Virus record (IMG/VR): IMGVR_UViG_3300050821_014293
Span: 1 to 61,460 of that record
From: a virus
Reading direction: 5' to 3' (one strand)
Length of the DNA: 61,460 nt
Both the position numbers and the translations under genes were made by a program. Shown here one piece after another: positions 1 to 61,460 of the stretch (position 1 is the first letter of the stretch; each line of letters opens with the position of its first letter). The notes under the pieces are model-generated. The model searched no databases. It was given only the letters and a program-made list of their open reading frames with translations, and was not told the origin of the DNA.

Positions 1-89
1 CATTTGTCGTAGCAGGAGCACTCGGGGCGCTCGGCGCGCTAGCCTGTTGCGCTTTCCCCACACGGTTGAGCAACTCGATACAGAATTGC
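1..89. repeat. Terminal direct repeat, left copy (circular contig overlap)
   Basis: These 89 bases are identical to the last 89 bases of the window. The join reads through an open reading frame without interruption, so this is best explained as the overlap of a circularised assembly (circular, circularly permuted or concatemeric DNA) rather than a biological terminal repeat. A true short terminal redundancy cannot be excluded from sequence alone. Confidence 0.95.
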
Positions 90-316
90 CCCACTGCGGT
101 GCGAGTCTGTATATCCAGCGCCTTATTATCCATCGCGAAGACGCAGAGCTGGTTGATATTCTGCCCATCCTGCGCGGTCAGCGCGACGTTGAAGGGCTGC
201 GAGGTGATCGGAGCGGCACTATTCGGCGCATTCTGCGCCCCAACGGCCATGCTAAGCACCAACATGGCCAAAAGCGGTGTCAAAGCGCCCGCTATTAGCG
301 GCAGAAAGTTCATCAT
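1..316 (-). CDS. Secreted late protein spanning the circular join (start part)
   Basis: The gene starts at 316 and continues across the join to a stop at 61331-61333, giving 118 residues. The start overlaps the stop of the upstream gene (ATGA), and the upstream codons supply an AGGAGG ribosome site. The N-terminus is hydrophobic and ends in a probable signal-peptidase site (VGA before QN). Two Cys lie in the middle (LCVFAM, FCIELL), and an Ala/Pro/Thr-rich tail ends in EEKK. Function unknown; it is probably exported. The reading frame crosses the join intact, which supports circularity. Confidence 0.8.
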   Translation of the reverse strand, partial: MMNFLPLIAGALTPLLAMLVLSMAVGAQNAPNSAAPITSQPFNVALTAQDGQNINQLCVFAMDNKALDIQTRTAVGQFCIELLNRVGKAQQASAPSAPSAPATTN

Positions 317-936
317 TTTCGTTCCTCCTCGGTGAGAGTGCCCTCAATTGTCCTGCTCGCGCCTGGATCGTGCCCCTCCGCGCTAGGTTTGACGAAATTG
401 ATACTCACAGCAAGCGAGGGACCGTCGCGCGGACCACGTGCAGCGCCATCTTTCTGCGCAACGAGTTCGAGAAGCTGACGCAACTCGCTGTTCGTGAACT
501 TCTCCGGTGACTCTTCCATACGCTCTTGCAAGATTTCGCTCGCAAGGAAGCCGATCCGCGTAAGTCGATCCTGAACATCGGCCTCTTTCACCTCCTCCAT
601 CGAGCGATAATGCGCGCACAGCTCGCGGAAGGCCGGGTCCTGCTGCAGCGAGTAGATCGAATTCACGCTTCTTCCAGTGATATAGCTCGCATCAATGGGC
701 TTGACGCCGCTCGCGATGAGCTGGGCGAGCTTGTGGTGCCCGCTGCGCAGTACACGGACCTCCGTGGACCCTGGCGCGTTCGCTCGCGCCCAGTTATGCT
801 CCCGCAGCTCCTGCAACACGACTGGCAAATCGCCCTCCTCGATCGCCCGGACGACCTCGCATTGCTCGTTAATCTGCGGTGCGCGCAGCCCGACGAGCGC
901 GAGGTCTTCGAGCAACGCGAGTGACTGATCGCTCAT
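313..936 (-). CDS. HTH protein, candidate terminase small subunit
   Basis: 207 residues. The middle part (IASGVKPIDASYITGRSV followed by LQQDPAFRELCAHYR) has the helix-turn-helix plus 'DP-F' layout seen in many phage small terminases and related DNA-binding packaging proteins. A charged helical segment and a disordered tail follow. A small terminase would bind pac or cos DNA and hand it to the large subunit, which is encoded about 6.3 kb downstream on the circle. An ATG at 936 is preferred because the extended frame upstream has biased, non-conserved-looking sequence. No other small terminase candidate is visible, but the assignment rests on motif resemblance only. Confidence 0.5.
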   Translation of the reverse strand: MSDQSLALLEDLALVGLRAPQINEQCEVVRAIEEGDLPVVLQELREHNWARANAPGSTEVRVLRSGHHKLAQLIASGVKPIDASYITGRSVNSIYSLQQDPAFRELCAHYRSMEEVKEADVQDRLTRIGFLASEILQERMEESPEKFTNSELRQLLELVAQKDGAARGPRDGPSLAVSINFVKPSAEGHDPGASRTIEGTLTEEERK

Positions 937-937
937 C

Positions 938-1837
938 TCAGTGCACCACATGTGACGGCGCGAATACGGTGAACATGACGACGATCTGGCTGAGCACCAA
1001 CACACTCATCATAATATAGCTCACGATCTCCCCGCGGCCCATGCTGCGATCCTTTCCGCTCGCTTCAGTCCGCTCAATCTTGCGTAGATCGACCTTCAGC
1101 TCCGATATCGCCGCCACATTCGCGTCGCTCATCTTGGTAAACGCCCGCGTGACCTCGGTCTGCATTATCGTCATATTATTACTCAGGCCCGCAAAGGCGC
1201 TCGCGAGCTGGGGATCGGCCACGCTGCTCACGCCCTCGCGCTTATCCAGCCGCGATTTAACCTCAGTAAACTGCGCGTCGTAATTGCGCCGGACCTCAGT
1301 CAAGATACTCGTCTGCTGCTCAATTATCTTCGTAAATCCGGCCTCCATCTTCGTACTCGCGGCCGTATTATTATCATTCGTCGCAATCGCTTGCTTCTCT
1401 TGCGCCTGCAGCGCAGCCGTTAGCGCCTTGTCGCCCTGCGCGAACTGGTTATTAATCCCAGCGAATTTCTCTAGCGCCTCCGCTCGCGTGATAGCAATGG
1501 CGCCTTTCAATTCCGCTACCGCGGTATCAATACGTCCGTTCAATTCAGCATTTATCGTCGTCAGCTTGCCTTCAATCTTGGCCTCAGCGGCGGCGAGGCG
1601 CCCAGTCAGCAGATCATCGAGCCCCTCAATCGCCCGATCGACCTGCGTCGGCACGCGGACGAGATCGTCGTGCTGCAGCTTCGTCGAGGTCTCAAAGCCA
1701 GCGAAACGCGAATCGATAGACTCGAACTTCGCCTGCAGCTCACTGCGCAGCGAGATGATAGGATCGCCCCGAGAGACCGCGATGAGGGCCTGCGAGAGCT
1801 TATTGAGCAGCTCTGGCCCCTGATCGACCTCACTCAT
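938..1837 (-). CDS. Long coiled-coil protein with C-terminal membrane anchor
   Basis: 299 residues. Most of the chain is Ala/Glu/Lys-rich helical sequence with repeated 'AALQAQEKQA'-like stretches, typical of coiled coils in phage lysis-region proteins. The last about 30 residues contain one hydrophobic segment (IMMSVLVLSQIVVMFTVFA). The start at 1837 overlaps the upstream small membrane gene by ATGA. It may be a tail-anchored envelope protein (spanin-like or holin-associated), but no family is certain. Confidence 0.7.
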   Translation of the reverse strand: MSEVDQGPELLNKLSQALIAVSRGDPIISLRSELQAKFESIDSRFAGFETSTKLQHDDLVRVPTQVDRAIEGLDDLLTGRLAAAEAKIEGKLTTINAELNGRIDTAVAELKGAIAITRAEALEKFAGINNQFAQGDKALTAALQAQEKQAIATNDNNTAASTKMEAGFTKIIEQQTSILTEVRRNYDAQFTEVKSRLDKREGVSSVADPQLASAFAGLSNNMTIMQTEVTRAFTKMSDANVAAISELKVDLRKIERTEASGKDRSMGRGEIVSYIMMSVLVLSQIVVMFTVFAPSHVVH

Positions 1838-1968
1838 GGCAGCGGCCACTTTCCCAGCTCATACGCGAGATAGAGCATGATCAGCGCGATGAGGAGAATT
1901 TGCACGACGAAGAGCGTGCTGCGTGCAGGCTGCCTCGGCCACCCACGTGGGGCACGCGGTCGCTTCAC
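1834..1968 (-). CDS. Small single-span membrane protein (44 aa)
   Basis: A GTG start gives a basic N-terminus (KRPRAPRGWPRQPARS) followed by one hydrophobic helix (LFVVQILLIALIMLYLAYEL). It overlaps the genes on both sides by 4 nt, which strongly suggests translational coupling and a real gene despite its size. The positive-inside pattern predicts a cytoplasmic N-terminus. The role is unknown; it sits in the lysis/membrane cluster and could modulate the holin. Confidence 0.55.
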   Translation of the reverse strand: MKRPRAPRGWPRQPARSTLFVVQILLIALIMLYLAYELGKWPLP

Positions 1969-2129
1969 AGATGCCCCGTGAGCAACAGCACGACGAGGAT
2001 GATCAGCACGATGCCGATCAGCCCTATTCCGCCGTGGCCGTAGCCGTAGCCGTAGCCCGTGCCGATGTAGCCGCCGCCCAGGCCGCCAAAGAGGATGAGG
2101 ACGAGGATGATGAGTAGAATGAGGCCCAT
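1965..2129 (-). CDS. DUF3309-like hydrophobic protein with GY repeats (54 aa)
   Basis: Two hydrophobic segments (start GLILLIILVLILFGG; end GIVLIILVVLLLTG) flank a Gly/Tyr-rich turn made of repeated GY pairs. This is the layout of DUF3309-type proteins. The GY repeat comes from a tandem hexanucleotide in the DNA. GGAAGGAG lies just upstream of the chosen ATG. The position beside a two-span protein makes a holin or antiholin role possible, but DUF3309 has no established function. Confidence 0.65.
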   Translation of the reverse strand: MGLILLIILVLILFGGLGGGYIGTGYGYGYGHGGIGLIGIVLIILVVLLLTGHL

Positions 2130-2146
2130 TTCATACTCCTTCCACG

Positions 2147-2539
2147 CTACACGTTATCGTGCTTCGCTAGCGCTTCCGCGACCGCCAGCTCGGCCGCCGG
2201 GGGCGCTGCAACAGCGGCCGCGGGTGGCGCTGCCGCTTCCGCTGCCGCTGGCGCTGCCCGTTGCGCAGCCGCCGTCGTCGCCACTGCGCTGGGTGTACTA
2301 CCGCTGGCGATCGTCGCCAGCGCAGCGTCTTTATCCTTACTGCCCTGCGAGGAGCCGAAGTAGAAGCCTACAATATTGGTGAACCCGACGGTCATCAGCC
2401 CACCGACGAGAACCTTGAATATATCACTGTCGCTCTTCCCCGTGATCGCCATGAGGAACACCAGACCCACGATCGAGATGACGAGAATGAGCGCGATGAA
2501 CGACGGCGTGTCGGGCAGCAGCGCCCGCAGGTCCTTCAT
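2147..2539 (-). CDS. Holin candidate, two transmembrane segments
   Basis: 130 residues. The first helix (FIALILVISIVGLVFLMA) and second helix (VLVGGLMTVGFTNIVGFYF) are followed by GSSQGSKDKD, the motif commonly seen at the end of the second helix in phage holin-like proteins. The remaining half is a disordered Ala/Pro-rich tail. With the lysozyme gene 1.9 kb upstream in the same operon, this is the best holin candidate for releasing the endolysin. The Ala-rich tail is longer than in typical holins. Confidence 0.65.
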   Translation of the reverse strand: MKDLRALLPDTPSFIALILVISIVGLVFLMAITGKSDSDIFKVLVGGLMTVGFTNIVGFYFGSSQGSKDKDAALATIASGSTPSAVATTAAAQRAAPAAAEAAAPPAAAVAAPPAAELAVAEALAKHDNV

Positions 2540-2724
2540 GTTACAGCTCGTGCTTTCTCGCTCGCATCCACCGCCGCGTGGGCGAACTCTTTCACTACAC
2601 CATCATTGAGCGCATTCTGCGCCGCGCTCCGCTCCATCCAGCCGAGCTTGGCAATCATCGCGTTAGCGAGATCGTGGATTGCTTTCGCTGCCGCGTCGTA
2701 CTGTGCCTGCGTCACTGCGTTCAT
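2536..2724 (-). CDS. Small helical protein (62 aa), unknown
   Basis: A predicted all-helical, Ala-rich protein with no membrane segment or signal peptide. It overlaps the holin candidate by 4 nt (ATGA), so the two are probably translationally coupled. No family is recognised. Confidence 0.6.
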   Translation of the reverse strand: MNAVTQAQYDAAAKAIHDLANAMIAKLGWMERSAAQNALNDGVVKEFAHAAVDASEKARAVT

Positions 2725-2756
2725 GTCACTTTCTCCTGCGTGTTGCGCGCTACGCG

Positions 2757-3074
2757 CTATGGTATTGGCAACGGTAACGGTAGCATGCCCTTGTTCGTCG
2801 CTACGCCCACCGCCGCGCCGAACAGGCCCGCGATTGCGGCGAGATAGTCATAGTCAACCGCGCTGATCGTCCAGTTAGGGTAGTCCTTCACATCCTCATT
2901 GATCAACTTGATCCGCTCAGGCGGGATACGCTCGCCCGGCACGTAGTAGCTCGAGTTCGTGATCTTCGTGACGATGTAGAACTTGCCAATAGAGTGCCAC
3001 GTCACCTCCATCGTGATCTGCTTAGCGTGAACCGGAGGCAGCTCCCTGTGCGGAATGGGTGACAGGTCAACCAT
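2757..3074 (-). CDS. Unknown protein with C-terminal hydrophobic segment
   Basis: 105 residues from the ATG at 3074, preceded by GGGGGCAG. A soluble, aromatic-rich N-terminal region precedes a short hydrophobic stretch (YLAAIAGLFGAAVGVATN). The C-terminus (LPLPLPIP) is encoded by a tandem hexanucleotide tract. No family recognised; it lies in the late lysis/membrane cluster. Confidence 0.6.
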   Translation of the reverse strand: MVDLSPIPHRELPPVHAKQITMEVTWHSIGKFYIVTKITNSSYYVPGERIPPERIKLINEDVKDYPNWTISAVDYDYLAAIAGLFGAAVGVATNKGMLPLPLPIP

Positions 3075-3114
3075 CTTGTCTGCCCCCTGCACGTTACGTG
3101 CTACGTGCGCCGTG

Positions 3115-3435
3115 CTAGCCCGCGACGATCACGTAGCCCTGGCTCATTATCCTATCCTGGATCGCGGGAGTCAGCGCTGCGAACGCGGAGGCAGCGATGG
3201 TCTTGCCAACTACGACCCCCACGCTCGCCGGAACAGCTGGTGTCGTCGCCGTCGCTGGAACCGCAGGACGGGGAATGAGATGAAGCGGATCGATAGCGTC
3301 GAGCCCCGCGTTGGACTTGAGCCCCGCGAGCACGACGCCCGCCCCCGCGCCGATGATCACTTGCTGCAAGATATCCCCGCTGGAGGGAAGTAAGCTAGAA
3401 AGATCGCCGAAGACGCCAGTAAGACTGACTGCCAT
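3115..3435 (-). CDS. Unknown phage protein with glycine-rich hydrophobic segment
   Basis: 106 residues. The start at 3435 is chosen for its GGAGACTAAA leader; upstream in-frame codons do not look coding. Residues 25-40 (QVIIGAGAGVVLAGL) could be a membrane-active helix. The rest is Ala/Pro-rich. Similar small proteins occur in phage lysis regions, but no function is established. Confidence 0.6.
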   Translation of the reverse strand: MAVSLTGVFGDLSSLLPSSGDILQQVIIGAGAGVVLAGLKSNAGLDAIDPLHLIPRPAVPATATTPAVPASVGVVVGKTIAASAFAALTPAIQDRIMSQGYVIVAG

Positions 3436-3470
3436 TTTAGTCTCCTTCTGCGTGCTACGCACGCGGTTCG

Positions 3471-3617
3471 CTAGCGAGCGAGAAAAGGACAAGTGTGCGC
3501 GCGGACAAGATCGCACAGCGCGTGCTCTACGAGCAGCGGATCGAATAAAAAAAGACACAGCCCTCCTGCGAGCATGACCAAGCTGACACAGCACCCCGCT
3601 ATCGCCCACGCCCTCAT
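3471..3617 (-). CDS. Small membrane protein with Cys residues (48 aa)
   Basis: It begins MRAWAIAGCC and has one strong hydrophobic helix (VSLVMLAGGLCLFLF). The start sits two bases after the stop of the metzincin-like gene. Length, position and hydropathy suggest a membrane peptide of the lysis cluster; nothing more can be read from the sequence. Confidence 0.5.
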   Translation of the reverse strand: MRAWAIAGCCVSLVMLAGGLCLFLFDPLLVEHALCDLVRAHTCPFLAR

Positions 3618-3618
3618 G

Positions 3619-3885
3619 CTAGCTATCCCCCTTGTGACGCCATCCATTGCAGTGCGCGATCTCATGGTTCACCACATCCTGCCCCGCGCCGTAGGGCACC
3701 ACGATGAGGCAGCCCAGCGGCTTCCCATTGATCAGCGCACCCCGCGTCACCGCACACGCGTACGTATGGTGCCTGCACAGCGCGTCAACGCGCTCGGGCG
3801 TCGTGCGCACGAGCATTCCGCGCGGTGGATGCGAATAGTACGCGCTAGGCGGCACCGCGTGCGCGGGTGAGTGAATGTAGTCCAT
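3619..3885 (-). CDS. Small metzincin-like zinc metallopeptidase
   Basis: 88 residues. The C-terminus contains HEIAHCNGWRH (residues 74-84), an exact HExxHxxGxxH zinc-binding motif. Glu75 would be the general base and His74, His78 and His84 the zinc ligands. The protein is far shorter than cellular metzincins and has no signal peptide. Short phage proteins with a similar 'NHEIAHCNGW' end occur near lysis genes. It lies directly after the alpha/beta hydrolase. The target is unknown; an envelope or virion-maturation role is an inference. Confidence 0.7.
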   Translation of the reverse strand: MDYIHSPAHAVPPSAYYSHPPRGMLVRTTPERVDALCRHHTYACAVTRGALINGKPLGCLIVVPYGAGQDVVNHEIAHCNGWRHKGDS

Positions 3886-3887
3886 CA

Positions 3888-4475
3888 CTAGCTCGCCCCC
3901 TTTAGCGCCTTGAGCGCGCCGACGATCGCCTTACGCACGGTAGGGTTATTGACTATTCCAATGTGGCTTTCATGCGGTAGATAGCCGCTATAGAACTTGG
4001 TGTGAGTATTGCCGGGGGCCGGAAAGGCCATGCCACCGCCAGGGCCGGCGCTCTGGTGGAAGTAGTAGAACGCGTCGATGTTGTCCTGCACGTACCAATG
4101 CCCAGCTGGCGGCGTGGTAGCCGGCCTCGTCCACGGAGCGACGCCCGGCGCGTTGCTCGCCCAGTTCGTCGCGTCGAGCGCGATGAACAGCGGCGAGTGG
4201 ATGCCCTGCGCCTTCAGCCTATCAGCCGCGTAGAACGCTGCCATCGCCCCCATGCTGTGACCGAGGAAGACGATAGCCTCGCCGCGCTGGTGCGCGGCAA
4301 GCATCGGCTGCATGATCTCCACCTCGAACAGCGGGCGCGGGTCGAGGCCGCCGACGAGATTGAAAAACACCCCGGTCTCCGCGTGCAGGTAGGCGATGAG
4401 CAACTCGAGCGGCGCGCCGACGAGCGGGTCGGCAAGGCCCTTGCAGGCGACGGCGTAGAGTTTCTGGCCAGTCAT
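3888..4475 (-). CDS. Alpha/beta hydrolase (lipase/esterase-like) in the lysis cluster
   Basis: 195 residues from the ATG at 4475, which overlaps the lysozyme stop (ATGA). The nucleophile elbow GHSMG (Ser74) follows a beta-strand (IVFL). An Asp after the next strand (IALDATN) and a late His (HESHIGI) complete a plausible triad. It lacks the circular-permutation and linker features I would expect of a mycobacteriophage LysB, but a similar envelope-ester role is possible. Placement between an endolysin and a peptidase suggests action on lipid or esterified polysaccharide at lysis or entry; the substrate is unknown. Confidence 0.75.
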   Translation of the reverse strand: MTGQKLYAVACKGLADPLVGAPLELLIAYLHAETGVFFNLVGGLDPRPLFEVEIMQPMLAAHQRGEAIVFLGHSMGAMAAFYAADRLKAQGIHSPLFIALDATNWASNAPGVAPWTRPATTPPAGHWYVQDNIDAFYYFHQSAGPGGGMAFPAPGNTHTKFYSGYLPHESHIGIVNNPTVRKAIVGALKALKGAS

Positions 4476-5062
4476 GCCACGCTCTCCCCCGCACTTTCTC
4501 GAACGAAATGCACCGAGCTGTCGAGCTGGGCTATGCTCGCGAGGAGGGGCGCGCAGCCCGGCTGGGTATCCCATACATCAGGATCGAACACGTGATCTCG
4601 AATATACTTCCCCCTGATCTGAATATTTGTCCCGCCCCACACATACGGCGAGGGGCGCGAGCCGTAGCCCCAGCCGTTAAAGCCTTCGCACTGGAAGAGC
4701 TGTTTCTCCAGTCTCCAGTCCTTGACATCGACGAGGAGATCGACCTTGAGCGCGTCGACTGCGCCGTCGATGAATGCGCTCGAGCCCCTGAATGGCCCCC
4801 TACCCTTCGGGACAATCGTCGTAACACGAGATAGCGATTGCCCATTACCGAGGTACGTGTCGAAATTCGCATCTCCCTCCCTGCGATGAATGACCGCTAT
4901 CATCGCCCAGGGCACGCCCGTCAGCGTCTCGACAGCCTGGTAGCGCTCCTTGTGCTCTAGCGCGAGGCGCGCCAGCGAGGTGAACTCCGCCCGCCGCCCT
5001 GCGTTGATCGTCATCCGATCCCACCACTGAGCGAAGCTCGGCCAAATCGCGCTGTAGCGCAC
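4472..5062 (-). CDS. Endolysin, COG5526-type lysozyme
   Basis: 196 residues with a GTG start just after the upstream stop. The core 'LTGVPWAMIAVIHRREG' matches the hallmark of the lysozyme family COG5526, in which the Glu after the His-Arg-Arg/Glu segment (Glu62 here) is the likely catalytic acid; 'NGQSLSR' and 'GRGPF' follow as in that family. It would cut peptidoglycan glycan strands. There is no signal peptide, so it needs a holin, consistent with the candidate downstream in the same transcript. Confidence 0.8.
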   Translation of the reverse strand: MRYSAIWPSFAQWWDRMTINAGRRAEFTSLARLALEHKERYQAVETLTGVPWAMIAVIHRREGDANFDTYLGNGQSLSRVTTIVPKGRGPFRGSSAFIDGAVDALKVDLLVDVKDWRLEKQLFQCEGFNGWGYGSRPSPYVWGGTNIQIRGKYIRDHVFDPDVWDTQPGCAPLLASIAQLDSSVHFVRESAGESVA

Positions 5063-5295
5063 TATATGCTCTCCTTCCCGCGACAGCCGTAGGCGACCTC
5101 AAAGGGCACGCCGTCAGGCACGCTGATGAACGGTCGCACCTCTTCCACTGCCTCCGCGATTTCCTTCTTATTATTCTCCACGTACGCTGCGCACTCCTGC
5201 ATCGTGCCAAACGTGTGCTCGTAGAGATCGCCCACGATGGGGCGGCCAGCGACAGTCGTGATGATGAAGAATATATGAATGACAGTCATGTCCAT
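5062..5295 (-). CDS. Small exported/membrane protein, paralog of the gene at 60853
   Basis: 77 residues. A hydrophobic N-terminus (MTVIHIFFIITTVAG) is followed by a soluble domain with DLYEHTFGTMQECAAYV and a final FEVAYGCRG. The same order of motifs (DLYSHTFNTMQQCREYA, FEVRYGCRG) is found in the 96-residue protein at 60853-61143, so the two are paralogs. The two Cys are conserved and could form a disulfide outside the cytoplasm. The start overlaps the upstream stop (TGATG). Role unknown. Confidence 0.7.
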   Translation of the reverse strand: MDMTVIHIFFIITTVAGRPIVGDLYEHTFGTMQECAAYVENNKKEIAEAVEEVRPFISVPDGVPFEVAYGCRGKESI

Positions 5296-5663
5296 CAGCC
5301 GCCCGCTCCAGGCATGAAACAACGCACGTTCGGCACGCCCAGGCTGTCGCGATAAATCCAGGCAATGGCCTGACCGAACCTGTTCGGCCCCTCGACGACT
5401 TCCTCCGGGCTCACGACGACCCAATTCTGATCCAGCCTCACGCGATAATGCGTCTCACCATTCACCACTGTAGTGTCCCACTCAGCATCCGCAAGTGTCG
5501 TACCATCGATGTACGAGCAGCATGGATAGCCACCCCTGCTCGTCAAACTGTTCATCCACTTATCGAGATCTGGACGATCTCGAATGTGCGCGCGAGCGCT
5601 GGGCGCAGCGAGCGCCGAGGACGCTACGAGTGCGAGCATGATATGCCTCGTTCGCCTCTTCAT
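5295..5663 (-). CDS. Secreted Cys-rich protein, first gene of the late block
   Basis: 122 residues. A classical signal peptide (MKRRTRHIMLALVASSALA then APSARA) is followed by a domain with GGYPCCSYIDG and a late NVRCFMPG. This resembles the small periplasmic 'WYPxxCC...RCF' proteins common in Rhizobiales genomes and their phages; a second, early-expressed member is at 10066. It is the promoter-proximal gene of the leftward late transcript. Function unknown; a periplasmic location is well supported. Confidence 0.7.
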   Translation of the reverse strand: MKRRTRHIMLALVASSALAAPSARAHIRDRPDLDKWMNSLTSRGGYPCCSYIDGTTLADAEWDTTVVNGETHYRVRLDQNWVVVSPEEVVEGPNRFGQAIAWIYRDSLGVPNVRCFMPGAGG

Positions 5664-5713
5664 GCCCTACGCGCCCTTCGCGTAACGTGCTACGTGCTAC
5701 GTGTAGCGTGGTA

Positions 5714-5767
5714 GGGGTCCCAGTCTCACAGGAGAAGTGCGCGGTCAGGCGCGGTGACTGGGACCCC
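5714..5767. repeat. 12-bp perfect inverted repeat upstream of the late block
   Basis: GGGGTCCCAGTC and its exact complement GACTGGGACCCC are separated by 30 bp. It lies about 50 bp upstream of the first late start codon. It could be a late-transcript leader hairpin, a dimeric protein site or a weak terminator for stray rightward transcription; no T-run follows. Confidence 0.6.
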
Positions 5768-5987
5768 TTTGGTGCGCGGCTCGCGAGGAGTGGGGGGTGA
5801 GGGGATGCGAGGCCGAGCGCCGCGCATAGGGTACGCGGCGGGCGCGCGAGGTGTCAAGCGCGGAGGGGTGGGCGCGGAAAGGGACGAGCCACGCGTGGGC
5901 CATCCGCATGCGGTACGCGCAACGCGCTGGGCCACGAATGGGCCAGTCGAAATTCATTATCGTGGCTGAACGCTAGGCCCCCCCTAC

Positions 5988-6007
5988 CCCCCCGCGCGAG
6001 CGGGGGG
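5988..6007. other. GC hairpin with GNRA loop
   Basis: Eight base pairs (CCCCCCGC with GCGGGGGG) close on the tetraloop GCGA. It is followed about 25 bp later by another inverted repeat (CGCGGGCGG at 6033 with CCGCCCGCG at 6062). Neither is followed by a clear T-run, so RNA structure or replication/packaging roles are as likely as termination. Confidence 0.5.
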
Positions 6008-6100
6008 CGTCAAGGCCCTCATACCCCCCTTTCGCGGGCGGCGAGGTGGTTCCACGTGGGACCGCCCGCGCAAGCCGCGCCGCGCGACTCACGGCGCGCG

Positions 6101-6135
6101 ATCACGTAATGTTGCACGATGTAACATTATGTGAT
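6101..6135. promoter_or_regulatory. Palindromic operator, divergent region
   Basis: ATCACGTAATGTT, a 9-bp spacer and AACATTATGTGAT form a near-perfect palindrome (12 of 13 positions). The same half-sites recur singly at 7522 (AACAATATGTGAT) and 11145 (ATCACGAAATGTT). The location between divergent blocks in an AT-rich island is typical of a regulator site. The protein that reads it is unknown. Confidence 0.65.
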
Positions 6136-6378
6136 TGAACTCGCCCGACAATTCGCACGTGCGGCGCGCATTCGAGTTGACGTGGGCGCGCATGTGTGCG
6201 ATAACACCATTGCCGACGCGCAGCGTGTCGGCGGCGCGGGGTCCGAACCCCGCAATGGAGTCAAGAGACACAGAACACCACTCGCCCGAAGAAGGCCGTA
6301 TGGGCAACGGCGGCTGCATGGTTCCTCGGACGCCATGCGGTCACTCATGATCCGAGGTTCACAATTGGAGAATGAAAT

Positions 6379-6936
6379 ATGACCGACACGACAACTGACG
6401 ATGTGACCGAACGCGATCTCGTGTGGAAGGATGCGGCCACGGGTCACGAGTACCGCGTCGCGTTTGCCGATGTGCCCGCGCGCAATCTTGCAGTGCTGTG
6501 CCAGAAGGGCATAACGCACTTCATGGGCAACGAGCAGGCCAGCAAGTACGTCGCATACAAGGCAAGCGACGTGGGCAAGGCGGCGAGCAAGGAGGATCAG
6601 CTCGCGTGGCTCAAGACCTGCCGCGACGAGGCGTTTGAGAAGGTCCTGAATGGCACGCTGGGCATTCGCAGCGCAAGCGGCGCGGCGCGGGTCACGGGGA
6701 TCGACGCGGTTATGCGTCGCATCGCGGTGGAGATGCTCACCGCGGAACTGGCCATACACAACGCGAAACTGCCCACGGGGGACAAGACTATCGAGGTCCG
6801 CGGGAAGGCTTACACTCGCGAACAGCTCATCGAGACCATGCTCAAGCGCCGCGCCGACCTTATCAAGCAAAAGGCGCAGGAGCGCATGACAACCACCGGC
6901 GATGACCTGTTCGCCGAGGACGATGCCGCCGCGTAG
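6379..6936 (+). CDS. First early gene, unknown 185-aa protein
   Basis: The ATG is preceded by TTGGAGAATGAAAT. The protein is soluble and helix-rich with a charged C-terminus (DDLFAEDDAAA). There is no Cys cluster, signal peptide or recognised domain. As the gene nearest the divergent control region it may be expressed first and could be a host-takeover or regulatory protein; that is inference from position. The downstream 850 bp are non-coding. Confidence 0.7.
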   Translation: MTDTTTDDVTERDLVWKDAATGHEYRVAFADVPARNLAVLCQKGITHFMGNEQASKYVAYKASDVGKAASKEDQLAWLKTCRDEAFEKVLNGTLGIRSASGAARVTGIDAVMRRIAVEMLTAELAIHNAKLPTGDKTIEVRGKAYTREQLIETMLKRRADLIKQKAQERMTTTGDDLFAEDDAAA

Positions 6937-7782
6937 CGTGCAACACGAAACATGGTGGGGCATCCGCGCCCCACCAACCAAGGCGCCCGAAGGAAAGCCG
7001 CACTGGGTCGCGGTGGGCCGGCAGCCACGAGACTGCCGGTCCAATCATTTCTGGATCGGAGGGCGCGGCGCGCGGCCCACGCAATGCGGCGCGGCGCTGC
7101 GAACATTGCATGCAACATTTACCGTAAACATTGCTCGGCACGTCCGTGCACGTCGCCGTGCGGGCGCAGCGTGGGCCACCGTGTCCCGCGCGCAGCGAAG
7201 TGCGGCAGCGTATCCTACTCCTTACCTAATATATATATATATCTATACTAAGAAGAACAAACACGCAAACGCGAGGCTAATCACAAGGCAAATCACTGGG
7301 GGCTGCGCGGGTGCGACCACGCGGCCCACGGGTTGTTCACGCAACGCGGCCCACTCCACGCCCCACGGCCCACGACTGTTGCACATCGGCAACCACGCGG
7401 GCATACCATGCAACATTTACGGCGAATGTTGCATGCAATGTTGCTGTCACATTGTTCATATTCCATGGGCCGCCCTCTTCCAGCGCTCGCGCCAGGGCAA
7501 CGAGTCGATGTAATATAATGTAACAATATGTGATCGAGTCAGAGCAACATTTACATTGACACCCCGCGGTCCACGTGGTACGCCACACGAATACGTCGGC
7601 GACCCACCAACCAGTCACTTTCACGCAACACCGCAACCACGTAACTCGAAAAGGACCAACCACAATGCAAGTCATGTTTACACGCTGGTGTCTCGATCCT
7701 GCCGGGCGCACGCCTCTCAAGAGTTCCTCGTCCAGGGTACGGTCGCGGTAGTCCTCGCGGCGCTCAACGAAGCGGAGCGCGC
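6937..7782. promoter_or_regulatory. Iteron-like, AT-tract intergenic region (candidate origin/operator array)
   Basis: 846 bp without a convincing gene. It holds several copies of GCAACATT/AATGTTGC (7102, 7112, 7126, 7410, 7425, 7437, 7544), two of which form a perfect 10-bp inverted repeat (ATGCAACATT and AATGTTGCAT around 7409). An alternating TA tract lies near 7230 and a TATAAT at 7514-7519. A start-like leader (AAAGGACC then CCACAATG) occurs at 7650-7667; it opens only 28 codons, whereas another frame reads as coding up to the stop at 7784-7786. This combination suits an early promoter/operator array or a replication origin. Confidence 0.55.
7409..7444. repeat. Inverted and direct AATGTTGC repeats
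   Basis: ATGCAACATT, seven bases, then AATGTTGCAT form an uninterrupted 10-bp palindrome, followed immediately by another GCAATGTTGC. This is the densest part of the motif cluster in the non-coding region between the first early gene and the AAA+ gene. Confidence 0.65.
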
Positions 7783-9252
7783 ATGATGTACAGCGGAACA
7801 TTCAAGCCTCGCATCGACAGCGCCGAGGCCCGCGCGCTGCGCGAAGCGCTCACGCCGTTGATCGACTTTCTGCCCAGCGCGTCCGACCGCCGCATGGCGA
7901 GCGATATCTGTACGAAGAGCGTCACGCTCGGCATGACTTCCGCGCAAGCGCACTGGGTGAGGCAGTTCGTAGCAAAGGCGCAGAAGTTCGCGGCGAGCGG
8001 GCGTAAGGGCAGCGAGGTGGTGGACGCGGACATATGGGGCAGCGCTAGCGATAGCGGTAGCGGTAGCGGTAGCGCCACCGCCGCGCCCAGCGGTAGCGTG
8101 CATATCACGCTCCGCGCGGTCGAACTCATCCAGGCGGGCCAGATCATCGAGGCGATAAAGGAGGTCCGCGACACGAGCGGCTGCAGCCTGCGCGAGGCCA
8201 AGGATGCAGTCGAGACGTTCGTCACCACGTCGCGCGAGGCCAGCACGACGCAGGCCAGCACTTCCACGGCGATGCAGCAGCAGCAGGTCGTCGAGATCGG
8301 CGCGGATGACTTGCAGGCCGCACTCAAGCGAGTCGTTGATCCCGCGCTCACCGCCATCGCGCAACAGGTCGAGACCAACGCGCAGACGCGGCAGAGGTTG
8401 TTCAACGAGGGCGCTGCGCGCGCAATCGCGGACGAGGCAACACGGCGCGCGCTCGCGGAACTCGACTCACGCGTGCCTCGCGAGGTAATCGTTCGCGTCG
8501 AACGTGGCGACGTCACGCGTAGCGCGGAGGGGCGACAGCATCCGAATTTCGAGCTTCTGTGCCGCGCCGCCAGCATTCGAGTGAACGGCCACGTTCCTGG
8601 GATCATGCTCGCAGGCGAGGCCGGAAGCGGCAAGACCACGGGCGCGCGGAATCTCGCGAGCGCCTTCGGCCTAGCATGGCACTTCAACGGGGCGATATCG
8701 TTTCCTCACGAGATGCTAGGTTTCATCGATGCAGGCGGACGCTATCACCGCACGCCATTTCGCGAGGCATACGAGCACGGCGGAGTCTACACGTTCGACG
8801 AGGTTGATCGAAGCGATCCTGTGGCGTTGCTCAGCGTGAATCCGCACCTCGCGAATGGCCTCGCCACGTTTCCTGATGGGCAGATCAAGCGGCACGAGGA
8901 TTGTATCATCGTGGCTACCGCGAATACCTGGGGTCACGGCGCGGATGCGAACTACAGCGGGGCGACGAAACTCGACGCTGCGTTTTTATCACGGTTTCCA
9001 GTCAAGATTGCCTGGGACATTGACGAGAGGCTGGAGGATGACATCGTGAGCAATGCAGAGTGGCTCCTCCGCGTCCGCTCTGCGCGCAAGCGGGCGCAAC
9101 AGGTCGGGCTGAAGGTCATAATTGATACGAGGCATGGACAGGCTGGCGCACAGCTCATCGCACAGGGCTTCACGCACGATGAGGCTGCGAGCATGACGTA
9201 TCTCGCCGGGCTGAAGCCCGATCAGCGCAAGCAAGTCGAAGGGGGGAAGTGA
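7783..9252 (+). CDS. MoxR/CbbQ-type AAA+ ATPase with ribosomal L7/L12-like domain
   Basis: 489 residues. Residues 1-80 are helical with no family seen. A Ser-Gly linker (about 87-104) follows, then residues 105-147 resemble the C-terminal domain of ribosomal protein L7/L12 (ELIQAGQIIEAIKEVRD, then LREAKDAVE). The AAA+ domain has Walker A GEAGSGKTT (278-286), Walker B VYTFDEVD (335-342), sensor ATAN (378-381) and the LDAAFLSRF segment of the MoxR/dynein-related clade. MoxR ATPases usually remodel a target with a vWA partner, and the next gene fits that partner. Ribosome or elongation-factor targeting is an inference from the L7/L12-like part. Confidence 0.85.
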   Translation: MMYSGTFKPRIDSAEARALREALTPLIDFLPSASDRRMASDICTKSVTLGMTSAQAHWVRQFVAKAQKFAASGRKGSEVVDADIWGSASDSGSGSGSATAAPSGSVHITLRAVELIQAGQIIEAIKEVRDTSGCSLREAKDAVETFVTTSREASTTQASTSTAMQQQQVVEIGADDLQAALKRVVDPALTAIAQQVETNAQTRQRLFNEGAARAIADEATRRALAELDSRVPREVIVRVERGDVTRSAEGRQHPNFELLCRAASIRVNGHVPGIMLAGEAGSGKTTGARNLASAFGLAWHFNGAISFPHEMLGFIDAGGRYHRTPFREAYEHGGVYTFDEVDRSDPVALLSVNPHLANGLATFPDGQIKRHEDCIIVATANTWGHGADANYSGATKLDAAFLSRFPVKIAWDIDERLEDDIVSNAEWLLRVRSARKRAQQVGLKVIIDTRHGQAGAQLIAQGFTHDEAASMTYLAGLKPDQRKQVEGGK

Positions 9253-9254
9253 TA

Positions 9255-10073
9255 ATGCATCGTATCACGCTGCCTAGTACGAAGCATCATTTCATGTTCC
9301 TCGAAGCAGGGGAGATCGCCACCGCGGCACACGATGGAGTGAAGTGGATGAGGCATCAGAACGATCTCTGGAAAATTGACATGAAGCGGTTTGAGAAACA
9401 GATCGTTCTAGGCGAGGACAGCTACGTCGCTCGTGCCGAGGCGATCATGAGCGAAATAGAGGACCTCGTGCCGATCACGCGAGCTTGGCGCAACGTGGAC
9501 GATGTAGTCGGAGGCCTGCCGAATGTGCCAGCGTTTCTGGCTGGCACGCCACAGAACATGCGGCGGCGCGTTCGCACGATGAGCGAGACCGCGCCGCTCA
9601 CAATCTTCATGAATCTCGCGACGAGCGCAATAATTGACGCAGACACGGTCCTTCGACGTGGTATCGTGCTCCTAGCTCTCACCAGACTCCTCGTAGAGCA
9701 CCGCACGGTGGAGCTGTGGGTCGGCACGACGCTGGATGATGGGCATCACAGCGGAACGGCCGCATGGCGGATTGACACCGCGCCGCTCGATCTAGCACGT
9801 GCCGCGTTCATGATAGCTGACGTGTCGATGTCGAGGCTGTTCGGCTACGCGATGTGCGAGGTGCTCACGGACTGTCATCTCGGCGGCGGTGGACAGCGTG
9901 AGCAGCACGCCGCGAGGCTGCGAGAGGCGACGGGGTGGCATGAGGACGGATTATTGTATATTCCCTGGATGAGCGTGCGTGACGATATGGTGAATGATCC
10001 TGTAGGGTGGATACGCGAGCGTCTCGCGCAATACACCAGCGGTAGCGATAGCAATAGTGATAGCGATGACTAA
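9255..10073 (+). CDS. vWA-like partner of the AAA+ ATPase
   Basis: 272 residues from the ATG at 9255, preceded by GGGGGGAAG. The central part (LTIFMNLATS then RRGIVLLALTRLLVE and VELWVG) follows the beta-alpha pattern of a von Willebrand A fold, but the MIDAS DxSxS is degenerate (NLATS). The C-terminal tail SGSDSNSDSDD comes from a hexanucleotide tract. The gene follows the MoxR-type ATPase within 3 bp, the usual arrangement of MoxR-vWA chaperone pairs. The fold assignment is inferred from pattern and context. Confidence 0.55.
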   Translation: MHRITLPSTKHHFMFLEAGEIATAAHDGVKWMRHQNDLWKIDMKRFEKQIVLGEDSYVARAEAIMSEIEDLVPITRAWRNVDDVVGGLPNVPAFLAGTPQNMRRRVRTMSETAPLTIFMNLATSAIIDADTVLRRGIVLLALTRLLVEHRTVELWVGTTLDDGHHSGTAAWRIDTAPLDLARAAFMIADVSMSRLFGYAMCEVLTDCHLGGGGQREQHAARLREATGWHEDGLLYIPWMSVRDDMVNDPVGWIRERLAQYTSGSDSNSDSDD

Positions 10074-10335
10074 GCGGGCCTGGGTTGGCGCGGTCAGCGC
10101 AGTTAGCGTGCTTCTCGCCCACTCGTGGTACCCGTGGCAGTGCTGCGGGGGAGTCAGCTGCTTTCCAATCCAGTGCGCAGATGTGCAGCAGCACGTGAGC
10201 GGGGAGTGGGAGTGGCGCGGGGCACCAGGGTTCATGATGGCGCCCAGCGCAGTGCGGGCCTCCGAGGACGGAGGATGTCATATCTGTACGCACCTCGGCG
10301 CTCCGGTCTGTCTATTCCTCGGAGGGATAGTGTAA
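10066..10335 (+). CDS. Secreted Cys-rich protein, early member of the WYPxxCC family
   Basis: 89 residues. A hydrophobic N-terminus (AWVGAVSAVSVLLA) leads into HSWYPWQCCGGVSC, and the protein ends CHICTHLGAPVCLFLGG. It matches the small periplasmic proteins of Rhizobiales with HxWYPxxCCxxxDC and a terminal CxF. A late-expressed relative is at 5295. It overlaps the upstream gene by 8 nt (ATGACTAA). Function unknown. Confidence 0.7.
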   Translation: MTKRAWVGAVSAVSVLLAHSWYPWQCCGGVSCFPIQCADVQQHVSGEWEWRGAPGFMMAPSAVRASEDGGCHICTHLGAPVCLFLGGIV

Positions 10336-10638
10336 ATGTCAAAAGTACTTTCGTTCGTCAAGCGTATCGACACTGGCGCAGCGATGATCGCGCCGACGCA
10401 ATATGAGAAAAGTGAATGGTCACGGTTGGCGCAGTGGGCGTATGCTAGAACGTGGAATGACCTGGGGTACGCGTACAGCATAGCAGCGTCACTGCCGCAC
10501 GATAGCGCGATGTCAATCTACCGGTTCGATCGTCTTCAGGCGCTTTATCGTAAATGGCTACTCGATGGCCTTTCGCACTTCGAGGCCGATCAGTTCCTAG
10601 CACGTACCACGGAGCATGTACCACGGAGCACGAAATAA
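10336..10638 (+). CDS. Unknown early protein with repeat-encoded tail
   Basis: 100 residues, helical, Trp- and Tyr-rich middle. The last residues (RTTEHVPRSTK) are encoded by two units of the junction repeat, so the tail was probably acquired from the repeat. No known domain. The stop overlaps the next start (TAATG). Confidence 0.65.
   Translation: MSKVLSFVKRIDTGAAMIAPTQYEKSEWSRLAQWAYARTWNDLGYAYSIAASLPHDSAMSIYRFDRLQALYRKWLLDGLSHFEADQFLARTTEHVPRSTK
10598..10633 (+). repeat. Junction repeat (GTACCACGGAGCACG type)
   Basis: Two imperfect units of the pattern TAGCACGTACCACGGAGCA end one gene and abut the next start codon. Comparable units sit at many other gene boundaries on both strands (see the junction-repeat finding). 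Confidence 0.75.
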
Positions 10639-10979
10639 TGCCCATCACGCAGCAGCGCATGACGGATCTACTCTGCGAGTACGAGAAGCATCTCGATGTC
10701 CTCGATCTCCTAGCACGTAATATCCGCACAGTCTGCGCGATGAGCGAGTGGAGCGCGGAGGAGAAGGTCCGGGCGATCGAGGCGGAAGTGCTCGCGTGCG
10801 CGGAAGTGCCACGCACGTGCGCGGTGGTCGAGCGGAGACACTTCGATTCCCACGCTGCGCGGAATGAGTACATGCGCTCGCGCATGGAGCGCCTACGTCG
10901 CGCGAGCGGAATCGTTCCGCGGACCACCTGGGCAAGCGTAGCACACAACACGGGGCACGAGACGGGGCGCAAGGAGTAA
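10638..10979 (+). CDS. MPITQ-family early protein, copy 1
   Basis: 113 residues starting MPITQQRMTDLL. It is helical with a basic C-terminal region. It aligns by eye along its length with the protein at 12218 (MPITQARMLALL; shared 'PR-C...ER-HF' and 'YMR' landmarks), so these are paralogs from a local duplication. No function recognised. Confidence 0.7.
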   Translation: MPITQQRMTDLLCEYEKHLDVLDLLARNIRTVCAMSEWSAEEKVRAIEAEVLACAEVPRTCAVVERRHFDSHAARNEYMRSRMERLRRASGIVPRTTWASVAHNTGHETGRKE

Positions 10980-11143
10980 TGACCATGCCGGACTGGATTG
11001 CAGACATGGGCAGCGATATCTGGGCGGAGCTGTCGCCAGCACGTCGAGATACCCCGCTGGCGCAAGCTCTGTTTGATCGTACTGGCATTAATGATATCTA
11101 TAATCACGTATCGCCTGATCCAGACGCTACGCGGGACGAGTAG
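10979..11143 (+). CDS. Small acidic protein (54 aa)
   Basis: Starts MTMPDWIADMGSDIW and ends DATRDE. Start and upstream stop overlap (TAATG), which supports translation. Acidic, soluble, no motif. It is the last gene before an AT-rich promoter/operator gap. Confidence 0.55.
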   Translation: MTMPDWIADMGSDIWAELSPARRDTPLAQALFDRTGINDIYNHVSPDPDATRDE

Positions 11144-11144
11144 G

Positions 11145-11202
11145 ATCACGAAATGTTACAAATGAAATATGATTTGATTGGACACATGGGGTTCCATATG
11201 GT
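11145..11202 (+). promoter_or_regulatory. Candidate early promoter with upstream operator half-site
   Basis: TTGATT (11174-11179) and TATGGT (11197-11202) are 17 bp apart, 4 of 6 matches each to the sigma-70 hexamers. ATCACGAAATGTT at 11145-11157, just upstream of the -35, matches one arm of the palindrome at 6101. The gene at 11239 follows with a GAAAGGACC ribosome site. The pairing of operator and promoter supports a real control point. Confidence 0.5.
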
Positions 11203-11238
11203 AATATTCCCCTTCCAGCCAGAGAAAGGACCACCACA

Positions 11239-11439
11239 ATGCCAATACGCAGCGCGCAGGGACTTGACCAGCTCGGCCCAGTTCAGCACGGATATGGCCC
11301 TGGCCATCTCAGCAAGAAGCCATTGCGCGGGAAAATCATCGCGCAGTCGCTCGCCGCGCGGCAGGCAACGTCGCTCAGCGGGCGTCGCCGCATGATCACG
11401 CTGCCGCGGCTCAAGTTCATGGAGGATGACACGCGATGA
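11239..11439 (+). CDS. Small basic protein (66 aa)
   Basis: A basic, soluble protein (segments KKPLRGKII and SGRRRMITLPRLKF). The leader GAAAGGACCACCACAATG is nearly the same as a start-like leader at 7650. It could bind nucleic acid, judging only by charge. Confidence 0.6.
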   Translation: MPIRSAQGLDQLGPVQHGYGPGHLSKKPLRGKIIAQSLAARQATSLSGRRRMITLPRLKFMEDDTR

Positions 11440-11440
11440 G

Positions 11441-11473
11441 CGTAGCACGTAACACGGAGCACGTAGCGCGATG
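11441..11473 (+). repeat. Junction repeat (GTAGCACG type)
   Basis: CGTAGCACGTAACACGGAGC followed by ACGTAGCGCG ends exactly at the next start codon. It fills the whole gap between two genes and could supply a translation-initiation or RNA-binding element. Confidence 0.75.
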
Positions 11474-11656
11474 ATCTTTATCCAGCCCAGCACGGAGCAC
11501 GCCGCGAGTGAAATGTCGCTCGACGAGGTCCCGCCCTCGCACCGCGATGCGCTCGCGCTCAATTACCAGCTGGGATTGATCGAGGTGGACCACGCACGTC
11601 GCACGTACAGGGTCTCGCGTTGGGGCCAGCTGGTCTACGCATGGGGGATAGCATGA
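11471..11656 (+). CDS. Small early protein (61 aa), unknown
   Basis: Starts MIFIQPSTEHAASEM and ends RWGQLVYAWGIA. The ATG directly follows a junction repeat, and the stop overlaps the next start. No known domain. Confidence 0.6.
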   Translation: MIFIQPSTEHAASEMSLDEVPPSHRDALALNYQLGLIEVDHARRTYRVSRWGQLVYAWGIA

Positions 11657-11964
11657 CCAGCACGTCACACGCAGCACGTAGCACGTCGCGAGTAGGCGAG
11701 TTTACTCTCTGCCACGGTACCGATACTAATCGTCGTGGCTTCCACATCACGTTCGAGAATGGCTGGACCATCTCGGTCCAGTGGGGCGCGGGCACGTACA
11801 GCGACAATCATGACGCGTTCCTCGCAGACGCGAAAGTGCAAGATACCGTCGCGGAGGCCGAAGTTGCTTTCATCGATCCGCAAGATGCGATCGTCGGCGA
11901 GGTCCACGCATACTGCTCGCCAGCGAAAGTCCTAGCTCTCATGACGGAGGCAGCATCGCGATGA
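11653..11964 (+). CDS. Conserved phage protein (GFHITFENGWTISVQWG type)
   Basis: 103 residues. The core GFHITFENGWTISVQWG, then AEAEVAFID and YCSPAKVLALM, matches a small protein family repeatedly found in phage early regions, of unknown function. The N-terminus (TSTSHAARSTSRVGEF) is encoded by the junction repeat, so the element here lies inside the start of the gene. Confidence 0.7.
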   Translation: MTSTSHAARSTSRVGEFTLCHGTDTNRRGFHITFENGWTISVQWGAGTYSDNHDAFLADAKVQDTVAEAEVAFIDPQDAIVGEVHAYCSPAKVLALMTEAASR

Positions 11965-12227
11965 GTGCGGGCGCACGCTACACGATCAACGGGCGAGCGG
12001 GGCAGTTCGAGCGTGTATCGCTCCACGCAGCCCTCGCGCTCCGCGAAGCGGGCGCAGCGATGGGCGAGGATATGATGCCGCTGGTGTCGAACGACGGCCT
12101 TACGGTCGAGATGTGGTTCAGCGACTGCGTGCGCGCGCAGCTCTACGCACGTAGCGCGGACCTCGATGCGGCAATCTTAGCACTTTGCGCGATCGAGCGT
12201 CGCAATGGAGGCCCGAAGTGCCCATAA
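11961..12227 (+). CDS. Unknown early protein (88 aa)
   Basis: Mixed alpha/beta protein starting MSAGARYTING; contains YARSADL, which may reflect a degenerate junction repeat. Overlaps its neighbours by 4 and 10 nt. No domain recognised. Confidence 0.6.
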   Translation: MSAGARYTINGRAGQFERVSLHAALALREAGAAMGEDMMPLVSNDGLTVEMWFSDCVRAQLYARSADLDAAILALCAIERRNGGPKCP

Positions 12228-12487
12228 CGCAAGCGAGGATGCTCGCCCTGCTCGATGAAGCTGAGGCACAACGCGAGGGGGTGTATGAGCTGCGGGATAC
12301 GATCAGGGAAATCATAGTGCGAGCGCCTACGGCAATCGCAGCGGTGACGCAGATCAACACGTTACTCGCAGTGACAACGTTGCCCCGGTGTCCTGCGATG
12401 CTTGCGGAGCGCGCGCACTTCTCGCGAGTAGCAAAGAGGAATGTGAGCAATGCGAGGTACATGAGACAACAGAGGAGCAAAGGGTGA
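12218..12487 (+). CDS. MPITQ-family early protein, copy 2
   Basis: 89 residues from a GTG start that aligns exactly with the ATG of the paralog at 10638 (V/M-PITQ). The shared order is an N-terminal helix, a central helix, PRC/PRTC, ER-HF, and a basic YMR tail. The last 100 nt also contain a second frame with paired CxxC motifs, noted under the next gene. Confidence 0.65.
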   Translation: MPITQARMLALLDEAEAQREGVYELRDTIREIIVRAPTAIAAVTQINTLLAVTTLPRCPAMLAERAHFSRVAKRNVSNARYMRQQRSKG

Positions 12488-12915
12488 TGGACGAGCAGGC
12501 GAGAATGCAGGCGAGAATGAGAGCGGAGAGGAAGATGGAAGAGCTGAAGGCACAGATGACGCCGGAGGACAGGGCAGCAGCTGACGCAATAGAGAAGATG
12601 CCCGTCGCGCAACAGGAACTCGCGCTGGTGACGCTCATTGCAGTGAGCAGCACACGTTCCACGACGCTCGACAATGGGCAGAAGAATGACTTGCTGTGCG
12701 CTGTGTTCAACTTCTACGCTGCCGCGCGCGCCTGTGCGATACTGGAGACTATGGTCGAGCACGCTATGCAAAATGGGGGGACCGAGCGGGCGCTGAAGAT
12801 GGCGATATCGGCCGCGCTTCTCGCGGTTTATGAGAAGCGAGAAGAGATGAGCGGGCGGATAGAGGTTCTCGCAGAAATGCTGGACGGCGCTCGCGCGACG
12901 CGAGACGCACGATGA
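12487..12915 (+). CDS. Helical early protein, possible upstream zinc-ribbon start
   Basis: 142 residues from the ATG at 12487 (TGATG overlap). The chain is almost entirely helical (DEQARMQARM and charged repeats). The same frame is open upstream to a GTG at 12388 and there encodes CDAC and CEQC spaced like a zinc ribbon. That extension would overlap the MPITQ gene by 100 nt, so both starts are possible and the shorter one is preferred. Confidence 0.6.
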   Translation: MDEQARMQARMRAERKMEELKAQMTPEDRAAADAIEKMPVAQQELALVTLIAVSSTRSTTLDNGQKNDLLCAVFNFYAAARACAILETMVEHAMQNGGTERALKMAISAALLAVYEKREEMSGRIEVLAEMLDGARATRDAR

Positions 12916-13274
12916 GCGACGCGAGGGACTATCCGCTTCCAGCCTACGCGATGTACGTCTGGCATCGAGGGGATGCGGTGGTGCTCGCGGGAAACGAGGG
13001 GCACACGATAGTCATTCCGCTCGATAAGCTTGCAGTGGGCAGTGGTGCAGACCAACGAGGATGGACGATTCTGCTCGACATTCTACGCGATCGCTCGCGG
13101 GCATACGCTGCGCGCCGCCCCGCGCGGATCGGGACGAACGAGGCGCCCGTGCGGGCGCAGATCGAGGCGCTTCTTGCCGGTCAGCGCGAGCGAGCGTACG
13201 GGGCGCGTAGCACGGAGATCGATGAGGATATTTTCGCGGAGCACGTCACACGGAGCACGGAGGACGTAGCATGA
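12912..13274 (+). CDS. Unknown early protein with RSTED-type tail
   Basis: 120 residues; the N-terminal part has beta-strand character (YAMYVWHRGDAVVLAG). GARSTEID and the very end EHVTRSTEDVA are encoded by junction repeats. ATGA overlaps with both neighbours support it being genuine. Confidence 0.65.
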   Translation: MSDARDYPLPAYAMYVWHRGDAVVLAGNEGHTIVIPLDKLAVGSGADQRGWTILLDILRDRSRAYAARRPARIGTNEAPVRAQIEALLAGQRERAYGARSTEIDEDIFAEHVTRSTEDVA

Positions 13275-13303
13275 GCACGCGCAGCACGCGCAGCACGCGC
13301 ATG
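13204..13303 (+). repeat. Junction repeat cluster across a gene boundary
   Basis: Units CGTAGCACGGAG, GCACGTCACACGGAGCACGG and AGGACGTAGC run to the start codon of the next gene, whose first codons (STRSTRSTR) are themselves four AGCACGCGC units. This is the clearest case in which the element extends into both the end and the start of proteins. Confidence 0.8.
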
Positions 13304-13504
13304 CGTTATCGTTTTGCCAGTACGGCCACGCTTGCGGACTACTTCGCTGGCAAGGCTTCCGCGCTACGCGCGGCGAGAAAGCTCGTCACGCGGCAACAGG
13401 ACAAGGCGAGGCTCCTCGGCGAGGCCTACGCGTGGGAAAGCGCGGGGCGTATCCTGCGCAACTCGACGTTCGAGCTAGCGTCAGCGCTCGATGAGCTTTC
13501 ATGA
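13271..13504 (+). CDS. Small helical early protein (77 aa)
   Basis: After a repeat-encoded N-terminus (STRSTRSTRMRYRF) the protein is helical (LADYFAGKASALRAARKLV). The layout suggests a small coiled or nucleic-acid-associated protein; no family recognised. Confidence 0.6.
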   Translation: MSTRSTRSTRMRYRFASTATLADYFAGKASALRAARKLVTRQQDKARLLGEAYAWESAGRILRNSTFELASALDELS

Positions 13505-13719
13505 TGCCCCGGTGGCGAGAGAGTGAGACGTGGGAGAGACTGGCGCGCAAGAACGGCTTCACGTCGCAGGTAGCACGTCGCAAGTGTCTGCGTTGCGGCC
13601 AGGGGTTCAAGAGTGAGTGGATGGGCAATCGCATATGCTGGAAGTGTACGCACAGCGAGCAGCCCTACGCGCAGTCACGCAGCGAGTCCGAGGTATTTCC
13701 ACACAACAAATGGAGGTAA
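13501..13719 (+). CDS. Zinc-ribbon-like small protein
   Basis: 72 residues. CLRCGQGFKSEWMGNRICWK then C gives two CxxC knuckles about 15 residues apart, typical of a small zinc ribbon seen in phage regulatory proteins. Basic residues (VARRK) precede it. A nucleic-acid-binding or transcription-related role is plausible but not shown. Confidence 0.65.
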   Translation: MMPRWRESETWERLARKNGFTSQVARRKCLRCGQGFKSEWMGNRICWKCTHSEQPYAQSRSESEVFPHNKWR

Positions 13720-13720
13720 G

Positions 13721-14155
13721 ATGAGCGATACGCGATACACACTGCCCATCGTCGGCGCGCGCTTCAGGCCACCCGCGCAAGGCCTGCTCGATGTGCTAGC
13801 ACATAGCACGCCGCTCGTTCTGCGACGCGAGCCGAGCAACGAGTATGACATTAACGCGATCCAAGTGCTCGTCGCGAGTAGCGCGATTACCGCGCCCACC
13901 GCGCAGCTCGCAAAGGTACTCGAGGGCTATGGGCTCACGATCGAGGACCTTCACGCACGGAGCGAGTGGCACCTGGGCTACATTCCGCGCGGCGACGCAG
14001 CGCAGCTCGCACCGCGCATCGACGCCGGCGCGCTCGTCACACGTTGCACGTTAGGCTTCGGAATCGACGGTAAGTCCTGCGCGAGGTTCGAGCTAGCACG
14101 TGGCGCGTCCGCGGGCGCAAGCGCGAGCGCGAGCAGCGCGGAGGACATAGCATGA
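13721..14155 (+). CDS. HIRAN-domain protein
   Basis: 144 residues; GGAGG lies 6 nt before the ATG. The sequence pattern IVGARFR, then LVLRREPSNEYDINAIQVLV, then HLGYIPRGDAAQLA is the HIRAN fold signature, known to recognise 3'-ends of ssDNA in HLTF-type remodellers and found alone in phages. Standing alone in an early phage block, it probably binds damaged or single-stranded DNA. A Ser/Ala-rich tail follows. Confidence 0.75.
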   Translation: MSDTRYTLPIVGARFRPPAQGLLDVLAHSTPLVLRREPSNEYDINAIQVLVASSAITAPTAQLAKVLEGYGLTIEDLHARSEWHLGYIPRGDAAQLAPRIDAGALVTRCTLGFGIDGKSCARFELARGASAGASASASSAEDIA

Positions 14156-14364
14156 TGCGTGTGGTCATTCTTGCGCTCGCGTTCGCCTGGGTCATCAGCG
14201 CACCCACGGTCTGGTTACTCATCGCGCGCCCCTCAGCGCACGCCCCATGGTGCACGTGGCACTGCGATTGGCAGCGTCAGCGCCACTTCTCTCACTGCGA
14301 GATGACACTAGCGGGCGCGTGGGAGTGCGGGGACCCGATGCTCGCGCATACGAGGAGGATCTAG
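14152..14364 (+). CDS. Small membrane/secreted protein with Cys residues
   Basis: 70 residues; N-terminal hydrophobic helix (VVILALAFAWVISAPTVWLLIA) followed by a Cys-rich tail (WCTWHCDW, HCEM, ECG). The tail would lie outside the cytoplasm. With the adjacent lipoprotein this forms a small envelope pair in the early block, suggestive of superinfection exclusion, which is inference. Confidence 0.55.
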   Translation: MMRVVILALAFAWVISAPTVWLLIARPSAHAPWCTWHCDWQRQRHFSHCEMTLAGAWECGDPMLAHTRRI

Positions 14365-14365
14365 C

Positions 14366-14572
14366 ATGCACATACGTAGCACGTACGCGGTGCTTGCACT
14401 AGGAGCAGCGCTCGGGGCGGCGCTCGCGCTGACAGGCTGCGCGCCCAGCGCGCTCCACGCCTCGTTCAACGCCAAGCGCGAGCAGTATCGCGAGCAGATA
14501 CAGCCACGGCAGCACGAGCAGCACCGCCAGCCGCGCCCGCGCATGATGACGCCTTGGGCGGAGCACGTATGA
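14366..14572 (+). CDS. Small lipoprotein
   Basis: 68 residues. The signal sequence ends in the lipobox LTGC (Cys at residue 25), and the mature part is Gln/Arg/His-rich and disordered. It should be lipid-anchored in the envelope. It could be an Rz1-like spanin, but no Rz partner is adjacent and the gene is in the early block, so superinfection exclusion is equally plausible. Confidence 0.6.
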   Translation: MHIRSTYAVLALGAALGAALALTGCAPSALHASFNAKREQYREQIQPRQHEQHRQPRPRMMTPWAEHV

Positions 14573-15042
14573 TGCGCTACGATGACCCCGCGCGGCCCAA
14601 GCACGGTGATGTGAGCGAGACAGCGCTGCAGGTCAACGGGAGTCCACTTCCATGTATCACGCTGATCAGGCCCATGCTCAGCGAGGAGGACGTGACGTGG
14701 CACTGCGTCGGGCGGGCAGAGTGCTCGTGGGAGGAGAATGATACCCGCAGCTCGCTCGTGCCAGGGCCGAACTGCGAACACTGCACGCGCACCTCGCGGG
14801 AAGTGTGGGGCTGGCTAGCGAGCATCCACGCGCACCGCGAGGGCGCGAGGTTCGGGTATCACACTGGATTCATCTCGGACCTCTCTGCGTTCCATCGCGC
14901 GTGGCTCGAGGACCCTGAAGCGGCCCTCGCGAAGTGGTTCAAGTACTATGGGCCTGAGGCGCCCCCGGCACGCGTGGCTCGCAAGGTCATCGCGGTGGTC
15001 GAGGCTGATCTGTGGGGAGACTGCGCGGAAGGGGAGACATAA
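14569..15042 (+). CDS. Unknown early protein with Cys-rich centre (157 aa)
   Basis: Overlaps the lipoprotein stop (ATGATG). The middle contains CVGRAECSW and CEHC, possibly a metal site, followed by a Trp-rich helical half. It is the last gene before a hairpin and candidate promoter, so it probably ends the first early transcript. Confidence 0.6.
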   Translation: MMRYDDPARPKHGDVSETALQVNGSPLPCITLIRPMLSEEDVTWHCVGRAECSWEENDTRSSLVPGPNCEHCTRTSREVWGWLASIHAHREGARFGYHTGFISDLSAFHRAWLEDPEAALAKWFKYYGPEAPPARVARKVIAVVEADLWGDCAEGET

Positions 15043-15074
15043 TGGGCCATTGATTGCCCGAACAATATGGCCCA
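15043..15074 (+). terminator. Hairpin directly after a stop codon (possible terminator)
   Basis: TGGGCCAT and ATGGCCCA pair around a 16-nt loop that can extend the stem by TTG/CAA-type pairs. It begins one base after the stop codon. A CT-rich stretch rather than a clear T-run follows, so it may be a weak or Rho-assisted terminator. Confidence 0.4.
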
Positions 15075-15086
15075 CGCCCTTTCCCC

Positions 15087-15115
15087 TTGACACCCACGCC
15101 CACATATGCCATCAT
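15087..15115 (+). promoter_or_regulatory. Candidate promoter for the recombination/replication genes
   Basis: A perfect -35 TTGACA is followed 17 bp later by CATCAT, 4 of 6 matches to TATAAT. It lies just after the hairpin and 25 bp before the gene at 15140. The location, between a possible terminator and a new gene block, is the main support. Confidence 0.45.
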
Positions 15116-15139
15116 CGCCCACTTCCGAGGACTTCCTTC

Positions 15140-15694
15140 ATGCCCCAACTCACAATCCTAGGCCTTCCAGTCGATCTGCCCCCCGCGTACGCGAGCGGGC
15201 ATGTCTGCACGCAAGCGGAGGCAGACGCGCTCACCGCGCTGCGCACGAGGGGACTGGCCAAGGGCTTGCACAGGGTAGTTCTGAACGAGTGTGTCTCACG
15301 CGGCTACAGCGACGTGTGGGGATTCGTGCGGGGAACGTTGGACGGGCCGACGCTGAGCGAGATCAGCGCGGTCGCTTCCGCGTTCTGCGCGTCGTACGTC
15401 GAGGGCTTCGTGCAGGGGCACGAGAGGCTGCGAGCGATAGCGGGCGAAGCGCGACGCATCGCGCAGCTCATGATCGAGGAGCAGCTCTACGCTCAGGGTC
15501 GCTCATTACACGATGTGCCCAAGGGGGAACTCGATGCGAACGTAGCGCGCTACGCGGCTAGCGCGAACGTGCGAGCAGAGGCTGCGAGGAGGATCGATGA
15601 TGTCCAGCGCCTCGCGCGCTCCGCGCACGATGATCTTCTAGCACGTAACACGGACGGCGACGCACGTAGCACGGAGGACGATAGCGATGGGTGA
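15140..15694 (+). CDS. Unknown early protein with RSTED tail (184 aa)
   Basis: GAGGA precedes the ATG. The protein is soluble and mostly helical (LTALRTRGLAKGLHRVVLNE). The end ARSTEDDSDG is repeat-encoded. It opens the transcription unit containing the recombination genes. No domain recognised. Confidence 0.65.
   Translation: MPQLTILGLPVDLPPAYASGHVCTQAEADALTALRTRGLAKGLHRVVLNECVSRGYSDVWGFVRGTLDGPTLSEISAVASAFCASYVEGFVQGHERLRAIAGEARRIAQLMIEEQLYAQGRSLHDVPKGELDANVARYAASANVRAEAARRIDDVQRLARSAHDDLLARNTDGDARSTEDDSDG
15640..15686 (+). repeat. Junction repeat before the gene at 15687
   Basis: TAGCACGTAACACGGACGG and CGTAGCACGGAGGACG form the end of one gene and abut the next start. They are translated as ARNTDGDARSTED. 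Confidence 0.75.
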
Positions 15695-15830
15695 GCTTAT
15701 CACGCTCTGTATATGCCTGGTCGTGATGTATCAGTGCTCGCCGCGCCCACCCGTGTTCGTCGAGCGTAGCACGCAGGGCGAGATCGCGGACTTCCTCCGC
15801 GCCGCGCGGAGCGCACGGAGCGCGCAATGA
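15687..15830 (+). CDS. Small membrane protein (47 aa)
   Basis: Starts MGELITLCICLVVMYQC and then turns hydrophilic. Overlaps both neighbours. One N-terminal hydrophobic segment with two or three Cys; probably membrane-associated. Too short for family assignment. Confidence 0.5.
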   Translation: MGELITLCICLVVMYQCSPRPPVFVERSTQGEIADFLRAARSARSAQ

Positions 15831-16081
15831 CGCCAAGCGACGCACTGTACGCGGCTGCGAGTAGCGCGTTCGGACTAATCGTGCGAGGAGCCAGCGCGAA
15901 AGCGCTTCGGTCAGCACGTAACGCGATCCGCGATGATCCTGCCCTCGCGGAGATTGCGATACTGGGACCCGATCAGAGCGATCAGGTATGGCTCGTGCGG
16001 AAGGATGTCGTTCGTACCACGCTGCACGGAGCACGTACCACGTCCACGCTGCACGAAGAACGGAGCACAGAAGATGACTGA
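15827..16081 (+). CDS. Unknown early protein with repeat-derived tail
   Basis: 84 residues. The first 60 look like a folded domain (ALYAAASSAFGLIVRGASA); the last 25 (VVRTTLHGARTTSTLHEERS then TEDD) are encoded by tandem junction repeats and are probably disordered. Confidence 0.6.
   Translation: MTPSDALYAAASSAFGLIVRGASAKALRSARNAIRDDPALAEIAILGPDQSDQVWLVRKDVVRTTLHGARTTSTLHEERSTEDD
16012..16073 (+). repeat. Junction repeat, long tandem copy
   Basis: Units CGTACCACGCTGCACGGAG, CACGTACCACGTCCACG and CTGCACGAAGAACGGAGC stand in tandem and end at the next start codon. The length variation (about 60 nt) suggests expansion of a short unit. Confidence 0.75.
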
Positions 16082-16298
16082 ACGGGCGCACAGGGGGCCG
16101 AAGTTGCTGCGCGTGCATATTCAGCTGTACGAGGACGATTGGCGCAGGCTGCTCGCATACTACGGCGGGCAGGTCAAGCGCAGCAGCGTAGTGCGCGAGC
16201 TGGTGCATAACTGGGTCAAGCGGATAGATGCGAGGGCGGCGCTCAGCGCCCAGCGCGTCGAGCACGACGTGCGTAGCACGGAGAGCATAGATGGCTAA
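16074..16298 (+). CDS. Ribbon-helix-helix-like small protein
   Basis: 74 residues. LLRVHIQLYEDDWRRLLAYY followed by SSVVRELVHNWVKR has the strand-helix-helix pattern of RHH regulators. It is small and basic; the tail VRSTESIDG is repeat-encoded. It is one candidate for reading the palindromic operators, which is speculative. Confidence 0.55.
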   Translation: MTERAHRGPKLLRVHIQLYEDDWRRLLAYYGGQVKRSSVVRELVHNWVKRIDARAALSAQRVEHDVRSTESIDG

Positions 16299-16530
16299 CG
16301 ACACAACGAATCCACTCGACGAGGTCAGCGCAATCTCGCTCGACGATCTCTTCAGCTCGCGTCCGCCATTCGACGCGCAGGCGATGCGTGCAATGGTCGC
16401 CGAGTTCCGCCGCATGCGCGTGAAGTGGCAAGCGGAGGATGCAGCAGGGACCACGAAGCGCGGAGCACGGAAAGCGAAAGCGGCTACGCAGCCCGTTGCG
16501 ATCGATATCGATCTCTTCGAGGAGGGCTAG
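16291..16530 (+). CDS. Small phage protein upstream of the nuclease
   Basis: 79 residues, acidic ends and a basic centre (KRGARKAKAA). Many phages carry a protein of this shape directly before the Cas4-like nuclease. The stop lies in the GGAGGGC that serves as ribosome site for the nuclease GTG. Confidence 0.6.
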   Translation: MANDTTNPLDEVSAISLDDLFSSRPPFDAQAMRAMVAEFRRMRVKWQAEDAAGTTKRGARKAKAATQPVAIDIDLFEEG

Positions 16531-16534
16531 CACA

Positions 16535-17497
16535 GTGTCCAGCACGAGCACGGCGCTCGCAAACTCTTCCTTCTCCGCGCAGCTCCCCGCGCTCCAGCTC
16601 GCATGGGATAGCGTGTCCAGCGGGGCATTCAAGAAGTGCCCGAGGTTCTACGAGCTGTCAATCGTGCAGAGCTGGCGCTCGCGCGAGGACAATGTGCATC
16701 TGACGTTCGGGATATTGCTGCACGAAGCGCGCGAGCTGTATGCGAAACTGCGGGCGAAGGGTTTCGAGCACGATGACGCGGTCACGTGGGTCGTTACGAG
16801 GCTGATGAATGAGACGTGGGACGAGCAGCTCGATCGGCCCTGGCAGGGGAGTGAGCAGAAGAATAGATATACGCTGATCATGTCAGTCGTGTGGTTGCTC
16901 GACAAGCTCGAAGACGATCCTCTCACGACTATGCTGTATGATAACGGTCGCCCGATGGTCGAGGTGTCATTTCGCTTCTCCTTTGGCCAGTGCGCGCTGC
17001 AAACGGGCGAGGAGTACGTGCTGTGTGGGCACCTCGATCGCGTCGCGGAGTACGGGCCAGGCGGCCCAGTCTGGATAAATGATACAAAGACGACGAAGGC
17101 GACGCTGAGCGAGGACAGCGCGAAATGGTTCTTCATGTCATTCTCGCCGGATAATCAGGTCTCATTGTACACGTTCGCGAGCCAGATAGTGCTCCCACGT
17201 CGCGCGGAGGGGGTGCTGATCGACGGCGTGCAGGTCGCGCAGACGTTCTCCCGTCACGCTCGCGCGCCGGTCACGCGGACGAAGTCGCAGATCGACGAGT
17301 GGCTAGTCGGCTTCAGATTGATGCTCGTGCAAGCTGAGAGTTACGCGGAGCATGGCTTCTGGCCGATGAACGAGGCTGCGTGTTTCAACTGCGCGTTCCG
17401 CGGAGTGTGTTCGCTTCCGCCCGCCGAGCGCCCAGCGCGCCTCGCACGCGATTTCGTCAAGCGCGTATGGGACCCCCTGCGCGTTCGAGGGGAGTAG
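16535..17497 (+). CDS. PD-(D/E)XK exonuclease, Fe-S (Cas4/AddB-like)
   Basis: 320 residues from a GTG nine bases after GGAGG. His63 (LLHEARE), GHLDRV (165-170) and DTKTT (183-187) are the nuclease core. Cys35 (KKCPRF) with CFNC (283-286) and Cys292 make the four-Cys Fe-S staple of Cas4/AddB-type nucleases. It would resect DNA ends for single-strand annealing together with the Sak4-like ATPase and ssDNA-binding protein encoded 0.5-2 kb downstream. Confidence 0.85.
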   Translation: MSSTSTALANSSFSAQLPALQLAWDSVSSGAFKKCPRFYELSIVQSWRSREDNVHLTFGILLHEARELYAKLRAKGFEHDDAVTWVVTRLMNETWDEQLDRPWQGSEQKNRYTLIMSVVWLLDKLEDDPLTTMLYDNGRPMVEVSFRFSFGQCALQTGEEYVLCGHLDRVAEYGPGGPVWINDTKTTKATLSEDSAKWFFMSFSPDNQVSLYTFASQIVLPRRAEGVLIDGVQVAQTFSRHARAPVTRTKSQIDEWLVGFRLMLVQAESYAEHGFWPMNEAACFNCAFRGVCSLPPAERPARLARDFVKRVWDPLRVRGE

Positions 17498-17501
17498 CAC
17501 G

Positions 17502-17654
17502 ATGGCGAAGCTAGCACAGATCAAAGACCCAGTCAGCGTTCGTCCTTTTCTTGTGCTTCGGAAGGAACTCTGGCCAATTGCGCGCGAGGTTTACGGCGAT
17601 ACGATCGATCTATATGAGCCGCAGGAAGTGCCAAGGGAGCACGTAGCGCGATGA
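17502..17654 (+). CDS. Small unknown protein (50 aa)
   Basis: Starts MAKLAQIKDPVSVRPFLVL and ends PREHVAR, the last residues again repeat-encoded. Four-base spacing after the nuclease stop and ATGA overlap with the next gene support translation. Confidence 0.5.
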   Translation: MAKLAQIKDPVSVRPFLVLRKELWPIAREVYGDTIDLYEPQEVPREHVAR

Positions 17655-17983
17655 GCGAGAACAGTTTTCCACTTCATGAGCGCACGATGACAGATATTGT
17701 GAAGCGGCTGCGAAACGATGGAAATTCGTGGGCGCAGGAGTTGTTCAATGAGGCCGCCGACGAGATTGAGCGCCTATGCGTGCTCAAGACCCCCGCGAGT
17801 CGCGCGCTACTCTATATCACGAAGGCCGCGCTCGAGGCTGCAGAAGCTGAGGTCGTGCTGCTGCGGGCAGCACTGCTGGACGCACGCAACGCCCTGCATA
17901 ATGACTCTGAGCCAGATAACCAATCGACAGCGTACAAGCGTGCTGACGCAGCACTACGGAGCACGGAGGACGCAGAACGATGA
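17651..17983 (+). CDS. Coiled-coil early protein with RSTED tail
   Basis: 110 residues. A charged helix (TMTDIVKRLRNDG) is followed by a long amphipathic helix (AALEAAEAEVVLLRAALLDA). The tail LRSTEDAER is repeat-encoded. Similar 'DIVKRLR' helical proteins are frequent in phages; function unknown. Confidence 0.65.
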   Translation: MSENSFPLHERTMTDIVKRLRNDGNSWAQELFNEAADEIERLCVLKTPASRALLYITKAALEAAEAEVVLLRAALLDARNALHNDSEPDNQSTAYKRADAALRSTEDAER

Positions 17984-18005
17984 CAATCGCGGAGCACGTA
18001 GCACG
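17951..18005 (+). repeat. Junction repeat before the Sak4-like gene
   Basis: ACTACGGAGCACGGAGGACG and GGAGCACGTAGCACG fill the gap up to the ATG of the ATPase. GGAGCACG may double as its ribosome site. Confidence 0.75.
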
Positions 18006-18815
18006 ATGGCAATAGCACCGGTTAAGGTCATACTCGCTGCCCACAGCGGCTTCGGCAAGACAGGCGCCTCCGCGTCGCTCGCAGGTATGGGGCTGGGCCT
18101 GCGTGTTCTCGATGTCGATAATGGTAGCGATGTTCTGTTCAATCTGCTCACTCAAGCAGACTCGCCCTACGTGATCGCGAATGCGAAGGTGGGCGAGCGG
18201 CTCGAGTCGATCGTCAAGCTTGCCGAGAGGAGGAAGAGCACTGGGGGCAAGCTCGGCATCGTCCGGGCAGAGGTCTGGAGTAAGGCCTCCGCGTTGATTG
18301 AGAAATGGGTCGATCCTAGCACGGGCAAGGACTTTGGCTCGATTACTGAGTGGACGACCGACCATGTTCTCATCGTAGGATCATTTACGCGACTAGCGGA
18401 GAGCGCCCTGCGCTACATTCAGGGCCTCAACGGCAGGCTTAATCAGCATCCTTATCAGAGCGACTATGGTGATGCGCAACAGCTTCTGCGCTCGTTTCTG
18501 GAGATCATCACCTCGCCGGATGTGGGATGCAACGTCGTGCTCGAGTGTCATATTGAGGGAGTCGAGCAGAGCGATGGCACGTTCCAAGACTTCCCTCGCG
18601 CGGTAGGCAAGGCCCTCGCGCCAGTCATCGGGACGTATTTCAACACGCTTCTCGAGATCAAGAAGATTGGCCAGGGAAGCGCGATGAAACGCGTGATACG
18701 TACGGTGCCCACGGGGTCGCTGGGGGTAAAGAATACCGCGCCGCACAAAGTGCCCGCGGAGTACGAGCTGAGCGACGGTCTCGCGCAATATTTCCAGGCT
18801 GTACGAGGAGCGTAG
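18006..18815 (+). CDS. Sak4-like RecA-family ATPase
   Basis: 269 residues. Walker A AHSGFGKTG (12-20), then LRVLDVDNGSD and a C-terminal beta-rich half, as in single-domain phage RecA-like ATPases of the Sak4/AAA_24 type. Such proteins help single-strand annealing recombination. Nuclease upstream and ssDNA-binding protein downstream form the usual three-gene set. Confidence 0.8.
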   Translation: MAIAPVKVILAAHSGFGKTGASASLAGMGLGLRVLDVDNGSDVLFNLLTQADSPYVIANAKVGERLESIVKLAERRKSTGGKLGIVRAEVWSKASALIEKWVDPSTGKDFGSITEWTTDHVLIVGSFTRLAESALRYIQGLNGRLNQHPYQSDYGDAQQLLRSFLEIITSPDVGCNVVLECHIEGVEQSDGTFQDFPRAVGKALAPVIGTYFNTLLEIKKIGQGSAMKRVIRTVPTGSLGVKNTAPHKVPAEYELSDGLAQYFQAVRGA

Positions 18816-18853
18816 CAGGATTCACTTTCACTTCCAACGCGAGAGGAGCTAAC

Positions 18854-19075
18854 ATGTTCAAGCAGTACCGCCGTAAGCAGATCGCCGAGCTTCGCCCGTA
18901 TGAGGAGGGCGAGCCATTGTATGGGGTAAGCATATCGGCTGCCGATAAAGCAGCCGGCTCGCCAAAGGCGGGCGACATGATCGCGCGCAATCCGAAGAAT
19001 CATGCCGATCAATGGCTCGTCGCGGCGCAATATTTTGCGGATAATTTCGAGCCTAGCACAGAGAACGGATCATGA
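18854..19075 (+). CDS. Conserved phage protein (FKQYRRKQIAELRPY type)
   Basis: 73 residues. The sequence MFKQYRRKQIAELRPYEEGE, GVSIS and GDMIARNPKNHADQWLVA is a widely distributed phage and prophage family of unknown function, possibly a small host-interaction protein. GAGAGGAG precedes the ATG. Confidence 0.75.
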   Translation: MFKQYRRKQIAELRPYEEGEPLYGVSISAADKAAGSPKAGDMIARNPKNHADQWLVAAQYFADNFEPSTENGS

Positions 19076-19114
19076 GTGGGTTCATGATTTGTTCTCCCGA
19101 GTAACGAGGATAAA

Positions 19115-19321
19115 ATGTTCCACAACTGGGTAGTAAATCTTACGCTAGAGAAGATCGAGCTGGCCTGTCGCCGTGCAGCCAGTCGCAGTCACTCACCCGC
19201 GTTGTTCGAACTTGCAGACGAGCTGGCGAGGATGCAGAAGGAATTCCGCGAGAGCGCGGAGAAGGCGGCGCAGCGCCATACCTGCGCGGACGAAACACGT
19301 AGCAAGGAGAACGAAAGATGA
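19115..19321 (+). CDS. Small helical early protein (68 aa)
   Basis: A helical, charged protein (LTLEKIELACRRAASRS; ELARMQKEFRESAEKAA). Its end (TRSKENER) corresponds to a degenerate junction repeat. ATGA overlap with the following gene. Confidence 0.6.
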   Translation: MFHNWVVNLTLEKIELACRRAASRSHSPALFELADELARMQKEFRESAEKAAQRHTCADETRSKENER

Positions 19322-19776
19322 TTGACTTCTCGAAACTCGGCAAAGTCAAGCTCGGTGAGATTGCGCCGCCGCCGGTCGAGCCTCAGGGAACGTATCACGG
19401 AACTGTGCGCTCGTGGAAGTGGGCGGAGTCGAGGTGGAAGAACAAGGAGACCGGGCAGAGCGAGGCCCAGGTGCATTTCACGATCAAGCCCACCGCGTTC
19501 GGCGAGGATGTGGATGAGGCCGAGCGCGAGGTGTTCGAGGCTAGCGCGAAGCTCAGCGATAAGATACACGTGGCCGAGGTGGGCGTGCAGTCCGGCGCGC
19601 AGGTCTACTACATGCAGGAACTTCTGCGCGGCCTGGGTATCGATATCGCTGGGAAGGATCTGGACGAGGCGCTGCCCAACGTGGTCGGCTCCAGCGTGCA
19701 GTACAACGTCGTCCATCGCGATGGCGAGCGGGGGACGATTGTCAACATTAGAAAGCTGCGGCCGCTGGTAGCGTAA
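19318..19776 (+). CDS. DUF669-like ssDNA-binding/recombination protein
   Basis: 152 residues. The opening 'MIDFSKLGKVKLGEIAPPP' then GTYHGTVRSWKW and a beta-rich core resemble DUF669-type proteins, which accompany Sak4/Cas4-like recombination genes and are thought to bind ssDNA. No acidic SSB tail is present. Assigned largely by opening motif and neighbours. Confidence 0.65.
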   Translation: MIDFSKLGKVKLGEIAPPPVEPQGTYHGTVRSWKWAESRWKNKETGQSEAQVHFTIKPTAFGEDVDEAEREVFEASAKLSDKIHVAEVGVQSGAQVYYMQELLRGLGIDIAGKDLDEALPNVVGSSVQYNVVHRDGERGTIVNIRKLRPLVA

Positions 19777-19815
19777 CGCGTCTCGCGTAACACGCACCCA
19801 AGAGGTCACAGCCGG

Positions 19816-19859
19816 GGGGGGCAGCGATAGGGCAGTGGTCCCGCAATGCGCTGTCCCCC
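19816..19859 (+). terminator. GC-rich hairpin after the recombination genes
   Basis: GGGGGGCAGCG and CGCTGTCCCCC pair at 10 of 11 positions (one G-U) around a 22-nt loop. No T-run follows. It separates the recombination genes from a stretch of different base composition, so it may be a terminator or a processing site. Confidence 0.4.
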
Positions 19860-19895
19860 ACCATACAGGGGCATCTGGAAAGAGGAGGAAGTTTC

Positions 19896-20132
19896 ATGGC
19901 CAAGCAATACTGGTGGGTCAGCGTAGCTAGAGCGACGTGTGAACCTGCAGTTGTTAAGGACAATCGTTTCGTCTACACGCTAGGTTGTGCGGATGCTTTC
20001 GACGTAGGTGACAGAAACATTGTTCTGGTAGAGAAGATGGAGCCTGCTCCATTGACTCCAGCTGCGCAGAAAGCTGCTGAGACGAAAGCAGAGAAGGCAA
20101 TTCCTGCGTGGCATGGTTACAGGAGGTTTTGA
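19896..20132 (+). CDS. Small unknown protein in a lower-GC cassette
   Basis: 78 residues with a strong AGAGGAGG leader. Beta-strand pattern at the start (YWWVSVARAT) and Lys/Ala-rich end. Codons are noticeably more AT-rich than in neighbouring genes, suggesting recent transfer together with the next two genes. Confidence 0.65.
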   Translation: MAKQYWWVSVARATCEPAVVKDNRFVYTLGCADAFDVGDRNIVLVEKMEPAPLTPAAQKAAETKAEKAIPAWHGYRRF

Positions 20133-20133
20133 C

Positions 20134-20310
20134 ATGATCTTCCTCGCAGCGCTCACACTGGCCACGACTATGTGCCTGCACTCTGACGACGTCCAGCGTG
20201 GCGAGCTTCCGCGCAACGAGTTGCTCGCTCCGCGCACTGCGCCTGAGCGCAATCCCTTGCTCCCACCCTCATGGAACGCTGACTACGGCTACGCGGAGTA
20301 TTCACGATGA
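20134..20310 (+). CDS. Small exported/membrane protein (58 aa)
   Basis: ACAGGAGG precedes the ATG. Hydrophobic start (MIFLAALTLATTMCL) followed by a Pro/Asn-rich tail ending WNADYGYAEYSR. Probably exported or membrane-tethered. Member of the lower-GC cassette. Confidence 0.55.
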   Translation: MIFLAALTLATTMCLHSDDVQRGELPRNELLAPRTAPERNPLLPPSWNADYGYAEYSR

Positions 20311-20531
20311 AGATCACTCTCGTCATAGTCATGCTCTGGACGACGCACTTAGAAGTCACTACCAGCACCACCACGTCCAATAGTACCCAAATGTTAACGG
20401 CTCCACAGTGGACAACGAGCGGCAGACGCAAGATTGTGATCCCGATGCCTGATCTGCCCGTGTGCCGCGAGGCACGGAAGCAGTTCATAGACATCCCCGA
20501 TGTCTTCGCCGTGGCGTGTGATGAGGAGTGA
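20307..20531 (+). CDS. Small exported protein with two Cys (74 aa)
   Basis: Hydrophobic start (MKITLVIVMLWTT), a Thr/Ser-rich stretch, then PVCREARKQF and VFAVACDEE, whose two Cys could pair outside the cytoplasm. Third gene of the lower-GC cassette. Its end supplies the AGGAG ribosome site of the methyltransferase gene. Confidence 0.55.
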   Translation: MKITLVIVMLWTTHLEVTTSTTTSNSTQMLTAPQWTTSGRRKIVIPMPDLPVCREARKQFIDIPDVFAVACDEE

Positions 20532-20536
20532 AGATA

Positions 20537-22024
20537 ATGGTCGTCACTGATCGTTACGCCCAGCTCGCACCGCACGACATTCGCGCAAGCGATACGCGGC
20601 AGCGCAGCGATGTGGAGCTGGACGATCAGTTCCTCGCCTCAATTCGCGAGCGGGGGATCATGTCTCCGCTGCTCGTGACCGACGAGCATGTGCTCGTCGC
20701 CGGCGGGCGCAGGCTCGCGGCCGCGCGCAAGCTCGTTCTCGCGAGCGTGCCAGTGCGCTACGTCAAGCCTGGCCTGAGCGCCGAGGACATCGAGCTGATC
20801 GAGCTGGAAGAGAATATTAGGCGAAAGGATCTGAGCTGGCAAGACGAGGTGCGCGCGGTCGAGCGCCTTCACACGATGTGGTGTAAGCGCGATACGGGAT
20901 GGAATCAGGCCAAGAGTCACGAGGTACTCGGCCATCAGATGCCAGTCTATCTCCGCGTCGCGCGTGCGCTTGAAGACCCGCGTGAGTGCGAGAAGATCGC
21001 CCACGCGGTAGGGATAAGGGCTGCGTGGAATATCTGCGCTCGCATCGATGAGCGCACGCACGACGCGGTGCTCGATGAGATATCCGGCGCATTCTCAGAC
21101 ATAGGCGAGCGTTACACGAAGGATGAACTCGGGGCGCTTCCCGCGGACCGAGCAGAGACGACCAGCGGCGGAGAGGGCCAATCGTCGCCGCTGGACGGGG
21201 AGGGAGAGCGTAGCTCGGTCGTGGTTGGCGAGCCTACAAGCGAGGACGGAGCTGGTCCCTCCGTCCCCGCCTCTCCCTCCCTTCGCGGGCGCAGCGGTCG
21301 CGAGCGCTACACGCCCCTCGACGATGTGCTCGTGGGAGACTTCTGCGAGTGGAGCGCGACGTACGATGGACCGAAGTTCAATTTCTTGCATTGCGACTTC
21401 CCGTACGGCAAGCGGGTATTCGCTGGCGCGCAGGGCGGCGCTCGGAGCGAGGAGGAGTTCAAGTATGATGATGAACCCAGCACATACTGGGGTCTCTGCA
21501 AAGCGTTGTGCTCTGCGCTCGACAGGCTGCTCTCCCCCACCTCGCATATGATGTTCTGGCTCAGCGCGGACATTTCCATGCTTCACGAGACGATCGAATT
21601 CTTTCGCCTCCACGCCCCGTCGTTGCTCTTCGCTAAGCGCGCGCTGATCTGGCATAAGAGCGACAACGCGGGTATCGTGACTGACGTGCGCCGCGCACCA
21701 CGGTGGACGTACGAGACCGCGCTCTTCGCCTCCCGTGGCGACCGGGTGATAGTAAAGCCGGTCGCGGCCTCGTACGCTGCGCCCACCGCGCGCGCAGCGC
21801 ACCCTAGCACGAAGCCCGAGCCCATGCTCAGGCACTTCTTCTCTATGTTCGTAGATGATACGACGAGGATGCTCGATCCCTCCTGCGGGAGCGGCAGCGC
21901 GCTGCGCGCAGCGGAGTCGCTAGGCGCAGAGCAGGTGATGGGTGTCGAGCGCAGCGCGGAGTTCGCTAGCACAGCGATACGAGAACTGCGTGCATTCCGT
22001 GCGCTCGCGGAGATCGTGGGATGA
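20537..22024 (+). CDS. ParB-like domain fused to DNA methyltransferase
   Basis: 495 residues from the ATG after AGGAG. The N-terminal ParB/Srx part has VAGGRRLAAARKL (54-66) and ELIELEENIRR (86-96). After a Ser/Gly-rich linker, the methyltransferase shows motif IV as CDFPYG (286-291), HPSTKPE as motif X (422-428) and DPSCGSG as motif I (447-453). This IV-X-I order is that of beta-class N6-adenine/N4-cytosine enzymes. It may protect phage DNA from restriction or mark it for replication; the target is unknown. The aromatic pocket is FPY rather than the usual PPY/W. Confidence 0.85.
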   Translation: MVVTDRYAQLAPHDIRASDTRQRSDVELDDQFLASIRERGIMSPLLVTDEHVLVAGGRRLAAARKLVLASVPVRYVKPGLSAEDIELIELEENIRRKDLSWQDEVRAVERLHTMWCKRDTGWNQAKSHEVLGHQMPVYLRVARALEDPRECEKIAHAVGIRAAWNICARIDERTHDAVLDEISGAFSDIGERYTKDELGALPADRAETTSGGEGQSSPLDGEGERSSVVVGEPTSEDGAGPSVPASPSLRGRSGRERYTPLDDVLVGDFCEWSATYDGPKFNFLHCDFPYGKRVFAGAQGGARSEEEFKYDDEPSTYWGLCKALCSALDRLLSPTSHMMFWLSADISMLHETIEFFRLHAPSLLFAKRALIWHKSDNAGIVTDVRRAPRWTYETALFASRGDRVIVKPVAASYAAPTARAAHPSTKPEPMLRHFFSMFVDDTTRMLDPSCGSGSALRAAESLGAEQVMGVERSAEFASTAIRELRAFRALAEIVG

Positions 22025-22401
22025 GCGGCAAGGTAGCTCGATTCAAGTGCGACATATGCGGTATCGTCGATAGGCCAGTTTTTGACTGCGCAAATCCATT
22101 ATGTCCAGTGAGGGAGATTAATATGCCAGCGAGCGTGGTTCTCGGCCAGGACAAGCCAGCGTCGCAGCGCGTTAAGGTGGACTGGGGAGCGGAGCACGAT
22201 CCAGTCAATCATCCCGCGCACTACAGTCACCCGTCCGGTATCGAGTGCATCACGATTGCCGAGCACATGAATTTCAACCTCGGCAACGCGATAAAGTACA
22301 TCTGGCGCGCAGGGGCAAAGGGGAAGATTGTAGAAGATTTGGAGAAAGCACGCTGGTATCTCGCTCGCGAGATCGAGAGACAAAAGAAATTGGGCAGGTG
22401 A
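22021..22401 (+). CDS. DUF3310 protein with N-terminal zinc knuckle
   Basis: 126 residues. CDICG and CANPLC form a possible zinc site in the first 30 residues. The rest (DPVNHPAHYSHPSGIECI, then NAIKYIWRAGAKG, EDLEKARWYL) is a clear DUF3310 domain, found in phage nucleotide-metabolism regions. Its exact role is unestablished. Confidence 0.8.
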   Translation: MSGKVARFKCDICGIVDRPVFDCANPLCPVREINMPASVVLGQDKPASQRVKVDWGAEHDPVNHPAHYSHPSGIECITIAEHMNFNLGNAIKYIWRAGAKGKIVEDLEKARWYLAREIERQKKLGR

Positions 22402-22408
22402 GAGCAAG

Positions 22409-22630
22409 ATGACTGACAAACAGGTGAACGCCGCGGTCGAGCAGGAGCGTGTGAAGCGTGAGCGATGGCGTAAATGGCGCGAGGACTGGAATGTGCAGAC
22501 GCGCGGCGTAGGTTGCCGCGTAGATCATAGCACGTACAGCGAGCTATTCATGCGCTCACGACGCAACGGGACCACGATAGCGGAGATGCTCCGCGCGTAT
22601 ATCGAATGGGGACTGGAAAATGACAGATGA
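22409..22630 (+). CDS. Small basic protein, possibly RHH-like
   Basis: 73 residues, strongly basic N-terminal helix (QERVKRERWRKWREDW) and a second half (NGTTIAEMLRAYIEWG) reminiscent of RHH dimers. May bind DNA; inferred from charge and pattern. Confidence 0.55.
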   Translation: MTDKQVNAAVEQERVKRERWRKWREDWNVQTRGVGCRVDHSTYSELFMRSRRNGTTIAEMLRAYIEWGLENDR

Positions 22631-22847
22631 TAACGGGCCACTTCAACTCGTACCGACGAGGCCAGATGCGGAGATCGCCGGAGAGCTGAAGGCTCGATTC
22701 GAGGAGGCCTTGCGACCACTCTGCGCAATCATGGACGAGGCCCTGATCGGCCATGGGCTGCAAATTCAGCTCGACGGCATAGCATTCCTCGGCCCGCCGG
22801 TGATGAAGCATCGGGTGCAAAATGTGCGCGTCGTGAGGGTGTACTAG
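22620..22847 (+). CDS. Unknown early protein (75 aa)
   Basis: Overlaps its neighbour by 11 nt. An N-terminal helix (AEIAGELKARFEEAL) and a beta-rich end (VQNVRVVRVY). No family recognised. Confidence 0.55.
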   Translation: MTDDNGPLQLVPTRPDAEIAGELKARFEEALRPLCAIMDEALIGHGLQIQLDGIAFLGPPVMKHRVQNVRVVRVY

Positions 22848-22848
22848 C

Positions 22849-23052
22849 ATGTTCCACGTCGCTAGCGCGCGCATACGGGCATTCGCTTACGCGCTCGAGG
22901 ACACGCAGCATATGCGGGACTTGCTAGCTCTCGGCTGGATGCGCGGCAGCGTTCACGCGCTCGACATCGCTGGTCACACCAGCTTCATTATGCTCTGGAT
23001 ATGTGACTGCGAACCGAGGTTTCCTGGCAACAGACGAGAGGGACATAAATGA
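22849..23052 (+). CDS. Unknown early protein (67 aa)
   Basis: Starts MFHVASARIRAFAYALED; contains a hydrophobic patch (SFIMLWICDC). Overlaps the MazG-like gene by 4 nt. Nothing more can be assigned. Confidence 0.5.
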   Translation: MFHVASARIRAFAYALEDTQHMRDLLALGWMRGSVHALDIAGHTSFIMLWICDCEPRFPGNRREGHK

Positions 23053-23387
23053 TGAAATTGCTGGACTATCAAGTTCTCGCTCGATCGAGCGCTATGTATC
23101 CAGGTCAGGGCACCTTCCAGGGCCTCACATATTGCGCGCTCAAGCTCAACGGCGAGGCTGGCGAGATCGCGGAGAAGGTCGGCAAGGCCTGGCGCGACGC
23201 AGGCGGGCGCGTTAGCGACGAGCGGCGCGAGGCACTCATTCTCGAACTCGGCGATGTCTTGTGGTATCTCGCTAATATCGCGGAGGAGCTGGAGACTACG
23301 CTCGAGCATTGCGCGGAGCGCAATCTCGCGAAGCTTGCCTCCCGACGCGCACGTGGCACGTTGAGCGGTAGCGGAGACGATAGATGA
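23049..23387 (+). CDS. MazG-like nucleotide pyrophosphohydrolase
   Basis: 112 residues. ALKLNGEAGEIAEKV (30-44) and ELGDVLWYLANI (66-77) give the metal-binding E-x2-E and E-x2-D pairs of the all-alpha NTP-PPase family. It would hydrolyse (d)NTPs or alarmones such as ppGpp; phage MazG proteins are implicated in resetting nucleotide pools or starvation signals. The end (SGSGDDR) is a Ser/Gly tail. Confidence 0.8.
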   Translation: MMKLLDYQVLARSSAMYPGQGTFQGLTYCALKLNGEAGEIAEKVGKAWRDAGGRVSDERREALILELGDVLWYLANIAEELETTLEHCAERNLAKLASRRARGTLSGSGDDR

Positions 23388-23461
23388 CGATTTACGACAT
23401 CATGATAGTTGTATTCTGCGTGATCTTCGTAGCCGTCCAACTTTGGGTGCTGAAGAAATGA
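23384..23461 (+). CDS. 25-residue membrane peptide
   Basis: MTIYDIMIVVFCVIFVAVQL continues to WVLKK and a stop. It overlaps both the MazG-like stop and the next start by 4 nt, so a ribosome must pass through it. A single hydrophobic helix with a basic end suggests an inner-membrane micropeptide. Confidence 0.5.
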   Translation: MTIYDIMIVVFCVIFVAVQLWVLKK

Positions 23462-23673
23462 GCAAGTGGCACCGCACACGAATGAGGACGCTCAGCGCGG
23501 AGCGCGACGACTGGCGTACCAGGGCAGTCAAGTTGACGGGTGACAACCATAATCTTCGCATAGCATTGTGCATATTCGAGGAAGTGATTAGGAAGATTGG
23601 CCGAGGTGAGGAATGTTGGCAGGCCGAGCTGGCGCGGGATGCTATGCGGCGATTCATGCTGGGTGATCCATGA
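23458..23673 (+). CDS. Small basic helical protein (71 aa)
   Basis: Basic start (MSKWHRTRMRTLSAERDDW) and a helical second half. Overlaps the UDG/exonuclease gene by 4 nt. No family. Confidence 0.55.
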   Translation: MSKWHRTRMRTLSAERDDWRTRAVKLTGDNHNLRIALCIFEEVIRKIGRGEECWQAELARDAMRRFMLGDP

Positions 23674-24827
23674 GCACAGATGCGTTCGCCCACACATCAG
23701 GCCCCCACGACGCTCGCTGCGTCATGATCGGCGAGGCCTGGGGGGAGAGTGAGGATCAGCACGGCGTGCCATTCGCTGGCGCGTCGGGCCGCGAATTCGC
23801 CCGGATGTTGATCGAGTCAGGCTGGGACATCGACGATCTTCTCGCTCGCGCAGTCGAGCAGCTCTCAACGCGTGATTTCCTCGCCGCGCGTGAGGAGTGG
23901 CTCGAGCGCGCGAGCGTACTGCTCACGAACGTCTTCGCCCTGCGGCCTACGAATAATAATCTCGCCTATCTCTGCGCTGCGCGCAGCGACCTTCCTGCGA
24001 GCTACAATCTCCCACCCATTCGCAACGAGAACCCGAGATATGTCAAAGAAGATTATCTGCCTGAGCTGTCGCGACTACGAGCAGAAGTGGAACAATCGCA
24101 GCGCAATCTTATCATCGCACTGGGTGGATCAGCTTGCTGGGCTATGGTTAGCTCACATGCTATCGGACGCCTGCGCGGTGCAGTCAGCACGGCGCGCGCA
24201 AGCGCACCAGCGCAGCTCAGCAACACGAAGATCATCCCAACGTATCACCCGGCCGCGATCTTCCGCGCGTGGCAGTGGCGCGTGATAGTGCTAGCAGATC
24301 TCATCAAGGCTAAGCGCGAGATGGCGTTCGCTGAAGTGCGTCGGCCAGCGCGGAGCATCCACGTCAATCCTAGCATCGACATGGTTGAGGCCTGGACACA
24401 TCTCACATTGAACGGACCCTACGCGTTCCTCGCGCCAGATATCGAGACGATGAATGGACAAATACGCTGTATAGGCTTCGCGCGCTCACGCAGCGAGGCA
24501 ATGGTCGTGCCGTTCATTCGCGACCTGCAGGGCATATCGTACTGGGAGGACGAGGACCACGAGCTTCGCGCGTGGGAATGCGTCCGCGCGCTCCTCGACT
24601 CGCCCATTCCTAAAATATTCCAGAACGGGGTGTTCGATCTCCAGTATCTCATGCGTGCAGGGCTCAGCGTACGCTGCGCGACGCACGATACCATGCTGCT
24701 GCATCACGCGCTGTACCCGGAGCTGCAGAAGGGCCTGGGGTTCCTCGGCAGCGTTTACACGAATGAGCCAGCGTGGAAGACCATGCGGTTGCATAAGGGG
24801 GAAGAGGAGTTGAAGCGAGATGAGTGA
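23670..24827 (+). CDS. Uracil-DNA glycosylase fused to partial DnaQ-like 3'-5' exonuclease
   Basis: 385 residues. Residues 17-215 are a UDG-superfamily domain: GEAWGESED (21-29), FAGASG (35-40) and TYHPAAIF (191-198). Residues 250-385 are the start of a family-A polymerase exonuclease: motif I DIET (257-260), motif II FQNGVFDLQYL (317-327), then THDTMLLHHALYPELQKGLG. The expected motif III (YxxxD) is absent; it is found at the start of the polymerase gene at 26454. Proofreading would therefore require both polypeptides. Coupling UDG to the exonuclease suggests uracil handling at the fork. Confidence 0.85.
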   Translation: MSTDAFAHTSGPHDARCVMIGEAWGESEDQHGVPFAGASGREFARMLIESGWDIDDLLARAVEQLSTRDFLAAREEWLERASVLLTNVFALRPTNNNLAYLCAARSDLPASYNLPPIRNENPRYVKEDYLPELSRLRAEVEQSQRNLIIALGGSACWAMVSSHAIGRLRGAVSTARASAPAQLSNTKIIPTYHPAAIFRAWQWRVIVLADLIKAKREMAFAEVRRPARSIHVNPSIDMVEAWTHLTLNGPYAFLAPDIETMNGQIRCIGFARSRSEAMVVPFIRDLQGISYWEDEDHELRAWECVRALLDSPIPKIFQNGVFDLQYLMRAGLSVRCATHDTMLLHHALYPELQKGLGFLGSVYTNEPAWKTMRLHKGEEELKRDE

Positions 24828-24969
24828 ACGCAAGGTCAAGGTGCGTATAGAGTTTCATGCAGAGTGCCCCCTTTGCGGGCACCACGTGCCATATCACTGC
24901 GAGACGGAAGAGGAAGCCAAGAAATGCAAATGGATGAGGAAACAGAGAGATGAGCAAGTTCAGAGATGA
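24820..24969 (+). CDS. Small CxxC protein (49 aa), in the polymerase split
   Basis: KVKVRIEFHAECPLCGHHV carries one CxxC plus His and later Cys residues, a possible zinc site; the end is basic (KWMRKQRDEQVQR). It overlaps the UDG/exonuclease gene by 8 nt and the next gene by 20 nt. First of seven small genes separating the two polymerase parts. Confidence 0.55.
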   Translation: MSERKVKVRIEFHAECPLCGHHVPYHCETEEEAKKCKWMRKQRDEQVQR

Positions 24970-25171
24970 GATCGCCCACGGGCTTGAGAAGTATAGTGCC
25001 AATAAGTATGATCTCCTTCAGCACATGAAGGGGCATCAAGTCAAAGAGTGGCTGCTGAAGGGTTGCGAGGAGGAGGACGCGCATACAATCGGCATGGCGG
25101 TCCTGCGTATGCCCGAGTGGCTCCTCATCCGCCGTCTCGCCCGCGTGCTGGCAGAGTTCGAGGATGTGTGA
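24950..25171 (+). CDS. Small helical protein (73 aa), in the polymerase split
   Basis: Starts MSKFRDEIAHGLEKYSANKY and is entirely helical. Overlaps both neighbours. No family recognised. Confidence 0.6.
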   Translation: MSKFRDEIAHGLEKYSANKYDLLQHMKGHQVKEWLLKGCEEEDAHTIGMAVLRMPEWLLIRRLARVLAEFEDV

Positions 25172-25530
25172 TGGCCACTAGATGCTGGTGCGGAAGATCA
25201 TTACTCTCGCGCGTCGAGCTACCCCAGCGCCGCGGGGGCACGAACTTCGAGTTTACACACTCGCGCATGCGCTTCGTCGCCAGCATCCGCGCAGCGCACA
25301 CGAACGCGGAGGTGACTGAGATTTTCCTGAACTCCGAGAAGATCGACTCTTTCGCGGACCTTCTCTCCCGCGACGCAGCATGCGCAATATCCATTGCGCT
25401 GCAGTACGGCGTCCCGCTCAGCGCCCTCGCGCACAGCATGGGCCGAAACGCGGACGGCAGCGCGTGTAGTCCGATTGGTGAGCTTCTGGACATCATAATG
25501 CGAGGCAATGATGGTGACAAAGCAGGATGA
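25171..25530 (+). CDS. TSCPD-like protein, in the polymerase split
   Basis: 119 residues. FLNSEKIDSFADLLSRDAA and LQYGVPLSALAHSMGRN plus SPIGELLDII match the TSCPD domain found at the end of B12-dependent ribonucleotide reductases and as stand-alone phage or bacterial proteins. WCG near the start may bind metal with later residues. A link to nucleotide metabolism is an inference. Confidence 0.65.
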   Translation: MATRCWCGRSLLSRVELPQRRGGTNFEFTHSRMRFVASIRAAHTNAEVTEIFLNSEKIDSFADLLSRDAACAISIALQYGVPLSALAHSMGRNADGSACSPIGELLDIIMRGNDGDKAG

Positions 25531-25666
25531 AGCGGTCTGGGGTTGCATCGGCGGCCTTCTCATGATCGTCGGCGCATTTCTCGCGAGTGGCCTTGGCGGA
25601 ATGATGTTCGCTAGCGGTCTGTGGCTCATACTCGGTCTGATCTGGGAGGCCCAACGTGGAGCGTAA
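25511..25666 (+). CDS. Two-span membrane protein (51 aa), in the polymerase split
   Basis: MVTKQDEAVWG is followed by two hydrophobic stretches (GGLLMIVGAFLASGLGG, MMFASGLWLILGLIW) and QRGA. Overlaps neighbours by 20 and 11 nt. Size and topology recall small holins or antiholins, but the early location argues for another membrane role. Confidence 0.5.
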   Translation: MVTKQDEAVWGCIGGLLMIVGAFLASGLGGMMFASGLWLILGLIWEAQRGA

Positions 25667-25973
25667 AACGTCGCAGCCCAACGTGGTGCCTGAAGCCGCA
25701 CTCTTGCACTTCGCCTTCACACAGCGGCAATACGTGGCAGTCTACAACGCTGTCGCATTCTTCGCGAAGAAGCTAGTCTCACCGCGCCAGAAGGAGATTG
25801 CGCTATCCGCGCTCGGAGTGCTCATGGCACCCACAGGTTTCTCGTTGCCTAGCGAGGTAAGCGTGGGCGAGAGCGCGCCCGTACACGAAGGACCTTCCAG
25901 CGCAGAACCGCCCGCGCGCTCGCGCAAGGGTCTCGATGCGCTGGTGCGTAGCACGCAGGGGAGAAAGAAGTGA
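25656..25973 (+). CDS. Unknown protein (105 aa), in the polymerase split
   Basis: GTG start 6 nt after GGGAGG. N-terminal helical domain (ALLHFAFTQRQYVAVYNAVA), then a disordered basic tail ending DALVRSTQGRKK, whose RSTQG is repeat-encoded. Confidence 0.6.
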   Translation: MERKTSQPNVVPEAALLHFAFTQRQYVAVYNAVAFFAKKLVSPRQKEIALSALGVLMAPTGFSLPSEVSVGESAPVHEGPSSAEPPARSRKGLDALVRSTQGRKK

Positions 25974-26248
25974 GCGCGCATACACCAGGGCCATGGAGGC
26001 TCACTGAGCCTGAGAATATCGCAACATCCATCTCGGGGCCTGATGGAGAGCTGGTCGTAGGCGGCGAGTTTGATGGCCAAATGGTGCCATTTAAGAGCCT
26101 GGCTGATGCGAGACTATGTGCCGCCGCGCCGGATTTATTGCAGGCACTTCTGCGCGTCATCGCGATAGCGGATAGAAAAACGGACGAGTTCGACGCAGCC
26201 CGCGCCGCCATCGCCAAGGCAACGGGGGATGGGAAAGGAGAAGCGTAA
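25970..26248 (+). CDS. HTPGPW-type phage protein
   Basis: 92 residues, GTG start. HTPGPWRL followed by strands and ADARLCAAAPDLLQALLRVI is a very common phage protein family of unknown function, usually in early gene clusters. Confidence 0.75.
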   Translation: MSAHTPGPWRLTEPENIATSISGPDGELVVGGEFDGQMVPFKSLADARLCAAAPDLLQALLRVIAIADRKTDEFDAARAAIAKATGDGKGEA

Positions 26249-26250
26249 AG

Positions 26251-26457
26251 ATGGATGAGAAAGATATAACTATCGTGCGTCTGCGTAAACAGCTTCGCTA
26301 TTGGCAAGGGTGCTGGAGAACGGAGCTAGAACAGGTCGAGTTACTGCGCGAAGAGAACGCGCGATTGAAGGTGAGTAATGATTTGCTCAGCTCGATGTCA
26401 CCGCGACCGCGAACGCACCCGTCCTGGCGCGACTATATCACCGCGTTGTTTAGATGA
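26251..26457 (+). CDS. Small coiled-coil protein (68 aa)
   Basis: Charged heptad-like helix (IVRLRKQLRYWQG and VELLREENARLKV). Overlaps the polymerase start by 4 nt. It is the last insert gene; a coiled coil here could mediate assembly of the split polymerase, which is speculation. Confidence 0.55.
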   Translation: MDEKDITIVRLRKQLRYWQGCWRTELEQVELLREENARLKVSNDLLSSMSPRPRTHPSWRDYITALFR

Positions 26458-27980
26458 GCATCATACGCACCGAGGAGCTGACGCCCTCAGCGCTCGACGC
26501 GCTGAGCGAAGGCGACGCGCACCAGATATACTGCGGACTCGACACGCTGGTGACGTTCGAGGTATTCGAGGAACTCTGCGCGCTTATTGCCTCGCGAGCC
26601 GTGGAGGGCGAAGCGCGCTGGCCTGTGACGTACAATTTCGAGCGGGGGCTGCAAGCCCCCGCGATCGAGATGATGCTGCGCGGGTTCCTGATCGACGACT
26701 TCGAGCGAGCGAGGGGGATCGCGCACACTCGCAGCGAGTACGCCCTCCTGCGCTCGCAGTTGGACGAGCTGGCGAACGCGGTATGGAGCGCAGGGCTGAA
26801 CCCACAATCGCCGAAGCAGCTCAAAGCGTTCTTCTACGAGCGCATGAGGCTGCCTGAGCAGTGGATTAGCGTGAAGGGCGAGCGCAAGCTTTCGCTCAAC
26901 CGGGAAGTGCTGGAGAAGCTCGAGATATACCTCCACGCGCGACCGATCATCGCGCTCATTCTCGAGGCGCGCACTCTGCGTAAGCGTCTCTCGGTGCTGG
27001 AAACAGAGGTCTCCCATGATGGAAGAATGCGAACGAGTTATAATATCGCTGGTACGAACACCGGACGGTGGTCGAGCAGTAGCGACGTTACAGGCATCGG
27101 AACGAATTTACAGAACATCACCCCTGAGCTTCGTCGCATGTTCATTGCTGACCCAGGATGGAAAATTTGTGGAATTGATCTGGAGCAGGCGGAATCACGC
27201 GAAGTCGGGTGGCTTTGCTACACGTTATTCGCCGACTCCTCGTATCTCGACGCCTGCGAGGGCGGGGACCTCCATACGACGACGGCGAGGCTGATCTGGC
27301 CCGACCGCGCATGGACTGGCGACGCCCGCGCGGACCGCGCACTCGCGGAGGAGATATTCTATCGCGACTTCTCCTACCGCGATATGGCGAAGCGGGGAGG
27401 CCACGGGTCGAACTACATGGGCACCGCGTGGACAATGTCGAGGCACTTGAAGGTCCCTGCGCGCGTCATGGATACATTTCAGACCGCGTACTTCGCCGCA
27501 TATCCCTGCATCCAGCGCTGGCATCAATGGGTCGCGCAACAGGTCCAGCGTCATGGGACGCTGACGACGCCGTTCGGCCGCGAGAGGCGCTTCTTCGGTC
27601 GGCCTGACGACGATACGACGCTGCGTAAGGCGATCGCGTTCTCGCCGCAGAGCAGCACGGGCGACAGGCTCAATCTAGGATTATGGAGAATCTGGAAGAA
27701 TATGCCTAGCATACAGCTCCTCGCGCAGGTGCACGATGCAGTCTATTTCCAGTATCCCGAGGACGCGGATGAGCATGCGCTTGTCGCGCAGGCCCTAGCG
27801 CTCGTCCGCGTGACGCTGCGCGCAGGGGGCCGTGAGTTCGTCATACCGGGCGAGGCCAAGATTGGATGGAACTGGGCACAAGCGAGCGCAGATAATCCTG
27901 ATGGGCTAGTGAAGTGGTCCGCGCAACGCGTGGACACGCGCAAGCGCGGGCCGCAAGGGCGCGAGCGCAAGCTCGGCTAG
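26454..27980 (+). CDS. Family-A DNA polymerase carrying the exonuclease motif III
   Basis: 508 residues. Residues 22-40 contain YCGLDTLVTFEV, the Y-x3-D exonuclease motif III missing from the UDG/exonuclease gene. The polymerase domain follows: TNTGRWSS (202-209), motif A GIDLEQAESR (240-249), motif B RDMAKRGGHGSNYMG (309-323) and motif C VHD (426-428). The residue equivalent to E. coli Pol I Phe762 is His (317). It should replicate phage DNA. The split within the exonuclease domain is unusual; no intein or intron is visible at either edge. Confidence 0.9.
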   Translation: MSIIRTEELTPSALDALSEGDAHQIYCGLDTLVTFEVFEELCALIASRAVEGEARWPVTYNFERGLQAPAIEMMLRGFLIDDFERARGIAHTRSEYALLRSQLDELANAVWSAGLNPQSPKQLKAFFYERMRLPEQWISVKGERKLSLNREVLEKLEIYLHARPIIALILEARTLRKRLSVLETEVSHDGRMRTSYNIAGTNTGRWSSSSDVTGIGTNLQNITPELRRMFIADPGWKICGIDLEQAESREVGWLCYTLFADSSYLDACEGGDLHTTTARLIWPDRAWTGDARADRALAEEIFYRDFSYRDMAKRGGHGSNYMGTAWTMSRHLKVPARVMDTFQTAYFAAYPCIQRWHQWVAQQVQRHGTLTTPFGRERRFFGRPDDDTTLRKAIAFSPQSSTGDRLNLGLWRIWKNMPSIQLLAQVHDAVYFQYPEDADEHALVAQALALVRVTLRAGGREFVIPGEAKIGWNWAQASADNPDGLVKWSAQRVDTRKRGPQGRERKLG

Positions 27981-28015
27981 CACGCAGCACGCACGCACTT
28001 CCGAGGAACTCGAAT

Positions 28016-29236
28016 GTGGCCGAGGACTGGCTCGAACAATATCTTGCGCTCACCGAGGGCCTTCCGACGCCGCCACTGTTTCGCTTGTGGTCAGGCATAG
28101 GGGCGCTCAGCGCGGTGCTCGAGCGCAAGGTCTGGTTCGATTCAGCGCTGGAGGTCACGTATCCCAACCTGTTCATCCTCTTCGTCGCGCAGCCCGGCGT
28201 GGGGAAGACGCAGGCGATAAAGCCTGCACGACGCTTGCTCTCAGCGAGTAAGACCGTCCTCATGGCCCCGACGGATATGACGAAGGCGGCATTCATCGAT
28301 GTCCTCGCGGCGAGCAAGAAACGAGTGATGTACAACGGTCGCACGCTGGAGTACAATCCGCTAGCCATCGTTCTCACAGAATTCGGAACGCTCATCAACG
28401 CGCATGATCTCGAATTCATGAGCGTCTTCTGCGATGCGTTCGATCATGAGCCAATTGCATCCCAGCGCCGTGGACACAATTCGGGCAAGGAGATAGCGAT
28501 AAAACATCCCTGCATCAGCATCCTCGCCGGCTGCGCGCCGCACTACTTGAGCGAACTGCTGCCCGAAAGCGCGTGGCACATGGGCTTCACCGCGCGGCTG
28601 ATCATGGTCTACTCCACGGACAAGGTCCGAATGTCGCTCTTCACCCAGCGCGACGATCGCACAGCGCTCGAGGCCACGCTCATCGCGGGCCTAGCGCAAC
28701 GCGGCAAGCTGCTAGGCCCTGTAACGTTCAGCGAGGGCGCGAGAGTGTTGCTCGAAACGTGGGGAAGCGCGGGCATTCCGCCCGTGCCGGGCCACATGCG
28801 GCTCGCGCACTATCGCACGAGGCGTGAGGTATACTTGCTCAAGCTCGCCATGATCGCCAGCGTCTCCCGCGATATCACGCTGCAAGTGACGAGCGAGGAT
28901 TGCGAGCGGGCGAAGTCGTGGCTTCTAGGCGCTGAGTCCATGATGCCCGACATCTTCCGCGATATGTCGCAGAAGAATGACAGCGTGCTGATGAACGAGG
29001 TGCATCGCTACGCGTGGAATGCTTGGGTCGCCAGCTCGCCCCGCGATATATCGCGCAGGGTGCCGCTGCACAAGACCGAACTGATGCGGTTCCTCCAGCT
29101 CCGCTGTCCGATCATTGTCGCGGAGAAGATTCTCGACGGTATGGTCAAGGCCGACTGGTTCGCAGTAGACGCAATCAACGCGTTTCATTACACGCCCCGT
29201 CCACGCTCGTTCACCGGCGGGGGAGATCTGCAGTGA
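28016..29236 (+). CDS. DUF3987-type P-loop protein (helicase/primase-associated)
   Basis: 406 residues from a GTG after CCGAGGAAC. LFRLWSGIGALSAVLERKVW and YPNLFILFVAQPGVGKT (Walker A 58-66) match DUF3987 proteins, which sit beside polymerases and primases in phages and mobile elements. It lacks obvious primase motifs. Probably part of the replisome; exact activity unknown. Confidence 0.75.
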   Translation: MAEDWLEQYLALTEGLPTPPLFRLWSGIGALSAVLERKVWFDSALEVTYPNLFILFVAQPGVGKTQAIKPARRLLSASKTVLMAPTDMTKAAFIDVLAASKKRVMYNGRTLEYNPLAIVLTEFGTLINAHDLEFMSVFCDAFDHEPIASQRRGHNSGKEIAIKHPCISILAGCAPHYLSELLPESAWHMGFTARLIMVYSTDKVRMSLFTQRDDRTALEATLIAGLAQRGKLLGPVTFSEGARVLLETWGSAGIPPVPGHMRLAHYRTRREVYLLKLAMIASVSRDITLQVTSEDCERAKSWLLGAESMMPDIFRDMSQKNDSVLMNEVHRYAWNAWVASSPRDISRRVPLHKTELMRFLQLRCPIIVAEKILDGMVKADWFAVDAINAFHYTPRPRSFTGGGDLQ

Positions 29237-29255
29237 GCGCCGCGCGGTACGTGCT

Positions 29256-29747
29256 ATGATCGCGATACTCTGCCTCGACGAGTGGGAATATAGGAAGCTC
29301 GAGATTGAGGGCCGCTTCGCTGGCATCAACGGCACCGCAATCTGGTCGCGCGAACATTTACCATCACGCGACAGGATTACTGACATCATTACCTCGCCCC
29401 ACTTTTACCAGCACAAAGATGCGATCGTGATACGCGCGGCAGTCGAGGCGAGCATGCGAGCGAACGAGCGCGATAATCGTGCTGCATGCTGGACCCTCGC
29501 CTGGAGCGGCGAGGACTATAGGATCGACCATCATCTCGGTGATGATAGCTATACTCTCATCATCCTCGATCGCGATGGGCCGAGGGAGATAGTCTTACCA
29601 CGCGGACACGAGGAAGAGGAGGCGAGGAGGCTGCTGCGACTGCGTGGCATAATGCGCGCGGAGCGTGCGCCGCTGCCCCCCGTGCGGCCGAGGGTGGTGC
29701 TGCGGATTGTGCCAGGGTCGCTCTGGGCGAAGGGCGACGGGCGTTAG
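29256..29747 (+). CDS. Last early gene, unknown (163 aa)
   Basis: Mixed alpha/beta sequence (MIAILCLDEWEYRKLEI; YTLIILDRDGPREIVL) with an Arg-rich C-terminal part. It converges with and overlaps by 4 nt the HNH gene on the other strand; no terminator hairpin is evident at the meeting point. Confidence 0.6.
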   Translation: MIAILCLDEWEYRKLEIEGRFAGINGTAIWSREHLPSRDRITDIITSPHFYQHKDAIVIRAAVEASMRANERDNRAACWTLAWSGEDYRIDHHLGDDSYTLIILDRDGPREIVLPRGHEEEEARRLLRLRGIMRAERAPLPPVRPRVVLRIVPGSLWAKGDGR

Positions 29748-30322
29748 TCAAGCCAGGCAGGAGCTACGTCAGCAAATGCTGTTTCCATATGCTCCATAAC
29801 AGCATCGCGCCAGTCACCGCTCTCTCCACGCTCTACGGGCGGCAGCGGTCTCCTTCTGGTGGAACGTAGCCTTGCAGCGCGAGGAACAGAACTTTTGCCA
29901 GAAACGCATTTTGGTGAATCCTCTTCGACACTCACGACATTCCGCCAACTTACTCGCTTGCGCACGAGCATCTTCATTCTCAGCCCCTCGCGTATCGTTG
30001 CCTTCAGACTCGGACATTCTATTTTCTCCAATTCCTGTTCGGTCCAATCGGGCATCTTGAGCACCTTCTGGTATCTCTTCCTCAATACACGCTGGATGTA
30101 CCTGCGCTTGGCCCCGAGCGTTGGAAACACTTTCGCGCCAGCGAGTGCATTACACTCCATACAAGATGGAACAGTCGTCAGGCCATGAAATTTTACTAAA
30201 TCCAGAAGACTCGCGACGTGGCTTCTGGCCTGCACATGATCGCGCGAATTGGCGCGCTGGCCGCAGTATACGCAGCAAGTTCCTTGCAGGTGGTGATAGA
30301 GCTGATTTACGCGGTCGTGCAT
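29744..30322 (-). CDS. HNH endonuclease with own promoter, leaderless
   Basis: 192 residues. CCVYC (16-20) and CMEC (54-57) are the zinc knuckles; RDHV supplies the catalytic His region; NALAGAKVF completes the HNH-like pattern, followed by a helical basic region. The promoter -10 ends 7-8 nt before the ATG, so the mRNA would start at or next to the initiation codon. It may be a homing or restriction-type nuclease. It is separate from the tail operon by regulation and lies where the two transcription directions meet. Confidence 0.75.
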   Translation of the reverse strand: MHDRVNQLYHHLQGTCCVYCGQRANSRDHVQARSHVASLLDLVKFHGLTTVPSCMECNALAGAKVFPTLGAKRRYIQRVLRKRYQKVLKMPDWTEQELEKIECPSLKATIREGLRMKMLVRKRVSWRNVVSVEEDSPKCVSGKSSVPRAARLRSTRRRPLPPVERGESGDWRDAVMEHMETAFADVAPAWLD

Positions 30323-30329
30323 GCCGGGG

Positions 30330-30366
30330 ATTGTAATGCGTTGCCCTTATGTTGTCAACGCATTAC
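30330..30366 (-). promoter_or_regulatory. Consensus sigma-70 promoter with overlapping palindromic operator
   Basis: Reading leftward: TTGACA (30358-30353), 17-bp spacer, TACAAT (30335-30330). The inverted repeat GTAATGCGTTG / CAACGCATTAC (11 bp perfect, 12-bp spacer, 30333-30366) covers both hexamers. A further CAACGCAT half-site occurs near 30401. Binding of a dimeric repressor would block RNA polymerase. This is the best promoter in the window. Confidence 0.8.
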
Positions 30367-30472
30367 GCCATCCCGGTAAACAAAATCATTTTACAATGGG
30401 CGCAACGCATCTGTACGCAGCTCAGGCCCGCGAAACGCGCACGTACGACGTTCCTACGCGTCCGCGCGGCCA

Positions 30473-30706
30473 TCATTGCCGCGGGGCTTCACCAGCAGGG
30501 GGCACTACCACGCTCCCCTTGAGCTGCTTCTTCAATTCCTCATTCTCCCGCGCGAGTTGCTCGACGGCCTGTGCGAGTTGATTCACGCTCGTGGTGATCG
30601 CAATGGCCACCTGGCTGGGCGTCATCTGCGTCTGCGCGGGCTGCTGCGCGAGCGCACTCGCGGGCACGACGAGCGCAATGAGTAGCGCGATACGCGCGAC
30701 GCGCAT
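30473..30706 (-). CDS. Secreted coiled-coil protein (77 aa)
   Basis: Signal peptide MRVARIALLIALVVPASALA, with cleavage expected before QQ. The mature part is a short coiled coil (NQLAQAVEQLARENEELKKQ). It is the last gene of the late tail block and one of five consecutive genes with signal peptides. Probably a periplasmic or virion-associated small protein. Confidence 0.65.
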   Translation of the reverse strand: MRVARIALLIALVVPASALAQQPAQTQMTPSQVAIAITTSVNQLAQAVEQLARENEELKKQLKGSVVVPPAGEAPRQ

Positions 30707-30707
30707 G

Positions 30708-31157
30708 TCACTGCCCTCCGAAGAACGCGTTGAAGACGAATAAGACGCTGTTGTTTATCACAGCGTCGGTCACGAGCGCCTGTTGCGCATCGATGTTTCC
30801 AGTCTCGACACAGGGCGGCGTTGGCTGGCCGGTGCAGATCATGGGCTTGAGCACGACCGCGCCGGTGACTGTCGCCGGACCGATCGCGCTAGGCTGCGTA
30901 GCAACTGCCTCAGCGAATAGCTGCTTATAGCCATCGGGGTTGTTCATGACCGACTGTGCTAGCGCGTGACGCTTGATATTGATGCCGGTAGTCAATCCGT
31001 CGGCAGAGATATTGACCGCCGCGAGGATCATGGACTGCCGCACGCGCTGGATAAAGATCGCATCATTCGCGAGCGCGACCTGATCGTTGAGGCTCTGCGC
31101 GGCTGAGGCCGTCACGGCGGACAGGGTGAGGGCTAGGACTAAGAAAGTTCGCTTCAT
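30708..31157 (-). CDS. Secreted version of a common phage protein (SLNDQVALAND type)
   Basis: 149 residues. Signal peptide MKRTFLVLALTLSAVTASA, then AQSLNDQVALANDAIFIQRV, a start found in many phage structural-region proteins of unknown role (usually without a signal peptide). Cys residues occur in CTGQPTPPC. The signal peptide is the odd feature. Confidence 0.65.
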   Translation of the reverse strand: MKRTFLVLALTLSAVTASAAQSLNDQVALANDAIFIQRVRQSMILAAVNISADGLTTGINIKRHALAQSVMNNPDGYKQLFAEAVATQPSAIGPATVTGAVVLKPMICTGQPTPPCVETGNIDAQQALVTDAVINNSVLFVFNAFFGGQ

Positions 31158-31170
31158 GTTACCATTCTCC

Positions 31171-32607
31171 TTAATAGGCCGTACACTTATATTGTATCAC
31201 GTCGGCCGCTACCGTCGTCGCCGTGAAAGTAGCCTTGGTCGTTGTGGTAGCCGTTTGCTTGAGCGTGTCTGCGGGCGTAGTTCGATCCTGTGCATCGCAT
31301 GACCAGCCCGTAGGCGCGGTGAAAGCGAACGTGATGGAGATAGTACCTGCTGCGCATACGGCGGCAGCGAACGTGCCCGCCGACGAGCCTCCGGCGAAGC
31401 TGCTCGCAAGGCACGAGCCGCCGCCATCCACGGGGACCGCGCCGTTGGAAATGAAGAAACGTGACATTGCACCAATGTTACCAATCGCCACCACGCCTGC
31501 GGCGCTGCGTGTAAGAGTAGTATCCACTCCCAACCCAGTGATCGGATTGCCAGATGGGCTCCAACCAAAGTAACCACCGACGGTTAGCACAATGCCACTA
31601 CTATTTGCCAACCCCCAATTTCCGAAACCAACCGTGGCTGCTGTCGTGAGAATATTTGCATTGGTTACCCCATAATCGAGCACGACTGCGCCGCCGATGA
31701 TGAACTGCATATTGCGAACGCTGCCGCCGCCCGAGCCCTTCTCGGTGCCAATAGTCAACACGTTACTCGTACCGTTCCAATCAAACGTGCCGCGCTCGTA
31801 GCTGGTCGTGCTAGTAAAGGTGTTGTAGACGCGGAGGGTCTGCGCGTTGGTGCTGTTCTGTTGTGCCATCAGCCCCGCGCCGTCGCGACTGAAAGATGTG
31901 TCGGGGGATGCGCCTATGGCAGAAGTAAAGCCTAAGTAACTAGAAGCTCTTACCGCCAATCCACCATTTAGATTACTAGGAGAGTAAAAGCCAATCTCGG
32001 CCAGTTGATTAGTATTAGCCATAAATACAATTGAGTTACCCGTTTGCGCTGCGCTTGACGAAATTTGCGCATCGGTCTTTGCAGCGAAAGAGTAGAAGCC
32101 TCCAATAACCTCGTTTCCCGCCATATCTATGAGAAACTTACTCGTACTGCCTACCAGCAAGTCTATTAAAAAGGTGCTGGCACCACTTTGAGTATTAAGA
32201 ATATTAGCAAACAGCACCGCGCCGTCCACGTTGCCTGACGTGTTCAGCGTGCCAACGACGGACAATCCTAGCTTGGACGTAGCCGCTGCCGTCGTTGACC
32301 CACCGGTGATGAGAAAAGGCTGCGCGGTGTTCGCGGCAGGGGTCAGCGTCAGCGTGCCCCCCGCGCCGGCGTAGGTGAACCCGCTATCGCTGCCGACCTT
32401 GCCCGTCGCGGTCTGGAACAGCTCGCCACCACTCACGCCCCCGGTGATCGCAGTAGTGCCGATGGTAAGGCCTGAACTTCCGCTCGACTTCCCCGCGCCC
32501 GGCCTGGCCACGCCGAAAATCGCTGGAAGGCCCGAGGATGTCTGCGCTTCCGCGGTAGCGGGCGCTAGTGCGAGCGCGGCCGCGAGTACGAGTAACGTGA
32601 TACGCAT
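31171..32607 (-). CDS. Tail-fibre-like protein with signal peptide
   Basis: 478 residues. Signal peptide MRITLLVLAAALALAPATAEA before QTSS. The mature protein is Ser/Thr/Gly-rich with short beta repeats (SGLTIGTTAITGG; GTLTLTPAANTAQPF), as in phage fibres and spikes. The C-terminal 70 residues have Cys pairs (GGGSCLASSF, CAAGTISITF). Host binding is likely if it is in the virion. Confidence 0.7.
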   Translation of the reverse strand: MRITLLVLAAALALAPATAEAQTSSGLPAIFGVARPGAGKSSGSSGLTIGTTAITGGVSGGELFQTATGKVGSDSGFTYAGAGGTLTLTPAANTAQPFLITGGSTTAAATSKLGLSVVGTLNTSGNVDGAVLFANILNTQSGASTFLIDLLVGSTSKFLIDMAGNEVIGGFYSFAAKTDAQISSSAAQTGNSIVFMANTNQLAEIGFYSPSNLNGGLAVRASSYLGFTSAIGASPDTSFSRDGAGLMAQQNSTNAQTLRVYNTFTSTTSYERGTFDWNGTSNVLTIGTEKGSGGGSVRNMQFIIGGAVVLDYGVTNANILTTAATVGFGNWGLANSSGIVLTVGGYFGWSPSGNPITGLGVDTTLTRSAAGVVAIGNIGAMSRFFISNGAVPVDGGGSCLASSFAGGSSAGTFAAAVCAAGTISITFAFTAPTGWSCDAQDRTTPADTLKQTATTTTKATFTATTVAADVIQYKCTAY

Positions 32608-32618
32608 ATGGTCGATCC

Positions 32619-33116
32619 TCAGTAATCCACGCAGAAGGCGACGATGTTGAGAACATCGCTCGCGGTCAGCGCGGTCGCGAAGGTGGCCTGGATAGTATCA
32701 CCGCTGGCGAGAACGATGTAGGGATTGCTGTTCGAGTCAACGGGCAAGCCCGGCCAGTTTGCCGGGGCCATGAGATTCTGCGCAGGCACCGCGGTGGCAA
32801 AGCCTGCGTTCACGACGCTCAGGAGCGACACGCCGCCGTACTTCACTGCCGCGTTGACGATCTGGACGGTGATGACATGTGTCGCGCTGGGGTCATTATT
32901 CGTACTCCACATGCCGAAGCACATAGAGCCATTCGCTCCCGCGGTATACAGCGTCTTATACGTGCCTGCAGTGTCGGTGCCCTGGAGGAACTGCACGATA
33001 CCGCGATTGGGCGTCTGCGCGGTGACGATGCTGTTTGCAGTCACCGCAGGCAGTGCGCTGCGCGGCAGCACGACGAGCGCTGCGAGGGCGAGGGTAAGCG
33101 CGATAATCTTTCTCAT
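32619..33116 (-). CDS. Secreted phage virion-type protein (QTPNRGIVQFLQGTD type)
   Basis: 165 residues. After a signal peptide (MRKIIALTLALAALVVLPRS), the segment QTPNRGIVQFLQGTDTAGTY and the beta-rich remainder match a protein common near tail or fibre genes in alphaproteobacterial phages. Possibly a fibre cap or decoration protein. Function unproven. Confidence 0.65.
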   Translation of the reverse strand: MRKIIALTLALAALVVLPRSALPAVTANSIVTAQTPNRGIVQFLQGTDTAGTYKTLYTAGANGSMCFGMWSTNNDPSATHVITVQIVNAAVKYGGVSLLSVVNAGFATAVPAQNLMAPANWPGLPVDSNSNPYIVLASGDTIQATFATALTASDVLNIVAFCVDY

Positions 33117-33148
33117 CGTACGTGTTCCTTCTACGTAGTACGTGGGAG

Positions 33149-36100
33149 CTACAAGATGCCCTGCGAGAGCATGGAGATGACCGAGGCAGCCGCAGTGAAT
33201 TTGCCCAGCGCGACGGGGGTGCCATTGATCTCGAACGTCCCGGTGACGTTCAGTATTCCCGAGAAGGTCTGCGTTGCGCTGAACGTCTGGTTCGTCGCGA
33301 GGACGGCAAGCGCGTCGGTCACTGCAGGTACGGTGATGGTGAAGTTCGAGCCGCCTGCATTGGCGCTCGACAGCGTGGTGACGCCCGTCGAGCTGCCGAG
33401 CATCTTCAGCGTATTCGCGCTAAAGGTCTGCGCGGCAGTCCAAGTCTGCGCGTTAGCGAGATTGATCTTCGCGGTGACGGCGCCAGTAAAGGGGCCTGAG
33501 CCCGTCCCGGTGATGGTCAGCGAAGTGTCCGGCCCGGCCGCGTTGCCGACGCTCGCCACGGTGCTGCCCGCGCTGCATGAGCCCCAGGTCGGCGCGGTCG
33601 AGCTTCCGCTCAGCAGGCACTGCCCTGCGGTCACTGTGCCGGCGAGCACGTTAAGCTTGCTCGCATCGCTGTACACTACGCCGCCGTTACTCGCTGTGAG
33701 CGCATTATTCGTCCCACCATTGGCGAGGGTGAGAGGAAGCGTCACCGCGGTGCCTGAGATGAAGAGCGACCCGACGTTGATCGAGCCTAGACCTTTGTCG
33801 CCCCCAGTCACGGTCGCCGGGACCGTCATACCTCCGTCGTTCTCGATGCGGAGGACCTCAGTCGTGTTCGTGGTGCCCGTGGGTGTAGTCGCGAATGACC
33901 AATACGCACCATTTGCCCCCGCGCTCCAGGTCTCAGTCGCCAGCGCCCGCAAGAAGGCCCTACCAGCTACCGCGAAGCTTCCGCCGATGTAGCCCCGGCC
34001 GCTGAACGACGCGAGGACGTCGTTGGCCTGGACGACCGCTGGCGCAGCCAGCGAGCCGCGAGCGGTCTGCCCGACGAAGGTGGGCATGTTCGTCAGACCA
34101 TTCACGCCGTATGTGGTCAGGGTGATCGAGCCTGGAACGCTGTCTTCGACGACATCGATGCCCTGGTTGGTCAGCGCAGTCGCTGCCGCGTTATTAGAGA
34201 GAAGAAGGCCGCTGCCCGATGTGATGACGCTCTGCCTCGCGGTCCACACGTTCGGGTTGGCGAGGTTGATCTTCGCTGTGACCGCGCCGGTGAAGGGTCC
34301 GCTTCCAGTCCCCGTGAGTGTCAGCGATGCATCCGCGTTATTCATGCTCGATACCGTGCTGCCACCCACGCAGGAGCCCCACGTGGGGGCGCTGAGCGAG
34401 CCGCTAAGCAGGCACTGATTGGCAGTCACAGTCCCGGCCAGCACGTTAAGCTTGCTCGCATCACTCCAGATAATACCCCCGTTGCTCGCCACGAGCGCCG
34501 CGTTCGTCCCGCCCTGCGCCAGCGTTGCGAACTGCTCGTTGCCCAGCACGCCCGCGTTGTTGAAGAGCAGGAACGCGCTCGTACCGCCCAGCACAGTCGT
34601 GGACGCTATGGTGATGCTCGCCGCAGTCGCAGTGATGGCGCAGGTCGAGCCGAGCGTGCAGGTCACGCCGTTCACGGTAGTGGAAGAGAATGCGAGGTCG
34701 TTGTTGGTCAGCGCCCTGAATGTTGGGACCGCCGCAGGCCCGCTGGTCGGCCCGGCGAACACGGTATTCGCTAGCGCGGTCGAGGACACACCTGCAGCGA
34801 TGACGCCATTCGCGCACGTGAGCCCCGCGCCGCACACAATATCACCGAACATGCCGCCGAGCGAGGTGACGCCGCCGCTGCCGCTCGAGTTCGGCGCGAC
34901 CTTGATGATATAGCTGACTGTGAGCGTGGGCGGGACCTGCGAGAACGCGGTGCCCGAGCCGCCCGACGCCGCGCTGCCCTGCGAGGCAATTGTTATGCCC
35001 GTCAGCGCATTGTTAATCGTCACTCCAGTCGAAGCAGATGTGACACCTGTGGTATTCGTTCCGCCAGAGGTAACGCTATTCGTTCCCTGAATATTCGTGC
35101 CATTGCTGGCAGCGTTGAAGACGCTAACATTGTGCTTGTGCGTCGGATCAGTCACGCCGTGTGAGTGCTGGGGATCATTCAGCGCGATGCCTGAGATATT
35201 GAAGCTCACGTTGGGCAAGTTCGCCTGCGAGATCGCGATGCTCTGCGAGCCGCCGGCGAGCCCCGGCGCCTGCGCGCCCGTGCCGCCGAAGAACGCTGCG
35301 GTCAATCGCGACGCGCAGCCTGCGCCTGACTGGAGCGTGGAGCCGAGGCAGTCTGCACCGGCGGTCACTCTTCCGCGAAGATCGGGGACATTGAACGTCG
35401 TGCTGGCGTCGCCATTCCCCCAGGGAAACGCGGTGGTGAGAAAGCTGCCAGTGGCGGTTCCAGCCTGGCTCACGACGATAGTGGTAGCGTTGGTAATGCT
35501 GACGACCGTCGTGCCAGTTGGAAAGCAGGTGGACTCAATCGGGCTCCCCACGGGTATCTGGACGGTCGAGGTCCAGCCAGTTATGTTGAAGCCCCCGGTT
35601 GAGCAGCCGCCCACGGCGGTCGAGATGGTCAGCGCGGAGAGCAGCGCAGGAAAGTTCGCGCGGGAGAGAGCTTGCCCGAACGCCAGCTGCCAATTCGTCG
35701 GGACGACGAAACCGGAGAAGGGCATGATCGAGCCCACGGGAGCGGTATCGGTCCCGCTCGATCCGGCGACCTGCGCGGAACCTGCAGCGGACGTGAAGCC
35801 GTCCCAGATCAGATTATTATTCGCGTCGAAGACTTGCTGGCGATAATTGCCCTGGCCGAAAATGAACGCGCCGCCGCCAGCGTCGAGCACGACGGGTTGC
35901 GAGTTGGGGAACGCCTCATTTGGGTCGGACCAGGTGGTCTTGGGCACCGTGGTGTTGGGAACGAACGAGTAGACGAAGCCACCGACGAGTGGCTGTCCGA
36001 GCGCGTTGAGATACTGCTGCTTCGCGTTGGGGATGAGCGCAGCGGTCTGCGCTAGCACGGTGCCAGCGGTAGCGATGAGTGAGAGGGCGAGCGCAGCGCA

Positions 36101-36154
36101 CGCGAGGGTGCGACGCCAAGGCCCATTCATTGTCCGTGCAACGCCGCCCATCAT
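33149..36154 (-). CDS. Large tail fibre with collar domain and duplicated repeats
   Basis: 1001 residues. The ATG overlaps the upstream stop and has AGGAGGACA before it. A signal-peptide-like start (RTLACAALALSLIATAGT then VLAQ) precedes an N-terminal beta domain. A phage tail-collar domain spans roughly 135-420 (GSIMPFSGFVVPTNWQLAFG, FNVPDLRGRV, HSHG, FSQVPPTLTVSYIIKV). Downstream two about 100-residue repeats share DASKLNVLAGTVTA, CLLSGS and GTGSGPFTGAVTAKINLAN. It is likely the receptor-binding fibre. Confidence 0.8.
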   Translation of the reverse strand: MMGGVARTMNGPWRRTLACAALALSLIATAGTVLAQTAALIPNAKQQYLNALGQPLVGGFVYSFVPNTTVPKTTWSDPNEAFPNSQPVVLDAGGGAFIFGQGNYRQQVFDANNNLIWDGFTSAAGSAQVAGSSGTDTAPVGSIMPFSGFVVPTNWQLAFGQALSRANFPALLSALTISTAVGGCSTGGFNITGWTSTVQIPVGSPIESTCFPTGTTVVSITNATTIVVSQAGTATGSFLTTAFPWGNGDASTTFNVPDLRGRVTAGADCLGSTLQSGAGCASRLTAAFFGGTGAQAPGLAGGSQSIAISQANLPNVSFNISGIALNDPQHSHGVTDPTHKHNVSVFNAASNGTNIQGTNSVTSGGTNTTGVTSASTGVTINNALTGITIASQGSAASGGSGTAFSQVPPTLTVSYIIKVAPNSSGSGGVTSLGGMFGDIVCGAGLTCANGVIAAGVSSTALANTVFAGPTSGPAAVPTFRALTNNDLAFSSTTVNGVTCTLGSTCAITATAASITIASTTVLGGTSAFLLFNNAGVLGNEQFATLAQGGTNAALVASNGGIIWSDASKLNVLAGTVTANQCLLSGSLSAPTWGSCVGGSTVSSMNNADASLTLTGTGSGPFTGAVTAKINLANPNVWTARQSVITSGSGLLLSNNAAATALTNQGIDVVEDSVPGSITLTTYGVNGLTNMPTFVGQTARGSLAAPAVVQANDVLASFSGRGYIGGSFAVAGRAFLRALATETWSAGANGAYWSFATTPTGTTNTTEVLRIENDGGMTVPATVTGGDKGLGSINVGSLFISGTAVTLPLTLANGGTNNALTASNGGVVYSDASKLNVLAGTVTAGQCLLSGSSTAPTWGSCSAGSTVASVGNAAGPDTSLTITGTGSGPFTGAVTAKINLANAQTWTAAQTFSANTLKMLGSSTGVTTLSSANAGGSNFTITVPAVTDALAVLATNQTFSATQTFSGILNVTGTFEINGTPVALGKFTAAASVISMLSQGIL

Positions 36155-37611
36155 TGTCCTCCTAGCCCCGTCAGCACATTACCTTGGTCCGCGCTAGGCC
36201 AGATCGTTTCCGGTCGTCTATTCACCTCGATACGCGTGGGAATACCCGCGAACGCGTCGCCCTTCCAGCCATGGAACGCACCCCAACCGTCCTGCTTCAC
36301 GCGGCGCGCGATCCAGTCGAGCTGCGTATCCAGGTGACTCGTGTCGCTGGCATGATAGCCTGTATCATGAGTGTAGAGATCGCCCAAGCCTAGCACGCTA
36401 TTCCCTCTACTCACCCCAGGCATATTGCCATAGTGTAGCTGGAAGAGACCGTGTGAAGAGCCCTGGTCGCCCACATTGCTCGCATCGAGACCTGACTCGC
36501 TTCTCGCAACGCGGACGGCAATGTCCGGATCGATGCCGTGCGCAGCGAACGTCTTACGTATCCTCGCCTCATTCTCCGCTACGTCAGGCGAGCTAGCTCG
36601 GTCACCGCGCAGCGTCTCGCGGGCGGCGGGGATAAGCGGATTGGCGATGAAGGGCGTGCCACGTGCAGCGCGGGACAGTATCGCGTTAGTCACCGGGCTA
36701 GTATTCTGCGCGAGGCCCGCGAGCGCATTCGCGACGCCGTACGCGCCGAGAGCGGAGGTCACCGGGTGACCTGAGGCGAGGGAGACTAGCTCTGGCGCGA
36801 AGTGCTCCGCGGCCCCGCCTCCGGCGATCGCTGCAGTCAAGCCCAGCACGCTGCTCGGCCCGCCCTGCATCAGGCGGTTCGTGTAGCGTGACGCAGGCGA
36901 TGCGCCCGCAACCGCGCCGAGTGGAGTCTGCGGTTGCCCCAGCGTCTCCGCTATCGCATTGTATCCCCGCGTGCGAGCGGCGAGTGCAGGATTAATACTC
37001 GACCGCATGGGACCAGTGAGCAAGTGCCCCGCGAACCCCGTGGCCGCGCCGATGCCCGCGCCCTGCGCGAGGTTTTCTTCGGGGCCCACGCTGCGGTCAG
37101 GGAAGAGATACGCAGAGGCGCCGCCCTGCAGCGCGTTACTCATTCCGCGCGACGCGAGACGCGCGCCGTAGCCTAGCGCGCCAGGAATGCCAGCGCCAGC
37201 GCGGCCAGTCATAAATCGCCCGACGCCCGGCAGCCCGAGCGCGCCAAGGCTCATCTCTAGCCCTCGCCCTGCCGCAGTCGTCGCGGCAACTTGTAGCGCG
37301 GCCTCGGGCGCATACTCGGCCGCGAGCGCCCGCGTAGGATTCTGCTCGCTCCATTCCTGCCTGGCTCGTGCGCGCGCAGGATCGCGTGAAAGCTCGCCGC
37401 CAGTGAGCACATCTGCAGCGTGATGATACTCATCCCAGTCCGGCAGTGCGCGCTCGCCGCTCGGCGTCAGCGCAGGGTCCACGTTCGCGTCCCGCGTATG
37501 ACGCTCGATGAAGTCCGCGCGGAAGTCGTCCAGCGGGCTGCGCGGGGCAGCGCTTCCCCGCGCATGACGCTTGACGAAATCATCGCGGAACGTTTGCAGC
37601 TCGTCAGGCAT
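36151..37611 (-). CDS. Ejection protein with lytic transglycosylase domain
   Basis: 486 residues. The N-terminus has two copies of a DFR/DFxxRH motif (FRDDFVKRHA, FRADFIERHT). A Gly/Ala-rich middle resembles internal virion proteins. Near residue 370 VARSESGLDASNVGDQGSSH then GLFQLHYGN is a soluble lytic transglycosylase core with catalytic Glu in ESG. It would open peptidoglycan during DNA ejection, like internal murein-degrading proteins of other podoviruses. Confidence 0.8.
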   Translation of the reverse strand: MPDELQTFRDDFVKRHARGSAAPRSPLDDFRADFIERHTRDANVDPALTPSGERALPDWDEYHHAADVLTGGELSRDPARARARQEWSEQNPTRALAAEYAPEAALQVAATTAAGRGLEMSLGALGLPGVGRFMTGRAGAGIPGALGYGARLASRGMSNALQGGASAYLFPDRSVGPEENLAQGAGIGAATGFAGHLLTGPMRSSINPALAARTRGYNAIAETLGQPQTPLGAVAGASPASRYTNRLMQGGPSSVLGLTAAIAGGGAAEHFAPELVSLASGHPVTSALGAYGVANALAGLAQNTSPVTNAILSRAARGTPFIANPLIPAARETLRGDRASSPDVAENEARIRKTFAAHGIDPDIAVRVARSESGLDASNVGDQGSSHGLFQLHYGNMPGVSRGNSVLGLGDLYTHDTGYHASDTSHLDTQLDWIARRVKQDGWGAFHGWKGDAFAGIPTRIEVNRRPETIWPSADQGNVLTGLGGQ

Positions 37612-38951
37612 CAGTGCCTCGTCCTCGCAGCGAGCAGCTGGTCGTAGGTGTCTGCCCAGTCACGTCGGGCGTTGGTCATGTCGTAGCCTGGCATGCGCTT
37701 CAACTCGCCGAAGTGCTTGTTTTCCAGCAGCGTATAGTTCGTCAGCTCGTCCATCGAGCCCATGATGTTCTTGATCGCGCGAGGGTCGAGGTCGATGTTC
37801 GGCGACCCGCGGTTGAGCGTCTGGGCCCACTCGGTCTGCGTCAAGCGACCGCCGGATGAGTGGATGAGCTGCGCTGCGATTTGCGAGCCAATGCCGAAGA
37901 ACATCTTTATAGCAGCCTGCTTGTCACCCAGGTTGCCCTGATTGATATAGGTATCGATGAACTGCTGATCGAGCCCGGCAGCTTGGGCGAGCTGGCTCAG
38001 CCTCGCGCGGAACTCCTGCCCGCCGCCCTGCTGGAAGTGCGGGAGGTAGTCCTTGACCTGGGCCATGAGTGTCTTCAAGCCTTGCGCGGTCTGCGCGCGA
38101 TTGGCCACGTCCTCGCCGTACTTCGCGGTATCGCGCAGCATCTCCTGTCTCATTGGTCCCAGCTCGGTCGTCATGGGCCGTGCGGGCGCAGGAGGCGTAG
38201 CGCTCGGAGCACCTGCCGCTCCCCCTACCGTGTCCGGTGAGCCGGGAGCAGGGAAGCCCGCGGAGGGCGCTCCTGCGCCACCCGCGCCGCCCATCATGAC
38301 CTGCGAGGCCGTGCTGGTCAGGGGCGAGACGAAGACGCTCTGTTTGTTCCCATTCGCATCCACCATTTCGTGATACTGGCCCTTTACGAACTTTAGCGCC
38401 TCGGCCGCCTGCGCATTCTGCACCGCGTGCTGTTGTATCCACTGCGTCAGCTGTGGCCCCTTCTTCGGCGCACTTGCCACCAGCGCTGCTGCTTGCTGCG
38501 GCGGGACGAATTCTGTCATTTCTTGCGATGTGAGGGCGTGCATAAGATCAGTCGGCCCAACATCGTCGCCCTTGACGACGAGGCCGCCAATGGCACCATT
38601 TATCACATCGCGCTTTTTCGCCTCAGCGTCCAGGTGCGCGTTGACGATGTGGGCCTGTGTGAGCTGTCTTTCGACCAGCTTATTGATAATATCTGGTGCC
38701 ATCCAGGCGGTCTCAGGATGCGACGAGATAAGCATGGCGAATTTGTTATAGTTCATCTGGCCCGTTTCCGGGTCAATGCTAGCCTGCGCCAGCGGCCCCA
38801 TGGCCTTGCGCGCGGCAAAGGTCTGTTGAAACAGCTGGTTCTCGTTGAGTCCACGCTGGATGCTCACGCCAGCGGCAAGCATGCCCAGCGGATTCGCGTC
38901 GCGGCCGCCGAGGGTCGCGTAGGGCGCAGTGTCAACGTCGAAGCCAGCCAT
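37611..38951 (-). CDS. Internal virion/ejection protein
   Basis: 446 residues, long and helical with a Gly/Pro/Ala-rich linker in the middle (MMGGAGGAGAPSAGFPAPG). Placed between the other two ejection-type genes and overlapping the transglycosylase gene, it fits the P22 gp16/gp20-like set by position. No family motif is certain. Confidence 0.65.
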   Translation of the reverse strand: MAGFDVDTAPYATLGGRDANPLGMLAAGVSIQRGLNENQLFQQTFAARKAMGPLAQASIDPETGQMNYNKFAMLISSHPETAWMAPDIINKLVERQLTQAHIVNAHLDAEAKKRDVINGAIGGLVVKGDDVGPTDLMHALTSQEMTEFVPPQQAAALVASAPKKGPQLTQWIQQHAVQNAQAAEALKFVKGQYHEMVDANGNKQSVFVSPLTSTASQVMMGGAGGAGAPSAGFPAPGSPDTVGGAAGAPSATPPAPARPMTTELGPMRQEMLRDTAKYGEDVANRAQTAQGLKTLMAQVKDYLPHFQQGGGQEFRARLSQLAQAAGLDQQFIDTYINQGNLGDKQAAIKMFFGIGSQIAAQLIHSSGGRLTQTEWAQTLNRGSPNIDLDPRAIKNIMGSMDELTNYTLLENKHFGELKRMPGYDMTNARRDWADTYDQLLAARTRH

Positions 38952-38965
38952 TTCGCTCGTTCCTC

Positions 38966-39005
38966 TTCCGCGCTACGCGCGACGCGCTACGCGCGACGCG
39001 CTACG
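38966..39005 (-). repeat. Junction repeat on the late strand (CGCTACGCGCGACG)
   Basis: Three tandem units CGCTACGCGCGACG fill the gap between two ejection genes. Their complement (CGTCGCGCGTAGCG) is a variant of the GTAGCACG family seen on the early strand, so the element occurs on both strands in the direction of transcription. Confidence 0.7.
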
Positions 39006-39909
39006 CTCCCACGCCCGGCTGCCACGCGGACTGGAATGGGCCACCAGGGTAGTAAGCGCTCGCGCTAGGATACAGCGGATTCACGGGCGCCGCGGCAGGC
39101 GCACCCGCCGCACCGCCGCCCTTGAGTGCAGCGAGAATGCTCGGTATCATCGCGAGGGTCACGCCGCCGGTCAGCGCATTTGCGCTTCCAGTCGCCGCGC
39201 CAGCTATCGCGTTGCCTATGCCCGTCGTGCTCTGCGCGATCTGGCCGCCCGCAGTCGTCGCGCCGCCCAGCACATTCCCTCCCGCGCCTGTGGCCGCGTT
39301 GAGGATATTCCCGCCCGCCTGCGTAGCAGTTCCCGCGAGTGTCCCTGCTGCCCCCGCGCCAGTCGCGTAGGGGCCATAGAGCAGATTGTATATCTGCTGA
39401 TTCTGCTGGAGGTAGTTCTGGAACTGCTGATTAAACGTGGACTGTGCGAGACCGGTCGCGTAGCTCTCAGCTCCCTTGATCGCCGTGCCAGATGATGCTA
39501 GGCCCTGCGACGCAAAGCCACCCTGCGCGGTCTTGAGGCCCTGGCCCAGCGTGAACTGGTAGCCCGGCGTCGAGGAGAGCATGCCTGCGTCGAATGGTTT
39601 CGTGAGCGGGGCCGTGAGCGGATTGCCGCCCGGTTGCGCGCCGATCAGCGGGGCGAGTGTGCCCCAGACGTTATTCGCATTCCCGATGAACGGCATCAGC
39701 GCGTTACTCGCAGTGCCGAACATATTATCCTGCGCAGTCACGCCCTGGTTGAACAGATTAAGCTGGTCCGTGCGGCCCGTGCCGAACATATTCTGTTCAG
39801 CACTGATGGCCTTCTGCTGCGCGCCGACCTGCGCATTCGCGCCGATGATTGACGAGAGGATACCGCCACCGGCGCTTACGCCGCCTGCGATTAGCGCTGC
39901 CGTGGGCAT
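39001..39909 (-). CDS. DNA transfer/ejection protein, P22 gp7/gp20-like
   Basis: 302 residues from the ATG at 39909. It opens with a Gly/Ala-rich hydrophobic segment (ALIAGGVSAGGGILSSIIGA), then TPGYQFTLGQGLKTAQGGFA and QGLASSGTAIKGAE, the hallmark of phage DNA-transfer proteins. The C-terminal half is low-complexity Gly/Ala. It is expected to leave the capsid with the DNA and help form a channel. Confidence 0.75.
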   Translation of the reverse strand: MPTAALIAGGVSAGGGILSSIIGANAQVGAQQKAISAEQNMFGTGRTDQLNLFNQGVTAQDNMFGTASNALMPFIGNANNVWGTLAPLIGAQPGGNPLTAPLTKPFDAGMLSSTPGYQFTLGQGLKTAQGGFASQGLASSGTAIKGAESYATGLAQSTFNQQFQNYLQQNQQIYNLLYGPYATGAGAAGTLAGTATQAGGNILNAATGAGGNVLGGATTAGGQIAQSTTGIGNAIAGAATGSANALTGGVTLAMIPSILAALKGGGAAGAPAAAPVNPLYPSASAYYPGGPFQSAWQPGVGA

Positions 39910-39910
39910 G

Positions 39911-40729
39911 TTATGCAACCTTTCGCTGCAAGTCGCTCGGAGTCGCCTCGAGCAAGAGGAAATCCCTCCGCGCGAAATCTACCTGGATGAGCGCGTCGCC
40001 GATATTCAGCACGAGCGGCTGGGGCACCACCACGTTGATCTGCGCGTAGCCCGCCATCTTCGCCCAGCGATTGTACAGCACAATGCCCTTCTCGACCATA
40101 CCGCTCAGTATCATCTCACACGTCGCGCCGACCATGCGATCATGGTCCTCGCTGTCCTCATGCGCCTCGTGCTCTCGTTGCTGCTCGGCAAACTGCGCAG
40201 CGAGACGCTCGTGGAACCACTTTCCTTTCTCAACAAACTGCGCGCCGCTGTGCCAGAGCCATTCGTTGAATGTCAGCGTATAGTACGTAGCGCCCTGCGA
40301 CTTGAACATCTCCTTGCCCTTGACGAAGCGCACGAGGCCCAGCGCGCCCGCGTTGTCATCAGGCACCCGAGTCCACAGCTCCATCGTGTCCCAGCAGAGG
40401 AACATTACGAGCAAAGCTTCTTGCACACAGCGCATGTAGGGCTTACCCCGCGCGCTGCGCTGGGCCATCGTATGCACCTCATATATCCCACCCTCCTGCC
40501 AGTGGAAGAGAATCGCCCCGCGCGTCACGCGGGTCATGGTCTCTTCAATCGCCTGCTCTTCCTCACACACCAGCGTGATGTTACGCTCATCGCTCACGAA
40601 TGGCAAGATGTCCACGCCGTCCGTGCTCGTGCGGCCGAGCAGCGCACCCTCACGAATATCCTCGTCTGCGAGCAGCGCGTTGATAAGCCCCGCCTCTTTC
40701 GCGAGAATTCTGCGCAGTTTCAGTTCCAT
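39911..40729 (-). CDS. GNAT-like phage virion-region protein
   Basis: 272 residues from an ATG with AGGAACGAG upstream (an in-frame ATG at 40744 is possible). IYEVHTMAQRSARGKPYM, then VQEALLVMFLC and ELWTRVPDDNAGALGLVRFV follow the strand-helix-strand pattern of the acyltransferase-like proteins found beside podovirus head and tail genes (T7 gp13-like in concept). Catalytic acetyl transfer is unproven; a structural role is equally likely. Confidence 0.65.
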   Translation of the reverse strand: MELKLRRILAKEAGLINALLADEDIREGALLGRTSTDGVDILPFVSDERNITLVCEEEQAIEETMTRVTRGAILFHWQEGGIYEVHTMAQRSARGKPYMRCVQEALLVMFLCWDTMELWTRVPDDNAGALGLVRFVKGKEMFKSQGATYYTLTFNEWLWHSGAQFVEKGKWFHERLAAQFAEQQREHEAHEDSEDHDRMVGATCEMILSGMVEKGIVLYNRWAKMAGYAQINVVVPQPLVLNIGDALIQVDFARRDFLLLEATPSDLQRKVA

Positions 40730-40833
40730 CTCGTTCCTCGTCATGCGGTCCACGCCACGTGGGAGAGTGAACCGCGCCTGCAGTCAAGGAGAAAGTGGTG
40801 GGACCTACGCGGAACACTGAACGAATGTGCCCA

Positions 40834-42222
40834 TCATGTCTGCCCAATGAGATTGAGCGCATAGGTCTGACCGGCGACCAAGTTGACGCTGTTGTTGAAC
40901 CACGAGATTGTGATCTTTACATTGGTCGCTGACTGCACGATTGCTGATATCCACGCGGTAACTGCGCTCCATGTACCGCTGCCGGGCGCGGGCGTCACGA
41001 CGTAGGGCGAGAAGCTAAGCTGGTTCAGCGTAAGCTTCTCATTAATCTGGACCTGTACGGTCCCGCTGGAGCCCGGCACCCCCGTGGGGGAGAGAACGAC
41101 CTGTAGCGCGTAGGCATCGGAGCCCGCTGCGATCGCCGCGCTACCAGTGCCCAAGCCTGACGAGCCAGTAACCGCGGGTGCATTACACGCCCCCTCTGTC
41201 CTAGCTCCGTTCGACAGGACGCCAAGCTGGGACCACACCCCGGTTAGCGAGGTGGCCATGCTTAACACAGAATTGGTGTCAAGCGCATACGCGACTGCCG
41301 TCGTGGTACCGCCCGCGACGCTGACGGTCTCGCCGTGCATGTTCGCGAGCACCTCCATGTTCGTGAAGGTCGCGACTGTCCCGGCAACGACGACGCTGCC
41401 GCCGATGCTCTCGTAATTCGCGGTGTTCGAAGAGTCGAAATAGCTCGCCAGCGTTCCCTTGAGCGTTACCGCCCCGCTGTTGAATATGAAACCGTTGGAG
41501 TCGGCGAAGATCGCGTGGCCGGTGCCGTCGCCGCTGCCGGTGAACGAGATGTCGCCGTTAAGCGAGAGAATCGCATAGGTATTGCAGTTTATGCCATCGC
41601 CGCCGCTCGCGCCGACAACATTGATGTTCATCGCTTGGAGCGCAATATAAAGACCACCGCTGTTACCAATGCAGAGTTTGGCATTACTGGTCATATGATT
41701 AATGTTCGTGAGACCCGAACCAGCGCCGAGCACGAGAATGCTGGCCGCGCCGAGCGGCGCGCCGGTCTGCTGGTCTCCAGTCCACCCACGCGCGGGGCCA
41801 ATGAGGCTCCAGCCCGCGAACGTGCCAGCCCCGACGTTGAGCGTCACGAGTCCCGTGCCGCCGAGATCGAAGCTGAGAATCGTGTCCAGGGCCTTCTGAA
41901 TCGTCGCGAATGCCGCCCCGCTTGACTGCCCATTATTGCTATCACTGCCAGTTGCAGAAACGAACCAGCTCTGCGTTGGAAGAGCTGCTGGCCCAGGCGA
42001 CGAGCTTGCAGCGCCGCCACTCGCGCTCGAACTCTGCGTAAGCGCGCCGAAGAGATAGCGCCAAGGGTGCGTGATGTTTCCAGCTATCTTCAGCGTGCCA
42101 GTGATAGGCTTCCCTGCACCATCGCACAGCTCGCCCGTCAATTTGTGCTCGATCGATATAATAGGAGCGCTAGTATTGGGCAGCTGCTTAGTCAGCCCCC
42201 GCGCGCCAGCAGGTCCAGCCAT
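40834..42222 (-). CDS. Tail spike/fibre with beta-helix-like repeats
   Basis: 462 residues. After an Ala/Ser-rich linker comes WFVSATGSDSNNGQSSGAAF then ATIQKALDTI, the usual opening of phage right-handed beta-helix spikes. Short repeated strands follow, and a C-terminal beta domain from about residue 340. No signal peptide here, unlike the fibres at the end of the block. Likely polysaccharide binding or degradation. Confidence 0.7.
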   Translation of the reverse strand: MAGPAGARGLTKQLPNTSAPIISIEHKLTGELCDGAGKPITGTLKIAGNITHPWRYLFGALTQSSSASGGAASSSPGPAALPTQSWFVSATGSDSNNGQSSGAAFATIQKALDTILSFDLGGTGLVTLNVGAGTFAGWSLIGPARGWTGDQQTGAPLGAASILVLGAGSGLTNINHMTSNAKLCIGNSGGLYIALQAMNINVVGASGGDGINCNTYAILSLNGDISFTGSGDGTGHAIFADSNGFIFNSGAVTLKGTLASYFDSSNTANYESIGGSVVVAGTVATFTNMEVLANMHGETVSVAGGTTTAVAYALDTNSVLSMATSLTGVWSQLGVLSNGARTEGACNAPAVTGSSGLGTGSAAIAAGSDAYALQVVLSPTGVPGSSGTVQVQINEKLTLNQLSFSPYVVTPAPGSGTWSAVTAWISAIVQSATNVKITISWFNNSVNLVAGQTYALNLIGQT

Positions 42223-42223
42223 C

Positions 42224-44251
42224 TCAGGTCTCCGCAGGTGTCACGTCGAGCCAGGCGCCCTGCAGCGCGGTGAAGACGGGCTCGCTCCACGAGGCGCGGA
42301 AGACGCGATCACGGGCCATGCCCAGGCGGTGCCAGACCATCTGCACGAGGTACTCGCCCTCGCGGCCCATGGACTGCATGGGCAGCTCGATCCACGTCTT
42401 GCCCTTGTCGTTGCTTATTTCCAGCGTGAGCATCGGCACGTGTGTGGGGTCGCTGAGCATGCCATTGCCACAGTCCATGTCCAGCGCGAAGCGATCATAC
42501 GCTACGCGCTTGCCATCATTGACGGCGTGGGGGAAGCCACGCTGGCGCAATATCGCCGTTCCATTGTCGGTAAACGTGTCGGTGTCCAGCACATAGATGT
42601 TACCATTCTGCCAGTCGCCGCACAGGTTCAGGTTATAGGCGAACGACATGCAGTTGGCACGGTGCCGATGATTCTGGCCCGTGTTGGGGTCCAGCCACGA
42701 TCGCTCGTGCCAGAGGTTTTCAGTCAGGTCATACACCAGCGTGAGATCCGCTGTAGGAAACGTCAAGACGAAGAACAGATGATCCTGCTGCTTGTATACC
42801 ATCGTAATCGCATCGCTGATCGTCCCCGCGCTCTTCAGCGCCGCCGCGATCTGTTTCTCTATCGCGAACGTGGATATGCGACCGGCCTGGTAGCCCGCAC
42901 CGAGATAGACCGTGCCAATACCCGCGCTATCTATGCCCAGCCAGAACACCACAAGATCATGCGTGGCCACGCTGTAGGGCGCGCACGTTCCATGCTGGAT
43001 GAACACGCCTGGCATGATCTGGAAGGGGAACGCTGCGCCTCCCGCATCGTACCAGACCTCGCTCGACTCGAACGAGCCCATGAGCCACCACTCGCGATGC
43101 ACGGCGGTGATCGTCGCGAGGAGGTCTGGATAGCCGACCTTGCCCGCGACGAACAGTGGATCGAACGCAGCGGCGTTGACTTCGACTAGCGAGAACTGGG
43201 GATCTGATCCGATATTTGCAGTGCTAATCGTCAGCACATCTCCTGCGTTGTAGCCTAGACCAGTAGGATTGAGCTGAATTTGTTGAACAACAGCGCCGGA
43301 TACAATTACCGTCGCAGTTGCGCCCGAGCCACTGCCGCCCAGCAGCGGAACGTTAGCATACGTTCCATTAACGCCGGTGCCGTTAGCGATGATGGCACCC
43401 AGTGCAGGCTGGCCCTGCGTATTTCCAGTCAGCGAGGCATACGTGATATTTGAAAGCGAGGTGTAGAAATTGCGCGTCAGCGGTTGATCGAAGCCTAGAA
43501 ACGTGTCAACGTAGCCGATGCCTACGCTGCCGAGGAAATTGGGATCAGTGATCGGCGCGAACGCGTTGACCTGCGCGCCGACCGCGGTCACGCGGATACT
43601 GGCGGGAATGTTCTGGCCAAATCCAGTGAATGAGAGTAAGTCTCCGACAAGGTAGCCCGTACCGCTGGGACTCGCAGGGAGCCCCATGTCTACGACTTGC
43701 CCAATTCCTGCAGTGATAGCGTTGCTACCAAGTTGGATAAATGAGGCTATGGCTCCGGTGCCCGAGCCGCCTGTCAGCGGGACGTTATTGTATATCCCAT
43801 TGGCTCCGCCGAGGCCTATATTTACCACCTGGAATGCCTGCGGGCTCCCCGCGATGCCGGGCTGGAGGTTTATTGCCCACCCCAGGCCCGGCACGCCGTT
43901 GGTGATGACTAGCACGAAGCCGTTATCCTGCATGGCCACGGGCAACGTGCTCGTGTCGGGCAGACCATTCACGAGCAGCGTGCCGAGCTGCGTGAGGGTG
44001 AAATTGGAATCGACGAGATAGACCCGCGCGCCGACGACGTAGAAGAGCGAGCCATTGCTCGCGGTGTACATTCCGCGAGCGCCACCGCCTGGAACGACCT
44101 TCTTCAGCACCAAGCCTGGCGTAAGCTGGTGCGTGAAGGGCGCAGCAGCGTTCTCGGGGTTCTTTTCCGGGTAGAGGTTACGACAAATCTGCGCGGAGGC
44201 GATAAGCGATCGCGCGAGGTACGTTCCGCCTAGCAGGTTAACGCGAGACAC
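42224..44251 (-). CDS. P22 gp10-like tail hub/packaged-DNA stabilisation protein
   Basis: 675 residues. The opening NLLGGTYLARSLIASAQICR and later beta-propeller-like segments (LMGSFESSEVWYDAGG; LVYDLTENLWHERSW) match the gp10 family that closes the portal. Two similar inserts of about 60-70 residues (NGIYNNVPLTGGSGTGA with GYLVGDLLSF; NGTYANVPLLGGSGSGA with GYNAGDVLTI) interrupt it and look like virion Ig-like or adhesive repeats. Confidence 0.8.
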   Translation of the reverse strand: MSRVNLLGGTYLARSLIASAQICRNLYPEKNPENAAAPFTHQLTPGLVLKKVVPGGGARGMYTASNGSLFYVVGARVYLVDSNFTLTQLGTLLVNGLPDTSTLPVAMQDNGFVLVITNGVPGLGWAINLQPGIAGSPQAFQVVNIGLGGANGIYNNVPLTGGSGTGAIASFIQLGSNAITAGIGQVVDMGLPASPSGTGYLVGDLLSFTGFGQNIPASIRVTAVGAQVNAFAPITDPNFLGSVGIGYVDTFLGFDQPLTRNFYTSLSNITYASLTGNTQGQPALGAIIANGTGVNGTYANVPLLGGSGSGATATVIVSGAVVQQIQLNPTGLGYNAGDVLTISTANIGSDPQFSLVEVNAAAFDPLFVAGKVGYPDLLATITAVHREWWLMGSFESSEVWYDAGGAAFPFQIMPGVFIQHGTCAPYSVATHDLVVFWLGIDSAGIGTVYLGAGYQAGRISTFAIEKQIAAALKSAGTISDAITMVYKQQDHLFFVLTFPTADLTLVYDLTENLWHERSWLDPNTGQNHRHRANCMSFAYNLNLCGDWQNGNIYVLDTDTFTDNGTAILRQRGFPHAVNDGKRVAYDRFALDMDCGNGMLSDPTHVPMLTLEISNDKGKTWIELPMQSMGREGEYLVQMVWHRLGMARDRVFRASWSEPVFTALQGAWLDVTPAET

Positions 44252-44273
44252 GTTTCATGCTCCGCGCTACGTG

Positions 44274-44720
44274 CTAGTTCACCCCAAACGTACAGTTTAT
44301 CGTATTCGTCGCGGGAGCACTGCTCCCCGCCGGTGTCGTCGTCGCAGCGACGCTGATCGCAGTGCGAAACGATAAGCCTGCCGCGTCGAGCGACATAGTC
44401 GTCGCGAGTGCGGGCGCGAGCGGAATGACGGCCTTGGGCAGGGTGGTGCCCACGGTGACGTTAGCGGCGAGCGAGTCAAAGACCTGCACGTACGTCCACG
44501 CGGTGCCGTTCACGTTATCACAGACCGCGAGGCCCAGCTCGCGCGGGCCTGAAGCGATCACATTCACCGCGCTGTTCGTGATGCCAGCCTTGAATACCGG
44601 TGCCCAGACCACCGGGCGCGAAGTGCCACCGTCGCCAGTATATGGTATGACGGGCTCCTGCGCGTACGCGCTCCACGACGCGAGGAGGATGGCGAGGGTA
44701 ACGAGTACGCGTAACATCAT
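44274..44720 (-). CDS. Secreted virion-region protein (148 aa)
   Basis: Signal peptide MMLRVLVTLAILLASWSAYA before QEPV. The mature part is beta-rich (VFKAGITNSAVNVIASGPRE) with one Cys pair (AVCDNV, NCTFG). It lies between the gp10-like and gp4-like genes. Structural or periplasmic role unknown. Confidence 0.65.
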   Translation of the reverse strand: MMLRVLVTLAILLASWSAYAQEPVIPYTGDGGTSRPVVWAPVFKAGITNSAVNVIASGPRELGLAVCDNVNGTAWTYVQVFDSLAANVTVGTTLPKAVIPLAPALATTMSLDAAGLSFRTAISVAATTTPAGSSAPATNTINCTFGVN

Positions 44721-44746
44721 ACGTGCTCCGTGCGACGTGGAACGTG

Positions 44747-45247
44747 CTAGGAGATCGCCCCGCAGTACCACGCGCCGTTCGCGGGCGCCCAGCAGATCGC
44801 AGACTTGCCCGTCGTCGCGCCAGTATACGCGCTCGTCCCTGCTGTCCCATTGATCGTATCTTGTGTGCCAGCGAGGAACGGCGTGGCGCTGCCGAAGAGG
44901 TCAATCGTCTGTCCAGCGGCATTGCCGATGAAGATGAACTTGCCGCTTACAGCTGCGGGCAGACAGACCGCGCCGGTGCCAGCGCTAGTCTTGACCTCCT
45001 GGAACACGTTGCTGTCCAGCTGTGTGCAGGCCGCTTGTGTCGCGGTCTGGCTCACGCTCAGCGCAGGGTGAATTCCGTGCCCTGAGCCTGCAACGTACGC
45101 GTTCGTGATCGCGTAGAGGTTGTTCAGCTGATCGCCGAGATACGGCCCGTTCACGGCGGGCAAGGGCAGCTGTGCGGCAAGCGCAAAGACTGCACCGAGC
45201 ATGATTAGGGCGAACGCGGAACCGAAAGAGCGGGCGAAACGTGTCAT
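44747..45247 (-). CDS. Secreted virion-region protein (166 aa)
   Basis: Signal-peptide-like start (RSFGSAFALIMLGAVFALAA before QLPL), then a beta-rich chain with several Cys (QAACTQ, VCLPAA, ICWAP, WYCGAIS). Adjacent to the similar gene downstream; both could be head-neck decorations or secreted factors. Confidence 0.65.
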   Translation of the reverse strand: MTRFARSFGSAFALIMLGAVFALAAQLPLPAVNGPYLGDQLNNLYAITNAYVAGSGHGIHPALSVSQTATQAACTQLDSNVFQEVKTSAGTGAVCLPAAVSGKFIFIGNAAGQTIDLFGSATPFLAGTQDTINGTAGTSAYTGATTGKSAICWAPANGAWYCGAIS

Positions 45248-45271
45248 GTCAGTTCTCCTACGTGCTACGTG

Positions 45272-46027
45272 CTAGACTATCTGATCACTGTACGGATTGT
45301 ATACCCCAGGTCTGACCATCCCAGCAGGCATACGCAGGCGAGCGAGCGCCGTATTCGCCCCTCGGATGACCTCGCGGGCCTCTCTAGCTCGCATGGTGAG
45401 ATCGCTGTCAGGCGGCAGCCTGTACGCCGCGCGCAGGATCGTCGCGAGGGTGAGGTAGAGGGCCATGTAGTACTCGTTAGGCATCCCAATCTGCACGGTG
45501 AGGTTGAGAAACTGCGCGACGACTGGGCCTTTCACGAGGATATTGATCGCATAGATCGCTGGAGAGGGCACGGGATGCACGTAGAGCGTGCCCAGCGGAT
45601 ATCCCGTATCGTAGAAGATATACGCGGGGAAGGTCTGGAGCTGCTTCAGCACTATGCGATTGTAATCTTCCCACGACTCGAGTAGCTCGAGCGGATAGTC
45701 CACCTGATTAGGCGAGGATTGTACGAGTTGGCGAAAGAAGCAGCCATTTTCCAAGCGATCCGGCCGCGGGTTGTTCGCACCAGTGTTGAACTGCCCTCCC
45801 GGCCCCACGGTGTACGTGCTCACGCCCGTCGAGGTCACGAGGATATTCGTCAGCTGGAAGACGAGGAAGCGCTTCTTTCCCCACTGGGCCATCAGCATAT
45901 TCAGCCGCGTGAGCCCGTCGTTCATATCCTCCGCGAGCGCGGTCTGCCCGACGCCGATAATGCCAGCGTCCTTCAGCGCCAGCGTTATAATGTCCTGCGG
46001 ACGCAGGACATCGAGCGGAGTGGTCAT
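45272..46027 (-). CDS. P22 gp4-like tail accessory/head-closure protein
   Basis: 251 residues. DIITLALKDAGIIGVGQTAL then LNMLMAQWG is the N-terminal signature of the gp4-type adaptor that binds the portal. In P22, gp4 also has muramidase activity; no catalytic assignment is made here. Order gp4-gp10 matches P22. Confidence 0.8.
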   Translation of the reverse strand: MTTPLDVLRPQDIITLALKDAGIIGVGQTALAEDMNDGLTRLNMLMAQWGKKRFLVFQLTNILVTSTGVSTYTVGPGGQFNTGANNPRPDRLENGCFFRQLVQSSPNQVDYPLELLESWEDYNRIVLKQLQTFPAYIFYDTGYPLGTLYVHPVPSPAIYAINILVKGPVVAQFLNLTVQIGMPNEYYMALYLTLATILRAAYRLPPDSDLTMRAREAREVIRGANTALARLRMPAGMVRPGVYNPYSDQIV

Positions 46028-46035
46028 TCTAGCTC

Positions 46036-46545
46036 CTAGCTCTTCCTAGCTTGTACGCTGCCCGTGCCAGCGAGCGCGCTGACGCCCGTCCGAGTGTCTA
46101 CGCGCTCCGCGCCTGCGCTGCCCTGGCCCAGCGCGATCCTCGAGGTCGTCACCGCGTCGATCTTCTGCGCAAGCGTAGCGATCTGCTTCATCGCCTCAGC
46201 GAGCTGGTTTTCGAGCTGACTATTCGCCTTCTCACTCGCCGCGACCTGCTGTGCCAGCGCATCACGCTCACGCTCGAGCGGCGAGAGCGGCGCTCCGCCG
46301 AATTCGTCAGGGCTTTCCGCGAGCAAGCGCAACTCTTCGCTCTTCGACCCGACGATGATCTCGACCACCTTTCCGTCGGCCTTCAGTCGCCGAACGACCT
46401 TGGGAAACTCCTCGAACGGCCGGATGACGAGTTGGCCAGGGACCTTGCCCTCCGCGTCGCCCTCGACGCGATGGCCTCGCGCGTCCACCTTCATCATCTT
46501 ACCGATTACGCCGTTGGCCTCGAGCCGCTTATATGCGTCTAGCAT
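46036..46545 (-). CDS. Head-region coiled-coil protein (169 aa)
   Basis: A folded N-terminal half (VIRPFEEFPKVVRRLKADGK) and a coiled-coil second half (LERERDALAQQVAASEKANS). It lies between the gp4-like and coat genes. Similar accessory proteins occur there in related phages; function unknown. Confidence 0.65.
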   Translation of the reverse strand: MLDAYKRLEANGVIGKMMKVDARGHRVEGDAEGKVPGQLVIRPFEEFPKVVRRLKADGKVVEIIVGSKSEELRLLAESPDEFGGAPLSPLERERDALAQQVAASEKANSQLENQLAEAMKQIATLAQKIDAVTTSRIALGQGSAGAERVDTRTGVSALAGTGSVQARKS

Positions 46546-46573
46546 CTTCTCTCTCCATGTTCCGCGGAGCGCG

Positions 46574-46738
46574 CTACGAGCGCCCCTTCCTCGCTGTGCT
46601 CATCGCGATAGCGATGGATTGCTTGTGCGCGCGACGCGCGCCGAATTTCTTCCTCGTCTTCTCGTACGTCTTGCCTGTATGCAGCTCACGAATGTTGCCA
46701 GAGATAGTTTTCTGACTTGATCCACGCTTCAAGGGCAT
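46574..46738 (-). CDS. Small basic phage protein (MPLKRGSSQKTISGNIRE type, 54 aa)
   Basis: MPLKRGSSQKTISGNIREL followed by a Lys/Arg-rich middle and HKQSIAIAMSTARKGRS. This opening and the QAVAIALS-like end are typical of a small, very common phage protein (DUF6496-like) in the head region. Highly basic; probably contacts DNA. Confidence 0.75.
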   Translation of the reverse strand: MPLKRGSSQKTISGNIRELHTGKTYEKTRKKFGARRAHKQSIAIAMSTARKGRS

Positions 46739-46768
46739 TTCACGTGCTCCGCGCTACGTGGAGGGACG

Positions 46769-46798
46769 GCGGGTGAGCGCCGAGGAACGCTCACCCGC
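46769..46798 (-). terminator. Perfect 11-bp hairpin between late genes
   Basis: GCGGGTGAGCG and CGCTCACCCGC pair around an 8-nt loop, in the gap after the gene at 46821. No T-run follows, so it may attenuate or protect the mRNA rather than terminate it. It would adjust expression between coat and tail genes. Confidence 0.5.
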
Positions 46799-46820
46799 GC
46801 TCACCGGCCAACGCTTTGGC

Positions 46821-47390
46821 TTACGCCTGCGGACCAGGAGCCTTAGCGGGCGCGGGGGTGGGCTTCGCAGGTGGCGCGCTGGCGACTTGCTCATCGTGCT
46901 TCGCGCTAGCCTTCGCTGCATCGTCCGGGCTAGGATCATCCCAGCCCGATCCCAGCTCTTTCTCCTCCTCCGCGCTATGCACCGTTCGCGTCTCCGCGAC
47001 CTTCCCATCGACCCAGCGGCGACGGTCCTTGGGATACTCATAGAACGCGTGCTCGCTAGCGAGGCTCGGCGGCACGCTACCCGCGAGCACGTGGGCGAGC
47101 TTTCTCAGCTCCTCCACATCATTCTCGAGTACCGCAACGCGCTCATCAATCGTCATCTCACGTGTGACGATGGGGACAGGGGCGACCACGACAGGCTTCT
47201 CGCCGGGCGCGGGTGCCTCTTTCACGAGCATGACCGGGCGCTCGGGCACGGACTCGTGGACGATTGGCGTGAGCGTGAGCGCAGCGGGCGCTATACCTGC
47301 CTTTACTGCAGGATCGATAAGCGGATCGCGGACGGGTGCAGGAGCGTCGGCCACGGATTTCCTTCCAGGCTGAACATCATTTCCGTTCAT
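46821..47390 (-). CDS. Head-region protein with YPK-GW domain (189 aa)
   Basis: Disordered ends surround a short conserved segment (FYEYPKDRRRWVDGKVAET; EEEKELGSGW) that recurs in many phage virion-associated proteins. It follows the coat gene. A decoration or assembly role is possible. Confidence 0.65.
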   Translation of the reverse strand: MNGNDVQPGRKSVADAPAPVRDPLIDPAVKAGIAPAALTLTPIVHESVPERPVMLVKEAPAPGEKPVVVAPVPIVTREMTIDERVAVLENDVEELRKLAHVLAGSVPPSLASEHAFYEYPKDRRRWVDGKVAETRTVHSAEEEKELGSGWDDPSPDDAAKASAKHDEQVASAPPAKPTPAPAKAPGPQA

Positions 47391-47408
47391 CTTTCTCTCC
47401 TAGATCAT

Positions 47409-47446
47409 TCGTGTTACGTGTTACGTGCTACGTGCTGCGCGCTAGA
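47409..47446 (-). repeat. Junction repeat after the coat gene
   Basis: GTGTTACGTGTTACGTGCTA followed by CGTGCTGCGCGCTA. Its complement reads TAGCACGTAACACGTAACAC, the same family as on the early strand. It overlaps the coat stop codon. Confidence 0.75.
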
Positions 47447-48689
47447 TCACATCCGCGACCGCGCAGGCCCACTCAGGCCGCACCCAGAGGAAACCGTACA
47501 GCACATCCAGGCGGGTGAGCAACTGGTCCGTTCCAGGCACGTACGCGGTGAGCATGCGCATGGCGACTCCGTCGAACGACTCACGCGCGGCCTCCTCCAC
47601 GCCCTTCGTGGGCATGATGAGATCCGCGGTCGCCATCGTCACGGCTTCAGGCGCGAAGACGAAGTTCTTTCTATACGAGATGCTCGCGGGGTTGACCAGC
47701 GCAATAGCGCCAGCATTCGCAGGACTGACGTCCACGGTCTGGTACTGCACCTGCGAACCGCCGCTCGCAGGGATGAGCGCGGGGTAGATGCTCAGCACGG
47801 TGCTCGTCCCCGCGACGAACGCTGCGGTGACGACGAACTGGCGCAGGGTCTGCGTCGCGACCTTGGTGATGCGGTTGACAAGATGCACGCCAGCGAAGGT
47901 GATGATATCACCGACGTTAAGCGTGCCCGTGCCATTCGTATTCGTAGTGATGGAGAGGCCGGACTGGTTCGCCCCGTTGACGGTCGTCGCGCCGTTGTAC
48001 GTCCCGCCGAGATGCTGCAGAACGGTCTGGTCCATGTACCAGTCGCCCCCGAGCGTATCGGAGGCCATCTTTCCGCTGCGATACTGCTCGCTGATCTTCG
48101 CGCTAGGGTTGAACAGACCGCTGAGCGAGGCGATGGTTCGTGCCTCAGTGATCGGATCGAGGATGAACTTCCACGCATCCATCGGCGCGGAATTGAGTTT
48201 GAGCAACGCGCCAGCGTTGAGCCAGGTCTGCGCGATGGGAGAGAGCAGGTTGCCACCAGCGTCCACGTTGGACGTGTAATTGCATATCCCCGCGCCGTTG
48301 GTCCCGCCGGTGTCCACCCCACTCATCACGTCGGCTGCGACCGCGCCGGCGAGGTTATTCACCATCGGTGCGAGGACGCGGCGCGAGAAGTCATCGAGGG
48401 ACATCGTGCGATCAACGCTGTTGAACGACACGTCCACGCCCTTCTGCGTAGCGAGCACCAGGGTCGTATTCTGCTCCGCGGTATCCTGCACGCTCGCAGC
48501 GGGACCTGAGCGCACGGTGAAGTCATTGGGCAAGCGAATACGCAGCGCGGTGCCGATCTTCGCTCCGCTCTTCGCGAAACTATCGTCATACTGCATATCC
48601 ACGTGTTGGATAAACGCGTTCGCGTTCTTCCACAGACGCACGGCCTCACGAGTGATCAGATTGATTGTGAGTAGCGTATTGCCGGCCAT
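47442..48689 (-). CDS. Major capsid protein, P22 gp5-like
   Basis: 415 residues from the ATG after GGAGAGAGAA. The opening NTLLTINLITREAVRLWKNA and the segments LRIRLPNDFTVRSG, VDVSFNSVDRTMSLDDF, and MPTKGVEEAARESFDG are typical of the P22 coat family (HK97 fold with an inserted domain). It forms the procapsid with the scaffold encoded upstream. Confidence 0.9.
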   Translation of the reverse strand: MAGNTLLTINLITREAVRLWKNANAFIQHVDMQYDDSFAKSGAKIGTALRIRLPNDFTVRSGPAASVQDTAEQNTTLVLATQKGVDVSFNSVDRTMSLDDFSRRVLAPMVNNLAGAVAADVMSGVDTGGTNGAGICNYTSNVDAGGNLLSPIAQTWLNAGALLKLNSAPMDAWKFILDPITEARTIASLSGLFNPSAKISEQYRSGKMASDTLGGDWYMDQTVLQHLGGTYNGATTVNGANQSGLSITTNTNGTGTLNVGDIITFAGVHLVNRITKVATQTLRQFVVTAAFVAGTSTVLSIYPALIPASGGSQVQYQTVDVSPANAGAIALVNPASISYRKNFVFAPEAVTMATADLIMPTKGVEEAARESFDGVAMRMLTAYVPGTDQLLTRLDVLYGFLWVRPEWACAVADVI

Positions 48690-48721
48690 TTCTCTCTCCA
48701 CGCAGCTGGCGCGGAGCGCAT

Positions 48722-48874
48722 ATGTCGCTCAACGCGCAGGGTGCCGTGGACGAGCGGCTCTGGGGCATCCAAGCACATCGGCGTTATCGGACGCTCGACG
48801 AGACCGTTTTCGAGGCTGGCGAGACCTCAGTTCGCGCCGGGGCAAGCACTTATGGTGTGCTCGAAACCATGTAG
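48722..48874 (+). CDS. Possible small gene on the opposite strand (50 aa)
   Basis: This frame lies in the only gap between scaffold and coat genes, antisense to the late transcript. GGAGCGCAT precedes the ATG; the protein begins MSLNAQGAVDERLWGIQAHR and ends in GASTYGVLETM. Codon choice looks like that of phage genes. No family; it would need a promoter that I cannot see. Confidence 0.3.
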   Translation: MSLNAQGAVDERLWGIQAHRRYRTLDETVFEAGETSVRAGASTYGVLETM

Positions 48875-49041
48875 TCACGGGGCAGCTTGATACGAATAAC
48901 TCTCCCGCGCCCGCGCGGACTTCCGTCTTCCCAGAACCAGAGCGGCGTGGGGGCCAGCATTGTGAGTAGCGCGGGAACGCTGCGCTGCGGGATGGGCATC
49001 GGACGAACGATGGTCTCCATGAATTCCGCGAGCGTCATCAT
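48850..49041 (-). CDS. Small protein between scaffold and coat (63 aa)
   Basis: Starts MMTLAEFMETIVRPMPIPQR and overlaps the scaffold stop by 4 nt. Its end (VIRIKLPRDYMVSSTP) resembles coat residues about 45-60 (LRIRLPNDFTVRSGP), possibly a shared assembly contact or chance. Confidence 0.55.
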   Translation of the reverse strand: MMTLAEFMETIVRPMPIPQRSVPALLTMLAPTPLWFWEDGSPRGRGRVIRIKLPRDYMVSSTP

Positions 49042-49943
49042 CGTCGCCCCGCGCCATTCGCGCGCTTGCGTGCCAGCTCGGCCTCGCGCTGCGCGATCCA
49101 GTCCTCGGTGGACGACTTACTCGTATCGTACAGGTCGAACGCGCCACGTGCAGCGCCACCCGACGCTCCCGCCCGTGCCCTTACGGGCGCAGGCGCGCTG
49201 GACAAATTGGGCACTTCCGCGCCACGAGTTGGCGCTCGCCGAGGAGTACGATTGTCATCAGCAGGGCTGCCATCATCACCAGTTCCAGCATCGTCGTCCT
49301 CCGTGCTGCGCGGTGTCATCGCTGCATGGAATTTCGCGACCTCTACCGCTTGCCTGATGGGCGAGAGTCTCATGATACGTTCCGCTGCTTGGGGGTCCTT
49401 ACCCAGCGCGTAGAGCACCTCGCTCGCCGCGCCAGTCTCCAGCGCAGCCTCGACGAGCGGCTGGGGCAAGATGGGCTTCCCCGCGCGGGGGTCGTAGACA
49501 GGCGAGCGATTTGTCAGATCCTGGATCACCACGCGGTCGAAGTCGTCGTGCGCAGCGCGGCCTTCTTCGACTGCAGTATTGCATCTTCGATTGAAATCGT
49601 TGATCTCGCTCTGCTGCGCGACGAGCCGCTGGAGTTCCTCTGAACTCACGCGATCTTGTCGCGTTGCGGGTGTTGGCGCGACAGGCGCAGGTTGCGCCGG
49701 GGGCGCGCCAGTGTGCGCTGCTGAGCGTTTCATTTCCTCAAGTGTCTGATTGGCCAGCGACAGCTGACGCTCAGCCTCCTCGCGCGCTCGTCGCTCGTCC
49801 CACTTCTCTGCAGTCACGCGGTCGAGAACGCTCTGCGGCACGCGGTTCTCTGGCGCAGGAGTGGGCGCGGCCTGCGGGGCTGGCGCAGGACTCGGCGCAG
49901 TATTGGGCGCAGGGGCGCCCGTCGTGCTAGGATCGTCAGTCAT
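49038..49943 (-). CDS. Scaffolding protein
   Basis: 301 residues. Pro/Ala-rich N-terminus, a central helical region (EEAERQLSLANQTLEEMKRS) and a C-terminal helix-rich, basic end (DWIAQREAELARKRANG), located directly before the coat gene as in P22 (gp8). TPRSTEDD in the middle is another repeat-like peptide. Assigned by composition and order. Confidence 0.75.
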   Translation of the reverse strand: MTDDPSTTGAPAPNTAPSPAPAPQAAPTPAPENRVPQSVLDRVTAEKWDERRAREEAERQLSLANQTLEEMKRSAAHTGAPPAQPAPVAPTPATRQDRVSSEELQRLVAQQSEINDFNRRCNTAVEEGRAAHDDFDRVVIQDLTNRSPVYDPRAGKPILPQPLVEAALETGAASEVLYALGKDPQAAERIMRLSPIRQAVEVAKFHAAMTPRSTEDDDAGTGDDGSPADDNRTPRRAPTRGAEVPNLSSAPAPVRARAGASGGAARGAFDLYDTSKSSTEDWIAQREAELARKRANGAGRR

Positions 49944-49946
49944 GAG

Positions 49947-50381
49947 TTAGTGCCTCGTCAAGCTGTCCTCGGGATGAACGATCACACGTCCGCGTTGCGT
50001 CGGCGCTGTGCGTCCCTGGCGCAGAATGTTGTCCTGAATGAGGGCGTTGTATATTCCCTCATGCAAGCTCTTATATTGGGCCATTCCGAGCATCTTGGCG
50101 AGCGTGGCCCTTGCGGGCTCGAGCATCTTCGGCAGCAGCAGCTCGACGAACAGCTCTTCAGCCAGCGTGGGGGTGAGGTCTGGGCACATCTTTAGCCATT
50201 CGGCGTACAGCTCGTTATCTCGCTGCATAATCTCAGCGTAGACCTCGTGAGACATCTCCAGCGCGACTTCGAGCACCTGCTTATGCGCGTAGACTTTCCG
50301 CGAGGCCCGGTTGCCCCGCTCGAGCATGGCCTCGCGAAACAGGCGCTTCCTCTCGTTCCTCGTATCACTTGACTTACTCAT
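49947..50381 (-). CDS. Helical head-region protein (144 aa)
   Basis: Predominantly helical and charged (KQVLEVALEMSHEVYAEIMQ; LLPKMLEPARATLAKML). Overlaps the upstream large gene by 4 nt and precedes the scaffold. No family; probably an assembly factor. Confidence 0.6.
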   Translation of the reverse strand: MSKSSDTRNERKRLFREAMLERGNRASRKVYAHKQVLEVALEMSHEVYAEIMQRDNELYAEWLKMCPDLTPTLAEELFVELLLPKMLEPARATLAKMLGMAQYKSLHEGIYNALIQDNILRQGRTAPTQRGRVIVHPEDSLTRH

Positions 50382-52681
50382 TTCGTCCTCACTAACGGCT
50401 TGCCGTCCTCATCGATGAACAGCCCCGGGGCAATCATGCCCGCGCCTATGCCTGCGGCCAGCTCAGGATAGCCTAGCTTGTGTGGGGCAAATTTAGCAAA
50501 CGGTGACCTTACGCCTGCGACGAACTCGGGCGCGACGGGTGAGGGCTTGAACATGATGTGAGAGTACGCGCCGGGGTCCTCGACGCTGTTCACATACTTG
50601 ATACTGTCAAAGCCCTTGGATGCGAGGTAGTTCCGTACATCAGGGATACCCTTCAGCTTGCTCAGCTCCTCGTCGGGGAAGAGTCCCTTATGCTCAGGCG
50701 ATATAGTGCGCAGCGGGCCTTCCAGGTCGCCGGGCGCGAAGCCCTCAAGCGTACCATTATTTATCCTCTGCAACGCGCCTCGCACATTGCTCAGTCCCCA
50801 GCTGCCCAGATCAGGCAGCTCGAGCTGGTTCCCCGTGCGCAGCACTGTGGGATACGAGCGCGGGAGGTTCCAGAAACCGACTTCCTTCCCCGAGAACCGC
50901 GTAGCCTGCCTCGGATTGCCGAAGTGCACGCCCAGCTCATTCTCGGGCAGCTTCAGCGCATCCACGCCCTTCGCGTGCGCGGCGCTGAGAGCTTCCATTC
51001 CTTTCACCCCGGTAGGCGCTCCACTCGGTCCAGGGATGCTCCAGCTGTACGTGTTACGCCCAGTCCCATGTATGCCAGGGGTCTCGAAATCCAGCGCACG
51101 AGCATGCGCGGGTACGCCGAAAGGCATCTCGCGAGGGAAGGGGCCAAGATCATTGAAGTACGCAGTGTCGTTCAATGCAGGCAGCTTCGGCAGCTTAAGC
51201 GTGCTCTGCGGCAAGCCTGCCATCACCTGCGTTGGCGTGAAAGCGGTCGTGGTCGCGGTCTGATGATTCAACTGCGCAATGCGCAGGCCCGAGTTGGGAC
51301 TCTCCACAGTCGCCTTATACGGCTTAGCATCTCCCATCTGCGGAATGCTGAGGTGCCACGTATCGGGCTCGAGAGTAGACGTATCGCGTGGGGCAGGCTG
51401 GTGCGTCAGCTGGCCTACCTCCTCCCCGCTCGGCGAATGGATGAAGTAGTCCTGCTGCTCGGGATCGAAGTCTGCGGTCGGAACGAGCTTATAGGGCGCG
51501 CTCGCGGGCTTCACGGGCAGGCTAGGCAGCGCCTCGTGCGACGCGCTCGCAAGCGGGGCAAACTTCTGCGTGCCCGGCGATGGAAAGCCATGCCCGCCGG
51601 GGCCATACTCTTTCCAGTAATACGGATCATTGATATTGTGAACGTGCGACGCGGTGGCGAGATCACCAGAGGGCATCTGTATAACGCCGCCGGGGTAGTT
51701 CGGATCATTCACGAGGTGCTTCGAGACAACGACGTTGGGCACATCCTCGCCGCTCTTCGCCACCCGCGCGAGCTGTGCGTCAGCGCTAGGCGCAGCCTTC
51801 GCCGGATGACCCTCAGGCAGCGCAGCGACGATATCCTTCATCTCTTTCGCAAGTCTATCACCAGTGCCATAGTATTCCCTCATCGCCTTGCTCGCGCCGC
51901 CGAGCAGGGCATTCTCTGTCGTGCCCAGCGCGCTGCCGCCGAAGCCCTGCGCTAGCTCCTGCGTCTCGCTCGTATCGCGCAACAGCGCGCGCACGCCCCC
52001 GTGTGCGTAGGCCGCGCGGTCGCGATTCATCTGCTCAGCTGCACGCTGCAGCCAGCTGTTCTGCGGGGAGAGCAGCTGGTCTATGCGCGGCGTGGAGACG
52101 GGGGCGATGCCCGCGCTCGCCGCGAGCGGGTCGTACGCGCCAGCTGGTGCGATTGGCCCGAGCACATTCTCGATCTTGCCAACGTCGAGCGGGACGGTGT
52201 CGTCACCTCCCCCCGTGCCATCGTCGTCCTTCCCGCGATGATGCTGATCGGCCGCTTCAGGGTCCTCATGCAGGCCAGCAGGGATATCGAGCTTCCCTTT
52301 CTCCTTCTCAGTCTCCTTAAGATAGCCGTCGATGACCTTGCTGTACTCGTGCCACTTCACCCCCTGCTGCTCGACGAAGTGGCGCTCCAGCGGCGTAGCG
52401 ATAGTGTTATGGGCCTTATCGTAGCTCATGCCCTTCTGCATCACCCGCTCCTCGCTCATCTCATGCACCGCGAGGGCATGATAGATATCGAATGGCTGGC
52501 CAGATGGTAGCAGGAGATTACGATCGTACTGCGGTATACGCTTATCCACGTACACAGTACGCTTTTCACTATTCGCCCCCGACGGGATATCGTGCTTATT
52601 ATCGATCTGCACCCCGCGGAGTACGGAGTCGATAATCTCATTCACATGACTGAGATCAGGCTGTCCGCGCTCTCGCATCAT
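50378..52681 (-). CDS. Large polyvalent-type protein with ADP-ribosyltransferase-like C-terminus
   Basis: 767 residues. Near the N-terminus YHALAVHEMSEERVM (HEMSE, His73/Glu74) then YDKAHNTIATPLERHFV resembles the zinc-peptidase-like modules of phage polyvalent proteins. The middle is low-complexity. Residues about 583-720 (GVHFGNPRQATRF, LELPDLGSW, LASKGFDSIKYVNSVED then SHIMFKP) match the ART-PolyVal pattern described for phage and plasmid polyvalent proteins. Such proteins are thought to enter the host with DNA. Location between portal and scaffold supports packaging in the virion. Confidence 0.65.
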   Translation of the reverse strand: MMRERGQPDLSHVNEIIDSVLRGVQIDNKHDIPSGANSEKRTVYVDKRIPQYDRNLLLPSGQPFDIYHALAVHEMSEERVMQKGMSYDKAHNTIATPLERHFVEQQGVKWHEYSKVIDGYLKETEKEKGKLDIPAGLHEDPEAADQHHRGKDDDGTGGGDDTVPLDVGKIENVLGPIAPAGAYDPLAASAGIAPVSTPRIDQLLSPQNSWLQRAAEQMNRDRAAYAHGGVRALLRDTSETQELAQGFGGSALGTTENALLGGASKAMREYYGTGDRLAKEMKDIVAALPEGHPAKAAPSADAQLARVAKSGEDVPNVVVSKHLVNDPNYPGGVIQMPSGDLATASHVHNINDPYYWKEYGPGGHGFPSPGTQKFAPLASASHEALPSLPVKPASAPYKLVPTADFDPEQQDYFIHSPSGEEVGQLTHQPAPRDTSTLEPDTWHLSIPQMGDAKPYKATVESPNSGLRIAQLNHQTATTTAFTPTQVMAGLPQSTLKLPKLPALNDTAYFNDLGPFPREMPFGVPAHARALDFETPGIHGTGRNTYSWSIPGPSGAPTGVKGMEALSAAHAKGVDALKLPENELGVHFGNPRQATRFSGKEVGFWNLPRSYPTVLRTGNQLELPDLGSWGLSNVRGALQRINNGTLEGFAPGDLEGPLRTISPEHKGLFPDEELSKLKGIPDVRNYLASKGFDSIKYVNSVEDPGAYSHIMFKPSPVAPEFVAGVRSPFAKFAPHKLGYPELAAGIGAGMIAPGLFIDEDGKPLVRTK

Positions 52682-52682
52682 G

Positions 52683-53018
52683 TCACCCGCCCTCGCGCAA
52701 CGCTTGCGCGAGGCCCTCCAGCGCCTCGACGAGCGTCAATCTGTCCACCTGGACGCTCACGGCCTCCTCGACGCCCTTACTCGGGACGATCAGGGGGTCC
52801 TCGGCCGATACGCGCGTGCCTGCATTGGGCTTGATTGGATTACAGGAGAGTGCTGCACAAAACTGTTCCCTGCCGCGCTTGACGTCGAGCCGCAGGGCCA
52901 TTGCATCTGTTCCGATATGGTACATGACTATCAGGCGGAATGATGCCTTGTCGTTCGAGTTGTAGATATCCGGTCCTGCCGGATCAGTTATAGCGGGGCC
53001 ACTCTTTACTACTGACAT
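52683..53018 (-). CDS. Unknown head-region protein (111 aa)
   Basis: Mixed strand/helix (ASFRLIVMYHIGTDAMALRL; VDRLTLVEALEGLAQAL). Lies between portal and the polyvalent-type gene. No recognisable motif. Confidence 0.6.
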   Translation of the reverse strand: MSVVKSGPAITDPAGPDIYNSNDKASFRLIVMYHIGTDAMALRLDVKRGREQFCAALSCNPIKPNAGTRVSAEDPLIVPSKGVEEAVSVQVDRLTLVEALEGLAQALREGG

Positions 53019-53042
53019 TGTACTCTCCTCGTTCCTCGGTTG

Positions 53043-55340
53043 CTAGCTCACTGGACGGAAATCTTTGGCCTTCGAGAAGTCCCGCGCGTACCATCGTCCA
53101 GCGTAGTCCTGCCTCGCGCCATGCACTGGCGGCGTCTGCGCGGTCGCGCTCGCGGGAAGTCCCGCGCTCATCTGGCGCAGATTTTCATGAACCTCCTCGG
53201 CGCTGGAGCCCAAATTGAGCGCCCCGCTTTCAGTGATGAGGTCAGCGAGGATCGGCTTGAGCGTCTCGGGCGTAATGTCGGCCTCTCCTTTCGCGGCAGC
53301 GTCCACCAGCACCTTGAGGCGATCGGTGAACGCCTGGTACATCAGCGTTTCGTCTTTCGCCTCCTTGCCACGTAGCTTGAGCTTCTCTTGCGCCAGCTCG
53401 GTCATCGCTCCGCTGAGCAGGTTCTGCAGATGTTGCACCTGCTGCTGCAGGGCCTGCTCAGTCTGACTCGGACCCTCGCCCAACGCAGCCGCGGGCACCA
53501 GGCGCTTCAAGCGCGCGGCGGCCTCATCCGCATGCTCGAAATCCAGCGCTCGCAGGAAGATGTCGCCGAGGATGGATGACATATTAGGATTCTGCGTGAG
53601 GATCAGCTTCATCGCTTCCGCGGTCTCTTCGCGCCTGGTCGCGAAGTTCGGCCCGACGTCGGCCTGCACCTCGTACTGCCCAATGTTCACATTCACGATA
53701 TGTTGCGCGATCTTACCATCCTGCGCCATCTCTTTAGCATACGCCTGCTGCGCGCTAGGATCAAGCATAAGCTGCATCGTCGTGCCATCATCTGCGAGGA
53801 CCTGCATAACCCTGCGCGTATCATATATATGGGGAATGAGATCGAGAATGATACGACCAGTATGGCGAATAGCAGTCGCGAGATTATCGATGAAGTGATA
53901 GGTCGCATTGTCGCTCTGCCGCTGGCGTTCGCCAATCGCCTTAGCGCTACGCTCGTTCCCCTGCGCGCCCATCTGCGCAGCGAATTGCCCGCTCGTCATG
54001 AGGAGATCCTGCAGACTCGCTTGCATCTGCTGCGCGTAGATCGGCGCGGCCTGCGGGGGTGCAATGCGCGAGGGAGGGGGTATCTCGCTCCCGTCCTCGC
54101 GGAATGCCTTGTAGGGCAGCGCGGAAGTGTTGATCCTATTCGCCTCATTCCAATAGGTCTCGAGTTCCTCGATCGACTCAGTCGCGACGAGCCACGGCGT
54201 CTTGGTCTGCAGGCCCATGAATTCGGTCGCGGACGAGGCCGCATAGTTGTACATCCTCTGCGCGTCGAGCATCGCGCGCGTGTGCGATTTGCAGTCCCAC
54301 GTGCCATCGATGATGGTCTCATCGCCCCAGACGGGCACGACGGGGATATACTTGCCGGGCCAGACCTTAGTCTCGACAATCTTGTTCCCGATGATGAAGT
54401 TGTATTCCACATAGCGCGTAATGATCGGTCTGCTCTTCACGCGCTCGTCGCCCTCGACCGCGGCGATGATGGCGCGACGCTGCGCGCGCGGAATACGCTT
54501 CGCGTGCTCGGGCGACTTGCCCTCGAGCAACGAGCGCTTCACCATGCCTCCAGGGAAGTCCTTGACGAACCCCTGTGGCAGCGCGTATAGCGTATCCTCC
54601 TCTTCCACCAGCCTATAGTAATCCGCGATACGTACATAGTCCTCGTTCATCCAGCCGCCAGCATCGCCAATTGGATCGCTCGTAGCGAGATGCGCGTACT
54701 TCGCCGTGCGAGGGTCCCGCTCGAATTCATCACGATGAATGTCCTCGAAGACGAAGGCGAACTTGCCGTCAGCACGATCGACCTCCCGCGCATCATGGTC
54801 GAGGTAGACCATGAGCGGATCGCGAATTCTGCGGATGTAAATTTCCTGATCCCACGTATCGTCGCTCGCGTAGTCGGTCTCGATGCGCCAGTATGACCAG
54901 CCCGCGTGGACCTGAAAGTGGGTAGCGGAATCGTAGACGGTCGTGGCGTTGGAGATGTATTCGATATGCCTGAAGAGCGCCGCGATGGCCTGCGCGGACT
55001 CGTACGTCGAGCCCCCGCCCGTCGCCATCGCCTTCATGCCAGGCTTGTTCTGCTTCGCGTCATTAATGATCTGCAGATTATGCTGCCGCGCGCCGTTCAG
55101 CGTCAGCGTGGGACGATCATCAATCTCCCGCGTGCGGCGCAACTCGTTAGGCCACTGATAGCCATTATACGCGTCAGCGTTGGCGAATTTGTAGTCGTTG
55201 AGAAAATTCGTCCGAGCGGTGCTTTCCCACTTCTCGCAGCGTCGGAAGCGATCGTAGGCCTCCTGGAGAATAGGATCATCCCCAGGCGCATCGCGATTGA
55301 CGTCGCGCGGCTTCGAGTCCTGTGGGGGCATCGGGGCCAC
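53043..55340 (-). CDS. Portal protein, P22-like
   Basis: 765 residues, the length of P22-type portals. Typical landmarks: YNGYQWPNELRRTREIDDRP, then RPTLTLNGARQHNLQIINDA, MVYLDHDAREVD, and a C-terminal barrel region of long helices (TEQALQQQVQHLQNLL). It forms the dodecameric vertex for DNA entry and binds TerL during packaging. Starts 7 bp after TerL. Confidence 0.9.
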   Translation of the reverse strand: MAPMPPQDSKPRDVNRDAPGDDPILQEAYDRFRRCEKWESTARTNFLNDYKFANADAYNGYQWPNELRRTREIDDRPTLTLNGARQHNLQIINDAKQNKPGMKAMATGGGSTYESAQAIAALFRHIEYISNATTVYDSATHFQVHAGWSYWRIETDYASDDTWDQEIYIRRIRDPLMVYLDHDAREVDRADGKFAFVFEDIHRDEFERDPRTAKYAHLATSDPIGDAGGWMNEDYVRIADYYRLVEEEDTLYALPQGFVKDFPGGMVKRSLLEGKSPEHAKRIPRAQRRAIIAAVEGDERVKSRPIITRYVEYNFIIGNKIVETKVWPGKYIPVVPVWGDETIIDGTWDCKSHTRAMLDAQRMYNYAASSATEFMGLQTKTPWLVATESIEELETYWNEANRINTSALPYKAFREDGSEIPPPSRIAPPQAAPIYAQQMQASLQDLLMTSGQFAAQMGAQGNERSAKAIGERQRQSDNATYHFIDNLATAIRHTGRIILDLIPHIYDTRRVMQVLADDGTTMQLMLDPSAQQAYAKEMAQDGKIAQHIVNVNIGQYEVQADVGPNFATRREETAEAMKLILTQNPNMSSILGDIFLRALDFEHADEAAARLKRLVPAAALGEGPSQTEQALQQQVQHLQNLLSGAMTELAQEKLKLRGKEAKDETLMYQAFTDRLKVLVDAAAKGEADITPETLKPILADLITESGALNLGSSAEEVHENLRQMSAGLPASATAQTPPVHGARQDYAGRWYARDFSKAKDFRPVS

Positions 55341-55346
55341 AGCGTG

Positions 55347-56705
55347 CTATCTCCCCATCCAGCCAAACGGATTACTCTTCCTCAGCCACTCGGGTCCCAT
55401 ATTCAGCACATTGGGCAGCGCGCGCTGCTGCAGGCTCGGGGGCTTTTCGAGCTTGCACTCCGGCGCGCGCTGGCGCAGACCGCTCGCGACCGCGAAGTAC
55501 GTGAACGCATCAGCGGCGTCGGAGGCCCAGTTGTGCTCGGGGTTGTTCGAGAACTTACCCGAGGCCGGACTTACCGAGTACTGATAATGCCTGAGTGACT
55601 TGACGCCCTCCTGCGTCTTGCTCGCATCGAAATAACAGTGTGGGAAGACCGTCCTCGCAGCATTTATGCGATCCATTATCGACATGCGTGGAACGATGCG
55701 AACGCGGAAGCCCGCAGCGCGCACTTGCTCCTCTATCGACATCCGCGAGCCTAGCGTCTTCGCGTGTGCGTCATGAGGAAGCCAAAGGGTAGCGTAGATG
55801 TAGCGTCGCTCTTGCAGCGCTTGCAGATAATGCTCGATGTGCTTGAGCTTATTCTGATAGAAGTCGATAAGATGGAACTCGAAGCCCACGCGCTGGACGA
55901 ACCACATACTCGTATGATCGCTATGACCCAGGTCGAAATAGACGTCCACGCCAGTCGTGCGGTCGTAGGGCACATGACGAATGCGCTCCTCTTTCACGCA
56001 CTCACGCAATTCTTCCGCAAAGATCGCGCCGTCGAGCACCTGCTTCGTGTGCCCCTCGTACACGTGGAGATACTCGTCCGGGTTCGTTTCCTTGAGATGC
56101 AAGATGCTCGCGAGTATCTCGGAAGAGAGCCACCTGTTGTCGCGATACGAGGTCTTCATGACTATTGCGCCCGGTGGCGGCCTATTCACCACGAAATACT
56201 GATAGACGAAATCGTCATCGAGTTCTGGGTTGAAGGTGAGCCAAATTTCGCTCCCCTCCTTCCGTATCGTGGGCTCGAGAGTGAAGAATGAATCGCGCGA
56301 AAGCGTCGCGGCCTCCTCGACCCAGCAGCGCGTGATACCCTCGTAGCTCTTAATCTTCTTAATATTGTGACGAAGGCCCTCGAATGAGAACTCGGTGCCC
56401 TGCGCACGGCCTAGCCCATTAATATGCGCCTGCTGCACATCATACAGGTAATTCATGCCCATCAGTGTGATCTGATCGGCGAGCAGCTTGTGCACGCTCT
56501 CCGTGATACTCTTCTGTATCTCACGGCAGCACAATATGCGCTCGGCGCCGCTCAGCCCCGTGATGAGCAACGCTCGCGCGAAGCCCCAGCTCTTGACCCC
56601 CGCCCGGCCGCCGTACGCTACCTTGAACCTCGCTGGTTCGAAGAGGAACTGCAGCTTCTCTGGAAAGTCGTACTGCGCCTGCGTGGTACGTGAACGGTCG
56701 AGCAT
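55347..56705 (-). CDS. Terminase large subunit
   Basis: 452 residues from ATG at 56705. Walker A is YGGRAGVKSW (31-40), Walker B is RCWVEEA, coupling motif SYRDNRW is present, and the RNase H-like nuclease has DLGHSDHTSM and WLPHDAHA. It looks closest to the PBSX/Terminase_3 type. The longer in-frame extension upstream overlaps the terminator and is unlikely to be translated. Confidence 0.9.
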   Translation of the reverse strand: MLDRSRTTQAQYDFPEKLQFLFEPARFKVAYGGRAGVKSWGFARALLITGLSGAERILCCREIQKSITESVHKLLADQITLMGMNYLYDVQQAHINGLGRAQGTEFSFEGLRHNIKKIKSYEGITRCWVEEAATLSRDSFFTLEPTIRKEGSEIWLTFNPELDDDFVYQYFVVNRPPPGAIVMKTSYRDNRWLSSEILASILHLKETNPDEYLHVYEGHTKQVLDGAIFAEELRECVKEERIRHVPYDRTTGVDVYFDLGHSDHTSMWFVQRVGFEFHLIDFYQNKLKHIEHYLQALQERRYIYATLWLPHDAHAKTLGSRMSIEEQVRAAGFRVRIVPRMSIMDRINAARTVFPHCYFDASKTQEGVKSLRHYQYSVSPASGKFSNNPEHNWASDAADAFTYFAVASGLRQRAPECKLEKPPSLQQRALPNVLNMGPEWLRKSNPFGWMGR

Positions 56706-56732
56706 GATAGGGGCCGATGCGGGGCGAGAGGA

Positions 56733-56800
56733 AAGAAAAGGGGCGGGACACCTTGGGCCATGGGTTGTCTGCACAACCCCGCCCATCGATGCCCCGCCCC
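56733..56800 (-). terminator. Strong rho-independent terminator upstream of terL
   Basis: Reading leftward, the outer stem GGGGCGGG/CCCGCCCC encloses an inner hairpin GGGTTGT-tetraloop-ACAACCC, and TTTTCTTTCC follows directly. It lies between the secreted tail-type gene and terL, so terL and the head genes may need anti-termination or their own promoter. Confidence 0.7.
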
Positions 56801-56829
56801 ACATACGCGAGGCGCGTTGCGTCGCCCGC

Positions 56830-58296
56830 TTATGGCTCCGCACTAACCACGATGATGCCCGTCGCGGACGACGTCCCCAGCGTGGTCAGGTTATTCGCGG
56901 TTCCAGCAGCCGGCACGGTGCCCGCCGTGCAGTTCATGAGCACGCTCTGCGCACTAGGCACAGTCGCGTAGCTTGCAGAATTGCTCAGCGTCGTACAGGC
57001 TCCCACTGCGCTATACGCCGTGGTGGTGAAGAGCTGGAAGCCCGTCGTGTACTTCGCAATCGGTATGATTCTCATCGGGAACGGGAGCTGCAATTCGCAG
57101 TTCGCCACCGTGATACTCACATCCGTGCAGGGCGCGACGGGGACGATCGCAGTCTGGTTCTCGAAATTGTAGTACCAGTATGAGTATGCCAACGCCTGCT
57201 CTTGCGCCGCAGTTCGTCGCTCGAACGCCGACGGGCTGGTCACGCCTGCGGGCAGTACGCTCGTGGGTGTCGAGGGTTTCGCTTCGAGTTGCGCCCCTTC
57301 GATCTCGATCCAGTCCGTCGTGATCGCAGTCGTCGCGACGAACGTGGTGCAGATGCTCACGCTCACCGAGGTGACTGGCGTGGTCGTGCCCGGTACGTTA
57401 ATGGGAATGGGAGCATATACGCTGTACCTATTCCACGTCGCACTTCCAGCGATCGTCGCCACACCCGCCGCCACCGTGCCCGTGGTGCCCGGCGAGAAGC
57501 CCGCAATCGCCCTGGTCATATTCGTCGGGCCTGCGCTGAGCAGGCCGACGTCGCCCAGCGCGAAGAGCGAGCCATTCGCTCCGGCGAAGCCCAGCGTCGC
57601 CTGCGTCGCCACAGCGTCAGCGGCAGACGTATAGTCCACGTTGACTGTGAAGTTACCGCCCGCCGCGCTGTTGCCCGCGCCCTGGCTTTCCCAGAACGAG
57701 AACACAGCGTTGTTGCCGATGAGCGGGAGCGAGGCCGCCTGATCGAGCGTCTGGCCGATGCAGGCTATGCCTGCGGCGCCTGACGTCGTACGTGCAAGAC
57801 GCAGGGCCTTGGTATTATTGAATCCTGGAATGACCGCGGTCGCCGCAGTGCTGTCTATCGTGACAGTCACGCCAGCCGCCGGCGCGATGACCCACCAGCG
57901 ATCAGCAGTGATGACCGCGGCCGTGGGTGAAAGCGTCGCGAGCGACGCGATGCCCTTCGTGGTGCTCAAGCGCTGCGCAGGATTCGTATTGAAGTCCCCG
58001 CCGATGAGGCGATTCACGCTGGTCGAGTACGTCAGCAGCGAGGACGGAATGTTTACCGTCTGCGGGTTCGCCCCCGCAGCGAGCTGGGTATCAGCCGGAA
58101 CCAGCTCGGTGCCTGTGAGCCCTGCAGGCCCCGCCGGGACCGTCACAGTACACTGCGAGCCCGTGACGTTCACGCCCTCGCAGTACGCGGGCGCTCCCAC
58201 GATCGGATAGCCCTGGAACTGCCCTGCGCCCCACGCGGCACCCGCGATGAGCGCGAGCGCAGCGGCCCCTGCTAGGAGTTTCTTCATCATCATCAT
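56830..58296 (-). CDS. Secreted tail-appendage-like protein
   Basis: 488 residues. Four Met codons open a signal peptide (KKLLAGAAALALIAGAAWGA). The central NRLIGGDFNTNPAQRLSTT with TADRWWVIAP and ITTDWIEIEGAQLEAKPSTP is the architecture of phage carbohydrate-binding appendage proteins. Cys residues lie in pairs. A receptor- or polysaccharide-binding role is likely. Confidence 0.7.
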   Translation of the reverse strand: MMMMKKLLAGAAALALIAGAAWGAGQFQGYPIVGAPAYCEGVNVTGSQCTVTVPAGPAGLTGTELVPADTQLAAGANPQTVNIPSSLLTYSTSVNRLIGGDFNTNPAQRLSTTKGIASLATLSPTAAVITADRWWVIAPAAGVTVTIDSTAATAVIPGFNNTKALRLARTTSGAAGIACIGQTLDQAASLPLIGNNAVFSFWESQGAGNSAAGGNFTVNVDYTSAADAVATQATLGFAGANGSLFALGDVGLLSAGPTNMTRAIAGFSPGTTGTVAAGVATIAGSATWNRYSVYAPIPINVPGTTTPVTSVSVSICTTFVATTAITTDWIEIEGAQLEAKPSTPTSVLPAGVTSPSAFERRTAAQEQALAYSYWYYNFENQTAIVPVAPCTDVSITVANCELQLPFPMRIIPIAKYTTGFQLFTTTAYSAVGACTTLSNSASYATVPSAQSVLMNCTAGTVPAAGTANNLTTLGTSSATGIIVVSAEP

Positions 58297-58379
58297 GTCT
58301 CCTTGCTAGTCTCCGGGGCCTGATCTTCTGCGACGTGAAAGGCTTGGCCCCAGCCAGTCCACTCACGTCAGCTTCCTTC

Positions 58380-58425
58380 CACGTTACACGTGCAGTGCGC
58401 CTCGTGCGCCGTGCTACGCGCTACA
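58380..58425 (-). repeat. Junction repeat after the gene at 58421
   Basis: ACGTTACACGTGCAGTGCGC and CTCGTGCGCCGTGCTACGCG carry degenerate units of the GTAGCACG family (complement strand), ending at the stop codon of the upstream gene. Confidence 0.6.
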
Positions 58426-58654
58426 CTGGCTGTCCTAGCGCTACCGCACTCGCAATGCGATTAGCCTCGTTCAGCCCCTCATTCTGCATCGCAATGGTCG
58501 CGCCGTTGACTGCCGCGCTGACCGCCGCGACATACTTCTGCGCCGCCGGGTGCGCGTCTGTGAGCTGCGCCGGTGCTGCGACAAATTTCTGCTGCGGGTT
58601 CGCGATAATCGCCGCGACGGTATGGGCGATGGTTGCTACTACTTTATTCGGCAT
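58421..58654 (-). CDS. Small Ala-rich helical protein (77 aa)
   Basis: From ATG at 58654 after GGAGAGAAG: MPNKVVATIAHTVAAIIANP and MQNEGLNEANRIASAVALG. Helical, uncharged; could be a small capsid-associated or membrane-interacting protein. Confidence 0.6.
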   Translation of the reverse strand: MPNKVVATIAHTVAAIIANPQQKFVAAPAQLTDAHPAAQKYVAAVSAAVNGATIAMQNEGLNEANRIASAVALGQPV

Positions 58655-58731
58655 CTCTTCTCTCCTACCATGTTCGGCCTGGGGCACTCCAGGCCCGAAG
58701 GGCCACGCAGCAGCAAGCGTCCCGCGATCAA

Positions 58732-59028
58732 TCACTTCACGTTACGCCTGTGCACCGCGCTCATGACGCTGCCCCACGCGACGCGAGGCGCGCGGCCCAT
58801 GTCGGCGCGCAGCGCACCAGCAGCGTCTGTGTCGCTCCCGGTGCCCAGATGGCCCCCGCGCCGCGCTCCCGCGGACGACGCAGGGCCATCCAGGTGACAC
58901 TTCGGGCCCTGCGCATTATTCACGATCTGCGGTCGATTATCCCGCGCGCCGAGGTTGCTGGCATGTCCCAGCTTCGAGGGTTTGTGGAAACGCGGAAGGA
59001 GATCGGGTGTCGGCGAACGGTCGCTCAT
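58732..59028 (-). CDS. Unknown basic protein (98 aa)
   Basis: Disordered, Gly/Ala/Arg-rich (MSDRSPTPDLLPRFHKPSK). TGATG overlap with the upstream gene supports translation. No family. Confidence 0.5.
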   Translation of the reverse strand: MSDRSPTPDLLPRFHKPSKLGHASNLGARDNRPQIVNNAQGPKCHLDGPASSAGARRGGHLGTGSDTDAAGALRADMGRAPRVAWGSVMSAVHRRNVK

Positions 59029-59333
59029 CAGGCTTGTCCCTTTTTCATGAGCGCAATCGCGCCCGCAAGATGATTCGTCCCCCGCGTATCAGCGTCCTCG
59101 GTGCCTGTGCGCTGCCCCACGCCGACGATCTCGGCGATTTCGGGCTTACTCTCATGAAACTCTTCCTTATACTCGTATTCCCCGTCTTTCGTCTGCGAGT
59201 GAGTCGATATCCACCCATTCGATATCTTCCGCACATCCACGCTCATCGAGCTGGGACCGCTCGACTCGGCTGGCGGGGGCGAAGAGCGCAGCGCAGCGAC
59301 GGACGATGTGCGAGCAGTGGATTTGCGAGCCAT
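59028..59333 (-). CDS. Unknown late protein (101 aa)
   Basis: Ser/Ala-rich start, then a compact segment (VRKISNGWISTHSQTKDGEY) and FHESKPEIAEI. Similar 'KISNGWI' proteins occur in phage head regions without known function. Confidence 0.6.
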   Translation of the reverse strand: MARKSTARTSSVAALRSSPPPAESSGPSSMSVDVRKISNGWISTHSQTKDGEYEYKEEFHESKPEIAEIVGVGQRTGTEDADTRGTNHLAGAIALMKKGQA

Positions 59334-59358
59334 GAGCGCTGTTTCCTTGAATTGCCCT

Positions 59359-59640
59359 CTACGCAGAGCGCATCGCATCGGGCGATGCAAGAGCATTCGC
59401 GGGGCCACTCTGCGCAACGTCGTTCGCGTGGGCCGCAGCACGCCGCGCGTATATATCATCAAGTATCATCTTCGCTGGACTCGGCAAACGCACGCGCTGG
59501 TATGGATCGCTACAGAACAGCTGAATCTCCCCGTCGTCGAAGACGAGGCCGGAGAGGCCAAGGATATCGCTGTCAAAGCGCGCAGTGCGCACGTGCAGCT
59601 CGTACCGTGCATCATCGTGCGCGTGGCACACGGGGGACAT
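59359..59640 (-). CDS. Unknown late protein (93 aa)
   Basis: ATG at 59640 with GGTTGG just upstream. Begins MSPVCHAHDDARYELHVRTA, beta-rich in the first half, helical in the second. No family recognised. Confidence 0.55.
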   Translation of the reverse strand: MSPVCHAHDDARYELHVRTARFDSDILGLSGLVFDDGEIQLFCSDPYQRVRLPSPAKMILDDIYARRAAAHANDVAQSGPANALASPDAMRSA

Positions 59641-59642
59641 TT

Positions 59643-59822
59643 TTACCAACCGAAAGTCCGATACCACCAACTGTCACGACATTTCTCCCACTCGATGGCA
59701 CGTTCTCTCGCCTTATCAGCACGATCCGATTTGCCTAGCCGATCTAATTCGTGGGCAATACTCCAGCTTTCTTTCGCGTACTTGTCATATTCATCCTTGG
59801 TTTTCATTGCATATACGGCCAT
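59643..59822 (-). CDS. Small charged helical protein (59 aa)
   Basis: MAVYAMKTKDEYDKYAKESW, then DRADKARERAIEWEK and a Trp-rich end (WWYRTFGW). Possibly a dimeric coiled coil. AT-richer than its neighbours. Confidence 0.6.
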   Translation of the reverse strand: MAVYAMKTKDEYDKYAKESWSIAHELDRLGKSDRADKARERAIEWEKCRDSWWYRTFGW

Positions 59823-59844
59823 TTTAACCACCAAACCACACCCG

Positions 59845-60306
59845 CTAGAGTGGCCCCTTGCCCATCCAGTGCCACACGGGGACGCGTTTCTCACACTCGA
59901 CTAGCGCCTGGTGCAGCGTGGACACGACTGTCGCGCAAATCGGCGCGCGATGAATGCTGCGGACCACGATGATCCCACGCACAGGACGGTGATATGCACG
60001 CTCCAGAACGGGGAAATATAGGTCGAGCAGCTGTTCCGTCGCCTCTTCCACGTTCGTCAGCTTGCACTCTAGCACATGCACGCGCGACGGGGAGACGCAG
60101 ACGAAATCGGGCTGGCAATAGCGCTGCCCGTCCGCATCATCCTCGCCATAGGCGAACCATTGCCCATGCTGTGGTGCCATCCACGTCGCACGGCGCAGGG
60201 CGGAAGCGAGCGCGCGCTCGTACGCGAGGCCCTTCGCCCGCGTTCCACGAGCGCGGATAGCGCTAGGAATGCCCCTTGGCCTCTCGCAGGGCCTAGCCCA
60301 GATCAC
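59845..60306 (-). CDS. Small PD-(D/E)XK nuclease
   Basis: 153 residues from a GTG overlapping the previous gene. Glu30 (LAYERALA), PD (66-67) and ECK (80-82) after VHVL give the E...PD...ExK core of Holliday-junction-resolvase/VRR-NUC-like enzymes. No DNA-binding extension. In the late block it may resolve packaging concatemer junctions; the substrate is inferred. Confidence 0.7.
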   Translation of the reverse strand: MIWARPCERPRGIPSAIRARGTRAKGLAYERALASALRRATWMAPQHGQWFAYGEDDADGQRYCQPDFVCVSPSRVHVLECKLTNVEEATEQLLDLYFPVLERAYHRPVRGIIVVRSIHRAPICATVVSTLHQALVECEKRVPVWHWMGKGPL

Positions 60307-60505
60307 ATTCCTCGCCACGTGGTGCACGCAGGGCCTCCAGGCCATGAGGTAACAGATCTTCGATGAGCAGCGACAGCGATCGATCGACCTTGCACGGCAG
60401 GGTGATGCGCACAGGATGGGGCGAGGACGTCCAGGCGTGTAATTCGCGTCGCCACAGCGGCGCAGTGGCCCACCAGAGCCTCGCTCCCGCGCCAATCTTG
60501 GGCAT
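60293..60505 (-). CDS. Unknown late protein (70 aa)
   Basis: MPKIGAGARLWWATAPLWRR then LPCKVDRSLSLLIEDLLPHG. Overlaps the nuclease start by 14 nt. No family. Confidence 0.55.
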   Translation of the reverse strand: MPKIGAGARLWWATAPLWRRELHAWTSSPHPVRITLPCKVDRSLSLLIEDLLPHGLEALRAPRGEECDLG

Positions 60506-60520
60506 CTTCAGCGCTCCACG

Positions 60521-60685
60521 TTACTTCTTCCTCTCGAACCGCTCGCACCACGCATCCTCGTCGATCCAGCCGCGCACCAGCGTGCAAGCATGCGTACGCG
60601 CGAGGAACATGATGCACTGCGAGCACTTTCGCGTGGCATGGCCAGGCCCGTAGTCCACGCTCTCCTTGCTCACCTTCTCATCCAT
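60521..60685 (-). CDS. HiPIP-like four-Cys protein (54 aa)
   Basis: Cys21-x2-Cys24 (CSQCIMF), Cys34 (ACTLV) and Cys47 after a Trp (AWCERF) reproduce the cysteine spacing and the Trp-Cys ending of high-potential iron-sulfur proteins. YGPGHATRKCSQC is also the form found in small phage proteins of this type. No signal peptide. It may bind [4Fe-4S] or zinc. It is the first gene after the tRNA-like RNA and terminator. Confidence 0.65.
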   Translation of the reverse strand: MDEKVSKESVDYGPGHATRKCSQCIMFLARTHACTLVRGWIDEDAWCERFERKK

Positions 60686-60713
60686 GACGCACACTCTAGC
60701 AGCCTTATAAATA

Positions 60714-60741
60714 GCCCCGCTAGACTTTCGGCCAGCGGGGC
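60714..60741 (-). terminator. Terminator hairpin after the tRNA-like RNA
   Basis: GCCCCGCT and AGCGGGGC form a perfect 8-bp stem with a 12-nt loop, followed by TATTTAT on the leftward strand. It starts 4 nt after the tRNA-like element. Confidence 0.65.
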
Positions 60742-60745
60742 ACTT

Positions 60746-60829
60746 GTCATGCAAGGCAGGACTTGAACCTGCTATCTAAGCGATCCTCACGGAAGGCCAC
60801 GCTGTACCCGCCAAGCTCCATTGCATGAC
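60746..60829 (-). ncRNA. tRNA-like RNA without a normal anticodon arm
   Basis: The ends GTCATGCAA and TTGCATGAC pair perfectly (9 bp) as an acceptor-like stem. A canonical T-arm (GCAGG, loop TTCAAGT, CCTGC; 60756-60772) and a D-arm-like GCTTGGCGGGTACAGC are present. Where an anticodon arm should be, the best hairpin is TCC-GTGA-GGA (60784-60793), a GNRA loop with no usable anticodon. A degenerate tRNA, a type II tRNA I have misfolded, or a functional tRNA mimic are all possible. Confidence 0.55.
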
Positions 60830-60852
60830 TTAGCTCTTTGCTCGCCATGCTG

Positions 60853-61143
60853 TCATCTGCAATAATTTTGCTTAATATGGGCACACCAGTCAGTGTACTT
60901 ATCTCGGCTGCTGATGTCAGTAATGATCCCACGGCACCCGTAACGAACTTCGAATGTCGAGCCGTCAGGAATTGTGTACAACGGCCGCAGGCGCGCCACT
61001 GCCGCAACGATCTCATCATGATTGATCTTCGCGTACTCCCTGCATTGCTGCATGGTATTGAACGTGTGAGAGTATAGATCAACGTCTATCGTCTGCCCGG
61101 AGATGGCCATTATTACAGCAAATACATGAACCGCGCCTGTCAT
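60853..61143 (-). CDS. Small exported/membrane protein, paralog of the gene at 5062
   Basis: 96 residues. Hydrophobic start (MTGAVHVFAVIMAISG), DLYSHTFNTMQQCREYA, IPDGSTFEVRYGCRG, then an extra Cys-containing tail (TDWCAHIKQNYCR) absent from the paralog. The common Cys pair suggests an extracytoplasmic disulfide. ATGA overlap with the gene before it. Confidence 0.7.
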   Translation of the reverse strand: MTGAVHVFAVIMAISGQTIDVDLYSHTFNTMQQCREYAKINHDEIVAAVARLRPLYTIPDGSTFEVRYGCRGIITDISSRDKYTDWCAHIKQNYCR

Positions 61144-61334
61144 TTTTCGCCCCGCGCTGACTTTGCGTCGGCAATGGCCTCCAGGATGGAGTCAGACTGC
61201 GCTTTCATCTGCGCAGCCAGGCTCTCAACCATCGCAGGATCAGTAACTCCTGCACGCAGATCACTTGCCAAGACATTGACCGCAGCGGTGAGGGCTGCAA
61301 TTGCAGCATTGGCATCGTCGAGTTCGTTCATCAC
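61140..61334 (-). CDS. Small coiled-coil protein (64 aa)
   Basis: MNELDDANAAIAALTAAVNV then VESLAAQMKAQSDSILEAIA; a short helical protein common in phage head or tail clusters. Overlaps both neighbours by 4 nt. Confidence 0.6.
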   Translation of the reverse strand: MMNELDDANAAIAALTAAVNVLASDLRAGVTDPAMVESLAAQMKAQSDSILEAIADAKSARGEK

Positions 61335-61460
61335 TTCTTCTCCTCTACCTGCGGCGTGCTAGTATTGGGCACATTTGTCGTAGCAGGAGCACTCGGGGCG
61401 CTCGGCGCGCTAGCCTGTTGCGCTTTCCCCACACGGTTGAGCAACTCGATACAGAATTGC
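61331..61460 (-). CDS. Secreted protein spanning the join (end part)
   Basis: The C-terminal part of the gene whose start is at 316. It encodes the Ala/Pro/Ser-rich tail ending QVEEKK and overlaps the next start by 4 nt. The bases after 61371 repeat the beginning of the window. Confidence 0.8.
   Translation of the reverse strand, partial: QFCIELLNRVGKAQQASAPSAPSAPATTNVPNTSTPQVEEKK
61372..61460. repeat. Terminal direct repeat, right copy
   Basis: Identical to bases 1-89; see the left copy. It should be removed once when circularising. Confidence 0.95.

Follow-up and report, generated by a model that had tools for sequence, protein, structure and literature searches.

The split polymerase locus

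The window, i.e., the complete stretch of viral DNA that was analyzed (61,460 nt), encodes a family-A DNA polymerase in two separate genes on the plus strand. The first gene codes for chain 1, in which a uracil-DNA glycosylase (UDG) domain is followed by the beginning of an exonuclease domain:

23670..24827, plus strand: chain 1 (P0001, 385 aa), UDG and front part of the 3'-5' exonuclease
24438..24446, plus strand: exonuclease motif I of chain 1, D257 and E259 (DIET)
24636..24638, plus strand: exonuclease motif II of chain 1, D323 (NGVFD)
24774..24827, plus strand: tail at the C terminus of chain 1 (...KRDE, residues 369-385) with the stop codon; the split point

The UDG domain spans residues 10-202 (Pfam UDG PF03167, 1.2e-17) and contains the family-4-like UDG motifs GEAWGESE (motif 1, GExxGxxE) and TYHP (the H-P motif 2). 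Family-4 UDG structures were the top matches to chain 1 in a structure search, and the Foldseek matches comprised family-4 UDG, Klenow and ExnV1. The N-terminal CxxC of the 4Fe-4S cluster was not found before motif 1 in P0001, and therefore the UDG of chain 1 is not a canonical family-4 enzyme. The DNA_pol_A_exo1 profile was matched at its front only (profile positions 50-129 of 173). No YxxxD motif III is present 3' of motif II in chain 1, which ends in ...WKTMRLHKGEEELKRDE followed by the stop codon. The earlier note, which had described a UDG/exonuclease protein with DIET and NGVFD that lacks motif III, was correct on this point. In the tail, K370 is invariant across the family and K382 and D384 are nearly invariant, and residues 368-385 were predicted to be disordered in chain 1 alone (pLDDT under 50, single-chain structure prediction).

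The second gene codes for the remainder of the enzyme:

26454..27980, plus strand: chain 2 (P0002, 508 aa), last exonuclease helix and whole family-A polymerase domain
26529..26543, plus strand: exonuclease motif III of chain 2, Y26 and D30 (YCGLD)
27177..27737, plus strand: polymerase motifs A (D242), B (K313, H317, Y321) and C (D428) of chain 2, conserved over 90 loci

Chain 2 matched DNA_pol_A (PF00476, 4.1e-36) with equivalents of Asp705, Lys758, Tyr766 and Asp882 in motifs A, B and C, and its Foldseek matches were Taq, Bst and Klenow. A stop codon in its frame lies directly upstream of the ATG, and the protein starts with an N-terminal stretch of ∼25 residues (MPIIxTxxL...), in which Thr6 is nearly invariant. 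Motif III is located on a predicted helix (residues 19-48). The identification of YCGLD as motif III was borne out by alignment with the unsplit UDG-exonuclease-polymerase phages L003, L004, L005 and L008-L010. The C-half profile aligned to E. coli Klenow starting at chain residue 173; Klenow chain residue 1 was taken to be Pol I residue 324, which places Y23 of the C-half consensus on Tyr497. In phage G20c Pol I the C-half profile aligned at the matching place.

Motifs I (DxE), II (NxxxD) and III (YxxxD) of a DEDDy exonuclease (PF01612) are all present, divided over two proteins. The break lies, as had been proposed from the window, between catalytic residues of one exonuclease domain, with motifs I and II on chain 1 and motif III on chain 2. 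The phrog_17 polymerase profile was covered nearly end to end by the two chains (positions 548-801 on chain 1 and 809-1235 on chain 2), and thus almost nothing was lost or duplicated at the joint. Ends that are conserved yet unfolded would be expected of parts that become ordered on a partner.

Relatives sharing the split

A tblastn search against phage records identified one close cultured relative, Caulobacter phage Kuura, which shares the split, its gap holding two genes. More distant phages with this type of polymerase, including the six named above, are mostly unsplit. Two IMG/VR searches seeded by the polymerase half yielded loci L011-L099, a search with the Kuura polymerase yielded a single relative, the Kuura-like contig L117, and contigs L118-L121 from bacterial genomes were added to the locus set. 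Relatives with the same split were numerous: wherever both halves were present, Kuura included, the gene was cut at the same linker (90/90 loci), and separate ORFs replace the usual arrangement of exonuclease and polymerase on one chain. A sequencing frameshift or an assembly error was rejected as an explanation, as about 90 independent contigs and a cultured phage all show the split.

With the first half as seed, a search that was equally able to pick up fused genes, and that shared some contigs with the earlier searches, resulted in 68 split and 0 fused loci; in 8 further loci the first half stood alone, close to the end of the contig. In IMG/VR a pattern query with P0001 gave no match, but a profile of first halves did. 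In L086 the UDG, the exonuclease front and the polymerase are encoded by three genes. The split is a fixed, inherited architecture of the whole clade.

Conservation of catalytic residues on both chains

The D and E of motif I and the D of motif II are invariant in all 89 split loci in which these residues could be read. The 90th locus is L086, where the exonuclease front, with DIET and NGMYD, is found on a third ORF. The Y and D of motif III are invariant in 90 of 90 split loci. In the polymerase domain, the equivalents of D705, K758 and D882 are invariant where readable and that of Y766 is present in 89 of 90 loci. Average column identity in 23-sequence sets was 44% for chain 1 and 54% for chain 2, and the lowest identity to the window in these sets was about 33% and about 41%, respectively. 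For the exonuclease part of chain 1, dN/dS was ∼0.07-0.20 in most measurable pairs and 0.55 in one nearly identical pair, on very few changes; many pairs were saturated at silent sites and the ratios serve as supporting evidence only. The invariant D/E and D on chain 1 and Y and D on chain 2 argue strongly for a working nuclease that would be rebuilt from two chains, and the invariance could partly reflect folding constraints.

Bst and Taq polymerases keep an inactive exonuclease domain as a scaffold. Proofreading might likewise have been lost here, with the exonuclease remnants on each chain acting only as structural scaffold, and divPolA1 of some phages indeed lacks all three Asp (PMC11348598). 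Against this, the catalytic positions, which are the ones that change in scaffold-only enzymes, are invariant on both chains over 90 loci, and dN/dS of the exonuclease part is low. The earlier note had considered either that two chains are needed or that proofreading is lost; with five catalytic positions invariant, the first alternative is favored. Because the catalytic residues are invariant on both chains, loss of proofreading is unlikely, and very little weight is given to a purely structural role.

The Tyr and Asp of motif III are needed in the Klenow exonuclease. If chain 1 were a self-standing UDG/nuclease repair protein, no longer cooperating with the polymerase, this would fit the repair nature of a UDG domain and the up to 2.8 kb of unrelated genes between the two. 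However, chain 1 lacks this Tyr and Asp and no conserved gap gene provides them, the invariant motif III on the polymerase would then serve nothing, and nearly all contigs of sufficient reach have the first half upstream of the polymerase half. Such an independent repair protein is considered improbable. Chain 1 could also act separately with some other partner.

Genes in the gap

The gap between chain 1 and chain 2 of the window is filled by seven overlapping ORFs in 1,626 bp, in agreement with the seven small genes noted before:

24820..24969, plus strand: gap gene 1, 49 aa, small Cys-containing protein (ORF; weak phrog_6332 match, E 0.005)
24950..25171, plus strand: gap gene 2, 73 aa, no assigned function (ORF)
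25171..25530, plus strand: gap gene 3, 119 aa, no assigned function; L011, L034, L038, L042 and L099 have homologues in their gaps
25508..25666, plus strand: gap gene 4, 52 aa, hydrophobic, membrane-like (ORF)
25656..25973, plus strand: gap gene 5, 105 aa, no assigned function; L038 and L042 have homologues in their gaps
25970..26248, plus strand: gap gene 6, 92 aa, phrog_1273 family of unknown function (E 2.8e-16)
26251..26457, plus strand: gap gene 7, 68 aa, no assigned function; its stop codon overlaps with the ATG of the polymerase gene

The nearest relatives, L038 and L042, have two of these seven genes as well. Among the 88 loci in which it was measured, the gap ranged from -1 (L120) to 2,793 nt (L022), and ORFs covered a median of 94% of it. 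In L120 both ORFs overlap by one base (TGATG), and the two chains persist without an insert. No gap gene family is common to all loci, the largest, a small membrane-like protein, being found in 23; a common gap gene needed for assembly was rejected on these grounds. Other families are DUF1937/DUF4406 and DUF7768 (nucleoside deoxyribosyltransferase-like), HAD and YfbR-like proteins, and one further family looks MazG-like. Given such free variation in gap content, and the lack of any gap in L120, the split was not caused by the seven genes. The gap genes look like cargo and not machinery.

It is also conceivable that the halves are joined into one chain before they act, through a split intein, an intron spliced in trans or in cis, or a ribosomal hop. 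Phage polymerase genes often contain introns and inteins, and for the split in phage MEP401 an intron was suggested by the authors (PMC10580990). At the present locus there is no room for intein halves, as chain 1 ends ∼16 residues after a conserved WK and chain 2 starts ∼25 residues before motif III. Rfam gave no match in the window region, nor in any of 12 other loci, the gaps are nearly filled with ORFs, and L120 offers no space for an intron. The initial observation that no intein or intron is visible at the edges of the window gap thus held, including the lack of intein-sized extensions, and rejoining is barely credible.

Origin of the split

In a tree of the polymerase halves all split loci fell into one clade (99% SH-aLRT). 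This clade has 57 rows, of which 55 are split and 2 lack the first half on the contig. One change between the split and unsplit states was found on the tree and no reversal was needed; long branches in its deepest part (L005, L006, L008) leave the exact sister group unsure.

The earlier note saw no homing nuclease at the edges of the gap. For the window this was confirmed, as Pfam and phrog profile searches identified no homing endonuclease gene between the halves; for the relatives it does not hold, since HNH genes are present in the gap of the split loci L011, L017, L055 and L058 and in the linker of L114. In L114 an HNH endonuclease gene (phrog_3377, E 8e-28) occupies the homologous linker at 5016-5441, so that the polymerase gene is interrupted between motifs II and III independently of the split clade. 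This contig is a relative of the unsplit L003 group (L100-L112) and was omitted from the tree by the redundancy filter; its placement in an otherwise unsplit sister lineage rests on its match to L003. Most plausibly, the split originated by entry of a homing endonuclease gene and later loss of the endonuclease, which is the simplest origin, not a proven one. It is suggested by one clear case in the sister clade and four in the split clade, and the HNH genes could also be later visitors to an existing split. The same process was described in a review for split nrdA and possibly gene 43 of T4-like phages, where the reassembled enzymes are active (PMC2988022).

Comparison with known split enzymes

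Essential phage enzymes encoded in two pieces are known. Gene 43 is split into gp43A and gp43B in Aeromonas phages 25 and 44RR, and the chains of phage 25 co-purify and are active, as is the split NrdA of phage Aeh1 (PMC2988022). These are a family-B polymerase and a ribonucleotide reductase in a few phages, associated with a homing endonuclease or intercistronic sequence, whereas the present family-A split is fixed across a whole clade, has usually lost the endonuclease and, unlike the others, runs between motifs II and III of an exonuclease active site. In MEP401/MEP402-type (OM43) phages and Vibrio phage VS-ABTNL-3 (L007) a family-A polymerase is encoded by two ORFs with a small gene between them (PMC10580990), but there it is the polymerase domain that is cut, and one chain has the complete exonuclease.

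Phage PaBG (PMC7412058), L003, L004 and L005 share the order UDG, exonuclease, polymerase, in contrast on an unbroken chain. ExnV1 from a hot-spring virus metagenome (7r0t, PMC9629493) resembles chain 1 in being a family-A-type exonuclease on a chain without a polymerase, but it has all motifs including the Tyr497/Asp501 equivalents that chain 1 lacks. The split in Kuura (OQ067476; PMC9959647) is identical and belongs to the same clade. Its first half is annotated as 'hypothetical protein' (OQ067476), and the passages of the Kuura paper that were covered report the polymerase and mention neither the split nor the first half (PMC9959647). A term search of two papers on viral PolA diversity found no mention of a split in the text covered (PMC6302109, PMC9069017). 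Split phage polymerases are known, and a clade-wide cut through the exonuclease active site is apparently new: no report of one in a family-A polymerase was found, in a literature search that was thin on subscription journals.

A probable two-chain proofreading polymerase

We are confident that the two genes encode a genuine two-subunit family-A replicative polymerase, probably split once through a homing endonuclease and retained since, that would proofread across its chains. Chain 1 would supply the UDG domain and the larger part of the DEDDy 3'-5' exonuclease fold, including the ligands D, E and D. Chain 2 would add the final exonuclease helix, which bears the catalytic Tyr and Asp and leads straight into the thumb and palm of the polymerase. 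The chains are proposed to dock at the position that the exonuclease domain occupies in Klenow and to complete the proofreading active site jointly, and the conserved chain 1 tail and the new extension at the N terminus of chain 2 likely help to hold the joint. Proofreading should occur only when both proteins come together. Such an assembly has precedents in gp43A/B, whose chains co-purify and are active, and in split NrdA, which has full activity (PMC2988022). In this view, insertion of a homing endonuclease gene into the linker that connects motif II to motif III would have split the gene at the root of this phage lineage, and the split would then have been retained while the DNA between the halves was freely replaced.

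A more tentative idea, which we consider possible but doubtful, is that proofreading is separable and fidelity adjustable. Chain 2 alone would copy without editing, and binding of chain 1 would switch on editing together with uracil recognition; the three-gene locus L086 would be the extreme case.

Gene fission usually occurs between domains. Here the cut in an essential replicative enzyme passes through a catalytic site and separates residues that have to come together, and it has persisted through divergence to about 40% identity with no reversal seen. The finding corrects the annotation of the first half, which is a hypothetical protein in the Kuura record, and from the polymerase gene alone such enzymes would be taken for proofreading-deficient. 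The split is real and clade-wide, most likely forming a two-chain proofreading polymerase, and these phages are a naturally occurring case in which to study the persistence of split active sites and the possible supply of proofreading in trans.

Polymerase gene arrangements in related phages

At L086, a locus of the split clade, the polymerase is made up of three separate pieces (L086:3905-7506), with a small inserted ORF between the first two:

3905-4681, UDG piece
5014-5430, exonuclease front
5995-7506, motif III and polymerase piece

The same kind of polymerase is split differently in Vibrio phage VS-ABTNL-3 (L007:3926-7087), directly upstream of polymerase motif A, and its two parts are separated by a 185-aa gene. 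Another split was identified in MW202554 (L006:1658-4364), directly past motif III between exonuclease and polymerase, where the gap of ∼150 bp contains a Cys-rich fragment. The exonuclease linker of L114, from an otherwise unsplit lineage, holds an inserted HNH endonuclease gene (5016-5441), and a second, related ORF is found at L114:68-499.

Residues of the split-clade polymerases

At the position matching F762 of Klenow, which serves in nucleotide discrimination, all 90 split-clade polymerases carry a His (27402-27404 in the window). Motif C reads HDA or HDS in place of HDE, and its His is replaced by Tyr or Phe in 20 loci. Upstream of the polymerase genes, the window encodes a DNA methyltransferase with a fused ParB-like domain (20528-22024).
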